34,087 bases of DNA from an uncultured Pelagibacteraceae bacterium (lineage in GTDB: Bacteria; Pseudomonadota; Alphaproteobacteria; Pelagibacterales; Pelagibacteraceae), in contig CACJWN010000012.1 in the NCBI GenBank assembly GCA_902597175.1, positions 1-34,087 of the forward strand, given 5' to 3'. Made by a program: the position numbers and the translations under genes. Below the pieces are notes generated by a model that did no database searches, was not told the DNA's origin, and saw nothing but the letters and a program-made list of their open reading frames with translations. Positions 1 to 34,087 of the stretch are shown piece by piece; positions within the stretch are counted from its first letter, which is position 1, and each line of letters begins with the position of its first letter.

Positions 1-1
1 A

Positions 2-421
2 ATTTTTTGTATTTTTTTTGCTTGTGTCGCTTTAAGCATAAGAAGCCTTTCTTCAACAGAACCAAATTACAGAATAGCGCTGTATTTCTCACTTTTAAGT
101 ATGATCGTGGGATTATTAACTTTACCATTTGGATGGGTAATGCCAAATAAATTTGAATTTTTTCTTTTAATTTTTACAGGACTTGTTGGCTCGGTAGCTA
201 ATATACTTTTAACTGTTTCATTAAGGTATGCAGAAGCTTCACTAGTAACTCCAACTAAATATTTAAATTTAGTTTTCGCGATTTTATTAGGTTATTTTAT
301 ATGGAGTGAAATACCAAAACTCTTAACACTAGTTGGTGCTGGATTAATAATTATAAGTTCTGTGATTATTTTTATGAGGGAGTCTGAACTTAAAAAGAAG
401 GTAGTAAGTTCTAGACCGTGA
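2..421 (+). CDS. EamA/DMT-family membrane transporter, C-terminal part (5' end outside window)
   Basis: This is the last ~139 residues of a drug/metabolite-transporter superfamily permease of the inner membrane. The frame is open from base 2, so the gene continues upstream of the window; the ATG at 101 is internal. Seen: hydrophobic segments separated by short polar loops, a YRIALYFS-type segment typical of EamA repeats, a GSVANILLTVSLRYAEAS segment, and a final helix (LVGAGLIIISSVIIF) followed by a basic tail. In this family the second EamA repeat commonly carries such an 'A..LV.P..Y...V' helix. Substrate cannot be told from sequence. Its TGA overlaps the GTG start of the next gene by 4 nt, which suggests translational coupling with the DNA glycosylase, although the functions look unrelated. 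Confidence 0.8.
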   Translation: MFCIFFACVALSIRSLSSTEPNYRIALYFSLLSMIVGLLTLPFGWVMPNKFEFFLLIFTGLVGSVANILLTVSLRYAEASLVTPTKYLNLVFAILLGYFIWSEIPKLLTLVGAGLIIISSVIIFMRESELKKKVVSSRP

Positions 422-1041
422 GAAATTATCCAAGTTATTGGTTAAAAGCTATTAAGATTTTATCAAGAAAAGATAAGGTTTTAAAAAATCTCATACTCAA
501 ATATAATGATAAGTTCTTAACAACTAGAAAAGATGTCTTTTATTCTCTTTGCAAAAGTATAGTTGGTCAACAAATAAGTGTTTCGGCAGCAAATTCAGTA
601 TTCAAAAAGTTTCAGATGAAATCCAAAAAAATTAATCCTATTAATGTATCTAAGTTGTCTTTATCTCAACTGAAATCATGTGGTTTAAGTAGACAAAAAG
701 CTTTGGGTATAAAAGAACTGTCAATTAAATTTGTTAAAAAAGAATTTGATCCAAAATTGATTAATAAAATGAGTGATGAAGATGCTATAATTTATTTGTC
801 AAATCTCAGACAGATCGGAAGGTGGAGTGCTGAAATGATATTATTATTCACATATAATCGATCAAATATATGGCCGTTGCAGGATATCGGTCTTTTAAGA
901 GCAATTTCCAATAATTATAAAAAGAAATATTATCCTCCTAAAAGTTTTTTGAATAAACTTTATAAAAAATTTACTCCCTATTGTTCAGTTGCCACATGGT
1001 ACCTTTGGCGTAGTATTGATGATGAACCAATTCAGTATTAA
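418..1041 (+). CDS. AlkA-type DNA-3-methyladenine glycosylase (HhH-GPD)
   Basis: Base-excision-repair glycosylase that removes alkylated purines from DNA. Seen: the entry motif GQQISVSAA near residue 50, a helix-hairpin-helix LRQIGRWSAEMILLF near residue 130, and the catalytic aspartate in WPLQDIGLLRAI about 20 residues later, all in the HhH-GPD order. At 207 aa it is shorter than E. coli AlkA (about 282 aa) and lacks the N-terminal TBP-like domain, like the compact Mag/AlkA forms. The GTG start overlaps the upstream transporter stop (GTGA). The 3' end overlaps the convergent DUF1330 gene by 4 nt. Catalytic residues are intact, so it is probably active. Confidence 0.87.
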   Translation: MRNYPSYWLKAIKILSRKDKVLKNLILKYNDKFLTTRKDVFYSLCKSIVGQQISVSAANSVFKKFQMKSKKINPINVSKLSLSQLKSCGLSRQKALGIKELSIKFVKKEFDPKLINKMSDEDAIIYLSNLRQIGRWSAEMILLFTYNRSNIWPLQDIGLLRAISNNYKKKYYPPKSFLNKLYKKFTPYCSVATWYLWRSIDDEPIQY

Positions 1042-1325
1042 GTTCCTTCAACTGTTTGGTGTTGTCGGTCTGCAAAACCCTTAAGAATCGAATGCGCAGC
1101 TTGATATTCTTTTGAGTTATAAAAGTTATTCGCCTCATCATAGGACGGGAACTCAATTATAACTGTTCTTGGAGATTTATCCCCTTCATTAGATGTGGAT
1201 CTACCACCCCTTATTAAAAATTTACCTTTATATTTTTCAACTGCTGCTCTAGCTTTGGCTGCATATTCCCTCAACTTTTCTTCGTTATTTATATTTTTAT
1301 AAACACACACAACATATCCTTTCAT
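1038..1325 (-). CDS. DUF1330 family small protein
   Basis: A 95-aa protein with the DUF1330 ferredoxin-like (dimeric alpha-beta barrel) pattern: N-terminal strand KGYVVCVYKN, a middle GKFLIRGG strand, and RTVIIEFPSYDEANNFYNSKEYQ, where the family shows 'vvieFpd.eaA.awy.S.eYq'. Members are cytosolic and lack an agreed function; some resemble monooxygenase or EthD-like folds. The start is the ATG after AGGAGTTGTAAATG. It is transcribed alone, convergent with the glycosylase and divergent from the phosphoribosyltransferase, with only 33 bp to share promoters. Confidence 0.8.
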   Translation of the reverse strand: MKGYVVCVYKNINNEEKLREYAAKARAAVEKYKGKFLIRGGRSTSNEGDKSPRTVIIEFPSYDEANNFYNSKEYQAAHSILKGFADRQHQTVEGT

Positions 1326-1358
1326 TTACAACTCCTTTAAAATAAATTAGCTTTCTTC

Positions 1359-1886
1359 ATGGCAGATAAACTTATCATTGATTGGAAAGAGTACAATCAA
1401 ATCGTAGAGAAACTAGCCATACAAATTCATAAAAGTGGCTTCAAGCCAAATTTACTCATCGGAATTATGAGGGGCGGCGCTCCGATCATTGATGTATTAA
1501 GTCGTGTGTTTAAACTAAAATGTGCTTATTTAGCAGTAGAGTCCTATTCTGGTGAGGGCGTGGAAGATCAACAAGGAGATTTAGTTTTTTCAAGAGAAAT
1601 GAGTTCAACTGTTCAAGAAATGAGTGGAAATATTCTATTATGTGATGATTTATCTGATACTGGAATTACATTAAACAAAAGTATCGATTGGTTAAAAAAA
1701 TATCCACCTTTGAAAGGGAAAATAAAAGAAATTAAAACAGCTGTCTTATGGAAGAAAAAAGACTCTACTTTTGAACCTGATTTTTGCGCACAAAGATTAA
1801 ACAGCAATCCCTGGATTGTCCAACCGTTTGAGCATTATGAAGAGATTAAGGTTGAGGACTTAATAGAGAAACATCTGAAGAATTAA
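1359..1886 (+). CDS. Purine phosphoribosyltransferase-like protein (Gpt/Hpt type)
   Basis: Type I PRTase-fold enzyme, probably salvaging xanthine, guanine or hypoxanthine by transferring phosphoribose from PRPP. Seen: LIGIMRGGAPIIDVLSRVF near residue 35 (diphosphate loop region) and the PRPP-binding loop ILLCDDLSDTGITL near residue 92 (family consensus ..vDDisDTG.T). The protein is 175 aa, similar to compact Gpt proteins. It sits beside an NCS2-type purine permease on the opposite strand and they share a bidirectional terminator, so the pair fits purine uptake plus salvage. Substrate preference is inferred only; other PRTase-domain proteins look alike. Confidence 0.75.
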   Translation: MADKLIIDWKEYNQIVEKLAIQIHKSGFKPNLLIGIMRGGAPIIDVLSRVFKLKCAYLAVESYSGEGVEDQQGDLVFSREMSSTVQEMSGNILLCDDLSDTGITLNKSIDWLKKYPPLKGKIKEIKTAVLWKKKDSTFEPDFCAQRLNSNPWIVQPFEHYEEIKVEDLIEKHLKN

Positions 1887-1906
1887 GGGCCAGAGTTATC
1901 TGGCCC
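1887..1906. terminator. Bidirectional terminator between PRTase and NCS2 permease
   Basis: Perfect 8-bp stem GGGCCAGA / TCTGGCCC with a GTTA loop, immediately after the PRTase stop and a few bases before the end of the convergent permease gene. Flanking A/T runs are short, so efficiency is uncertain. Confidence 0.75.
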
Positions 1907-1913
1907 TAAACTT

Positions 1914-3224
1914 TTAAGCTACGTAAAAACTTACTACGCTGAATACCGCAATTACCCAAATAGCCGGCGAAGTTTTCCCAAATTTACCAGTAAAGATTTG
2001 AATTAATGCATAAGAGATGAATGCAAGAGCGATACCATTACTAATACTGTATGTTAAAGGCATAGTTATCATAGCCACAACTGCTGGCCCAGACTCAGCT
2101 ATATCATTCCACTCAATATCTGTAATGTTTCTAACAAACAAAATCGCTACGTATAATAATGCTGCTCCATCTATTTCTTTCGGAAGACTTGTAGCTAAAG
2201 GTGAAAAAAATAAACAAGCTAAAAACAAAACTCCAATTACCAACGAAGTCATTCCTGTTCTACCACCTGCTTTTACACCAGCACCTGACTCAACATAACT
2301 TGTTACTGTTGTTGTACCCATCACGGCACCTGCAACTGTTCCAACACTATCAGATAGCATGGCTTTATTTATATCTTGCACTTTACCTTTTTTATCTACT
2401 TTGCCTGCTACGTTAGCAACAGATGTTAACGTTCCAGCTGTATCAAAAAAGTCGATAAACAATAAAGTAAAGACTATTGAGGCCATACCTGCTGTGAGGG
2501 CAGCTTTGAGATCAAACTCAAACAGGTAGGTCATTGGTGGAATAGATCCAACCACTCCGTTAAACTTCGCCAGACCTGTAGCCCAAGCAATAATACTAAA
2601 TAGCAGAATTCCTATTATAATATTTCCTCTTATTTTCATTTTTTCTAACACAATCATAAAAACAAAAGCCAAACATCCTAGAAGGACTAGAGGATTTTTA
2701 ATATCACCGAGAGTTACAAGTGTAACAGGATGATCTCCTACTACTCCCATAATCTCAAGACCGATAATTGCTAAAAACAATCCTATTCCCGCTCCTATTC
2801 CAAGTTTTAAACTTTTAGGTATCGAATTGATTAACCAAGCTCTTAAAGGAGTTAATGAAATTGCTAAAAAAATTACTCCAGCAACTAAAACTGCACCTAA
2901 TGCTGCTTGAGGTGTATAACCCATTCCTGCTACTACTCCATAAGCAACAAAAGCGTTAATACCCATTCCAGGCGCCAGACCTATTGGCCACGTACGTCCA
3001 TGGAACGCCATTATAAAACAAGCAACTGCTGTTGCTAAAATTGTTGCAGTGAAAACCGCACCAAAATCAAAAAAACCTTTTTCTGTTCCAGCAAATTCAC
3101 CAGATAAGATAAAAGGATTTAAAAACATTATGTAAGCCATTGTAAGAAAAGTCGTTACTCCGGCGATTACCTCTGTTTTAAAATTTGTTTTATGTTTTCT
3201 ATATTCAAAATATTTATCCATCAT
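1914..3224 (-). CDS. NCS2 family purine permease (guanine/hypoxanthine, AzgA-like)
   Basis: Inner-membrane nucleobase importer, 436 aa, about 12-14 hydrophobic segments. Seen: the AzgA/PbuG-type N-terminus FKTEVIAGVTTFLTMAYIMFLNP, GLAPGMGINAFVAYGVV (binding-loop segment), and VTSYVESGAGVKAGGRTGMTSLVIG (family: 'tS.ESaaGi..GgrTGlts'). These favour the guanine/hypoxanthine subfamily over xanthine or uracil permeases. The start follows a strong GGAGG Shine-Dalgarno sequence. Gene order with the opposite-strand phosphoribosyltransferase supports purine salvage. The 5' leader holds a predicted stem-loop (separate entry) that might be regulatory. Confidence 0.88.
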   Translation of the reverse strand: MMDKYFEYRKHKTNFKTEVIAGVTTFLTMAYIMFLNPFILSGEFAGTEKGFFDFGAVFTATILATAVACFIMAFHGRTWPIGLAPGMGINAFVAYGVVAGMGYTPQAALGAVLVAGVIFLAISLTPLRAWLINSIPKSLKLGIGAGIGLFLAIIGLEIMGVVGDHPVTLVTLGDIKNPLVLLGCLAFVFMIVLEKMKIRGNIIIGILLFSIIAWATGLAKFNGVVGSIPPMTYLFEFDLKAALTAGMASIVFTLLFIDFFDTAGTLTSVANVAGKVDKKGKVQDINKAMLSDSVGTVAGAVMGTTTVTSYVESGAGVKAGGRTGMTSLVIGVLFLACLFFSPLATSLPKEIDGAALLYVAILFVRNITDIEWNDIAESGPAVVAMITMPLTYSISNGIALAFISYALIQIFTGKFGKTSPAIWVIAVFSVVSFYVA

Positions 3225-3257
3225 AAAATTAAACCTCCGTTCAAAGTTTATTACTCT

Positions 3258-3323
3258 ATATATTTACCAAAATCTTAAATAAATCAGGCATAGCTGCTGA
3301 GATTCAACCAATAGTAAATATAT
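3258..3323 (-). promoter_or_regulatory. Candidate structured 5' leader of the purine permease
   Basis: The ~135-bp upstream region contains a 10-bp perfect helix (ATATATTTAC with GTAAATATAT) closing a 46-nt interior. Inside, a 5-bp helix (AATCT with AGATT, 3271-3275/3300-3304) and a bulged CAGCA/TGCCTG hairpin stack above it. A purine transporter is a plausible target for ligand control, but I do not see the conserved core of the classical purine riboswitch. The helix is AT-rich, so chance is possible. The strand is assigned from the permease. Confidence 0.3.
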
Positions 3324-3359
3324 CTGTTTATAACTTTTCGTTATAAAATAGGGCTTAGG

Positions 3360-3665
3360 ATGAAAAATTTATTTTTTGCAATTTTATACACATTATTAAT
3401 AATTTCTTTAGGCGGTTGTAAAACAGTTTCAAAAAAAATTGAGGATACGACAGAAAAAGAAAAACAAAAATTAAGTAAATGGTTGAATAAACCTGAGGAA
3501 GATCTCAAAAGTTTTTATGGTCAACCAGATAAAATTGAGTTTTTAAAAACTAGAAATAGGAATTACGTTTATATAACTGAAAAATATAAGATTAAGTGTG
3601 AACGTAAGTTTGAAGTAAATCCAAGAAATATTGTAGTTGGTTTTAGTAGTAAAAACTGCTTTTAA
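3360..3665 (+). CDS. Small putative lipoprotein
   Basis: A 101-aa predicted lipoprotein. Seen: a hydrophobic signal segment (residues 4-19), a lipobox ending LGGC with the cysteine near position 20, and then a charged Lys/Glu-rich stretch followed by a compact C-terminal domain. 'LSKWLNKPEEDLKSFYGQPDKIEF..NYVYITEKYKIKCERKFEVN' resembles small outer-membrane assembly or SmpA/OmlA-like lipoproteins in its G-x-P-d pattern, but I cannot assign it. Two later cysteines (near residues 81 and 100) could form a disulfide. It is transcribed alone and ends in a strong hairpin terminator. Confidence 0.7.
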   Translation: MKNLFFAILYTLLIISLGGCKTVSKKIEDTTEKEKQKLSKWLNKPEEDLKSFYGQPDKIEFLKTRNRNYVYITEKYKIKCERKFEVNPRNIVVGFSSKNCF

Positions 3666-3670
3666 TTACC

Positions 3671-3689
3671 TGCGGAGTAAAACTCCGCA
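3671..3689. terminator. Bidirectional hairpin terminator
   Basis: Perfect 8-bp inverted repeat TGCGGAGT / ACTCCGCA with an AAA loop between the convergent lipoprotein and hsp20 genes. It has no long T-tract on either side. Confidence 0.7.
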
Positions 3690-3701
3690 AGTAAGGTAAA
3701 C

Positions 3702-4142
3702 TTATTTTATTTCAATAAGTCTTTTTTTCTTTATTTCAGGGATGATTTTTTCACAAGAAATAGTTAGCAAGCCATCTTTTAGCTCAGCACCGTTCACTTT
3801 TACATCATCTGCGATTGTGAACGATCTAGCAAAAGATCTTTGCGATATTCCTCGATGAATAACTTCATCGCCATCTTTTTCTTCACTTCTTTTAACGTCT
3901 TTTGTCTTTACAGTTAAAAGATTATCTTCATATTCAACTTCAACATCATTTTTATTAAAGCCAGCAACTGCTACTTCAATAGCATACTTATCTTTGCCTG
4001 CTTTTCGGATGTTGTATGGCGGGTAATTATTTTGAACTACTCTACCATTCCCTAACATAGACTCAAACTGATCGAACATATCATCGAAGCCTACGCTAAA
4101 AGGTCTAAGTGAATTAAAGATCGATAGATCCTTACTTGTCAT
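3702..4142 (-). CDS. Hsp20/alpha-crystallin small heat-shock protein (IbpA-like)
   Basis: ATP-independent holdase that binds unfolding cytosolic proteins. Seen: N-terminal arm with FDDMFDQFESML (IbpA-like), alpha-crystallin domain from about residue 40 to 130 containing YAIEVAVAGFNKNDVEVEYEDNLLTV, RSFARSFTIADDVKVNGAELKDGLLTI (consensus 'f.R.f.L...v....a.l.nGvL.i'), and the C-terminal I-x-I anchor in LIEIK. At 146 aa it has standard class A length. It is preceded by an ideal AGGAGG Shine-Dalgarno sequence buried in a ROSE-like hairpin and by an RpoH-type promoter, so both transcription and translation appear heat-controlled. Confidence 0.95.
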   Translation of the reverse strand: MTSKDLSIFNSLRPFSVGFDDMFDQFESMLGNGRVVQNNYPPYNIRKAGKDKYAIEVAVAGFNKNDVEVEYEDNLLTVKTKDVKRSEEKDGDEVIHRGISQRSFARSFTIADDVKVNGAELKDGLLTISCEKIIPEIKKKRLIEIK

Positions 4143-4146
4143 TTAT

Positions 4147-4193
4147 CCTCCTTTGTTAGCAAGGTTTTACGTCAGTCCCATTTGGCAACCGAC
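4147..4193 (-). promoter_or_regulatory. ROSE-like RNA thermometer in the hsp20 5' UTR
   Basis: On the minus strand the SD AGGAGG pairs with an upstream CTTGCT across an AACAA loop (plus 4147-4163). The pairing contains the hallmark U-U-G-C-U anti-SD opposite A-G-G-A-G, including the internal G opposite G known from ROSE thermometers of alphaproteobacterial small heat-shock genes. A second helix upstream (GTCGGTT-g-CC / GGGACTGAC, plus 4171-4193) completes a two-hairpin leader. Heat would open the weak hairpin and free the SD. Confidence 0.7.
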
Positions 4194-4199
4194 ATGATG

Positions 4200-4228
4200 T
4201 ATGTGGGAATTATATTTATTTTTTCAAG
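4200..4228 (-). promoter_or_regulatory. RpoH (sigma-32) type promoter of hsp20
   Basis: On the minus strand, CTTGAAA (-35, plus 4222-4228) is followed after 14 nt by CCCACATA (-10, plus 4200-4207). This is close to the heat-shock consensus CTTGAAA-N(13-15)-CCCCATnT. The predicted start lies just before the thermometer hairpins. Confidence 0.7.
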
Positions 4229-4232
4229 GTTT

Positions 4233-6317
4233 TTATTTTAAAATTTTTGCAGATTTTAAAATAAATGAATATTCTTCAGCTAACTCTGTGATCGCATTGT
4301 CACGGCCAGACATTCCTCCATGACCTGCTGCTTCCATTTTACATTTTAATAATTGATTATTATTATCAGTTTTTAAATCTCTCAACTTTGCAATATATTT
4401 AACTGGTTCGGAGTAAAGAACTCGATTGTCAAACAAAGATGTAGTTACAAGCATCGGCGGGTAATCTTTTTTCTTAATATTATTATACGGTGAATAAGAC
4501 AGAATATATTCAAAGTACTCTTTACTTTTAATTGGATTTCCCCACATTTCCCATTCACCTGGAGTTAAAGGCAATTTGTCATTTAACATAGTAGTCATAG
4601 TATCTACGAAAGGTACTAACAAAAGCATTCCAAAAAATAAATCTGGAGACAAGTTAGCTACTGCTCCACCTGTAAGACCTCCAGCTGATCCACCGTAAAA
4701 ACAAATTCCACCTTTATAAGTATATCTTTGTTCTATTAAATGATTTGCACATGCTATATAATCTAGAAAAGTATTTTTCTTTAATTTTTTTTTACCTTCC
4801 GTGTGCCAGCTATCGCCAAGGTCACCTCCACCTCTAATATGAGCTATTGCAAAAGTAATTCCTCTATCTACAAGACAAAATCTTGAGGCACTAAATGAAC
4901 AATTAACCGAATGTTTATAAGCTCCGTAGCTGTAGAGTAATACTTTTGATTTTCCATCTTGTTTTGAGTCTTTCAATCTTACTAAACTAATTGGAACCAT
5001 ACGACCATCATGTGATCGAGCTTTAATTCTTTCCACCACATATTTACTAGGATCGTGGCCAGATGGAATTTCTGTTTCTTTAACTAATTTTTTTTCTTTA
5101 GTGACGATATCATACTCATAAACTCTTCCTGGAGTTGCCATACTCTCCCAACCAACTCTTATCATTGTAGTATTTGTATCTCTTTGCATTAAAGAAATAC
5201 CAGGAACACCTATTGGCTCATCTGAAATTTTTATTTCTTCTTCTTTGTTAGTATTAATATTTCTTACAAAAAGTTTTGGTATAGCATCAGATTTTTCTGA
5301 TCTAAGGATATAATCATCTAAAAATTCAAACCCACCGATAACAGTTTCTTTTTTAGCGGGGATAAAAACCTCCAATTTATCTATCTGATCAGTCTTACAT
5401 CTGAGTACCTTATAATCTCTAGCTCCCTCATTGGTATGAACATAAAAATAACCCCGCCAAGAGTCTATAGAATAACGAACATCATTTTTTCTTTTTTTAA
5501 AAAGAGTAGGATTAATTTCTTTAGCATCAGTAGGAAAAAAATATTCTTCAGTTGTGATGTGATCAGAAGTGCTAATTATAAAATATTTTTCATCGGAGGT
5601 AATACCTATGCCACAAGTAAAAGTTTCATCTTTTTCCTCAAAAATAAGCTGATCTTGATCGGAGGAAGTTCCGATTACATGTTTGAATATTTGTCTTGGT
5701 CTATGATATTTATCCAATTTTGAATAAAAAAAACTTTTATTATCCAACGCCCAGGTGACGCTTCCACTTGTATTTTCAATTACATCTTTTTGATTTTTTC
5801 CTGTTCTAAGATCTCTCAAATAAATTGTGTAATATTCTGATCCTTTTAAATCTAGAGAATAAGAAATAAAATTATCACAATAGGAGGTACTCACAGTTCC
5901 AACCCCAAAATATTCAGAACCAGATTTCTTCTTCTCCAAATCACCATCAAAAAATACTTCCTCAGGTTTTGAACCATCAATGAGTTGCCTCATTCTCTTA
6001 CCGTAATTACCCTTAGCTTCTGTTTTAGCCCAGTAATAATATTTTTTATCTTTATATTTTAATCCAGTATCATCTAATTTAATTTTTCCTTTAATTTCGT
6101 TAAATAAATTTTTCTGTAAATTCTTAACATCTGTAAAGTAGTCTTCAGTTATTTTGTTGTTAGCTTCTATGTAATCCTTGACCTCAGAATTCAATTTTTT
6201 TGGATCCTTCAAAACTTCAAGGATATTTGGCTGATCAACCCATGAATAATCATCTTCTAGTGGGATCCCGTGATAATTTTTCGTAGTCTTTATTTTCTTA
6301 AGTTTTGGTATATTCAT
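4233..6317 (-). CDS. ptrB: Oligopeptidase B (prolyl-oligopeptidase family, S9A)
   Basis: Serine peptidase that cleaves short peptides after basic residues, normally cytosolic. At 694 aa it has full family length: an N-terminal beta-propeller (about residues 70-400) and a C-terminal alpha/beta-hydrolase domain. Seen: FAIAHIRGGGDLGDSWHTEGKKKLKKNTFLDYIA, the nucleophile elbow in FYGGSAGGLTGGAVAN, the acid in TSLFDNRVLYSEP and the histidine in AAGHGGMSGR, matching the S9A triad spacing. No signal peptide is seen. Only 13 bp separate its start from the divergent DnaJ-like gene. A TATAAT 8 nt before the ATG on its strand suggests a leaderless mRNA. Confidence 0.93.
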   Translation of the reverse strand: MNIPKLKKIKTTKNYHGIPLEDDYSWVDQPNILEVLKDPKKLNSEVKDYIEANNKITEDYFTDVKNLQKNLFNEIKGKIKLDDTGLKYKDKKYYYWAKTEAKGNYGKRMRQLIDGSKPEEVFFDGDLEKKKSGSEYFGVGTVSTSYCDNFISYSLDLKGSEYYTIYLRDLRTGKNQKDVIENTSGSVTWALDNKSFFYSKLDKYHRPRQIFKHVIGTSSDQDQLIFEEKDETFTCGIGITSDEKYFIISTSDHITTEEYFFPTDAKEINPTLFKKRKNDVRYSIDSWRGYFYVHTNEGARDYKVLRCKTDQIDKLEVFIPAKKETVIGGFEFLDDYILRSEKSDAIPKLFVRNINTNKEEEIKISDEPIGVPGISLMQRDTNTTMIRVGWESMATPGRVYEYDIVTKEKKLVKETEIPSGHDPSKYVVERIKARSHDGRMVPISLVRLKDSKQDGKSKVLLYSYGAYKHSVNCSFSASRFCLVDRGITFAIAHIRGGGDLGDSWHTEGKKKLKKNTFLDYIACANHLIEQRYTYKGGICFYGGSAGGLTGGAVANLSPDLFFGMLLLVPFVDTMTTMLNDKLPLTPGEWEMWGNPIKSKEYFEYILSYSPYNNIKKKDYPPMLVTTSLFDNRVLYSEPVKYIAKLRDLKTDNNNQLLKCKMEAAGHGGMSGRDNAITELAEEYSFILKSAKILK

Positions 6318-6325
6318 AGTTAGAA

Positions 6326-6331
6326 ATTATA
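6326..6331 (-). promoter_or_regulatory. Predicted -10 box of ptrB (leaderless)
   Basis: Minus-strand TATAAT ends 8 nt before the ptrB ATG, so transcription would begin at or next to the start codon. Neither divergent gene has a Shine-Dalgarno sequence in the 13-bp gap. I see no good -35. Confidence 0.4.
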
Positions 6332-6843
6332 TGAATTTGTTTTTGTTGGGAATTATCATTTTCGTCGTAATCTACCTTTTTCTAAATTGGTTCGCTAGGG
6401 CAAGTTCAAAAAAGATAGCTACTAATATAAAAAAAATCGCAGTTTATATATCACTAATTCTAGCTGTTCTATTTACAATCGGTGGCAAATTCATCTTTAG
6501 TCTTCCTATGTGGCTAATCTTGCTTTCTGGACTAAAAATAAAAGGATTTACGGCACTGCAATTTTATCAGTTGTATAGATTAATGCAGTTTATGAAAAAC
6601 AATTCTGGAAGATTTTCTCAAGGACAGTTTGGTCAAACTCAAGGTTCATCAAGTCTTACATCTGAAGAGGCTTATAAATTATTAGGTCTTAAAAGAGGAG
6701 CAAGTAAGGAAGAAGTGTTAAAAGCTGCTAATCAATTACAAAAAAAAATTCACCCTGACATGAACCGTAATGTGGATAGTTCCAGATTGAGTCAGTTAGT
6801 AAATGAAGCTAAAGAAAAAATAATTAAAACTGATTTTAGTTAG
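6331..6843 (+). CDS. Membrane-anchored DnaJ-domain protein (Tim14/DjlA-like)
   Basis: A 170-aa protein with two N-terminal hydrophobic segments (residues 2-18 and 38-68) and a C-terminal J-domain (about 115-168): SEEAYKLLGLKRGASKEEVLKAANQLQKKIHPDMN. The HPD tripeptide needed to stimulate DnaK ATPase is intact. Alphaproteobacteria commonly encode such inner-membrane J-proteins, related to mitochondrial Tim14/Pam18; the role is usually unspecified chaperone recruitment at the membrane. Its start is almost abutting the divergent ptrB start, with no SD. Its 3' end overlaps the convergent glycosyltransferase by 8 nt. Confidence 0.85.
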   Translation: MNLFLLGIIIFVVIYLFLNWFARASSKKIATNIKKIAVYISLILAVLFTIGGKFIFSLPMWLILLSGLKIKGFTALQFYQLYRLMQFMKNNSGRFSQGQFGQTQGSSSLTSEEAYKLLGLKRGASKEEVLKAANQLQKKIHPDMNRNVDSSRLSQLVNEAKEKIIKTDFS

Positions 6844-7798
6844 ATAAAAGTTCAACACATTTATTATAAACTTTATTAAAAGAAATCTTATTTGCACCTA
6901 GAGTATCGTGAGTTGTTGTTTCCTCAGTCTCACCCTCTGGAATTATTACATTAATATTTTCAGAGTATTTTCCGTAAGCAAGAACCGGGCTATCCATAAA
7001 CAAAGCTACAGTTTTTAAATTAAGAGCCGCACTAATGTGCATAAACCCAGTATCATTTCCACAATACAAATTACAATTAGCTATTACAGGCAACATCTCA
7101 TTTATCTTCAAATTATTTAAAGAAATACAATTCGATCCAATATTAGAGTTTAATATTTCATCAATCAATTGTTGATCATTTTTTCCAGCCGCTAAATAAA
7201 ATTTCGAGGGATATTTTTCATTTATTTTTTCGATTAACTTAATAAAATTTTTAATTCCCCAACGCTTTGTTGGTCCAGATGCGCTTACTCCTAATACAAT
7301 ATTTTTATGATTTTGAGATATATCTTTTTTTGCCTTTAGAATTTTTTCTTCACTAATTAAAAGCTTTGGTTGTGTTGATACAATTTTACTTAGTTCATTC
7401 TCAGTAAAAATTTTTGCAGTATTAACTACATGTTGTCCTTTTTTTTTAAATAAAGGATATTGAGCTATTTTTTTTATACCCGCAATTTTACAAATTAAAA
7501 AATATCTTATCGAACTATTAAAGATGAATACTTTATCAAATTTTTTTTCTTTCATATCTTTTACTAATTTAAAAAAACCATTTAGACCATCATGGCAACC
7601 AGTATTATCATTTAAACGATCTAATGTAATCACTTCACCAATATGAGGGTCATCCAGAAAAAGATCTTTTGCTCTCGTATTTTCTTTAGCTAATATTGAA
7701 ACGGGCTTTCCATATTTTTTTGAAATTTCATGGATATAATTTACGTGAATTATACAGTCCCCTAGGCCTACTTTATTTATGAGAATCAGAACTTTCAT
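6836..7798 (-). CDS. Glycosyltransferase family 9 protein (heptosyltransferase-like)
   Basis: Probable GT-B fold glycosyltransferase acting on lipopolysaccharide or another surface glycan at the cytosolic face of the inner membrane. Seen: the N-terminal MKVLILINKVGLGDCIIHV (GT9 'lGD...tp'), VLGVSASGPTKRWGIKNFIKLIEKI (donor domain, family 'G.s...KrWp...f..l') and the diagnostic NLYCGNDTGFMHISAALNLKTVALF (family 'sndtG..HlAaalg.p.v'). 320 aa is normal for GT9. ADP-heptose as donor is not certain. The start is divergent from the DapA-like gene; real starts are 47 bp apart. Confidence 0.85.
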   Translation of the reverse strand: MKVLILINKVGLGDCIIHVNYIHEISKKYGKPVSILAKENTRAKDLFLDDPHIGEVITLDRLNDNTGCHDGLNGFFKLVKDMKEKKFDKVFIFNSSIRYFLICKIAGIKKIAQYPLFKKKGQHVVNTAKIFTENELSKIVSTQPKLLISEEKILKAKKDISQNHKNIVLGVSASGPTKRWGIKNFIKLIEKINEKYPSKFYLAAGKNDQQLIDEILNSNIGSNCISLNNLKINEMLPVIANCNLYCGNDTGFMHISAALNLKTVALFMDSPVLAYGKYSENINVIIPEGETEETTTHDTLGANKISFNKVYNKCVELLSN

Positions 7799-7845
7799 TT
7801 TTGAAGTTTATATTATATTTTATTGCAATAAATTGGGTCAATAAG

Positions 7846-8730
7846 ATGATAAAACGAGGAGTATACGCTGCTAGTTTAAGTGTTTTAAATAAAGACTTAA
7901 CGTTAAACGTTGAGGCCACCGTTTTTCATGGTGAACATTTAATCAAAAAAGGTTGTACAGGTGTTTTTTTCTTTGGGTCAACGGGAGCAAGTCAGTTGCT
8001 TACTTTGCAAGAAAAAAAAGAATTTATTTCAAAAATTGCTAGCCATAAATTAAGAAAACAATTCTTTTTAGGAACTGGATGTAATTCTCTAAATGACAAT
8101 ATTGATTTAATAAAATATGCAATGGAGTATGAATTTAGAGATTTTTTAATTATGCCTCCTGCATATTATAAAGGAAATACTGATGAAGGAGTTTTTGAAT
8201 TTTACAAAAAAATAATAACTGCAACACCTAAAGTAAAAATAATTTTATATAATTTTGAAAAATTAAGTGGCTACAAGTTTTCAGCTGAAGCAGTAACAAA
8301 ACTTGTTAAAGCATTTCCAGAAAATATAATTGGTTGCAAAGACTCGAGTTATAACTTGTTTGAAAATTTAAAAATCTCAAACTTTTTGATGTTTCCAGGA
8401 TCAGAAGCAAAGTTGCTTAAGGGATTAAAACTTGGATGTTCTGGATGCATTTCTGCAGTAACAAATGTAACCCACTCCATAGCAAAAAAAGTGTTTGATG
8501 ATTTTGAAAATAAAAATCTACAGACTAAAAATGATCAATTAATAGCTGTAAGGGAGACTTTCGATCAATATAATTTGATATCAGCTTTGCATAGTTATCA
8601 TTCGATTAAAGACGAAAATTATAAGAATATATTACCTCCACTCACTTTGTTAAGTGAGGAAAAAAAGAAAGAGCTTATTGAAAAATTGAATAAACTTAAA
8701 TTTTCTGGTGAAAAAAACTTAGCGGCTTAA
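7846..8730 (+). CDS. DapA/NanA-family pyruvate-dependent lyase (DHDPS-like)
   Basis: TIM-barrel aldolase using a lysine Schiff base with pyruvate. Seen: start region MIKRGVYAASLSVL, phosphate-loop-like FFGSTGASQLLTLQEK (family 'GttGE...L...E'), the conserved Tyr in KIILYNF and the Schiff-base Lys in IIGCKDSS. The reading frame extends upstream to a TTG at 7801, but family N-termini begin at the ATG used here (294 aa). The canonical 'GTTGE' glutamate is replaced (GSTGAS), arguing against true dihydrodipicolinate synthase and for a sugar-acid lyase or related aldolase. Two nt separate it from cfa, so they are probably one transcript. Confidence 0.82.
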   Translation: MIKRGVYAASLSVLNKDLTLNVEATVFHGEHLIKKGCTGVFFFGSTGASQLLTLQEKKEFISKIASHKLRKQFFLGTGCNSLNDNIDLIKYAMEYEFRDFLIMPPAYYKGNTDEGVFEFYKKIITATPKVKIILYNFEKLSGYKFSAEAVTKLVKAFPENIIGCKDSSYNLFENLKISNFLMFPGSEAKLLKGLKLGCSGCISAVTNVTHSIAKKVFDDFENKNLQTKNDQLIAVRETFDQYNLISALHSYHSIKDENYKNILPPLTLLSEEKKKELIEKLNKLKFSGEKNLAA

Positions 8731-8732
8731 TC

Positions 8733-9938
8733 ATGATATTAGCTAGAGTCTTATCTAAAATATATAAAGAAGATGGAATAATACTGGTTGATCCAAAGGG
8801 CCAAAAATATATCTGCGGCAATCCAAGATCAGAAAAACCAATTACCTTAAAAATTTTAAAAGAGAGTCTTGGGACTAAATTAATATTATTTCCTGAGATA
8901 GCCTTTCCGGAAGCTTACATGAACGAAGAACTTATAATTGAGAATGCCTCTTTACGTGAATTTATTTTAGGCTTTGTTAAAAATCTTGGAAGAACTGAAG
9001 TTACTACACCAAGTTTAATTTTAAAAAAAATATATGGTATTTGGAGAACTTTAACAAATTTTAACCTTCCAGGAAAATCAAAAAAAAATGTTGAACATCA
9101 CTACGATGTAGGCGGCTCTAAAGGAGAAAAGCTCTACGATTTATTTTTAGATAAAAATTTACGTCAATATTCTATGGCTATGTGGTTTGATGATACTAAA
9201 ACATTAGAAGAGGCTCAAAAAAATAAAGTAGATCATATAATTAAAAAATTAGATATTAAACTTGGCATGAGAGTTTTAGATGTTGGATGTGGTTGGGGCG
9301 GACTCGCTTTTGAAATGGCTAAACAAAAGGGATGTGAAGTTCTAGGAATTACTTTAAGTGATAATCAATTAGATTACTGCAAAAAAAAAGCAAAAGAGCT
9401 AAATTTAGATAATCAAGTTAAGTTTGAGATTATGGATTATAGAAATGTTACAGGTTCATTTGACAGGTGCGTTTCAGTTGGCGCTTTTGAACATTTTGGA
9501 CGTAAATTCTATAATATTTTTTTTAAAAAAATGAATGAAGTTTTGAAAGATGATGGAATATTCTTACTTCATACGATTGGTGTAGTAGACAAACCCTCAC
9601 CAGCTAATCTTTTCATTCAAAAATATATTTTTCCAGGAGGGGTTTGTCCTTCATTGAGTCAAATTATCAATCCAATAGAAAAAACTGGATTAATTGTGAA
9701 CGATATAGAGACTTTAATTAGGCACTACGATAAAACCCTCGAAAGTTGGTTAAAACGTTTCTTGGCTAATAAAAATAAAGTAAAAGATCTATTCGATGAA
9801 AAATTTGTAAAATGCTATGAATACTATATGGCATCTTGTGAAGCGGCTTTTAAATATAGGGACCTAGTTGTTTTTCAATTACAAATTGTGAAAAACTTTA
9901 ATAACGCCAAAAGAACAAGAAACTACCTTTATTCCTGA
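8733..9938 (+). CDS. cfa: Cyclopropane-fatty-acyl-phospholipid synthase-type methyltransferase
   Basis: SAM-dependent enzyme family that methylenates unsaturated acyl chains of membrane phospholipids. Seen: HHYDVGGSKGEKLYDLFLDKNLRQYSMAMW (CFAS substrate region), SAM motif I MRVLDVGCGWGGLAFEMAK near residue 180, FDRCVSVGAFEHFG (the conserved EH.G catalytic segment), then FIQKYIFPGGVCPSLSQI and the HYDKTLESWLKRF segment. It has 401 aa, as in E. coli Cfa (382). The N-terminal ~100 residues match the family lipid-binding domain only loosely. It follows the DapA-like gene by 2 nt. A related tuberculostearic- or furan-fatty-acid methyltransferase role cannot be excluded. Confidence 0.92.
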   Translation: MILARVLSKIYKEDGIILVDPKGQKYICGNPRSEKPITLKILKESLGTKLILFPEIAFPEAYMNEELIIENASLREFILGFVKNLGRTEVTTPSLILKKIYGIWRTLTNFNLPGKSKKNVEHHYDVGGSKGEKLYDLFLDKNLRQYSMAMWFDDTKTLEEAQKNKVDHIIKKLDIKLGMRVLDVGCGWGGLAFEMAKQKGCEVLGITLSDNQLDYCKKKAKELNLDNQVKFEIMDYRNVTGSFDRCVSVGAFEHFGRKFYNIFFKKMNEVLKDDGIFLLHTIGVVDKPSPANLFIQKYIFPGGVCPSLSQIINPIEKTGLIVNDIETLIRHYDKTLESWLKRFLANKNKVKDLFDEKFVKCYEYYMASCEAAFKYRDLVVFQLQIVKNFNNAKRTRNYLYS

Positions 9939-9963
9939 AAACTGTTATTAAATAAGTAACAGT

Positions 9964-11175
9964 ATGAAAAGAAAAAAAAAGAAACTTAAGAAAATTAAGT
10001 CGATAAAATCAAAAAGAACAAAACCTAAAAGAAGCAATAAAAGACCCAAAAAAATTACAAAAAGAAAATCAAAAACAAAAAAATCAATCAAAAGCAAAAG
10101 AAGAAAAACAAAATTTAAAAAAAATAAAACTAAATTCCGAAGATCGAAAAGAAAAAAAAAACAAAAAACAAGAGCAGTTATATCAAGCCTTTTAAGTTTA
10201 AGTGACAAAGTAAAATCAATGCTTAGATTCAATTTAAACCTTGATCGATCTTTGCAGAATTTTTTTCAAGGTATTTCTAATCGAGTTTCAAATATTAAAA
10301 AAGTTATTCAAGAAGAAAGAGCAAAACAAAAAGAGAAAAAGATAAAAGAAATGGAAAGAGAAAAAATAGAAGCAAGAAAACGATTTATGCAACAAGAGGA
10401 AATAACACTTAAAGCTAAAGCATTAGAGCTAAAAGAAGAAAAAGAATTAAGCCGTCAATTATCAATTGATCTAAAAAGATTTTTAAGAGAGGATCAAGCT
10501 GAACTCAGAAGAGAGCGAGCTGAAAAGCAAAGAAAATTTTTAGAACAAATTAAACTTGAAAAGAAAATTGAGAGTTTTGTACGTAGAGAAGAAAAAGAAG
10601 TTCAAGCTCTTTCAAAATATGTTCTAAGCCAACAAAGGGAGTCTTACGAAGAAGTCAAACTGCGTATAGATAAAATTAAAGAGAAATACAAAGCTTTAAG
10701 ACAACAAAAAGTTGAAGAAGCAATTAGAGAACGACTAACTCAATTCGGTGTTGAAGTAAAAGACAGTGATACTAAAGAAATATTATTAGAGAAAGAGAGA
10801 GTTTATAACGAAGAGAGAGAGAAGGTAGAGTATGCACTTGAATCTTTCTATAGAGCTTCCCATTCACTTTGTTTCATGATCTCAAAAAGGTATTTGAGTA
10901 AACATCTTCCAATTATGAGGTGTATTGATAAAAGAATAGAAGAGAGTTCAATATATATTAAATGGGATGATACACCTGAAAATGAATGGCTCATTTGTAT
11001 TTATTTGAAGGACGATTCTCCTACTCAAGGGATAGTTATTGAGGATAAAACTGACCCAGAAAAAAATTTATCTAAAGAATTTAAGAGAGACCAGATCTTT
11101 GATGCTTCAGATTTTATGGTGGACTCTCTGACGGCTTTACTAGACAGAGAAAGAAATAAAAGAAAAGCTAGTTGA
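9964..11175 (+). CDS. Lysine-rich coiled-coil protein of unknown function
   Basis: I do not recognise this 403-aa protein. Residues 1-70 are more than half Lys/Arg (runs such as KRKKKKLKKIK) with almost no acidic residue, like a histone H1-type or RNA/DNA-binding tail. Residues ~110-290 form a long charged Glu/Lys/Arg-rich predicted coiled coil. Residues ~290-400 look like a compact alpha/beta domain (SSIYIKWDDTPENEWLICIYLKDDSPTQGIVIED). No signal peptide. A 7-bp hairpin (ACTGTTA/TAACAGT, 9941-9963) abuts the ATG and there is no Shine-Dalgarno sequence. The 3' end overlaps the convergent hydrolase by 8 nt. Nucleoid organisation is a guess only. Confidence 0.7.
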   Translation: MKRKKKKLKKIKSIKSKRTKPKRSNKRPKKITKRKSKTKKSIKSKRRKTKFKKNKTKFRRSKRKKKQKTRAVISSLLSLSDKVKSMLRFNLNLDRSLQNFFQGISNRVSNIKKVIQEERAKQKEKKIKEMEREKIEARKRFMQQEEITLKAKALELKEEKELSRQLSIDLKRFLREDQAELRRERAEKQRKFLEQIKLEKKIESFVRREEKEVQALSKYVLSQQRESYEEVKLRIDKIKEKYKALRQQKVEEAIRERLTQFGVEVKDSDTKEILLEKERVYNEEREKVEYALESFYRASHSLCFMISKRYLSKHLPIMRCIDKRIEESSIYIKWDDTPENEWLICIYLKDDSPTQGIVIEDKTDPEKNLSKEFKRDQIFDASDFMVDSLTALLDRERNKRKAS

Positions 11176-12247
11176 TAAGATCATTTAATTTTTTAATCTC
11201 ACCAATTCTAAATATAATTGCCTCCTCTTTTTTGTAGCCAAACTTTTCAGCATTTTCTTTAAACCTTACAGGAGGTTCCCAGATCGGTTCCAAACTTAAT
11301 ATTGCTGTTCCCCAATGCATTCCAATAACCTTTTTTACTTTTAAGTCTTTCATTAAAGATAAAAGCTCTTCAGGATTTGCGTGAGCTGTAGATTTATCTT
11401 TGACCGGAATAATTGGATAGAAATTGTAAGCACCCAAATTTCCAAAACCCAAATCAATAGGGCCAAATTTTTTTCCTAATTCCTTGTAAAATGGGGCTGG
11501 TCCAGTATCACAAGCAAAAAAGATTTTTTTACCTTTGTATTCAATTAAAAAGCTCCCCCAAAGTGATCTATTCGTATTTCCATCTCCCCAGATCCACCGT
11601 TTGGACCAATGTTGACTTGGAAGCATTGTAACTGTGATTTCATCATTAATCTTAATTTTATCAAACCAATCCATTTCTTTAACAGTACTTTTTTTATATC
11701 CATTTTTCGTAAAATATTTTCCAAGTTTAAGAGGCACAAGAACTTTAGTATTCTTATAAGGAAAGTTTTTTATCGTACGAATACTCATGTGATCATAATG
11801 ATTGTGTGTCAACAAAAATAAATCTATCTTAGGAATTTCTTTAAGAGTCAAAGGGGACTCTATGTATTTCTTTGGACCAAATATCATAGGTCCATAATTT
11901 TTTTCAAAAACTGGATCAGTAATAATTGTAGTATCCCCAAGTTTAATTATAAAGCTCGCGTGATCAAGCCACATCACATATGAGTCAGATTTATGCTTTT
12001 CAAGATTTTTTAAAACTAACTGTTTATCTATTACATGTTCAGGTGGATAATCAATCTTAAGTTTCTTTTTTTCTTCCCTAAAAACTTTCCAATCCCATTT
12101 AAAATTAGGGTCTCTTTTTGGACCTCCTTCAAGGTTTCTAAAAGCATATAATTTTCCATCTTTATAAATATGATGATAAGGTTTTTCCATAGCATTTAAA
12201 TTAATACTTAATGAAAATAATGTACACAGAATAAGGGGTATTCGCAT
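11168..12247 (-). CDS. Exported metallo-beta-lactamase-fold hydrolase (NAPE-PLD/UlaG-like)
   Basis: Zn-dependent hydrolase with an N-terminal signal peptide (MRIPLILCTLFSLSINLNA), so likely periplasmic. Seen: FIIKLGDTTIITDPVF, the metal motif LTHNHYDHMS, MLPSQHWSKRWIWGD, FFACDTGPAP (Asp ligand) and VIGMHWGTA (last His). Together these match the NAPE-PLD-like branch of the fold, which hydrolyses phosphodiester or phospholipid head groups. Bacterial substrates are usually unknown. I use the ATG with an AAGGGG Shine-Dalgarno sequence; the frame also has an upstream TTG (12268) that would spoil the signal peptide. The SD and ATG lie in a perfect hairpin. Upstream is a small lipoprotein on the same strand. 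Confidence 0.85.
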   Translation of the reverse strand: MRIPLILCTLFSLSINLNAMEKPYHHIYKDGKLYAFRNLEGGPKRDPNFKWDWKVFREEKKKLKIDYPPEHVIDKQLVLKNLEKHKSDSYVMWLDHASFIIKLGDTTIITDPVFEKNYGPMIFGPKKYIESPLTLKEIPKIDLFLLTHNHYDHMSIRTIKNFPYKNTKVLVPLKLGKYFTKNGYKKSTVKEMDWFDKIKINDEITVTMLPSQHWSKRWIWGDGNTNRSLWGSFLIEYKGKKIFFACDTGPAPFYKELGKKFGPIDLGFGNLGAYNFYPIIPVKDKSTAHANPEELLSLMKDLKVKKVIGMHWGTAILSLEPIWEPPVRFKENAEKFGYKKEEAIIFRIGEIKKLNDLIN

Positions 12248-12257
12248 ACCCCTTATT
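12230..12257 (-). promoter_or_regulatory. Perfect 12-bp hairpin enclosing SD and start codon
   Basis: Inverted repeat AATAAGGGGTAT / ATACCCCTTATT with a 4-nt loop. On the minus strand its 5' arm contains the AAGGGG Shine-Dalgarno sequence and the first two bases of the hydrolase ATG; its 3' arm is codons 3-6 of the signal peptide. Folding would block initiation; the same hairpin could also stop transcription from the upstream lipoprotein, though no T-tract follows. Confidence 0.55.
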
Positions 12258-12285
12258 AGCACAGACAATTAAATTTAAAAGGAAA

Positions 12286-12489
12286 TTAAATATCTGAACA
12301 GTTAGATTTATTTATTCTTTTATCAAATGATTTAATCGCTTCCTCTGAGATAACCCAAACGTACGAGCTTTCTTTTAAACCATTCTCGTCAGCCGCAGTA
12401 CATCTTTTACCAAATTTTACTTTGGCTATGTTGCCTCCAGCACAATTAGTTAACATTAACAACAAAATTAAAGTAGATAATATTTTCAT
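12286..12489 (-). CDS. Small putative lipoprotein
   Basis: A 67-aa protein with a signal segment KILSTLILLLMLTNC; Cys16 is a candidate lipidation site, though Asn at -1 is unusual for a lipobox. The mature part has two more cysteines (CTAADENG, NCSDI), which could form a disulfide in the periplasm. It lacks recognisable domains. It lies upstream of the exported hydrolase on the same strand, 38 nt away, and may be co-transcribed. Confidence 0.55.
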   Translation of the reverse strand: MKILSTLILLLMLTNCAGGNIAKVKFGKRCTAADENGLKESSYVWVISEEAIKSFDKRINKSNCSDI

Positions 12490-12597
12490 AATTAAAATTT
12501 ACGCTTAGAGTCTGTGCTTTGCTTGGCATAATTTGGACCAAAAAAAGAAATTGAAACTTTATTGAATAAGATAAACTTTAGCCTTATGATTGAAATT

Positions 12598-12990
12598 ATG
12601 TCTAAAAGCCACATTTATAAATTAAAAGTTTTTGTTGAGGACGTTGACTTTGGTCGGGTATTTTATTCTAGATATCTTCAGTATATCGAGAGAGCTAGAA
12701 CGGAGATGATCTATGAAAAACTTGGTCTAACTCTAACTCAACTTATGAAAGAACATAATATTATGTTTGTCGTTAGGTCTTGCAACATAAAATATCTAAA
12801 ATCTGCTGTTTTTGAGGACAATTTAAGTGTTGAAACAACTGTTTTAAAAAAAACTAATGTTAGACTAAACTTGCTTCAAGAGGTGAAAAAAGATGCAGAA
12901 ATTCTTGTCAGTGCAGAAGTGGAACTAGCAGTTGTAGATCGAAGTGGGTCGATTAAAAAACTTACTAAAGATTTTTTTGAAAAAATTTAA
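12598..12990 (+). CDS. ybgC: YbgC-type acyl-CoA thioesterase (hotdog fold)
   Basis: Hotdog-fold thioesterase of the 4HBT/YbgC family; relatives hydrolyse short-chain or other acyl-CoAs and often sit with tol-pal genes, which are absent here. Seen: FVEDVDFGRVFYSRYLQYIERARTEMI (family 'yyeDTDa.GvVYyanYl.f.eRARte'), with the catalytic Asp retained, and the ELAVVDRSGSIKKL C-terminal strand. The usual 'DTDAGG' reads 'DVDFGR', so two conserved positions differ. I use the ATG giving MSKSHIYKLK because family N-termini begin there; in-frame alternatives are ATG 12586 and TTG 12562, and none has an SD. Confidence 0.83.
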   Translation: MSKSHIYKLKVFVEDVDFGRVFYSRYLQYIERARTEMIYEKLGLTLTQLMKEHNIMFVVRSCNIKYLKSAVFEDNLSVETTVLKKTNVRLNLLQEVKKDAEILVSAEVELAVVDRSGSIKKLTKDFFEKI

Positions 12991-13102
12991 ATTTGGCTAA
13001 GAAACGCCTTATATCTGCCTAAATTTTCGCTATAAACTATATTCAACTCAAGTTTGCAAAATCAGCAATACTCGTAGTGTTAAAAATAAATTATAAGGAA
13101 TC

Positions 13103-13225
13103 ATGAAAATTAAATTATTAAAAAAAAACAAATTAAAAACTAACATTAATAAGAAATTCAAAAAAATCTCTCTATTCGAACTTCAAAATAGTCCAAAATT
13201 TCTCAATTTTAGAGTTCGAGCATAA
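13103..13225 (+). CDS. Small basic protein, 40 aa
   Basis: A short ORF starting ATG after a TAAGGAATC Shine-Dalgarno sequence encodes a 40-aa, strongly basic protein: KIKLLKKNKLKTNINKKF, then a less charged tail ISLFELQNSPKFLNFRVRA. It fills the otherwise empty 311-bp gap between ybgC and purE and is followed by a clear terminator, both arguing that it is a real transcription unit. It does not match ribosomal proteins L34, L36 or S21 that I can recall. It might bind RNA, but that is a guess. Confidence 0.45.
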   Translation: MKIKLLKKNKLKTNINKKFKKISLFELQNSPKFLNFRVRA

Positions 13226-13247
13226 TCTTTCCTCCTAAATAAACCAG

Positions 13248-13276
13248 TGGCTTAATTCAATTAGGCCATTGTTTTT
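13248..13276 (+). terminator. Rho-independent terminator
   Basis: Stem TGGCTTAA / TTAGGCCA (one G-T wobble) with a short AT loop, followed by TTGTTTTT. It closes the small-gene transcript ahead of purE. Confidence 0.7.
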
Positions 13277-13301
13277 ATATTAATAATTGTTAAATTAATC
13301 T

Positions 13302-13787
13302 GTGAAGCGTAATAAACTGAATAACAAAGTGGCAATCATTATGGGGTCCAAATCCGATTATTCCGTAATGAAAGAATGTGAGAAAATTCTAAAGATTCTT
13401 AAGATTAAATTTCAATTATCAATTGTTAGTGCACACAGAACACCTAAAAGAATGTTTGAATTTGCTGAGACAGCTTCGAAAAATGGTTTTGGTGTAATTG
13501 TTGCTGGAGCAGGAGGTTCAGCTCATCTACCAGGTATGGTGGCATCTTTATCCACCTTGCCAGTTATAGGAGTTCCAATTGAGACAAAAAAACTAAAGGG
13601 TTTAGATAGCTTATTATCAATAGTACAAATGCCACGAGGTTGCCCCGTAGCTACAATGGCTATAAACGGTTCAATGAATGCTGGTTTACTTGCGGCTTCA
13701 ATCATTGGAAATTTTGACGAAAAAATCAAATCAAATTTAGAAAAATGGAAACGTTTACAAACTAAATCTATTAAAAAAAAGCCTTAA
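13302..13787 (+). CDS. purE: N5-carboxyaminoimidazole ribonucleotide mutase
   Basis: De novo purine synthesis: PurE converts N5-CAIR to CAIR. Seen: [12 protein letters not shown] (phosphate loop), SAHRTPKRM with the catalytic His and Arg, [21 protein letters not shown] and [32 protein letters not shown], all class I PurE signatures. 161 aa, standard length. The frame begins at a GTG without an obvious SD; the core domain begins ~10 residues later, so the start is approximate. purK follows after 4 nt, the usual purEK operon. Confidence 0.96.
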
Positions 13788-13791
13788 TAAA

Positions 13792-14835
13792 ATGTCAATA
13801 AACGTCCTAGGGATCATTGGTTCAGGTCAACTTGGTTCTTTACTATGTCAGGCTGCAAAAAAACTTAATATAAAGACTATAGTAATATCAGATGATGAAA
13901 ATGGTCCAGCGCAAAACTATTCAGATAAATTTATTTATTCAAAATATGATGACAAAAATAAGATTAGAGAATTTATAAATCAAGTAGATATCATAACTTA
14001 TGAATTTGAAAATATTCCAATAAGTATTTTAAAAGAGATAGATAAAGAAAAAAAAGTTTTACCCAAACCTGAAATTAATAAGATTATTCAAAACAGGCAA
14101 TTAGAAAAAATGTTTGTAAATAAACTTGGTATTAAAACTACAAAGTGGGCATTTATAAAGACTGCCAAAGATGTTCAACAAAATAAAAATTTATTACCCG
14201 GGATTTTAAAGACAAATACGTTAGGTTATGATGGCCATGGTCAGTATATTTTAAATACTCTAGATGATGTAAAAAAAGATTGGTGTTTTACAGCAGATTA
14301 CATATTAGAAAAAAGAGTAAATTTAAAAAAAGAAATTTCTGTAGTTGTTACAAGATTTAAAAATAAAGAAATTTATATTTATGAACCAATAGAAAATAAT
14401 CATAAAGACCAAATTTTAAAATACTCCAAAATTCCAGCTGATATAAAACCCGATATTTTCAAAAAAGCTCAAGATAGCGCTGAGTTAATTGCAAATGAAT
14501 TAGATTACATTGGAACAATGTGCGTTGAATATTTTATAGATCAAAAGGATAGCTTGTTGGTTAATGAAATTGCACCACGAGTTCATAATTCAGGTCATTT
14601 AACAATAAATGCATTTAACATTAGTCAATTTGAAAATCACATCAGAGCTGTTTGTGGTTTGAAGAAAGAAAATGTTAAGAAAATAGCAAATGCTGAGATG
14701 AAAAATATATTAGGTAGCGAAATACAGGACTATAGAAATCGATCTTTTAAAACAGACGAATACTTCTTTGATTATGGAAAAAAAATAATTAAAGAAAAAA
14801 GAAAAATGGGCCACTTGACGATTTTAAAAAAATAA
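13792..14835 (+). CDS. purK: N5-carboxyaminoimidazole ribonucleotide synthase
   Basis: ATP-grasp enzyme that makes N5-CAIR from AIR, ATP and bicarbonate, handing it to PurE. Seen: LGIIGSGQLGSLLCQAAKKL (N-terminal domain), DIITYEFENIP (conserved in PurK), GILKTNTLGYDGHGQ (ATP-grasp loop; most PurKs have 'lKtrr.GYDGkGQ'), and MCVEYFIDQKDSLLVNEIAPRVHNSGHLTI near residue 240 (metal/ATP ligands). 347 aa. It starts 4 nt after purE and is convergent with the dioxygenase gene. Confidence 0.95.
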   Translation: MSINVLGIIGSGQLGSLLCQAAKKLNIKTIVISDDENGPAQNYSDKFIYSKYDDKNKIREFINQVDIITYEFENIPISILKEIDKEKKVLPKPEINKIIQNRQLEKMFVNKLGIKTTKWAFIKTAKDVQQNKNLLPGILKTNTLGYDGHGQYILNTLDDVKKDWCFTADYILEKRVNLKKEISVVVTRFKNKEIYIYEPIENNHKDQILKYSKIPADIKPDIFKKAQDSAELIANELDYIGTMCVEYFIDQKDSLLVNEIAPRVHNSGHLTINAFNISQFENHIRAVCGLKKENVKKIANAEMKNILGSEIQDYRNRSFKTDEYFFDYGKKIIKEKRKMGHLTILKK

Positions 14836-14837
14836 AA

Positions 14838-15641
14838 TTATTTTATAGTAATTCGATGCATTATACGGCTACAATTTTTTATTTCGCTTGCTTTATGCAT
14901 CACACTGAGATTATCCCATAGAACTAAATCCCCTTTTGACCATTCATAAGAAAATATGAATTCTTCTTTATTTACGTGATCAATAAGAAAATTTTTAATT
15001 TTTTCACTTTCATCAATATTTTTAATTTTTATTAGATGACCTGGAGAAACATATAAAGATTTTTGTCCATTAACCTCTTGAACGATTGGATGTTCAGCTT
15101 CCAAAACTTTTGAAGATTTAATTCCAGCTCTTTTTTCCAATTCAAGTCTAGTTTTACTAATTGGTCCGGCAGATGAAAAAACACCTTTAGCATTTTTAAT
15201 TTTTTGTTTAATTTCATCTGGAAGGTTTTTGTACGCATTAAAACCAGAGGAAAAAATAGTATTTCCTTGCCCTACAGGAATTTCTATACCCATTAGCATA
15301 GTATATCTCGGTCTATCTTTTTCCAAATATGAAGTGTCTTGATGCAACCAAGATCCTCCGAAAGCCAAACTTTTGTCACTAGGTTTTCTCTCTAAAACAT
15401 TTATGTAAGGGAAACTTTCTAATCCTTTTAATCTCGGATACTCTACTAATTGCCCAATAGATTTTGCAAAATTTTGGTATGCACTTGAATCCAAATTTTG
15501 TTTTTTAATGAAAATTACTCCGTATTTATTAAGTATATCTTTGATTTGATCCGTTAAGTCGTTATTTAACTTATTTAAATTTACATCGTTGATGTAGGCA
15601 CCAACGTTATTTTTACCTGGAGTTATAGAAACAGATTTCAT
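14838..15641 (-). CDS. TauD/TfdA-family Fe(II)/2-oxoglutarate dioxygenase
   Basis: Non-heme iron oxygenase that hydroxylates a small organic substrate with 2-oxoglutarate and O2. Seen: the iron-binding H-x-D in WLHQDTSY, VMHKAS near the C-terminus (distal His) and RIMHRITIK (2-oxoglutarate Arg), plus the N-terminal YGVIFIKKQNLD typical of the family. Consensus HTD or HSD reads HQD here. Substrate could be taurine, another sulfonate, or an unrelated acid; sequence does not decide. It is the last gene of a leftward run, its start immediately next to the end of the SRAP gene. Confidence 0.85.
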   Translation of the reverse strand: MKSVSITPGKNNVGAYINDVNLNKLNNDLTDQIKDILNKYGVIFIKKQNLDSSAYQNFAKSIGQLVEYPRLKGLESFPYINVLERKPSDKSLAFGGSWLHQDTSYLEKDRPRYTMLMGIEIPVGQGNTIFSSGFNAYKNLPDEIKQKIKNAKGVFSSAGPISKTRLELEKRAGIKSSKVLEAEHPIVQEVNGQKSLYVSPGHLIKIKNIDESEKIKNFLIDHVNKEEFIFSYEWSKGDLVLWDNLSVMHKASEIKNCSRIMHRITIK

Positions 15642-16268
15642 TTAGTTTACTGAATTAATTATTGATGGATCATTATTAATTGGATTATTAACATCTTTTG
15701 AAATTTCATGAAACTTTAAATTGGGTGGTTTAATGGAGTTCAATATTTCCATACCATCTTTTTTAATGTTTAAATAATTATTAATTTGGCTTTGATTAAT
15801 AATCATTGGTTCTCTGTGATGGATGGTACTAATTTTTTCAGTAGCCTCTCTAGTAATTATGCAAAACTGATCATTCTGATATATCCCGGCAAAATACATC
15901 AATTCATCATCCTGTTTTGAAAAATAATATGGAGTTTTTGTTTTATCTTCCCTTTTCCATTCATAATACCCATCAGCTGGAATAATACATCTTGATGTCT
16001 GGATAAGACTCTTAAAAGTAATTTTTTCCATAAGAGTTTCTCTTCTTGCATTAATAAGGGGAGAAAACTTATCCAATTTTTTTGACCAACTCGGAACTAA
16101 TCCCCACTCATAAAGCTCAAGAGCCTTACCATTTGAATAGGATTTTATTACGGGTAATTTTTGAGTTGGGTGTGCATTATAATTATCTGTATCTTCAACC
16201 TTTATGTTTGTTTTGACCAAATCAGCAGTTTTAGTAACCGGTTTTCGAATACTATATCTTCCACACAT
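15642..16268 (-). CDS. SRAP-domain protein (YedK/HMCES-like abasic-site shield)
   Basis: HMCES/YedK proteins form a thiazolidine DNA-protein crosslink with abasic sites in single-stranded DNA, protecting them at replication forks. Seen: N-terminal MCGRYS with the catalytic Cys2, LINARRETLMEK (conserved Asn), CIIPADGYYEWKR (conserved Glu) and STIHHREPMII (His). All crosslinking residues are in place; 208 aa matches YedK. The upstream 36-aa gene's TAA overlaps its ATG (TAATG), so translation is probably coupled. Confidence 0.93.
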   Translation of the reverse strand: MCGRYSIRKPVTKTADLVKTNIKVEDTDNYNAHPTQKLPVIKSYSNGKALELYEWGLVPSWSKKLDKFSPLINARRETLMEKITFKSLIQTSRCIIPADGYYEWKREDKTKTPYYFSKQDDELMYFAGIYQNDQFCIITREATEKISTIHHREPMIINQSQINNYLNIKKDGMEILNSIKPPNLKFHEISKDVNNPINNDPSIINSVN

Positions 16269-16378
16269 TATTTATTTTTTCTCTCTCTTTTAAGCTTTCT
16301 TTTTTCTTTAAAAGATAATTTGGCTTTTTTCATAAAGCTTCTATCTTTTTGGCTTTTACCCGAATATCTTTTTGACAT
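16268..16378 (-). CDS. Tiny basic protein, 36 aa
   Basis: A 36-codon ORF fills the gap between the FAH-family gene and SRAP: start 2 nt after the FAH stop, and stop overlapping the SRAP ATG by 1 nt. The product is highly basic with two parts, MSKRYSGKSQKDRSFMKKAK and LSFKEKRKLKRERKNK, probably helical and nucleic-acid binding. The exact abutment on both sides is strong evidence for a translated gene. No homologue is recognised. Confidence 0.6.
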   Translation of the reverse strand: MSKRYSGKSQKDRSFMKKAKLSFKEKRKLKRERKNK

Positions 16379-16380
16379 AA

Positions 16381-17217
16381 TTATTCATCTATTATTTCAT
16401 GAAATTGCTCACCTAGTCCATCTACTTTTAAGTGAAGTTTGTCACCCGTCTTTAGAAATTCAGGTTTTTCCATTTCCATTGCTGTACCAGCTGGTGTTCC
16501 GGTAGTGATAATTGTCCCAGGATACAGAGTCATAAATTTACTTATATAAGAAATTAAAAAATTGAAATTGAAAATCATTCTTTCCGTATTTCCAGTTTGC
16601 CTTCTGTTGCCATTAACATCTAACGCTAAATTAATATCATTTAAGTTTTTTATCTCATCTCTAGTTACAAGATAAGGCCCAGTTGGCCCTGCTATAGATT
16701 TACCTTTGATCCATTGACCTCCCCTTTCTTTTTGCCAAGACCTTTCAGATATGTCATTAACGATACAATAGCCAAATACATAATCTTGAGCATTTTCCTC
16801 CTTAATATATTTACCTTCACGGCCAATAATCATGCCAACTTCAACCTCATAATCCATTTTGCTAGCAGACTTAGGTTTTATTATTTTATCATTAGGACCC
16901 TGAATACATCCTGAACTTTTATTAAAAACAATTGGTTCAGTTGGTAATTTTGATTTGGTGCCTTCTGCATGTGCTTTATAGTTCAAACCTATTGCTAAAA
17001 AATCTATGGGATTTGAGATGCAAGAGCCAATTCTAATGTTTGAGTTAATTTCCTTTAGTTCAGATAATTTTATTCTTTTTAATTTATTTAATGTTTCTTC
17101 ATTAATTGTCTGTGGATTTAAATCTTTAATATGATCTGATAAATCCCTAATGACATTATTACTATCTAATGCAGCAACAATTTCACTTCCTAATTCACCA
17201 ACTCTTAATAATTTCAT
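16381..17217 (-). CDS. Fumarylacetoacetate hydrolase (FAH) family protein
   Basis: Divalent-metal enzyme of the FAH superfamily, which cleaves or decarboxylates beta-diketo and related acids. Seen: ISNPIDFLAIGLNYKAHAEGTK, the metal site DYEVEVGMIIG (E-x-E) and VNDISERSWQ (Asp), the catalytic GKSIAGPTGPYLVTRDEI and the end motif TIITTGTPAGTAMEM. The 278-aa length matches ureidoglycolate-lyase/2-keto-3-deoxy-arabinonate-dehydratase-like members. The first gene of a tight leftward group with the 36-aa protein, SRAP and the dioxygenase. Confidence 0.9.
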   Translation of the reverse strand: MKLLRVGELGSEIVAALDSNNVIRDLSDHIKDLNPQTINEETLNKLKRIKLSELKEINSNIRIGSCISNPIDFLAIGLNYKAHAEGTKSKLPTEPIVFNKSSGCIQGPNDKIIKPKSASKMDYEVEVGMIIGREGKYIKEENAQDYVFGYCIVNDISERSWQKERGGQWIKGKSIAGPTGPYLVTRDEIKNLNDINLALDVNGNRRQTGNTERMIFNFNFLISYISKFMTLYPGTIITTGTPAGTAMEMEKPEFLKTGDKLHLKVDGLGEQFHEIIDE

Positions 17218-17241
17218 TGATTAATTTTATTCTTGGAATCG

Positions 17242-17688
17242 CTATTTTACAAATCTTTTGATTCTTTCTTCAGTAGTCGTTTCAGGACCAGAGTAAGGTG
17301 TTTCGTAACTATTAGTCCTTGTTAGAACATCAATACCCTTAGTAAAAATAAAGATAAAAAAAACAATAAAAAAGACTGCAAATATTTTCGCAGGATTATA
17401 ATTCCCAGATTGAAAAACACTGACTGGTTGTTCTTGTTTTTTGTGAAAAAATTTAAAAGTTAAGTAAACTGCTATGATTAATCCAATATGCGCCATAACT
17501 ACTCCAGCCCAACCAAAAATAAAAGAGGTTACGCTAAATACATAGAGGCTAAATACAGTGGACCAAACAAAAGACAAAACAATTAAAATTTGAAGCCTTA
17601 CTGACTTTGGCAAGCTTCTTAAGTCGTTTTTACTATCATCAAACATGATGTTAGCTGCTTCAGTCATCCAATTTTTAAAACTTTCCAT
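17242..17688 (-). CDS. Membrane protein of unknown function
   Basis: A 148-aa protein with three predicted transmembrane helices (about residues 32-52, 57-80 and 101-118), a charged N-terminal amphipathic segment (FKNWMTEAANIMFDDSKNDLRSL) and a polar tail. It has a 24-bp gap to the downstream FAH-family gene on the same strand. No family recognised. Confidence 0.6.
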   Translation of the reverse strand: MESFKNWMTEAANIMFDDSKNDLRSLPKSVRLQILIVLSFVWSTVFSLYVFSVTSFIFGWAGVVMAHIGLIIAVYLTFKFFHKKQEQPVSVFQSGNYNPAKIFAVFFIVFFIFIFTKGIDVLTRTNSYETPYSGPETTTEERIKRFVK

Positions 17689-17726
17689 AACTGCCTTATA
17701 TACTTTTTAAATTGAAATTTAAATTA

Positions 17727-18305
17727 TTATAAATTTCGCACTAGTTTTCTTACTTTTTCCATATGTGAATTAAATTTTTCTTGTGTCATACCTGGTAAAA
17801 CCTCATAAAATCTTATGTAGGTTGTTTCCATTCCACCAAGCTTTAAAACTCCTGCTTTAATTCTCCTAAATGGAATATTTTGAAACCAGGTTTGAATTGA
17901 AAACCAATTTCCACCGTAAGACATAGACATTATAGCCTTTCTACCTTTCATCGCACCTGCAACAGGATAACCCCAATTACCAACAAGTCTTTTAAATGAG
18001 AAAAACCATTTAGGTGCTAGAGTTAGATCAATCCAATTTTCTAAAATTGCAGTTGCTCTCAGATTATAACAAGGTGAAATCATAAATAATACATCACTAG
18101 CTTCTAGTCTTTTTCTATAATCTAAAATTTGATCATTAGGGCCAGAGCCATCAAAAAAAGGAATCGGTTTTTCCTCATGTAAATTAATTAAATCAATTTG
18201 ATAACCTAATTTTTTTGCTTCTTCGATAAAAGTATCTCTTACGGAAGCATTAAATGATTTTTTTATGTCGTGATGGCCGTAAACAATAAAAATTTTTTTA
18301 GACAT
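17727..18305 (-). CDS. NAD(P)H-dependent flavodoxin-fold oxidoreductase (MdaB/NQO1-like)
   Basis: FMN- or FAD-binding quinone reductase family, 192 aa. Seen: KIFIVYGHHDIKKSFNASVRDTFIEEAKKLGYQIDLINLHEE (the NQO1/KefF-type N-terminus 'vl.gHP...S.n'), SDVLFMISPCYNLRATAILENWIDLTLAPKWFF (family 'Ad.ivfq.P.yw...PailK.w.D....', altered here) and KGRKAIMSMSYGG. The reaction is probably two-electron reduction of quinones or similar electrophiles. Two nt downstream of a 51-aa membrane protein gene, so they form one transcript. Confidence 0.83.
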   Translation of the reverse strand: MSKKIFIVYGHHDIKKSFNASVRDTFIEEAKKLGYQIDLINLHEEKPIPFFDGSGPNDQILDYRKRLEASDVLFMISPCYNLRATAILENWIDLTLAPKWFFSFKRLVGNWGYPVAGAMKGRKAIMSMSYGGNWFSIQTWFQNIPFRRIKAGVLKLGGMETTYIRFYEVLPGMTQEKFNSHMEKVRKLVRNL

Positions 18306-18307
18306 CT

Positions 18308-18463
18308 TTATTTGTCTATATCATTTTTTTCATTTTTTCGTATTAGAAATCCCGAACCTATCCCCACTGCAATGGCTGATATAACCCATGAGTATTCTTG
18401 TTCGCTGAAAAGAACTAATAGACCAAAACCTATAATGATTACCCCTAAAAGCTTATTATCCAT
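18308..18463 (-). CDS. Small membrane protein, 51 aa
   Basis: A short ORF translates to a protein with two predicted helices, KLLGVIIIGFGLLVLF and SWVISAIAVGIGSGFLI, ending in a charged tail. Its stop lies 2 nt before the flavodoxin-fold oxidoreductase ATG, the usual spacing of a real operon partner in this window. It might anchor or modulate that reductase; this is inference. Confidence 0.6.
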   Translation of the reverse strand: MDNKLLGVIIIGFGLLVLFSEQEYSWVISAIAVGIGSGFLIRKNEKNDIDK

Positions 18464-18490
18464 TGACAAATATAAACCTTATATTAAAGT
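18463..18490 (+). promoter_or_regulatory. Predicted sigma-70 promoter of the 63-aa gene
   Basis: Consensus TTGACA (18463-18468), 16-nt spacer, TAAAGT (18485-18490). The predicted start is just at the first leader hairpin. The -35 overlaps the start codon of the divergent membrane-protein gene. Confidence 0.5.
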
Positions 18491-18497
18491 TTACTTA

Positions 18498-18539
18498 CCC
18501 ATCTGTCATGGGAAAAAAGACTCGGCATTCGACATGCCG
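18498..18539 (+). promoter_or_regulatory. Two tandem leader hairpins
   Basis: CCCAT-CTGTC-ATGGG (18498-18512) and CGGCAT-TCGAC-ATGCCG (18523-18539) are perfect stems with 5-nt loops, in the 5' leader of the 63-aa gene. They may stabilise the mRNA or bind a regulator; neither has a following T-tract. Confidence 0.5.
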
Positions 18540-18584
18540 GACCTATAAAGGGTTGCAAAGTCGGTAGAAATGAAAGGAGTTGCT

Positions 18585-18776
18585 ATGAATAGATTTAGCA
18601 AACTGTATGGAAATTCTGCCGTTAAAAAAGCTGAGCAGAAACTCTCAATGCAGTTAAGTAAAAACCAAAAAGCCCCCGAGGCTAACGCCAATGGAACGGC
18701 TGGTTATTTGGTAAAAAACGGAAAAAATTCCGGAAAAATTTTGAAGCATTTAAAAACTGATAAAAATCAGCTTTAA
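18585..18776 (+). CDS. Small basic protein of unknown function, 63 aa
   Basis: Start chosen at the ATG 5 nt after an AAAGGAG Shine-Dalgarno sequence (the ATG at 18570 lies upstream of the SD). The protein is polar and Lys/Asn-rich (NRFSKLYGNSAVKKAEQKLSM, then an Ala/Gly/Asn linker and GKNSGKILKHLKTDKNQL), with no membrane segment. It is a stand-alone unit with a consensus -35, two hairpins in the leader, and a strong terminator, the layout of an abundantly made small protein. Function unknown. Confidence 0.65.
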   Translation: MNRFSKLYGNSAVKKAEQKLSMQLSKNQKAPEANANGTAGYLVKNGKNSGKILKHLKTDKNQL

Positions 18777-18787
18777 ACTTTTATAGG

Positions 18788-18809
18788 GTGGGGACTTTAA
18801 AATCCCCAC
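18788..18809 (+). terminator. Hairpin terminator
   Basis: Perfect 7-bp GC-rich stem GTGGGGA / TCCCCAC with an 8-nt AT loop, followed by a weak T-rich stretch before rlmN. Confidence 0.7.
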
Positions 18810-18831
18810 TCAAGTCTTTAATATCCTTCCA

Positions 18832-19923
18832 ATGGAAAAACAAAATTTTTATGATCTAAATTTTGATCAACTAAAAGCTTTTTTAATTGAAAAAGGAGAA
18901 GTTGAGCCGAAAAAGGCAAAGATGAGATCTCAACAACTTTTCAACGCAGTTTATAAAAAAAATATAAAAAGTTTTGACGAGCTTACAACATTTGGAGTTG
19001 AACTCAGAGGTAAGATCAAAGATTTGATTAGTTTAGAAAAACCAAAAATTATAGATGTTCAAAAATCTAAAGATGGGACTATAAAATTTCTTTTAGAACT
19101 CAAAGATAAACGTAATGTTGAGACAGTCCTTATTCCGGATAAATCTCAAAGCAGATATACAATTTGTTTGTCTGTATCAGTGGGCTGTTATCTCTCTTGT
19201 GAATTTTGTGCAACAGCTCAAATTTCAAAAAAATTAGTAAGAAATTTATCACCAGGTGAAATAATTTCGCAAATAATTTTGAGTAAAGACTATATTAATG
19301 ATTGGTCAACACAGAAAAAAATAACCAATCAAGTATTGATGGGTGAAGGCTCGCCTTTTTTGAATTTAGATAACGTTAAAGTTGCAATTGATAACTCAAA
19401 AAATAAAGATGGCCTAGAATACGGAAGAACTAGAATTACAGTAAGTACAGTAGGAGTAGGAACTAAAAAAGATAATTTAGATGCAATAGAGTGGGCTGCA
19501 AATGAATTAGATGTTTATCTTGCATGGAGCCTACATAGTTCAATTCCAAAACACAGATCAGAATTAATGCCAATAAATGACAAATATTCAATTAATTCAT
19601 TATTACCAAAACTGAAAAAATATTACGAAAAAACAAAATTACCTATTTTTATTGAGTGGATATGTTTAGATGAGAATTTGACAGATGCACACGCTAAAGA
19701 ACTGATAAAGATCATGAAAAAAGTTCCTTCAAAATTAAATTTAATTGAGTTTAATCCTTTATCAAATAAAGATTTTAAACCAGCAACTAAAGAAAAAATT
19801 GATAAGTTTTCAAAGACAATTCAAGATGCAGGTTTTCTTTCTCTATTTAGAAGAAGTAGAGGTAGAGACATAAATGCATCTTGTGGATCTCTAGCTAATA
19901 GTAAAGCTATACTTAATGGATAA
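18832..19923 (+). CDS. rlmN: 23S rRNA / tRNA adenine-C2 methyltransferase
   Basis: Radical-SAM enzyme that methylates A2503 of 23S rRNA and A37 of some tRNAs. Seen: the radical-SAM CxxxCxxC in VGCYLSCEFCATAQ near residue 120, LVRNLSPGEII, NQVLMGEGSPFLNLDNV (family 'v.MGmGEPl.N', altered to GEGSP), RITVSTVG, LAWSLHSS, and the methyl-carrier cysteine in INASCGSL near the C-terminus. 363 aa, full length. Its 3' end overlaps the next gene by 8 nt. Confidence 0.95.
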   Translation: MEKQNFYDLNFDQLKAFLIEKGEVEPKKAKMRSQQLFNAVYKKNIKSFDELTTFGVELRGKIKDLISLEKPKIIDVQKSKDGTIKFLLELKDKRNVETVLIPDKSQSRYTICLSVSVGCYLSCEFCATAQISKKLVRNLSPGEIISQIILSKDYINDWSTQKKITNQVLMGEGSPFLNLDNVKVAIDNSKNKDGLEYGRTRITVSTVGVGTKKDNLDAIEWAANELDVYLAWSLHSSIPKHRSELMPINDKYSINSLLPKLKKYYEKTKLPIFIEWICLDENLTDAHAKELIKIMKKVPSKLNLIEFNPLSNKDFKPATKEKIDKFSKTIQDAGFLSLFRRSRGRDINASCGSLANSKAILNG

Positions 19924-20863
19924 TTTACATATTTTTTTAGGTGCAACAGTTGCTGACGCAGCTACTAGACCTTTACACTGGGTTTATGATCCTAAAAAAT
20001 TGAAAAATTATATCAAAGGTAAGAAAGAGATAGCTTTTTTAAAAAAAAACAAAAGTCCTTTCTATTCAATAAAAACTGGAAAAGTATCTGGCTACAACGA
20101 TATAGGACAGGTTATGTTCAAGACATTAATGCAAACTAAAAAAAAATCTGAAATTTTAAAAGTTTTTAAAAGAAATATTATTTTAAATTTTGGCCCAGGC
20201 TCAGCTTATTGGAGAAACTTGAAAATTAGAAAAAAATATAAAAAGATTAAATGGAAAAAACCTTTAAATGGCCCTTGGATTCATCAAAATGTACTAGAAA
20301 CAATTCAAAATATTAAAATGAGGAAAAGTACCACTGGTGGGACTAAAGTAAACGAGTCCGATGGTTACTGTGCTGCTCTCCCTTATTATCTTTATAATAA
20401 TAATGAAAAAGATTTAAAAAGAGTAATCAAAAGCGTTGCTAATTCTAAAATAAACGAAACCTACGCTTTAGCTAAACTTAAAATTATTAGTTTAGCAAAT
20501 GATAACAAGAAAGATCCAATTCGATTTTTCTTAAGAAAATATAAAAGAAACCGATACTTCAAAGATGTAATAAATAATATTAAAAAGGTATTAAGAGCAA
20601 AAAGAGAAAATCATACAAAAACAGTAAGAAAATTTGGAAAAGCTTGCAGTTATCCTGGTACCTTTATGGGATCCATGCATGCAATGATAACTTCTAATAA
20701 TTATAAGTCAGCTATCAACAAAACTATTAAAGCTGGAGGATGTAATTGTTCTAGAGCTAATTTTGTCGGCGCTTACTTTGCTGCTCTTAAAGGATATAAA
20801 AACATTCCATCTAAATGGATAAAAAAAACACAACCTGCTAAAAATATTTTAAAATATATTTAG
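19916..20863 (+). CDS. ADP-ribosylglycohydrolase-fold protein (crystallin J1-like branch)
   Basis: All-alpha protein related to DraG/ARH enzymes, 315 aa. Seen: GATVADAATRPLHWVYDP at the N-terminus (family 'Ga..aDAlG...hw.yd') and GGCNCSRANFVGAYFAALKG near residue 275, where true ARHs have 'GGDtDT.aai.GallGA'. The metal-binding aspartates are thus changed to Cys/Asn/Ser, as in J1-crystallin-like relatives, so ADP-ribose hydrolysis is doubtful. N-terminal Asp12 of the VADA motif remains. It overlaps rlmN by 8 nt and the convergent DruA-like gene by 4 nt. Because it is coupled to rlmN I treat it as core genome, not island. Confidence 0.78.
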   Translation: MDNLHIFLGATVADAATRPLHWVYDPKKLKNYIKGKKEIAFLKKNKSPFYSIKTGKVSGYNDIGQVMFKTLMQTKKKSEILKVFKRNIILNFGPGSAYWRNLKIRKKYKKIKWKKPLNGPWIHQNVLETIQNIKMRKSTTGGTKVNESDGYCAALPYYLYNNNEKDLKRVIKSVANSKINETYALAKLKIISLANDNKKDPIRFFLRKYKRNRYFKDVINNIKKVLRAKRENHTKTVRKFGKACSYPGTFMGSMHAMITSNNYKSAINKTIKAGGCNCSRANFVGAYFAALKGYKNIPSKWIKKTQPAKNILKYI

Positions 20864-22833
20864 CTTATTTTTGAAAACAAACTTAAGTTTTTTTCTTTAT
20901 CTGGATTATTTATTAAAATTTTTTCAAATATTTTTGATAAAGATTTAGAATTGAGGTTTTCTAAGTTTTGTAACGTTTCTGTTCTAATTATCCTATTAAG
21001 GAGCCATCTTTTGCTCCAAGCTTTGGTAATCTCGTTAATCGAAGAACAATGAGAAAAATTTGAGAGTTTTTTTAAACCATATAAATATTTGATGATTTCT
21101 TTTTTATCCTTATGAAAAAAAACGTAATTTTTTCTCTTTTGACTGTGCATTAATATTTTTTCAGGAGGAAGGTTTAAAATTCTTAAGCCAATAATAATTT
21201 TTCTTATTTTATGACTATGGCCTTTACCCGAGATACTTTTCTTTTTAAATTTTTTTGCCTTTTGAGTAAGTCTATCCATTAAGTCACTTGTTTTTTGGCT
21301 TATATGATAACTACCAATACCTTCTGTTGTTCCAGCCTCGTTCCATACAAGGTTAGTTTTAAGTTTAGGAAAATCTTTTTTTAATAATTTCAATCGATTG
21401 TACTGACTACTTAACGACCCATATAAACTTGAGACAGTCAAAAAAATAATTTTAGCCGGTTTAATTAGGTTTCTTCCAGCTACCGCAGATGAAATAATAC
21501 TTACTTCTTTCTTATAATTTTCCTCATATTTTTCTAAAACGTTTTTTGATGTGGAAAGTAATGTTACAAGTTTTCCACCTATAAGTTCATTATATGGTGC
21601 TACAGCTCCACACACATTTAAATCTGCTGCTTGAGTACTATAAATATTTTGTCTCATATACTCTAAGCCGATATTAATTGCTCTTCTACCTTCGTTTGTT
21701 TGAATTAGAACTATAATAGCCTTTTTTGGATTTGTTTTGAGTTTGAAATCATTAAAAATTTTTCGTGCGTACAAAAGCTTGGATAATCTTTTAGCTCTTT
21801 TCTTTTTATACATGGGTTCTTCAGATTTTGATCTAGGCGTCTCTGCTTCTCTTCTTGTTTTAATCTTAATTTTTGTTTTCAGTTCTTTTTTTTCGTCTAA
21901 GTGCTCCTCATCTCGATATTGATCAGATAGTTTTCTAAATTTATCAATTATTTTTGCTGAGGGTTTTGAAATGTCACTTTTAGAAAGATTAAAATCATCA
22001 TATCTAGTTTCTTTAATAGTTTTGTCTATAGAGTTTAAAAGTGCCTCAGAAACCTCATTAATTCTTATATTTTTATCTCTAATCTCCTCTATCAAAGAAA
22101 TATAATTATCCCAGCGTAAGAAGTTGTTACGACCAATATTATTAAAAAATGGATTTACGAGTTGAAAAATTCCAATCACTGGTTTGTTTGGTCTAGCTCC
22201 ATTTCTTACTAAGAACGGCATAGTCCTTGCATTAGCAGTTTGATAAGGCATAGACCAAGTCAACCTGAAGTATCTCCAAATATCTAATAATCTAAGATTT
22301 GTAATACTGCATCTTTCCTCTAAAAAACAATGCTGAATTTCAGGTTTTATAACTTTATTTAATTCTTCTAATTTATCTTTTTCATTTTTTATTTTATTTA
22401 CGTTCTGGAAAATTTTCTTTAGCTCATTACCATCATCAACAAGTGTATCTATTGATTTTATTTTTGAGCCAATAGGCGGATATCTTAACTTTCTTATAAA
22501 TTTTGCATCTATAGGATTATCGATATCTGTGTGAGCTGCGTTTAAATTAGACTCTCTTGCTTTTAGTTTATCTTCAGAATTTGAACCAAATTTTGGAGGA
22601 TTGACAATGAAACCTTCTCTGCATATTTCAACTGACCAGTTAACTTCAATTAAATCCGCAAGCAAGCTACAAAACGATGCAAACTTAATTGAGTCAGTCG
22701 TTGTGCCAAGACTATCAGTTTTTCCTCTAAGTTCGGCAACTATATCAAATGAACTATCTTCTTTTTTTTCTATTATCTTATCTTTAAGATAATTTATGTC
22801 TTCTAATTTAAGATCTGGTTCAATTACAGACAT
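20860..22833 (-). CDS. DruA-family (DUF4338) protein, candidate antiphage effector
   Basis: A 657-aa protein whose middle matches the DruA/DUF4338 pattern: residues 186-242 WRYFRLTWSMPYQTANARTM, a PFLVR..ARPNKPVIGIF segment and RNNFLRWD (family 'R.l.yLvrD......piG...l.s......RD.wIGW'); residues 407-440 VCGAVAPYNELIGGKLVTLL ('l...PyN.LlGGkL.A.l'); residues 467-480 TVSSLYGSLSSQYNRL; residues 497-511 WNEAGTTEGIGSYHI. DruA is a component of type I Druantia antiphage systems, but the biochemical role of this family is poorly defined. The N-terminal 180 residues are not recognised; a Lys-rich insert (305-350) separates the two core parts. Last gene of the leftward island operon; its start is 12 nt after the GHKL stop with a weak SD. 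Confidence 0.68.
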   Translation of the reverse strand: MSVIEPDLKLEDINYLKDKIIEKKEDSSFDIVAELRGKTDSLGTTTDSIKFASFCSLLADLIEVNWSVEICREGFIVNPPKFGSNSEDKLKARESNLNAAHTDIDNPIDAKFIRKLRYPPIGSKIKSIDTLVDDGNELKKIFQNVNKIKNEKDKLEELNKVIKPEIQHCFLEERCSITNLRLLDIWRYFRLTWSMPYQTANARTMPFLVRNGARPNKPVIGIFQLVNPFFNNIGRNNFLRWDNYISLIEEIRDKNIRINEVSEALLNSIDKTIKETRYDDFNLSKSDISKPSAKIIDKFRKLSDQYRDEEHLDEKKELKTKIKIKTRREAETPRSKSEEPMYKKKRAKRLSKLLYARKIFNDFKLKTNPKKAIIVLIQTNEGRRAINIGLEYMRQNIYSTQAADLNVCGAVAPYNELIGGKLVTLLSTSKNVLEKYEENYKKEVSIISSAVAGRNLIKPAKIIFLTVSSLYGSLSSQYNRLKLLKKDFPKLKTNLVWNEAGTTEGIGSYHISQKTSDLMDRLTQKAKKFKKKSISGKGHSHKIRKIIIGLRILNLPPEKILMHSQKRKNYVFFHKDKKEIIKYLYGLKKLSNFSHCSSINEITKAWSKRWLLNRIIRTETLQNLENLNSKSLSKIFEKILINNPDKEKNLSLFSKIS

Positions 22834-22845
22834 ATTGATAAATAC

Positions 22846-24651
22846 CTAGTTGGGTAGTTTATCATCAAGTTCTTGTACATCATCTAGGTTAAACTTTTCC
22901 ACAAAAGTATCAGCTGTAACATGAAGATGTCTAGACCACTCGGTCATTTCTGTAAAATACCATCTTTTACCTTCATCAGCTGCTCCTAATGAAGACTCAC
23001 CGATTGCAGATATTAGAAGTTTTAAAGACTCTTTCATAAAATCATCACAACGCGGGTTCATCCATATCTTTTTGAAGAAATTGTGATCTTTATTTATAAA
23101 GTATTCTCTTACACCACCAACCGGGTTACATCTAAAAAATGGAGCATGTTCACCCGCTTCTTCGTAATCGAAGTTTCTTTTTGATGAAGCATATTGTGGA
23201 GTAATTTCTGCTTTAACTTTTTCTCTATCAATATCATCAGTTTTCAGAGCTTTTTTTCTTCGCTCAACCTCTAAGTCGATTACCTTTTCTAAATTTTTAG
23301 TGGCAAGTTCTTCTGTCCTTTGCTTCTTCTTTTCTTGAACGGGATCTGAACCCTCTCTATTAAGTATTGGATCAGAAGCATCGATCGCTTGTATCGCGGC
23401 ATTTGCATCTTCTAGTTTATTTATCTCTTCATTCATAAATGCTTTATTAACATCTTTATATAAGTTAGCGGCTTCGGTCATCAATTTAACCCAACCATCT
23501 GAGTTTAAAGTTTTAAAAGGCAGGTTAACGTATTGTTTATTAGTTGAAATACCAAAAGACTCATCCAAAGAAGATGGAAAATTTATTTCAATTTTATAAT
23601 TAATGTCATAAGCTTGAAATACTCTTGACTTTTTAGCTTCGCTAGGAATATGCCTCATGCAATCAATAAATCTTCCTTGTCTATAAAAAAGCAGACCATT
23701 ATGCTCTCTTAAGATTTTTTGTCTTATAGAACTGTTTCTACCTACCGGAGGGTTTTGGCCATCTTTTGATCCAAATCTAGGTGGAAACCTGGACATTCTT
23801 ACTTCTGCATTAATAGTTTTCTCTTCACCCTCTGATGAAATTTTAAAGGGCCATTGCCAAGTCTCATATTCAATTGCCTTTGTGTTATTTGGTCCACAAC
23901 TTTCAACGTGTTCACATGAACTATCTATAAATAAAGGATCTATTGGTTTAACTTGATTTCCTAAAACGCTTATTATTAAACCATCTTTAAGATTTCTCCA
24001 GTAAGACATAGAAACTCTCCAACCTAAATTATTTCTAATTGCTTCATCAGTTTTCCATGTCATTCGATCACACTTGTTCCAAACAACTATTGTCCCCGTT
24101 TTATCTTCAGAAAAATTTTCATCTAGGCACTCTTGAACAAAATCTGGAAGACTATTTGCTTCTTTTTCTAAAGGGAGTTGAGTGGTATTTAACTTTATAA
24201 GTTCATCAATATCTACTGTTATAGTTCTCCATTTATTATCCTCCTCATTCTTTGTAAAGACAGAGAACGATCTTGTTTGACTAATTGAAGATTTAGGTAA
24301 TCCATGACCAAATCTTCCATATCCTTTTCTTTTGAGAGGCGTATTAGCTGATGGTCTATGTGTTCCTCCAATTTTACACGCTGTATGTAAAAAATCTTTA
24401 GGCATACCTGTGCCATTATCAATTACTGCTAAAGACTCTGGCTGATTTGTCCCTGCCTTGTTTTTTGCAGCTATAAAAATCTTAGAAGCATTAGCTTCGT
24501 AAGCATTATCAATTATTTCATATAAAGCATTGCCTGTATTTTTATAGCCAGAGTTTCGCTCACTCTCATAAAAATTAGCTGGATCTATAAACGATCTGTC
24601 TTTTTTATTTTTTTCTGCAATTACTGTTTGTGCTTTTAGTTCTGGGTGCAT
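22846..24651 (-). CDS. GHKL (MORC/MutL/Hsp90-like) ATPase
   Basis: A 601-aa protein with a complete Bergerat ATP site: N-box YEIIDNAYEA (Glu45, Asn49), G1 VIDNGTGMP (Asp78), G2 GYGRFGHGLPKSS (110-122). It is followed by an S5-like transducer half ending HNGLLFYRQGRFIDCMR, as in prokaryotic MORC-like proteins, then a charged coiled coil (~residues 410-480) and a C-terminal domain with PFFRCNPVGGVREYFINKDH. Histidine-kinase H-box and MutL endonuclease motifs are absent. ATP-driven dimer closure on DNA or on a partner protein is the family mode. Strong AGGAG SD; 14 nt after the sigma-like gene. Prokaryotic MORC-type ATPases are known from restriction-like gene neighbourhoods, and this context fits. 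Confidence 0.85.
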   Translation of the reverse strand: MHPELKAQTVIAEKNKKDRSFIDPANFYESERNSGYKNTGNALYEIIDNAYEANASKIFIAAKNKAGTNQPESLAVIDNGTGMPKDFLHTACKIGGTHRPSANTPLKRKGYGRFGHGLPKSSISQTRSFSVFTKNEEDNKWRTITVDIDELIKLNTTQLPLEKEANSLPDFVQECLDENFSEDKTGTIVVWNKCDRMTWKTDEAIRNNLGWRVSMSYWRNLKDGLIISVLGNQVKPIDPLFIDSSCEHVESCGPNNTKAIEYETWQWPFKISSEGEEKTINAEVRMSRFPPRFGSKDGQNPPVGRNSSIRQKILREHNGLLFYRQGRFIDCMRHIPSEAKKSRVFQAYDINYKIEINFPSSLDESFGISTNKQYVNLPFKTLNSDGWVKLMTEAANLYKDVNKAFMNEEINKLEDANAAIQAIDASDPILNREGSDPVQEKKKQRTEELATKNLEKVIDLEVERRKKALKTDDIDREKVKAEITPQYASSKRNFDYEEAGEHAPFFRCNPVGGVREYFINKDHNFFKKIWMNPRCDDFMKESLKLLISAIGESSLGAADEGKRWYFTEMTEWSRHLHVTADTFVEKFNLDDVQELDDKLPN

Positions 24652-24665
24652 TTTTTCTCCTATAG

Positions 24666-25166
24666 TTATGCTGCTACAAAGTAGCTTTGTTTATCGTTAT
24701 TGGGTTTAGTAAATAAAATTACGTTATTACTATTAGGAGCAGAGGATTTCTCCTCTGCTGCTATTAATAGTTTTTCTGGGTTAAACGCTTCTTCGCATAA
24801 TGTATGCGCATATCGCGTCATAGCCTCAAGCTGTCTTTTACAACTTCTAAAATGATTAGAAATTTTAGTTCTAAAAACTTTAAAGATAAAAGTTGCAAAA
24901 CCAGTTATCTTCGATAACCCGCTTGCTTCTGGCTTATATTGTATGTTTGAAGTTAAATATTTGCTGTAAGTTTCATTCTTAAGCAAATACTCAGTTACTG
25001 AAGAAAATATATCTTCAGCGTCTTCTACACCAACGCCTCTTTTGACCATATGGCCAATCCAACCATTTCGGTAATTTTTATAAAAATCACCAATTAGTGA
25101 TCGGTACTCATTTACTGACGCTAATCTTGAAATCTGACAAGATGCATCGATACTTTCTCGTGACAT
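24666..25166 (-). CDS. Sigma-70 region-2-only protein (ECF-like, no region 4)
   Basis: A 166-aa protein. Residues ~22-60 look like sigma region 2.1-2.2 (SLIGDFYKNYRNGWIGHMVK then VEDAEDIFSSVTEYLL, compare 'A.DaeDl.Qevfl.l'), and residues ~87-112 like regions 2.3-2.4 (ITGFATFIFKVFRTKISNHF, RSCKR). After that come only ~50 residues, without a helix-turn-helix region 4. So it might bind RNA polymerase or the -10 element but not a normal -35. It has a very strong GAAGGAGG SD, and a ~115-nt leader with a hairpin and a 14-codon ORF. First gene of the GHKL-DruA operon, hence a likely regulator of it. A non-sigma helical protein cannot be excluded. Confidence 0.6.
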   Translation of the reverse strand: MSRESIDASCQISRLASVNEYRSLIGDFYKNYRNGWIGHMVKRGVGVEDAEDIFSSVTEYLLKNETYSKYLTSNIQYKPEASGLSKITGFATFIFKVFRTKISNHFRSCKRQLEAMTRYAHTLCEEAFNPEKLLIAAEEKSSAPNSNNVILFTKPNNDKQSYFVAA

Positions 25167-25189
25167 GTTTCCTCCTTCTGTTCACGACA

Positions 25190-25234
25190 TCAGAGGAACT
25201 TCACAAGTGTATCAATTACATCTTTTAGGAACAT
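25190..25234 (-). CDS. Possible 14-codon leader ORF
   Basis: In the leader of the sigma-like gene, an AGGAG Shine-Dalgarno sequence (plus 25241-25245) stands 6 nt before an ATG reading MFLKDVIDTLVKFL and a TGA stop, ending 24 nt before the sigma-like ATG. Good SD and spacing, but short ORFs like this arise by chance. It might work as a translational attenuator. Confidence 0.35.
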   Translation of the reverse strand: MFLKDVIDTLVKFL

Positions 25235-25252
25235 CGGTGGCTCCTGTTGTGC

Positions 25253-25271
25253 AAAGATCACTCTGATCTTT
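25253..25271 (-). promoter_or_regulatory. Leader hairpin
   Basis: Perfect 8-bp inverted repeat AAAGATCA / TGATCTTT with a 3-nt loop near the predicted 5' end of the sigma-GHKL-DruA transcript; could be an operator or mRNA-stabilising hairpin. Confidence 0.45.
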
Positions 25272-25275
25272 ATTT

Positions 25276-25308
25276 CTTATATATATATACTCCGGCAAAA
25301 AAAGTCAA
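25276..25308 (-). promoter_or_regulatory. Promoter of the sigma-GHKL-DruA operon with CCGGAGTATATATAT element
   Basis: On the minus strand TTGACT (plus 25303-25308), a 17-nt spacer and TATATA (25280-25285) make a strong sigma-70-like promoter. The spacer and -10 contain CCGGAGTATATATAT, which recurs at 25866-25880 in the opposite orientation. Confidence 0.6.
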
Positions 25309-25328
25309 TGATTTAGCCAATTATTTAG

Positions 25329-25832
25329 CTATCTTTTGTGATGATTTACTGAAAACCAATAACAAAATGCGTTTACAAATTTACCTTTCGAGTCAGTTAT
25401 AACGTTTAAAAAACAAAGCATACAATCTTTCGTTGAATTTTTTTTATACCTCAAAACTTGTTTAAGAATCCTCTTATTTAATGGATCAGGCTTACTCCAC
25501 ACACATTTGAGTTCAACGATTAAACCGTTTTTTTTCAGTTTATCTTTTGAAAATTCAAAATCATACCTATTAGTAGTTTTTTTGTTTTTGTGAGTCCTTT
25601 GGTAATTTACAATTTGGCCTAGGTTTGAAAGTTCAAAATAACCTCTTTTAATAAGAGACTCTATTTGAAAAAAGTACCTTTTTCTTTTGTGATTGTTTAA
25701 TTTTTTAAATAAATACTTAAAAGAATATTTCGCATCTATAATAGCTTCTTTTAAACTTAAATTTCCATTCAAAGCATTAAATATGCCGTTTTGAACTACA
25801 TTTCCTATTTGTGCGTGTAATAACTTATTCAT
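25329..25832 (-). CDS. Candidate PD-(D/E)XK nuclease
   Basis: A 167-aa protein. Residues 90-129 fit the PD-(D/E)XK core: YDFEF (Asp91), a charged turn, LIVELKCVW (Glu107-Leu-Lys109) and then KQVLRYKK (Gln125-x3-Tyr129), the Q-x3-Y helix seen in many nucleases of this fold. The order beta-turn-beta(ELK)-alpha is right and the Asp-Glu spacing of 16 is acceptable. The N-terminal half is helical, basic and possibly DNA-binding. No other family seen. It is upstream of and parallel to the sigma-GHKL-DruA operon, with its own promoter and bracketed by inverted copies of the CCGGAGTATA element. The assignment rests on motifs only. Confidence 0.55.
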   Translation of the reverse strand: MNKLLHAQIGNVVQNGIFNALNGNLSLKEAIIDAKYSFKYLFKKLNNHKRKRYFFQIESLIKRGYFELSNLGQIVNYQRTHKNKKTTNRYDFEFSKDKLKKNGLIVELKCVWSKPDPLNKRILKQVLRYKKNSTKDCMLCFLNVITDSKGKFVNAFCYWFSVNHHKR

Positions 25833-25839
25833 ATTATAT

Positions 25840-25881
25840 TATACTCCAGAAAATATCTTTTATATCCGGAGTATATATATG
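25840..25881. promoter_or_regulatory. Inverted TATACTCC / GGAGTATA pair upstream of the nuclease gene
   Basis: TATACTCC (25840-25847) and GGAGTATA (25868-25875) face each other across 20 bp. The right copy extends to CCGGAGTATATATATG (25866-25881), reading rightward with TATATAT as a possible -10; the left copy reads leftward as CTGGAGTATAATATAATATG into the nuclease ATG. GGAG in the left copy could merely be the nuclease Shine-Dalgarno sequence. Likely overlapping divergent promoters or operators. Confidence 0.5.
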
Positions 25882-25904
25882 TAAGCTAGTTAAAGTTCTT
25901 TTAC

Positions 25905-25978
25905 TTAGGTGAAGAGAAACAGCGATGTCTCTTGAGGTATTATAGATTATTTAGCTTCCATACCTGTTGTCCACCTAA
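25905..25978 (+). ncRNA. Predicted three-way-junction RNA / structured leader
   Basis: Three perfect helices nest as a three-way junction: closing TTAGGTG/CACCTAA (7 bp, 25905-25911/25972-25978), hairpin 1 AAGAGA/TCTCTT (6 bp, 25912-25917/25928-25933, 10-nt loop) and hairpin 2 AGGTAT/ATACCT (6 bp, 25935-25940/25960-25965, 19-nt loop). The region is less AT-rich than its surroundings and has no ORF. A rightward TATATAT box ends ~25 nt upstream. It matches no riboswitch core I know. It could be a free small RNA or part of the leader of the downstream small-gene operon. Confidence 0.5.
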
Positions 25979-25984
25979 TCTCCT

Positions 25985-26013
25985 TTCTTAAATTTTAGCT
26001 AGCTCAATATAAT
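25985..26013 (+). promoter_or_regulatory. Possible promoter of the small-gene operon
   Basis: TATAAT (26008-26013) lies 17 nt after a weak -35 (TTCTTA) and 16 nt before the first ATG, which has an AGAGGT Shine-Dalgarno sequence. Confidence 0.4.
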
Positions 26014-26029
26014 TTATGAAAGAGGTAAT

Positions 26030-26278
26030 ATGAAAAAAATAAAAATTACAAACAAAATACTAAAACAGAATGTACATAAATCTATCAAAGATGGCGAACT
26101 TGATCGTTTTAATTTAATATTTAGAGATTGGATCACAAAAGGCATAGCATTGGGTTTGATTAAAAAAAAATTTGAAATTGATGCCTTTAAAAATAAAGCA
26201 ATAGACAATTTCATAAGAAAATCTTCTAAGAAGGTAGGAACGGCTAAGATAAATATTGAAGGAGAGACTTTACATTAA
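26030..26278 (+). CDS. Small protein of unknown function (82 aa)
   Basis: Basic helical protein with no signal peptide; LIFRDWITKGIALGLIKKKFEI is the most structured part. Start supported by AGAGGT SD. Its TAA overlaps the next ATG by one base (TAATG). First of four overlapping tiny genes downstream of the three-way-junction RNA. Not recognised. Confidence 0.6.
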   Translation: MKKIKITNKILKQNVHKSIKDGELDRFNLIFRDWITKGIALGLIKKKFEIDAFKNKAIDNFIRKSSKKVGTAKINIEGETLH

Positions 26279-26568
26279 TGGAAAGAGATTTTGATAAAGC
26301 ATTACAAATTAGATTAGAAGATAGAATGGATAGTTTGAATTATTATTCCTGGTATTTTAATCATCTTAAAATTAATGATGAAATTGAAAAACAAATTTCA
26401 AAAGAAAAACCATTTATGTCTTTTTTAATGAAGTTCATGAACCTACCTATGAATATCTATAGATTTTTTAAACATAATATAATGTTATTTGAATTTTATA
26501 TGTGTGCAAAAGAGGTGGAGTATTTAAAAATGAAGTTAGGACTTATAAAAAAGAGAATAGAGAAATGA
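26278..26568 (+). CDS. Small protein of unknown function (96 aa)
   Basis: Helical, charged protein (RLEDRMDSLNYYSWYFNHLK, then MSFLMKFMNLPMNIYRFFKH with hydrophobic patches that could associate with membrane, then a Lys-rich coiled tail). It shares 1 and 4 nt overlaps with its neighbours, so translation is coupled. Not recognised. Confidence 0.6.
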   Translation: MERDFDKALQIRLEDRMDSLNYYSWYFNHLKINDEIEKQISKEKPFMSFLMKFMNLPMNIYRFFKHNIMLFEFYMCAKEVEYLKMKLGLIKKRIEK

Positions 26569-26768
26569 ATTGGATTAAAAAAAGAACAAAAAAAAGGCTT
26601 CCAAAAGCAAAAGATTTTAAAAATATTTCTAAAGTTATGCTTGCTCATAATATCGATATTTTAAAAGACGAGCTGAGAGAAATAATTGCAGAACGAGATT
26701 TTATTTATGAAGAAAATAAAAAATTAACTAGAGAAAATCTGGAGTTGTTAAAAAGATGTTCACTTTAA
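26565..26768 (+). CDS. Small coiled-coil protein (67 aa)
   Basis: Start chosen at the ATG forming ATGA with the previous stop; an earlier in-frame ATG (26502) would overlap 67 nt. Basic N-terminus (NWIKKRTKKRLPKAKDF) followed by a coiled coil rich in Glu and Leu/Ile (LKDELREIIAERDFIYEENK, then KLTRENLELL). It resembles bZIP-like or phage scaffold-like helices only in general character. Not recognised. Confidence 0.6.
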   Translation: MNWIKKRTKKRLPKAKDFKNISKVMLAHNIDILKDELREIIAERDFIYEENKKLTRENLELLKRCSL

Positions 26769-26854
26769 TTTGGCAGCTTTTAACCAGTTTAATTTTAACA
26801 ATTATATTAGGATTTGGAATTTTTAGTATAATAAAGTTTTTTATAGGAATTTAA
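26756..26854 (+). CDS. Tiny membrane protein (32 aa)
   Basis: A 32-codon ORF overlapping the previous gene by 13 nt encodes essentially one transmembrane helix, LIWQLLTSLILTIILGFGIF plus SIIKFFIGI. The overlap fits the pattern of this operon. Single-helix peptides next to defence genes can be holin-like or type I toxins, but nothing here proves that. Confidence 0.45.
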   Translation: MFTLIWQLLTSLILTIILGFGIFSIIKFFIGI

Positions 26855-26866
26855 TTGTGAATTTAT

Positions 26867-26951
26867 GCTCAAATGGCGAAATAGTCAGACGCGACAAGTT
26901 TTACTTGTTTCACTACGGTGAGTATCAGTGCAAATCTGATTTTGAGCACCA
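26867..26951 (+). tRNA. Degenerate tRNA-Leu-like element with encoded CCA
   Basis: Cloverleaf of class II type: 7-bp acceptor GCTCAAA/TTTGAGC, discriminator A, encoded CCA; D-stem GCG/CGC with Leu-type TGGCG...AGACGCG context; long variable arm TCAC-TACG-GTGA; 5-bp T-stem ATCAG/CTGAT. Unusual: the anticodon stem ACAAG/CTTGT leaves a 5-nt loop TTTTA; forcing a 7-nt loop gives anticodon TTT, wrong for Leu. D-loop G18G19 reads GT and T-loop TTC reads TGC, removing the standard elbow contacts. So it is either a decayed tRNA or a specialised tRNA-like RNA. Confidence 0.6.
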
Positions 26952-26971
26952 TAAGATGACTATATCTTGCG

Positions 26972-26992
26972 GGGAAGGATAGATCCCTTCCC
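26972..26992 (+). terminator. Hairpin after the tRNA-like element
   Basis: GGGAAGG / CCTTCCC stem with a 7-nt loop, 20 nt after the CCA. It has an A-rich, not T-rich, tail, so it may be a processing or stability hairpin instead of a classical terminator. Confidence 0.45.
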
Positions 26993-27007
26993 TGTAAAAA
27001 ATGAATT

Positions 27008-27226
27008 ATGAAAAAAAAGACTAAAGAAAATAATATTATAGATTTTTCCGAAAAGTTTATGGAAAAAAGAGTTCGTCAAGAAAGAAAAAGCTACTCTAAT
27101 AAAATTGTAGGGGAGTGTTATGAGTGCTTAGGTGAAGGTATAGTTTTAGTGGATGACGAAATTATGGAGTGCATAAGTTGTGAAGGAGTAGGTACAATTT
27201 ATTATGGAAAAGAAAATATTAATTGA
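27008..27226 (+). CDS. Small DnaJ-type zinc-knuckle protein (72 aa)
   Basis: Two CxxCxGxG repeats, CYECLGEGIVLV (about residue 38) and CISCEGVGTIYY (about residue 56), form a DnaJ cysteine-rich-type zinc site on their own, with a basic N-terminal 30 residues (KKKTKENNI, EKRVRQERKSYSNK). No J-domain. Such short zinc-knuckle proteins may bind unfolded protein or nucleic acid. It follows the tRNA-like hairpin without a clear SD and precedes rmuC by 28 bp. Confidence 0.7.
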   Translation: MKKKTKENNIIDFSEKFMEKRVRQERKSYSNKIVGECYECLGEGIVLVDDEIMECISCEGVGTIYYGKENIN

Positions 27227-27254
27227 AATTTAACAATAGGAGTATAACGTAGAT

Positions 27255-28286
27255 ATGATGGAGTCGATTATAATAATATTAGTAAGTATTTTGCTAGTTT
27301 TGAATGTTTTTTTATTTTTAAAATTAAAAAATCAGCCAAAAAAAGAAGATGATAATGAACTATCGAAAATTAAAGAGGATATAGGTGGCTTAAAAGAGAC
27401 TTTTAGTCAGTCCTTTAGCAATATGAGCAAAGAGGTCGCCAAAGATATGACTGGGGCTTTAACTCGTGTTGATGAAAAAGTTTCTGTTTTTAATCAGCAA
27501 GTGAGTGAAATTAATAAAAGCCAAGATAATTTTACTAAAATTTTAAGTGGTGTAAAAACTGTCGGTTCATTAGGAGAGTTTGGATTAGAGTCTCTTCTAA
27601 AAGATTTACTTCCAGCATCTCAGTTTATTGCAAATGTTAAAATGAAAGAAGAAACATCTGAAACAGTTGAATTTGCTATAAAACTTCAAGATGTTTTACT
27701 ACCTATTGACAGTCACTGGCCCGTTGAAAAATATAAGGCCATTGGAGATGCTTACAATGCGAATGATAAAGAGGCACAAGCAGAAGCAAGAAAAGATTTA
27801 GCTTCAGCTTTTAGGTTAAAAGCTAAAACAGTTAATGCTAAATATATTTCTCCACCGAAAAGTACAGATTTTGCAATTGTCTATGTTCCCACAGAGGGAT
27901 TATTTGCAGAACTTTCAAGTTATAGGGACCCCAAAACTAAAGAACTTTTATTACAAGAATTGAGAACAAAATATAAAGTTACAGTTTCAGGACCTAATAC
28001 TTTATCTGCATTATTACAATCGTATTATTTAGGTTTTCAAACCCTAAAAGTTCAACAACATGCAACACAAATCTATAGTGACTTAAGAAATATAAGCTCT
28101 AGGTTTGAAAAACATTTTGATGGAATTAAAGATCTTAGAAAGAAGCTAGAACAAGCCATGACTGCGACGGATGGTTTTGGTCGAGACGCAAGATCTATAA
28201 TGAATACACTTGGTAACATAAAAGATCCAGAGCAGGTCACGGACTCCTTGAAAGAAAACCCAGAAAAGATAAAAGTCCTTAAGTAA
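27255..28286 (+). CDS. rmuC: RmuC-family DNA recombination protein
   Basis: Membrane-anchored predicted nuclease-fold protein that limits DNA inversions at short inverted repeats. Seen: N-terminal helix (ESIIIILVSILLVLNVFLFL), a coiled coil to ~residue 95, then the RmuC core: GSLGEFGLESLLKDLLP, IKLQDVLLPIDSHWPVEKY (family 'D.KfPl..Y', changed to D-S-H-W-P), AKYISPPKSTDFAIVYVPTE and SGPNTLSALLQSYYLGF. 343 aa, typical for alphaproteobacteria. AGGAGT SD; sbcB follows after 5 nt, a sensible repair pairing. RmuC also appears near defence genes elsewhere, but here it looks like core genome. Confidence 0.92.
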   Translation: MMESIIIILVSILLVLNVFLFLKLKNQPKKEDDNELSKIKEDIGGLKETFSQSFSNMSKEVAKDMTGALTRVDEKVSVFNQQVSEINKSQDNFTKILSGVKTVGSLGEFGLESLLKDLLPASQFIANVKMKEETSETVEFAIKLQDVLLPIDSHWPVEKYKAIGDAYNANDKEAQAEARKDLASAFRLKAKTVNAKYISPPKSTDFAIVYVPTEGLFAELSSYRDPKTKELLLQELRTKYKVTVSGPNTLSALLQSYYLGFQTLKVQQHATQIYSDLRNISSRFEKHFDGIKDLRKKLEQAMTATDGFGRDARSIMNTLGNIKDPEQVTDSLKENPEKIKVLK

Positions 28287-28291
28287 AAATT

Positions 28292-29710
28292 ATGTCTAAC
28301 TTTGTCTTTTATGATTTTGAGACCAGTTCATCTAATAAATATTGGGGTCAAATCATTCAGATAGGTGCTGTTTTAACAAATGATAAACTTCAAGAATTAG
28401 ATCGTTTTGAAGCAAGATGTAAATTAAATCCAGGGATAATTCCTGAGGCAATGGCTTTGATTGTTAATCAAACCACCCCAAAGATGCTGCAAAGCGCAAA
28501 TTTATCTCACTATCAAATGATCAGACAATTTGTTGAGACTTTAAAAAGATGGGGTAAAGCAACTTATATTGGTTTTAATAGTATCGACTTTGATGAAGAG
28601 TATTTAAGGAACACTTTGTTTCAAACTTTAGAGTACCCTTATTTGACTAGCACTAATGGTAATACAAGAGGCGACCTTTTAAGTTTAGCACGTGCTGCTA
28701 ATTTTTATTATCCAGATACTTTAAAAAATTCAACCAACGCTAAAGGAAACGCTGTATATAAATTAGATCAAATGGCACCTATCAATGGCATTAAACATGA
28801 TGCGCATCAAGCCTTAGGAGACTGTATCGCCACTTTAGAAATTGGAAAAATCATTTTAAATAAAGCACCAAACGTTTGGAGAGCTAGTTTAATGACTACA
28901 GATAAAACTAAAGCACTCGATTTAATTAAAAATGAATTATATTTTTGTACAGACGAGTTTTACTACGGAAAGAGTGTTGCTTTTTGTGAGACATTTGTTT
29001 GCGAACACCCAATTTATAAATGGGCAAAGTGTTTTGACTTAAAGCATGACCCAGATATTTATCTAAAAATGAGCGTTCAAGATCTTAAAGAGGCCATGGG
29101 TAAAAAACCAAAATTTATAAGAACGATCAGACACAATAAACATCCTGTGATCATGAACCCATCATATGCGATGAACTTAGATGAATATAAAATACTTGGA
29201 CCTGAAAAATTAAGAGAAAGAGCCAACAAAATTAAAAACAATAAAGAATTTTCGGAGAAAGTAGCAATTGTTTTAAGAGAAGAGGTTGAAGAGAAGGAGC
29301 AAACTAAATCTCAAGAAGACATACCAGTTGAGGAAAGTATCTATAAAAAATTTACTCCTACAGAAGATAATAAATTAATGAATAATTTTCATGAGATTGA
29401 ATGGGAAAAAAAATTTGGTACTCTTGATAAGTTTCAAGACGAAAGACTAAAATACTTTGGTCATAAGTTATTATATAGAGAGAAACCTGAATTGTTACCT
29501 AAAGAACTATATAATGAAATTCATAAAGATGTTGCATCAAAACTTCTAAGTAAAAATTCAGAAAAATGGAATACGATTCCTAAAACTTATGCAGAAATTG
29601 ATACATTGAGAGTAAAATTTGAGAAACAAGGCAATAAAGAAAATTTGGCCTTCCTTGAAAATATTAACGCATACGTTGAAGATTTAGAAAAAAAATACTC
29701 AAGTGTGTAG
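28292..29710 (+). CDS. sbcB: Exodeoxyribonuclease I
   Basis: 3'-5' single-strand DNA exonuclease of mismatch repair and recombination, 472 aa. Seen: DEDD exonuclease motif I FVFYDFETSSSNKYWGQIIQIGAV, motif II YIGFNSIDFDEEYLRN, motif III KHDAHQALGDCIATLEIGK, then the SH3-like and helical C-terminal domains typical of ExoI. All catalytic acids are present. It follows rmuC closely and probably shares its transcript. Confidence 0.94.
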   Translation: MSNFVFYDFETSSSNKYWGQIIQIGAVLTNDKLQELDRFEARCKLNPGIIPEAMALIVNQTTPKMLQSANLSHYQMIRQFVETLKRWGKATYIGFNSIDFDEEYLRNTLFQTLEYPYLTSTNGNTRGDLLSLARAANFYYPDTLKNSTNAKGNAVYKLDQMAPINGIKHDAHQALGDCIATLEIGKIILNKAPNVWRASLMTTDKTKALDLIKNELYFCTDEFYYGKSVAFCETFVCEHPIYKWAKCFDLKHDPDIYLKMSVQDLKEAMGKKPKFIRTIRHNKHPVIMNPSYAMNLDEYKILGPEKLRERANKIKNNKEFSEKVAIVLREEVEEKEQTKSQEDIPVEESIYKKFTPTEDNKLMNNFHEIEWEKKFGTLDKFQDERLKYFGHKLLYREKPELLPKELYNEIHKDVASKLLSKNSEKWNTIPKTYAEIDTLRVKFEKQGNKENLAFLENINAYVEDLEKKYSSV

Positions 29711-29741
29711 TTGACAATAATCCAAAAATATTTAATTAGAC
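29711..29741 (+). promoter_or_regulatory. Predicted promoter of the thioredoxin gene
   Basis: A perfect TTGACA begins one base after the sbcB stop; a weak -10 (TTAGAC or TAATTA) follows at 16-19 nt. The start site would fall at or near the ATG and no Shine-Dalgarno sequence is present, so the mRNA may be leaderless. Confidence 0.4.
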
Positions 29742-29744
29742 TGT

Positions 29745-30062
29745 ATGGCATTTAAAGACTCCACAGACGAAAAATTTAGCGATCAAATAGGCGGTAGCAA
29801 ACTTTCACTAATCCAATTTTCAGCCTCATGGTGTGGTCCCTGTCAGCAACTTAAACCGATAATAGAGAAAATTTCAAATGATATGTCAGACAAAATAGAT
29901 TGCTATTATCATGATATTGAAAGTCAGCCGAATGAGCCAACCAAGTACTCAGTAAGAGGTGTGCCCACAATTCTTTTATTTAAAGAGGGAAAACTTTTAG
30001 GAACAAAAGTTGGTGCTTCAAGCGAAAAAGATATGCTTGAATTTATTAAACCACATATTTAA
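29745..30062 (+). CDS. Thioredoxin
   Basis: Cytosolic dithiol reductant, 105 aa. Seen: IQFSASWCGPCQQLKPIIEKIS with the active CGPC, the buried charged residue region changed, and YSVRGVPTILLFKEGKLLGTKVGA with the cis-proline VPT loop. Full single-domain length without signal peptide. It overlaps the convergent folC by 4 nt. One of possibly several thioredoxins in the genome; so no trx letter is given. Confidence 0.94.
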   Translation: MAFKDSTDEKFSDQIGGSKLSLIQFSASWCGPCQQLKPIIEKISNDMSDKIDCYYHDIESQPNEPTKYSVRGVPTILLFKEGKLLGTKVGASSEKDMLEFIKPHI

Positions 30063-31315
30063 TTTTTATTTAAAATATTTCCACAGTTATACAGACTGCC
30101 AAAACAAACAATAAGTTTTTTTTCTTTACTGCTTATCTTCTTCAATGCTTGGGCAAAATTATCGCTTTTTTCTACATTAAATTTATTTTCAGTTGCTACT
30201 TTATATAATTCTTGAGCTGAGACAGAATTGACTTCATTATCAATTGGCATTGTAATAATTTTTTTTAATACCCCCTTAAGTTGTTTAATAAACAAATCTG
30301 GATCTTTATTTTTAGTCATGGCCCAAATTCCATATTTAGGAATTTTAATTTTTCTTAAATATGATGCCAAGTTTTGCGCATCAGCAGTAGCATGTGCTCC
30401 ATCGATCATGATTAATTCATTTTTATTTAGTTTGTTTTTAATTTTACCTTTATTTAAGTATTGAAATCGACCTTCAAAAGATAGAAAAGGCAAAGCTTTT
30501 TGAATGACTTTTTTATCTATATTAAGATCAAGAGCTACTTTTATAGCAAGGCAAACATTTTCAAACATTCCTTTAGAATAAACATTTTTAGTATTAAGTT
30601 TTATTTTAAATTTTCTATCTTGATAGTAGTAATGATTTCCCTTTTTAATAAGTTTCCATGTGTTTGGATAAATAACTTTACTTTTGTTACTTTTTAAAAG
30701 TGTCTTAATTTTCCTTGAAACATATGGCGTCTGTTTACCTATATAAATATTTGTAAAATTACTTAGAAACCCTACATCTTCTTTAATCACTTCGTCTAAA
30801 GTTTTTTGTTTTAAAAAATTTAAATGTTGTTTATTTATATTTGTACAAATTTGTACTATTGGGAAGTCGTGGATGTTATTTGAGTCGAGTCTCCATAAGG
30901 CTCCAGTTTCCTGTATATTATAATCAGTACTTAGTTTAGAAGCATTCAAAATAAACACCAGAGTAAGACACTCATACACTGTTAGTGGAATTTTTAATTT
31001 TTCAATTTGATTAATAGTTTTTTTTATTTCTTTATAAGAAAGATAGCTATTTCCCATATAGAATCTCTCTCTAATATCTTTTAGTGATGGAGAAATATGC
31101 ATTGTGGTAGTTTGACCATTAGCTTCTATAAATGATTTTAATGAATATAAAGTTGTGAACTTTCCTGACTCCCCCAAAACCTGAATTACATTATTAAGCT
31201 TCCTTTCAGGATTTCCTAATAATTTAAGTGCTAGTTTTATTCTTTTAAGACCAAACTTAACAGATTTATTAAATAACTTATGATTAGCTAACTGCTGGTA
31301 TATCAACTTTGACAT
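30059..31315 (-). CDS. folC: Folylpolyglutamate/dihydrofolate synthase, divergent
   Basis: Mur-ligase-type ATP enzyme that adds glutamate to dihydropteroate and folates. Seen: the P-loop region VLGESGKFTTLYSLKSFIEANG (usual GTNGKGST), TMHISPSLKDIRERF (usual 'tSPHL....ER'), ETGALWRLDSNNI (usual 'E.GlGGrlDaTN'), FEGRFQYL and LIMIDGAHATADAQNLASYL (usual 'lDGAHNp'). The order is right but several motif residues differ, so activity should not be assumed. Start chosen at the ATG giving MSKLIYQQLANHKLF (an upstream in-frame alternative at 31342). It overlaps accD by 32 nt, the conserved alphaproteobacterial trpBA-accD-folC order. Confidence 0.85.
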   Translation of the reverse strand: MSKLIYQQLANHKLFNKSVKFGLKRIKLALKLLGNPERKLNNVIQVLGESGKFTTLYSLKSFIEANGQTTTMHISPSLKDIRERFYMGNSYLSYKEIKKTINQIEKLKIPLTVYECLTLVFILNASKLSTDYNIQETGALWRLDSNNIHDFPIVQICTNINKQHLNFLKQKTLDEVIKEDVGFLSNFTNIYIGKQTPYVSRKIKTLLKSNKSKVIYPNTWKLIKKGNHYYYQDRKFKIKLNTKNVYSKGMFENVCLAIKVALDLNIDKKVIQKALPFLSFEGRFQYLNKGKIKNKLNKNELIMIDGAHATADAQNLASYLRKIKIPKYGIWAMTKNKDPDLFIKQLKGVLKKIITMPIDNEVNSVSAQELYKVATENKFNVEKSDNFAQALKKISSKEKKLIVCFGSLYNCGNILNKN

Positions 31316-32237
31316 TAGACGTTGACTCAGCTTTAGCTTCAATTTCGGATTTCTTCAGAAGAACTCTTATTAAATCAGTTATTTTTTCTCTTATCTCTAT
31401 TCTTGACTCAAATGCGCCGTCGATCATTCCATGTTCAACTATGCTTGATGCTTGGCCAAAGTCTCGAGGCAGTTCTTGACCTTTATTTACAGAAGCAGAC
31501 ACCCTTTTTCCCGCGAACAAAAGATTTTCATTTTTTGGATTTTCTGCAAAAATAAAGTCATTACCGTAAACATTACAAAACGTTCCACCAGTGACTTTAG
31601 ATCCGCAAATTCCAATAGTAACAATCCCAGCTTTTTTTAACATTTGCATCGCCATCATTTGTACTGGCATATTTTTTAGTGAGTTAAGATTTCCGGTGAC
31701 GGCCATTCCGCCACTTTGATAAAAAGACACTACCGCATCAACTTTATCATTCAAAGCTTCTTGTATACCTGCAATTAAATGTTCGCCTTCTCTTTGAGTT
31801 AGCGCAGCTCCTCCATGGGCAAAGTTATAACCAAAAGCAATAATTTTAAGTCCATTTACCGTTCCCTTAGCTGCAAGTATAGCGCTTTGTTGTCCAGTTT
31901 TCTTCTTATAGTTATTATATTTATCAATAAATTTTGTTTCTCCAATTTTAAAGTTTAGTGGATCTGGGTCCGCCCACTCCGGACATTCAATCAGCTCATA
32001 TTCACCATCATCAAAAAACATTTCAGAAAATCTTGTTTTTGGATCTAAATCAAAATGATGATTACATTTACAAATATTAAAATTTTTTTTTAAATCTTCT
32101 CTGAGTTGCATTTGATTACAACTAGGGCAATTAACCCACATACTATCAGCTTGATCTTTTTTTGAGGGCCTTGCCCGCTTAAAGGTTTGTTTTGCTTTAT
32201 CTACAAAACTTTGTAATTTTTTTTGGATCCAATTCAT
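31284..32237 (-). CDS. accD: Acetyl-CoA carboxylase carboxyltransferase beta subunit, divergent
   Basis: First committed step of fatty-acid synthesis: transfer of carboxyl from biotin to acetyl-CoA, with AccA. Seen: N-terminal zinc ribbon MWVNCPSCNQMQLREDLKKN then ICKCNHHF, and the crotonase-like core with SFYQSGGMAVTGNLNSL, TGGTFCNVYGNDFIFAENPKNENLLFAGKRV and LPRDFGQASSIVEHGMIDG. 317 aa is normal. Departures: the second zinc pair is CxC, not CxxC, and the usual 'SGGARMQEG' reads SGGMAVTGN. Its ATG overlaps the trpA stop (ATGA), and position plus domain order support accD. Confidence 0.87.
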   Translation of the reverse strand: MNWIQKKLQSFVDKAKQTFKRARPSKKDQADSMWVNCPSCNQMQLREDLKKNFNICKCNHHFDLDPKTRFSEMFFDDGEYELIECPEWADPDPLNFKIGETKFIDKYNNYKKKTGQQSAILAAKGTVNGLKIIAFGYNFAHGGAALTQREGEHLIAGIQEALNDKVDAVVSFYQSGGMAVTGNLNSLKNMPVQMMAMQMLKKAGIVTIGICGSKVTGGTFCNVYGNDFIFAENPKNENLLFAGKRVSASVNKGQELPRDFGQASSIVEHGMIDGAFESRIEIREKITDLIRVLLKKSEIEAKAESTSNVKVDIPAVS

Positions 32238-33034
32238 AAAATTTTATTTTTAAGATTGTACACAACTTTATCTAACTTTGTGACAGGATTTTGTCTCATT
32301 TTGAGTGAATTCGTAATAGTTTTACACAATAGGCTGCCTACAACCAAGCCATCTGCAGATTTTAGAGATTTTATGGTTTTTTCGGTAATTCCAAAACCAA
32401 TAACTACGTTTTTCTTAGAGCTGATTCTTTTAATTTTTTTGTAGTTTTCTAGAATTCTTCTTGGTGACACTTTTAGTTTACCCCCGGTAGTTGAAAGCAT
32501 TGATATATAATATACCATATCATGCGAGTCTCTTATAATTTTCTTCATTCTATCCTTTGTTGTTGTAGGTGCCAAAAGTTGAATAAAGTTTATTAATTTT
32601 TTTTTACATTTCTTTGCAAAGTCTTTATTTTCTGGCCAAGGCAAATCTACACAAATAATTCCTGAGACACCTGATTTTTTACAATCTTTTAAAAAATTAT
32701 TTTCACCGTACTGATAAATCATATTGTAATAGCCCATTAAAATTACTGGTTTGTTTTTGTAGTCCTTTTTAAATTTATTCACTATTTGAAATGAATCTCG
32801 CATTTTAAAACCATTTTTAATTGCTCTATTTGAGCTAGTTTGAATTTGCCCACCATCTCCTACAGGTGTTGAATGTGGAAAACCTAATTCAATAATATCA
32901 GCATATTTTGCAATTGAATTTACAATTTGAAGACTCTTTTTTTTATTAGGATCTGAAGCAACGGTATAAGTTAACAAGACTGGTCTTTTCTCTCTTTTAC
33001 AGTTCTCAAAAGTTAGTTGTATTTCAGATTTCAT
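32234..33034 (-). CDS. trpA: Tryptophan synthase alpha chain
   Basis: Cleaves indole-3-glycerol phosphate to indole and glyceraldehyde 3-phosphate; indole passes to TrpB. Seen: YADIIELGFPHSTPVGDGGQIQ containing both catalytic acids (Glu of IIELG and Asp of GDG), VILMGYYNMIYQYG, GIICVDLPWPENKDF, QLLAPTTTKDRMKKI, MVYYISMLSTTGG and GFGITEKTIKSLKSADGLVVGSL. 266 aa, normal. Overlaps with trpB and accD are both ATGA, so the operon is translationally coupled. Confidence 0.93.
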   Translation of the reverse strand: MKSEIQLTFENCKREKRPVLLTYTVASDPNKKKSLQIVNSIAKYADIIELGFPHSTPVGDGGQIQTSSNRAIKNGFKMRDSFQIVNKFKKDYKNKPVILMGYYNMIYQYGENNFLKDCKKSGVSGIICVDLPWPENKDFAKKCKKKLINFIQLLAPTTTKDRMKKIIRDSHDMVYYISMLSTTGGKLKVSPRRILENYKKIKRISSKKNVVIGFGITEKTIKSLKSADGLVVGSLLCKTITNSLKMRQNPVTKLDKVVYNLKNKIL

Positions 33035-34086
33035 TCCGTATAAAAACCAAGTTTTTCTTTTATTATCTCAGAGTCTTTTAGCGAATGCCCGCAGCTGTCT
33101 ATGATCAAAACATTATCTTTACTGAGTTTAGGTGCTAGAGAAATTGCAGTTGCAAATGCATGGCTTGGCTCAAGAGAAGGAGATATGTTCTCCATCTTTG
33201 AAACTAATTTATAAGCATTTAATGCCTCTTCATCAGTAGCTGAAGTGTACTCTGCTCTACCTGCGTCTTTTAAAAAACAATGTAAAGGACTCACGGATGG
33301 GTAATCGAGTCCACTTGACAGACTTTCTGTTTCACCAATTTGACCATCATTGTCTTGAATACAATAAGCTTTTGCTCCATGAAGAATACCAAGTTTAGAA
33401 TTATTAGTTAAAGGTGCAGCATGAAGCTTACTATTTTTTGATCCTCCAGCCTCCACGCCAATCAAACTTACATGCTTTTTATCATAATCAATAAATTCGC
33501 TCCAGAAACCGTAAGCGCTAGAACCCCCGCCTACACAATTAATCAATTTAAGTTTATCAGGGATTTTTCCAAATTCCTCCATCAATTGCACCTTTAATTC
33601 TCTAGAAATTTGTGAGGTGCTATAGCCAGATATTTTTACAAATACAGTGGGACCTACTGTTGAGCCAATCACCATATGGACATGCTGACAATTTGCGACC
33701 CAATATCTCATACACTCACTTACAGCATCGACTAATGTCTGACTTCCCGAGGTGACTGGGACAACTTCAGCTCCGTATTTTTTCATCACATCTACATTTT
33801 TTTTCTGGCGCACCAAGTCTCTTAAACCCATAAAAATCTTAGCCTTCAAACCAAATTTTTTTGCCACCATAGCTAAATTCTTACCTTGCATCCCGGCGCC
33901 GGTATCAGTGCACACGTAGCGCTTGCCAGCTCGCTTTGCAATTAAACAGTGAACTATACAAGCATATACTTTATGCGCGGTGCCTGGATTTTCAGAAACG
34001 ACTTTAGCCCATAGCTGCGCTCCACCTAGATGATCAGTCAAATTATCTAATTTAATTAAAGGAGTTGGGGCTCCTACATAATTTTC
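33031..34086 (-). CDS. trpB: Tryptophan synthase beta chain, 5' end outside window, divergent
   Basis: PLP enzyme condensing indole with serine. The frame stays open past the TTG at 34041 to the window edge: the extra residues NYVGAPTPLIKLDN match the TrpB 'Y.GRPTPL' region, so about 40-60 residues are missing. Seen: GTAHKVYACIVHCLIAKRAGKRY with the PLP lysine, TDTGAGMQGKNLAMVAKKFGL, VVPVTSGSQTLVDAVSECMR, INCVGGGSSAYG (phosphate loop), GLDYPSVSPLHCFLKDAGRAEY and SLEPSHAFATAISLA. Departures from TrpB1 consensus: ETGAGQHG reads DTGAGMQG (catalytic Glu to Asp), GGGSNA reads GGGSSA, and the C-terminal SGRGDKD reads SCGHSLKD. Confidence 0.88.
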   Translation of the reverse strand, partial: ENYVGAPTPLIKLDNLTDHLGGAQLWAKVVSENPGTAHKVYACIVHCLIAKRAGKRYVCTDTGAGMQGKNLAMVAKKFGLKAKIFMGLRDLVRQKKNVDVMKKYGAEVVPVTSGSQTLVDAVSECMRYWVANCQHVHMVIGSTVGPTVFVKISGYSTSQISRELKVQLMEEFGKIPDKLKLINCVGGGSSAYGFWSEFIDYDKKHVSLIGVEAGGSKNSKLHAAPLTNNSKLGILHGAKAYCIQDNDGQIGETESLSSGLDYPSVSPLHCFLKDAGRAEYTSATDEEALNAYKLVSKMENISPSLEPSHAFATAISLAPKLSKDNVLIIDSCGHSLKDSEIIKEKLGFYTE

Positions 34087-34087
34087 A

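Follow-up and report, generated by a model that had tools for sequence, protein, structure and literature searches.

A conserved structured RNA in a DruA-type island of SAR11 bacteria

In the window, positions 25884-26004 of the plus strand encode a conserved structured RNA, a reading to which we assign a probability of roughly 95% based on the comparison of related sequences. The window is the whole stretch of DNA that was analyzed, a 34,087-nucleotide contig (C12) from a SAR11 genome whose 19 contigs total 988,276 bases. SAR11 is one of the most numerous bacterial groups of the ocean. The RNA is undescribed, strongly supported by comparison, and linked to a DruA-type island, and it is accompanied by a promoter form that is confined to those islands in the seven genomes searched; together, RNA and promoter give a concrete entry point to how such an island is turned on, and perhaps to an RNA component of the defense machinery. 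The features are listed in Table 1.

Table 1. Positions in the window of the RNA, its helices, and the neighboring features of the island.
Feature	Position	Strand	Basis
DruA (DUF4338)	20860-22833	-	Pfam; PADLOC DruA1 1e-121
HATPase, MzaB/MutL-like	22846-24651	-	profile matches
p166, putative sigma-region-2-like protein	24666-25166	-	NCBIfam, Foldseek, VIA, each weak
p166 structured leader, hairpin over ribosome site	25167-25275	-	alignment fold
Promoter motif CCGGAGTATATA of p166	25284-25295	-	six-island scan; genome scan
p167, Cas4/Dna2/AddB-like PD-(D/E)XK nuclease fold, divergent	25329-25832	-	AF2, VIA
Promoter motif CTGGAGTATAAT of p167	25838-25849	-	six-island scan
Island promoter motif CCGGAGTATATA of the RNA	25866-25877	+	3 sites per island in 6 islands; genome scan
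Structured RNA, P1-P4, GNRA loop on P3	25884-26004	+	fold, covariation, held-out match in G690 (E 5.6e-25)
P1 5' strand (partner 25991-26004)	25884-25897	+	fold; covariation
P2 5' strand (partner 25972-25978, 7 bp)	25905-25911	+	fold; covariation
P3 hairpin (6 bp, 25912-25917/25928-25933)	25912-25933	+	fold; covariation
P4 arm (6 bp, 25935-25940/25960-25965; variable loop)	25935-25965	+	fold; covariation
P1 3' strand	25991-26004	+	fold
First ORF of variable cargo, 82 aa	26030-26278	+	other ORFs in its place in L072-L075, L081

The element is larger than the 74-nt segment, 25905-25978, in which the original prediction had placed a three-way junction. The three nested perfect helices of 7, 6, and 6 bp described there are present (P2, P3, and P4); the span was too narrow, as a 14-bp outer helix (P1) that had been missed encloses all three. 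From the outside inward, P1 is followed by an internal loop and then by the three-way junction of P2, P3, and P4. P3 is topped by a GCGA tetraloop (25922-25925) in the window, and its loop is of the GNRA type in all six rows compared (GCGA, GUGA, or GCAA, with GUGA or GCAA in two relatives). Two unpaired strands are conserved: UCCUUUCU at 25981-25988 and UUGUUGUC (GUUGUC at 25966-25971), for which the window reads CUGUUGUC and L073 carries an A in place of one G. The segment was also said to contain no open reading frame, and none runs through the 126-137-nt element in any of seven loci; each frame on both strands contains at least one stop.

The RNA lies within an island of ~6.4 kb (20864 to ~27240) between a DraG-like gene and rmuC. 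The left half of the island is read leftward (p167, p166, HATPase, and DruA), and the right half is read rightward, with small ORFs and a tRNA-like element. Within the genus, rmuC is present in 42 of 61 genomes. Among the best 30 of these 42 rmuC loci, the gap between the end of the DraG-like gene and rmuC is 23-33 nt in 16, so the insertion site is empty there; the other 14, including the window's, have no DraG-like gene within the flank examined. In all seven stretches from another SAR11 genus (L072-L077 and L081), rmuC is on the same 17-18-kb stretch as DruA, and the two genes are also near each other in the window, which suggests that DruA islands beside rmuC share an insertion hotspot. 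Based on DruA homology, it is probable that the island defends against phage.

We searched related genomes for the RNA and its neighbors. Across 169 genomes of the window's genus, full-length matches to the intergenic DNA were found only in the window's own genome and in G032, a near twin, and the same holds for p167, p166, and the 82-aa ORF; short weak DNA matches (24 of the 169 genomes were listed in all) and a match in G038 at E 0.89 were taken as chance. The 121 nt of the RNA are identical in the window and G032, so this pair is uninformative on structure. Scans of phage and viral collections with the window sequence returned nothing or three matches at E 0.4. A search for DruA in 397 genomes of the order found seven, including the window's; four are in the other SAR11 genus at 66-68% identity, and two more distant ones, L076 and L077, have 37-38% identity. 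The four islands at L072-L075 share with the window the gene order p167, p166, HATPase, DruA, with related sequence at the position of the RNA, and a model based solely on the window and G032 detected all four (E 5.6e-8 to 2.6e-5). When 300 genomes of the other genus were searched with a five-sequence model, three matches were obtained; two of the matching genomes (G302 and G479) had contributed to the model, and the third, G690, had not. This held-out match has an E value of 5.6e-25, and G690 carries the same four genes. In total, the RNA was found at the corresponding place in seven loci: the window, G032, L072-L075, and a fifth island of the other genus.

RNAalifold was applied to plain MAFFT alignments with no structure supplied, and it recovered P1, P2, P3, and P4 with 41 pairs. 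Changes on both sides that keep the pair occur in 11 of the 41 pairs with five sequences, in 12 of 41 in a plain alignment of six, and in 14 of 41 in a model-fitted alignment of seven rows, and they are present in every helix. Neither the number of such pairs nor the covariation score was reached in any of 500 shuffles, for five or for seven rows, although these shuffles ignore the relatedness of the sequences, and structures slid along the alignment gave 0-2 such pairs. The count of further pair types did not exceed that of the shuffles (89 of 500 reached it for five rows and 244 of 500 for seven). Thus, the compensatory changes that the original prediction had named as support are found in its three helices and in the outer P1; however, every such change in P2 and P3 sets the window and G032 apart from the other sequences, so these count as few events, and P2 can by inspection be aligned one column over, which leaves two double changes there. 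The other genus by itself shows double changes at 5 of 40 pairs, located in P1 and P4. In the seven-row alignment, P4 pairs in only 80% of cells. Read on the plus strand, the loci give 21 G-U cells vs 9 A-C cells.

The original prediction had argued that such helices are unlikely in random AT-rich DNA. For one sequence, this argument is weak: the 74 nt on the plus strand fold with z -1.49, and 14 of 200 shuffles fold equally well. For these 74 nt alone, the minus strand is slightly better (z -2.5 vs -1.5); inclusion of P1 and the homologues turns this order around. With 129 nt, z is -2.41 and 3 of 200 shuffles are equal, and across the island the element ranks 37th of 504 strand-windows (15 shuffles per window). 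The folding energy of one sequence is indecisive; the homologues settle the question, through the pair-keeping changes in four helices and through plus-strand z values of -2.3 to -5.5 across all seven loci, each lower than that of the minus strand. By inspection, the minimum-energy fold is the full four-helix form in five of the seven; L074 and L075 prefer another inner pairing.

A promoter motif, CYGGRGTATA, occurs exactly three times per island in the six islands scanned (18 sites; G032 was left out): upstream of p167, upstream of the RNA, and upstream of the p166 leader. The proposal of a rightward -10 box before the RNA is supported: the conserved motif precedes the RNA in all six. Across seven whole genomes, all 18 matches to the form CCGGRGTATAWA fall inside islands, although the p167 site of the window lies outside this stricter pattern; the CTGG form has six matches, one inside an island and five outside. 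The fifth base of the motif is A at all three sites in the window and L075 and G at all three in the other four islands. This split parallels the length of p166 (short, 166-174 aa, vs long, 250-262 aa), and the length of p167 divides in the same way; the ATPase of the window is nevertheless closest to that of L073 (92.7%). Since the fifth base tracks the lengths of these proteins across six islands, an island-encoded factor, p166 or p167, may read the motif. At p167, the distance from the first C of the motif to the A of the ATG is 17 nt in all six islands, and p167 is probably leaderless. By this register, transcription of the RNA is predicted to start at ~25883, adjoining P1.

The start of the next ORF is 19-31 nt 3' of P1 in all seven loci. 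Its product has 82 aa in the window and G032, 66 aa including cysteines in L072-L074, 70 aa in L075, and 52 aa in L081, and on our reading these ORFs are of four unrelated kinds (the 82-aa protein was the one searched against the loci). Relative to G032, the window has no differences in the 121 nt of the RNA and 34 differences in the 249 nt of the ORF to its right; 21 of 82 residues differ, and the changes are spread nearly evenly over codon positions (10/11/13). Next to a perfectly conserved RNA, this pattern may reflect rapid exchange or diversifying selection at a cargo boundary.

The position of the RNA between an island promoter and the next ORF points to the 5' leader of a cargo transcript, and the explanation that we place first, at slightly less than an even chance, is that the RNA is an autonomous, protein-bound leader on a transcript with exchangeable cargo. 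Under this model, the island-specific promoter would start transcription at ~25883, and the RNA would form the folded 5' end of a transcript carrying small exchangeable ORFs rightward. The conserved loop and junction of this self-contained leader domain would be the docking site for a factor acting in trans, the probable candidates being the island's own p166, p167, and ATPase. Through such binding, how stable the cargo mRNA is, or how well it is translated, would depend on the condition of the defense island. Against leader control, neither of the usual routes was seen: scans of the window and L073 showed no terminator-like stem between the RNA and the ORF, and the ribosome site is not hidden, as the presence of the RNA leaves its unpaired probability unchanged in five of seven loci and nearly so in the window (0.71 with and 0.74 without); in L073, the values are 0.53 with and 0.40 without. 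The usual switching parts not being seen, the autonomous and probably protein-bound form of leader is favored.

The original prediction had offered a small RNA or a leader sensing element. The leader part of this suggestion fits the layout, and the sensing part does not fare as well. Of the properties of a riboswitch class, the RNA has a conserved structured leader domain with compensatory pairing, but an expression platform (a terminator, in the window and L073, or masking of the ribosome site, in seven loci) was not found, and a typical riboswitch does not precede ORFs of four kinds. Ligand sensing by the RNA is therefore unsupported. A switch in which the P3 loop pairs with UUGUUGUC is likewise unsupported; this pairing was equal or better in two of seven loci (L074 and L075), was worse in L072, L073, and L081, and under a six-pair rule was not formed in the window or G032.

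A rather improbable alternative to the protein-bound leader is a trans-acting small RNA, cut or terminated after P1, that acts on another transcript, for example that of the p166 operon. The fold is self-contained, with P1 closing right at the predicted 5' end, and the RNA is linked to the p166/p167 gene set and not to one downstream ORF, both of which are in line with this idea; however, no terminator-like site was found in the stretches scanned (the window and L073). We also counted in its favor that the conserved UCCUUUCU presumably looks like the terminus of 16S rRNA. The window's UCCUUUCU is joined to the p166 leader by a match of 8 nt, ACAACAGG/CCUGUUGU, but this is near the length expected by chance for sequences of such size, and by inspection the ACAACAGG match is broken in L073 and L075. 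Pairing in trans between the RNA and the p166 leader was accordingly rejected, as a single 8-nt match in the window that is not kept in relatives.

Somewhat less probable again is that the RNA is a working part (an RNA antitoxin, scaffold, or guide) of a system made up of DruA, the ATPase, the nuclease, and the sigma-like protein, by analogy with abiF RNA. The RNA adjoins p167, p166, and HATPase in seven of seven loci, and DruA is next in six of seven; in G032, DruA is not seen because the contig ends within the HATPase gene. The RNA gave no significant match in two SAR11 DruA islands that have no p166 or p167 relatives at E<0.05 (L076 and L077) or in two DruA islands of Roseobacter plasmids (L058 and L059), where p166 found no relative; the best E values across these four were 0.23 (model R1) and 0.35 (model R2). 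This co-occurrence is what such a system would produce, but mere inheritance of the island would give the same linkage, and one of the Roseobacter islands gave no match to the RNA even though an annotated sigma-70-family protein adjoins its DruA and ATPase. Similarly, the unpaired conserved strands and the GNRA loop would suit protein binding, although, apart from the loop of P4, nothing that looks like a variable guide is evident, and the RNA is divergent from the nuclease and effector genes and not upstream of them. We consider it unlikely, a shade below this reading, that the RNA is an essential component (a cofactor, scaffold, or antitoxin) of an undescribed RNA-dependent defense system in which DruA and an MzaB/MutL-like ATPase would be joined by a Cas4-like nuclease and by a sigma-like factor that has a promoter class of its own. 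If such a system exists, the structured coding RNA of p166 and the tRNA-like RNA described below would be further RNA parts of it.

It is very improbable that the inverted repeats act as DNA, as an operator, a recombination site, or a cruciform. The element does lie at the edge between conserved and exchanged sequence, and P1 of the window contains TAGCTA, a known defense-island operator palindrome (RptR; PMC12255303). By inspection, however, TAGCTA is absent from P1 of L072-L075, and no integrase was found among the 10 proteins scanned with Pfam; the excess of G-U over A-C cells, the stronger folding of the plus strand in seven of seven loci, and the GNRA loop likewise argue for RNA. Chance folding, for which the unremarkable z of the 74 nt speaks, is barely credible given both-sided changes in four helices and the held-out match, and would be very unlikely unless the alignments are wrong.

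We next compared the RNA with known families and systems. As the original prediction had proposed, cmscan was run against Rfam 15, and no known family matched the RNA in the window or in five homologous loci: at gathering scores, the window gave 0 matches and the five loci gave nine, all tRNA and none at the RNA, and relaxed scans gave weak matches alone, far below family cut-offs. The RNA families of type III toxin-antitoxin systems and of abiF are in Rfam 15, and their models gave no match in the scans of the window and homologous loci. A literature search covering the titles and abstract openings of the papers listed, with non-PMC preprints and most subscription papers outside its scope, found none about an RNA in DruA islands and no paper combining SAR11, anti-phage, and Druantia. 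Within the scope of these searches, the RNA is a new family of a known kind in an unusual setting.

Among known leaders, the closest in form are the rpsL and rpsB motifs, which excerpts of PMC2704228 describe from 'Candidatus Pelagibacter ubique', with the rpsL motif found only there and in marine metagenomic sequence. Like the RNA here, these are SAR11 5' leaders in which a P1 stem opens into a three-stem junction; in contrast, they precede ribosomal protein genes (PMC2704228), whereas this RNA lies in a DruA island before differing small ORFs, where no Rfam family reaches its cut-off. Structured RNAs are known parts of some phage-defense systems, such as AbiF (excerpt of PMC12373285). The abiF RNA/RCd22 resembles the present RNA in being structured, non-coding, tied to defense genes, and possibly protein-binding, as far as that excerpt goes (PMC12373285); however, no Abi_2/AbiF protein was found among the 10 proteins scanned with Pfam and the eight scanned with PADLOC, and cmscan matched no RNA family.

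The glutamine riboswitch class (glnA/Downstream-peptide) has a three-way junction before small variable ORFs. The RNA shares this arrangement, but Rfam scans gave no match to this class even with relaxed cut-offs. Druantia type I comprises DruB, DruC, DruD, and DruE in addition to DruA. Of these, the island has DruA, which is matched over nearly its whole length (PADLOC 1e-121), but no DruB-DruE was found among the eight proteins scanned with PADLOC, which are part of the window's genes; the partners here are instead the MzaB/MutL-like ATPase, the Cas4-like nuclease, and the sigma-like protein. Among the papers listed, no title or opening of an abstract mentions an RNA component of Druantia.

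For p167, the predicted structure (AF2 pLDDT 81) resembles Dna2 (VIA Z 10.1) and ACE1 (Z 9.8), and Foldseek gave no match at E<=0.001. The sigma-like reading of p166 is weak: NCBIfam gave E 0.008, the predicted structure has a pLDDT of 63, and sigma factors make up most of the top 30 VIA rows with Z 5-7.4, a level that chance can give for helical folds. No Pfam family was common to two members, Foldseek gave no match at E<=0.001, and no relatives of p166 were found in 190 genomes of the class besides the window's. Distant relatives of HATPase occur in 45 plasmid records; two of these were examined, and in both the gene is beside DruA. In one, a Roseivivax plasmid (L058, 7752-10293), the HATPase relative and DruA are followed by an annotated sigma-70 family protein. 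Using tblastn, p166 had no match in the plasmid collection.

The p166 leader is a second conserved structured RNA, consisting of an AGGAGCC/GGUUCCU hairpin and a hairpin at the ribosome site; 6 of its 31 pairs have changes on both sides in six sequences. The coding RNA of p166 (24666-25166, minus strand) has z values of -4.2 to -7.5 against synonymous-codon shuffles in seven of seven loci (25 shuffles each), whereas 16 control stretches of other genes range from -1.7 to +0.9 (20 shuffles each); it is far more structured than the protein requires. A hairpin in it, GCAGAGGA-GAAA-TCCTCTGC, encodes AEEKSSA and is letter-identical in all seven loci. Third codon positions vary most in six of six pairs, so p166 is not a purely non-coding RNA, a possibility that was rejected; in the window-G032 pair, the changes by codon position number just 2/3/4. 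In each of the seven p166 proteins, a variable tail leads to a terminal Ala-Ala, which we presume is reminiscent of a proteolysis tag.

A tRNA-like RNA is located at 26857-27003 (plus strand), where a tRNA-Lys(ttt) was called at 26867-26951. It has a long variable arm and an encoded CCA followed by two hairpins, and 6 of its 43 pairs change on both sides in five sequences. Based on an exact 12-letter search, it is present in six of the seven islands with the RNA and absent from L081. At gathering scores, no Rfam tRNA match was obtained at this element in the window or in L072-L075. Its anticodon arm forms a tight hairpin with a variable loop (TTTTA, TTTAA, TAAAA, or TAAAG), which makes a role as a decoding tRNA improbable. 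Just 5' of it, an ORF (26756-26854, plus strand) encodes a hydrophobic peptide of ~32 aa, similar by inspection in L072-L075, which could be a small membrane toxin or regulator.
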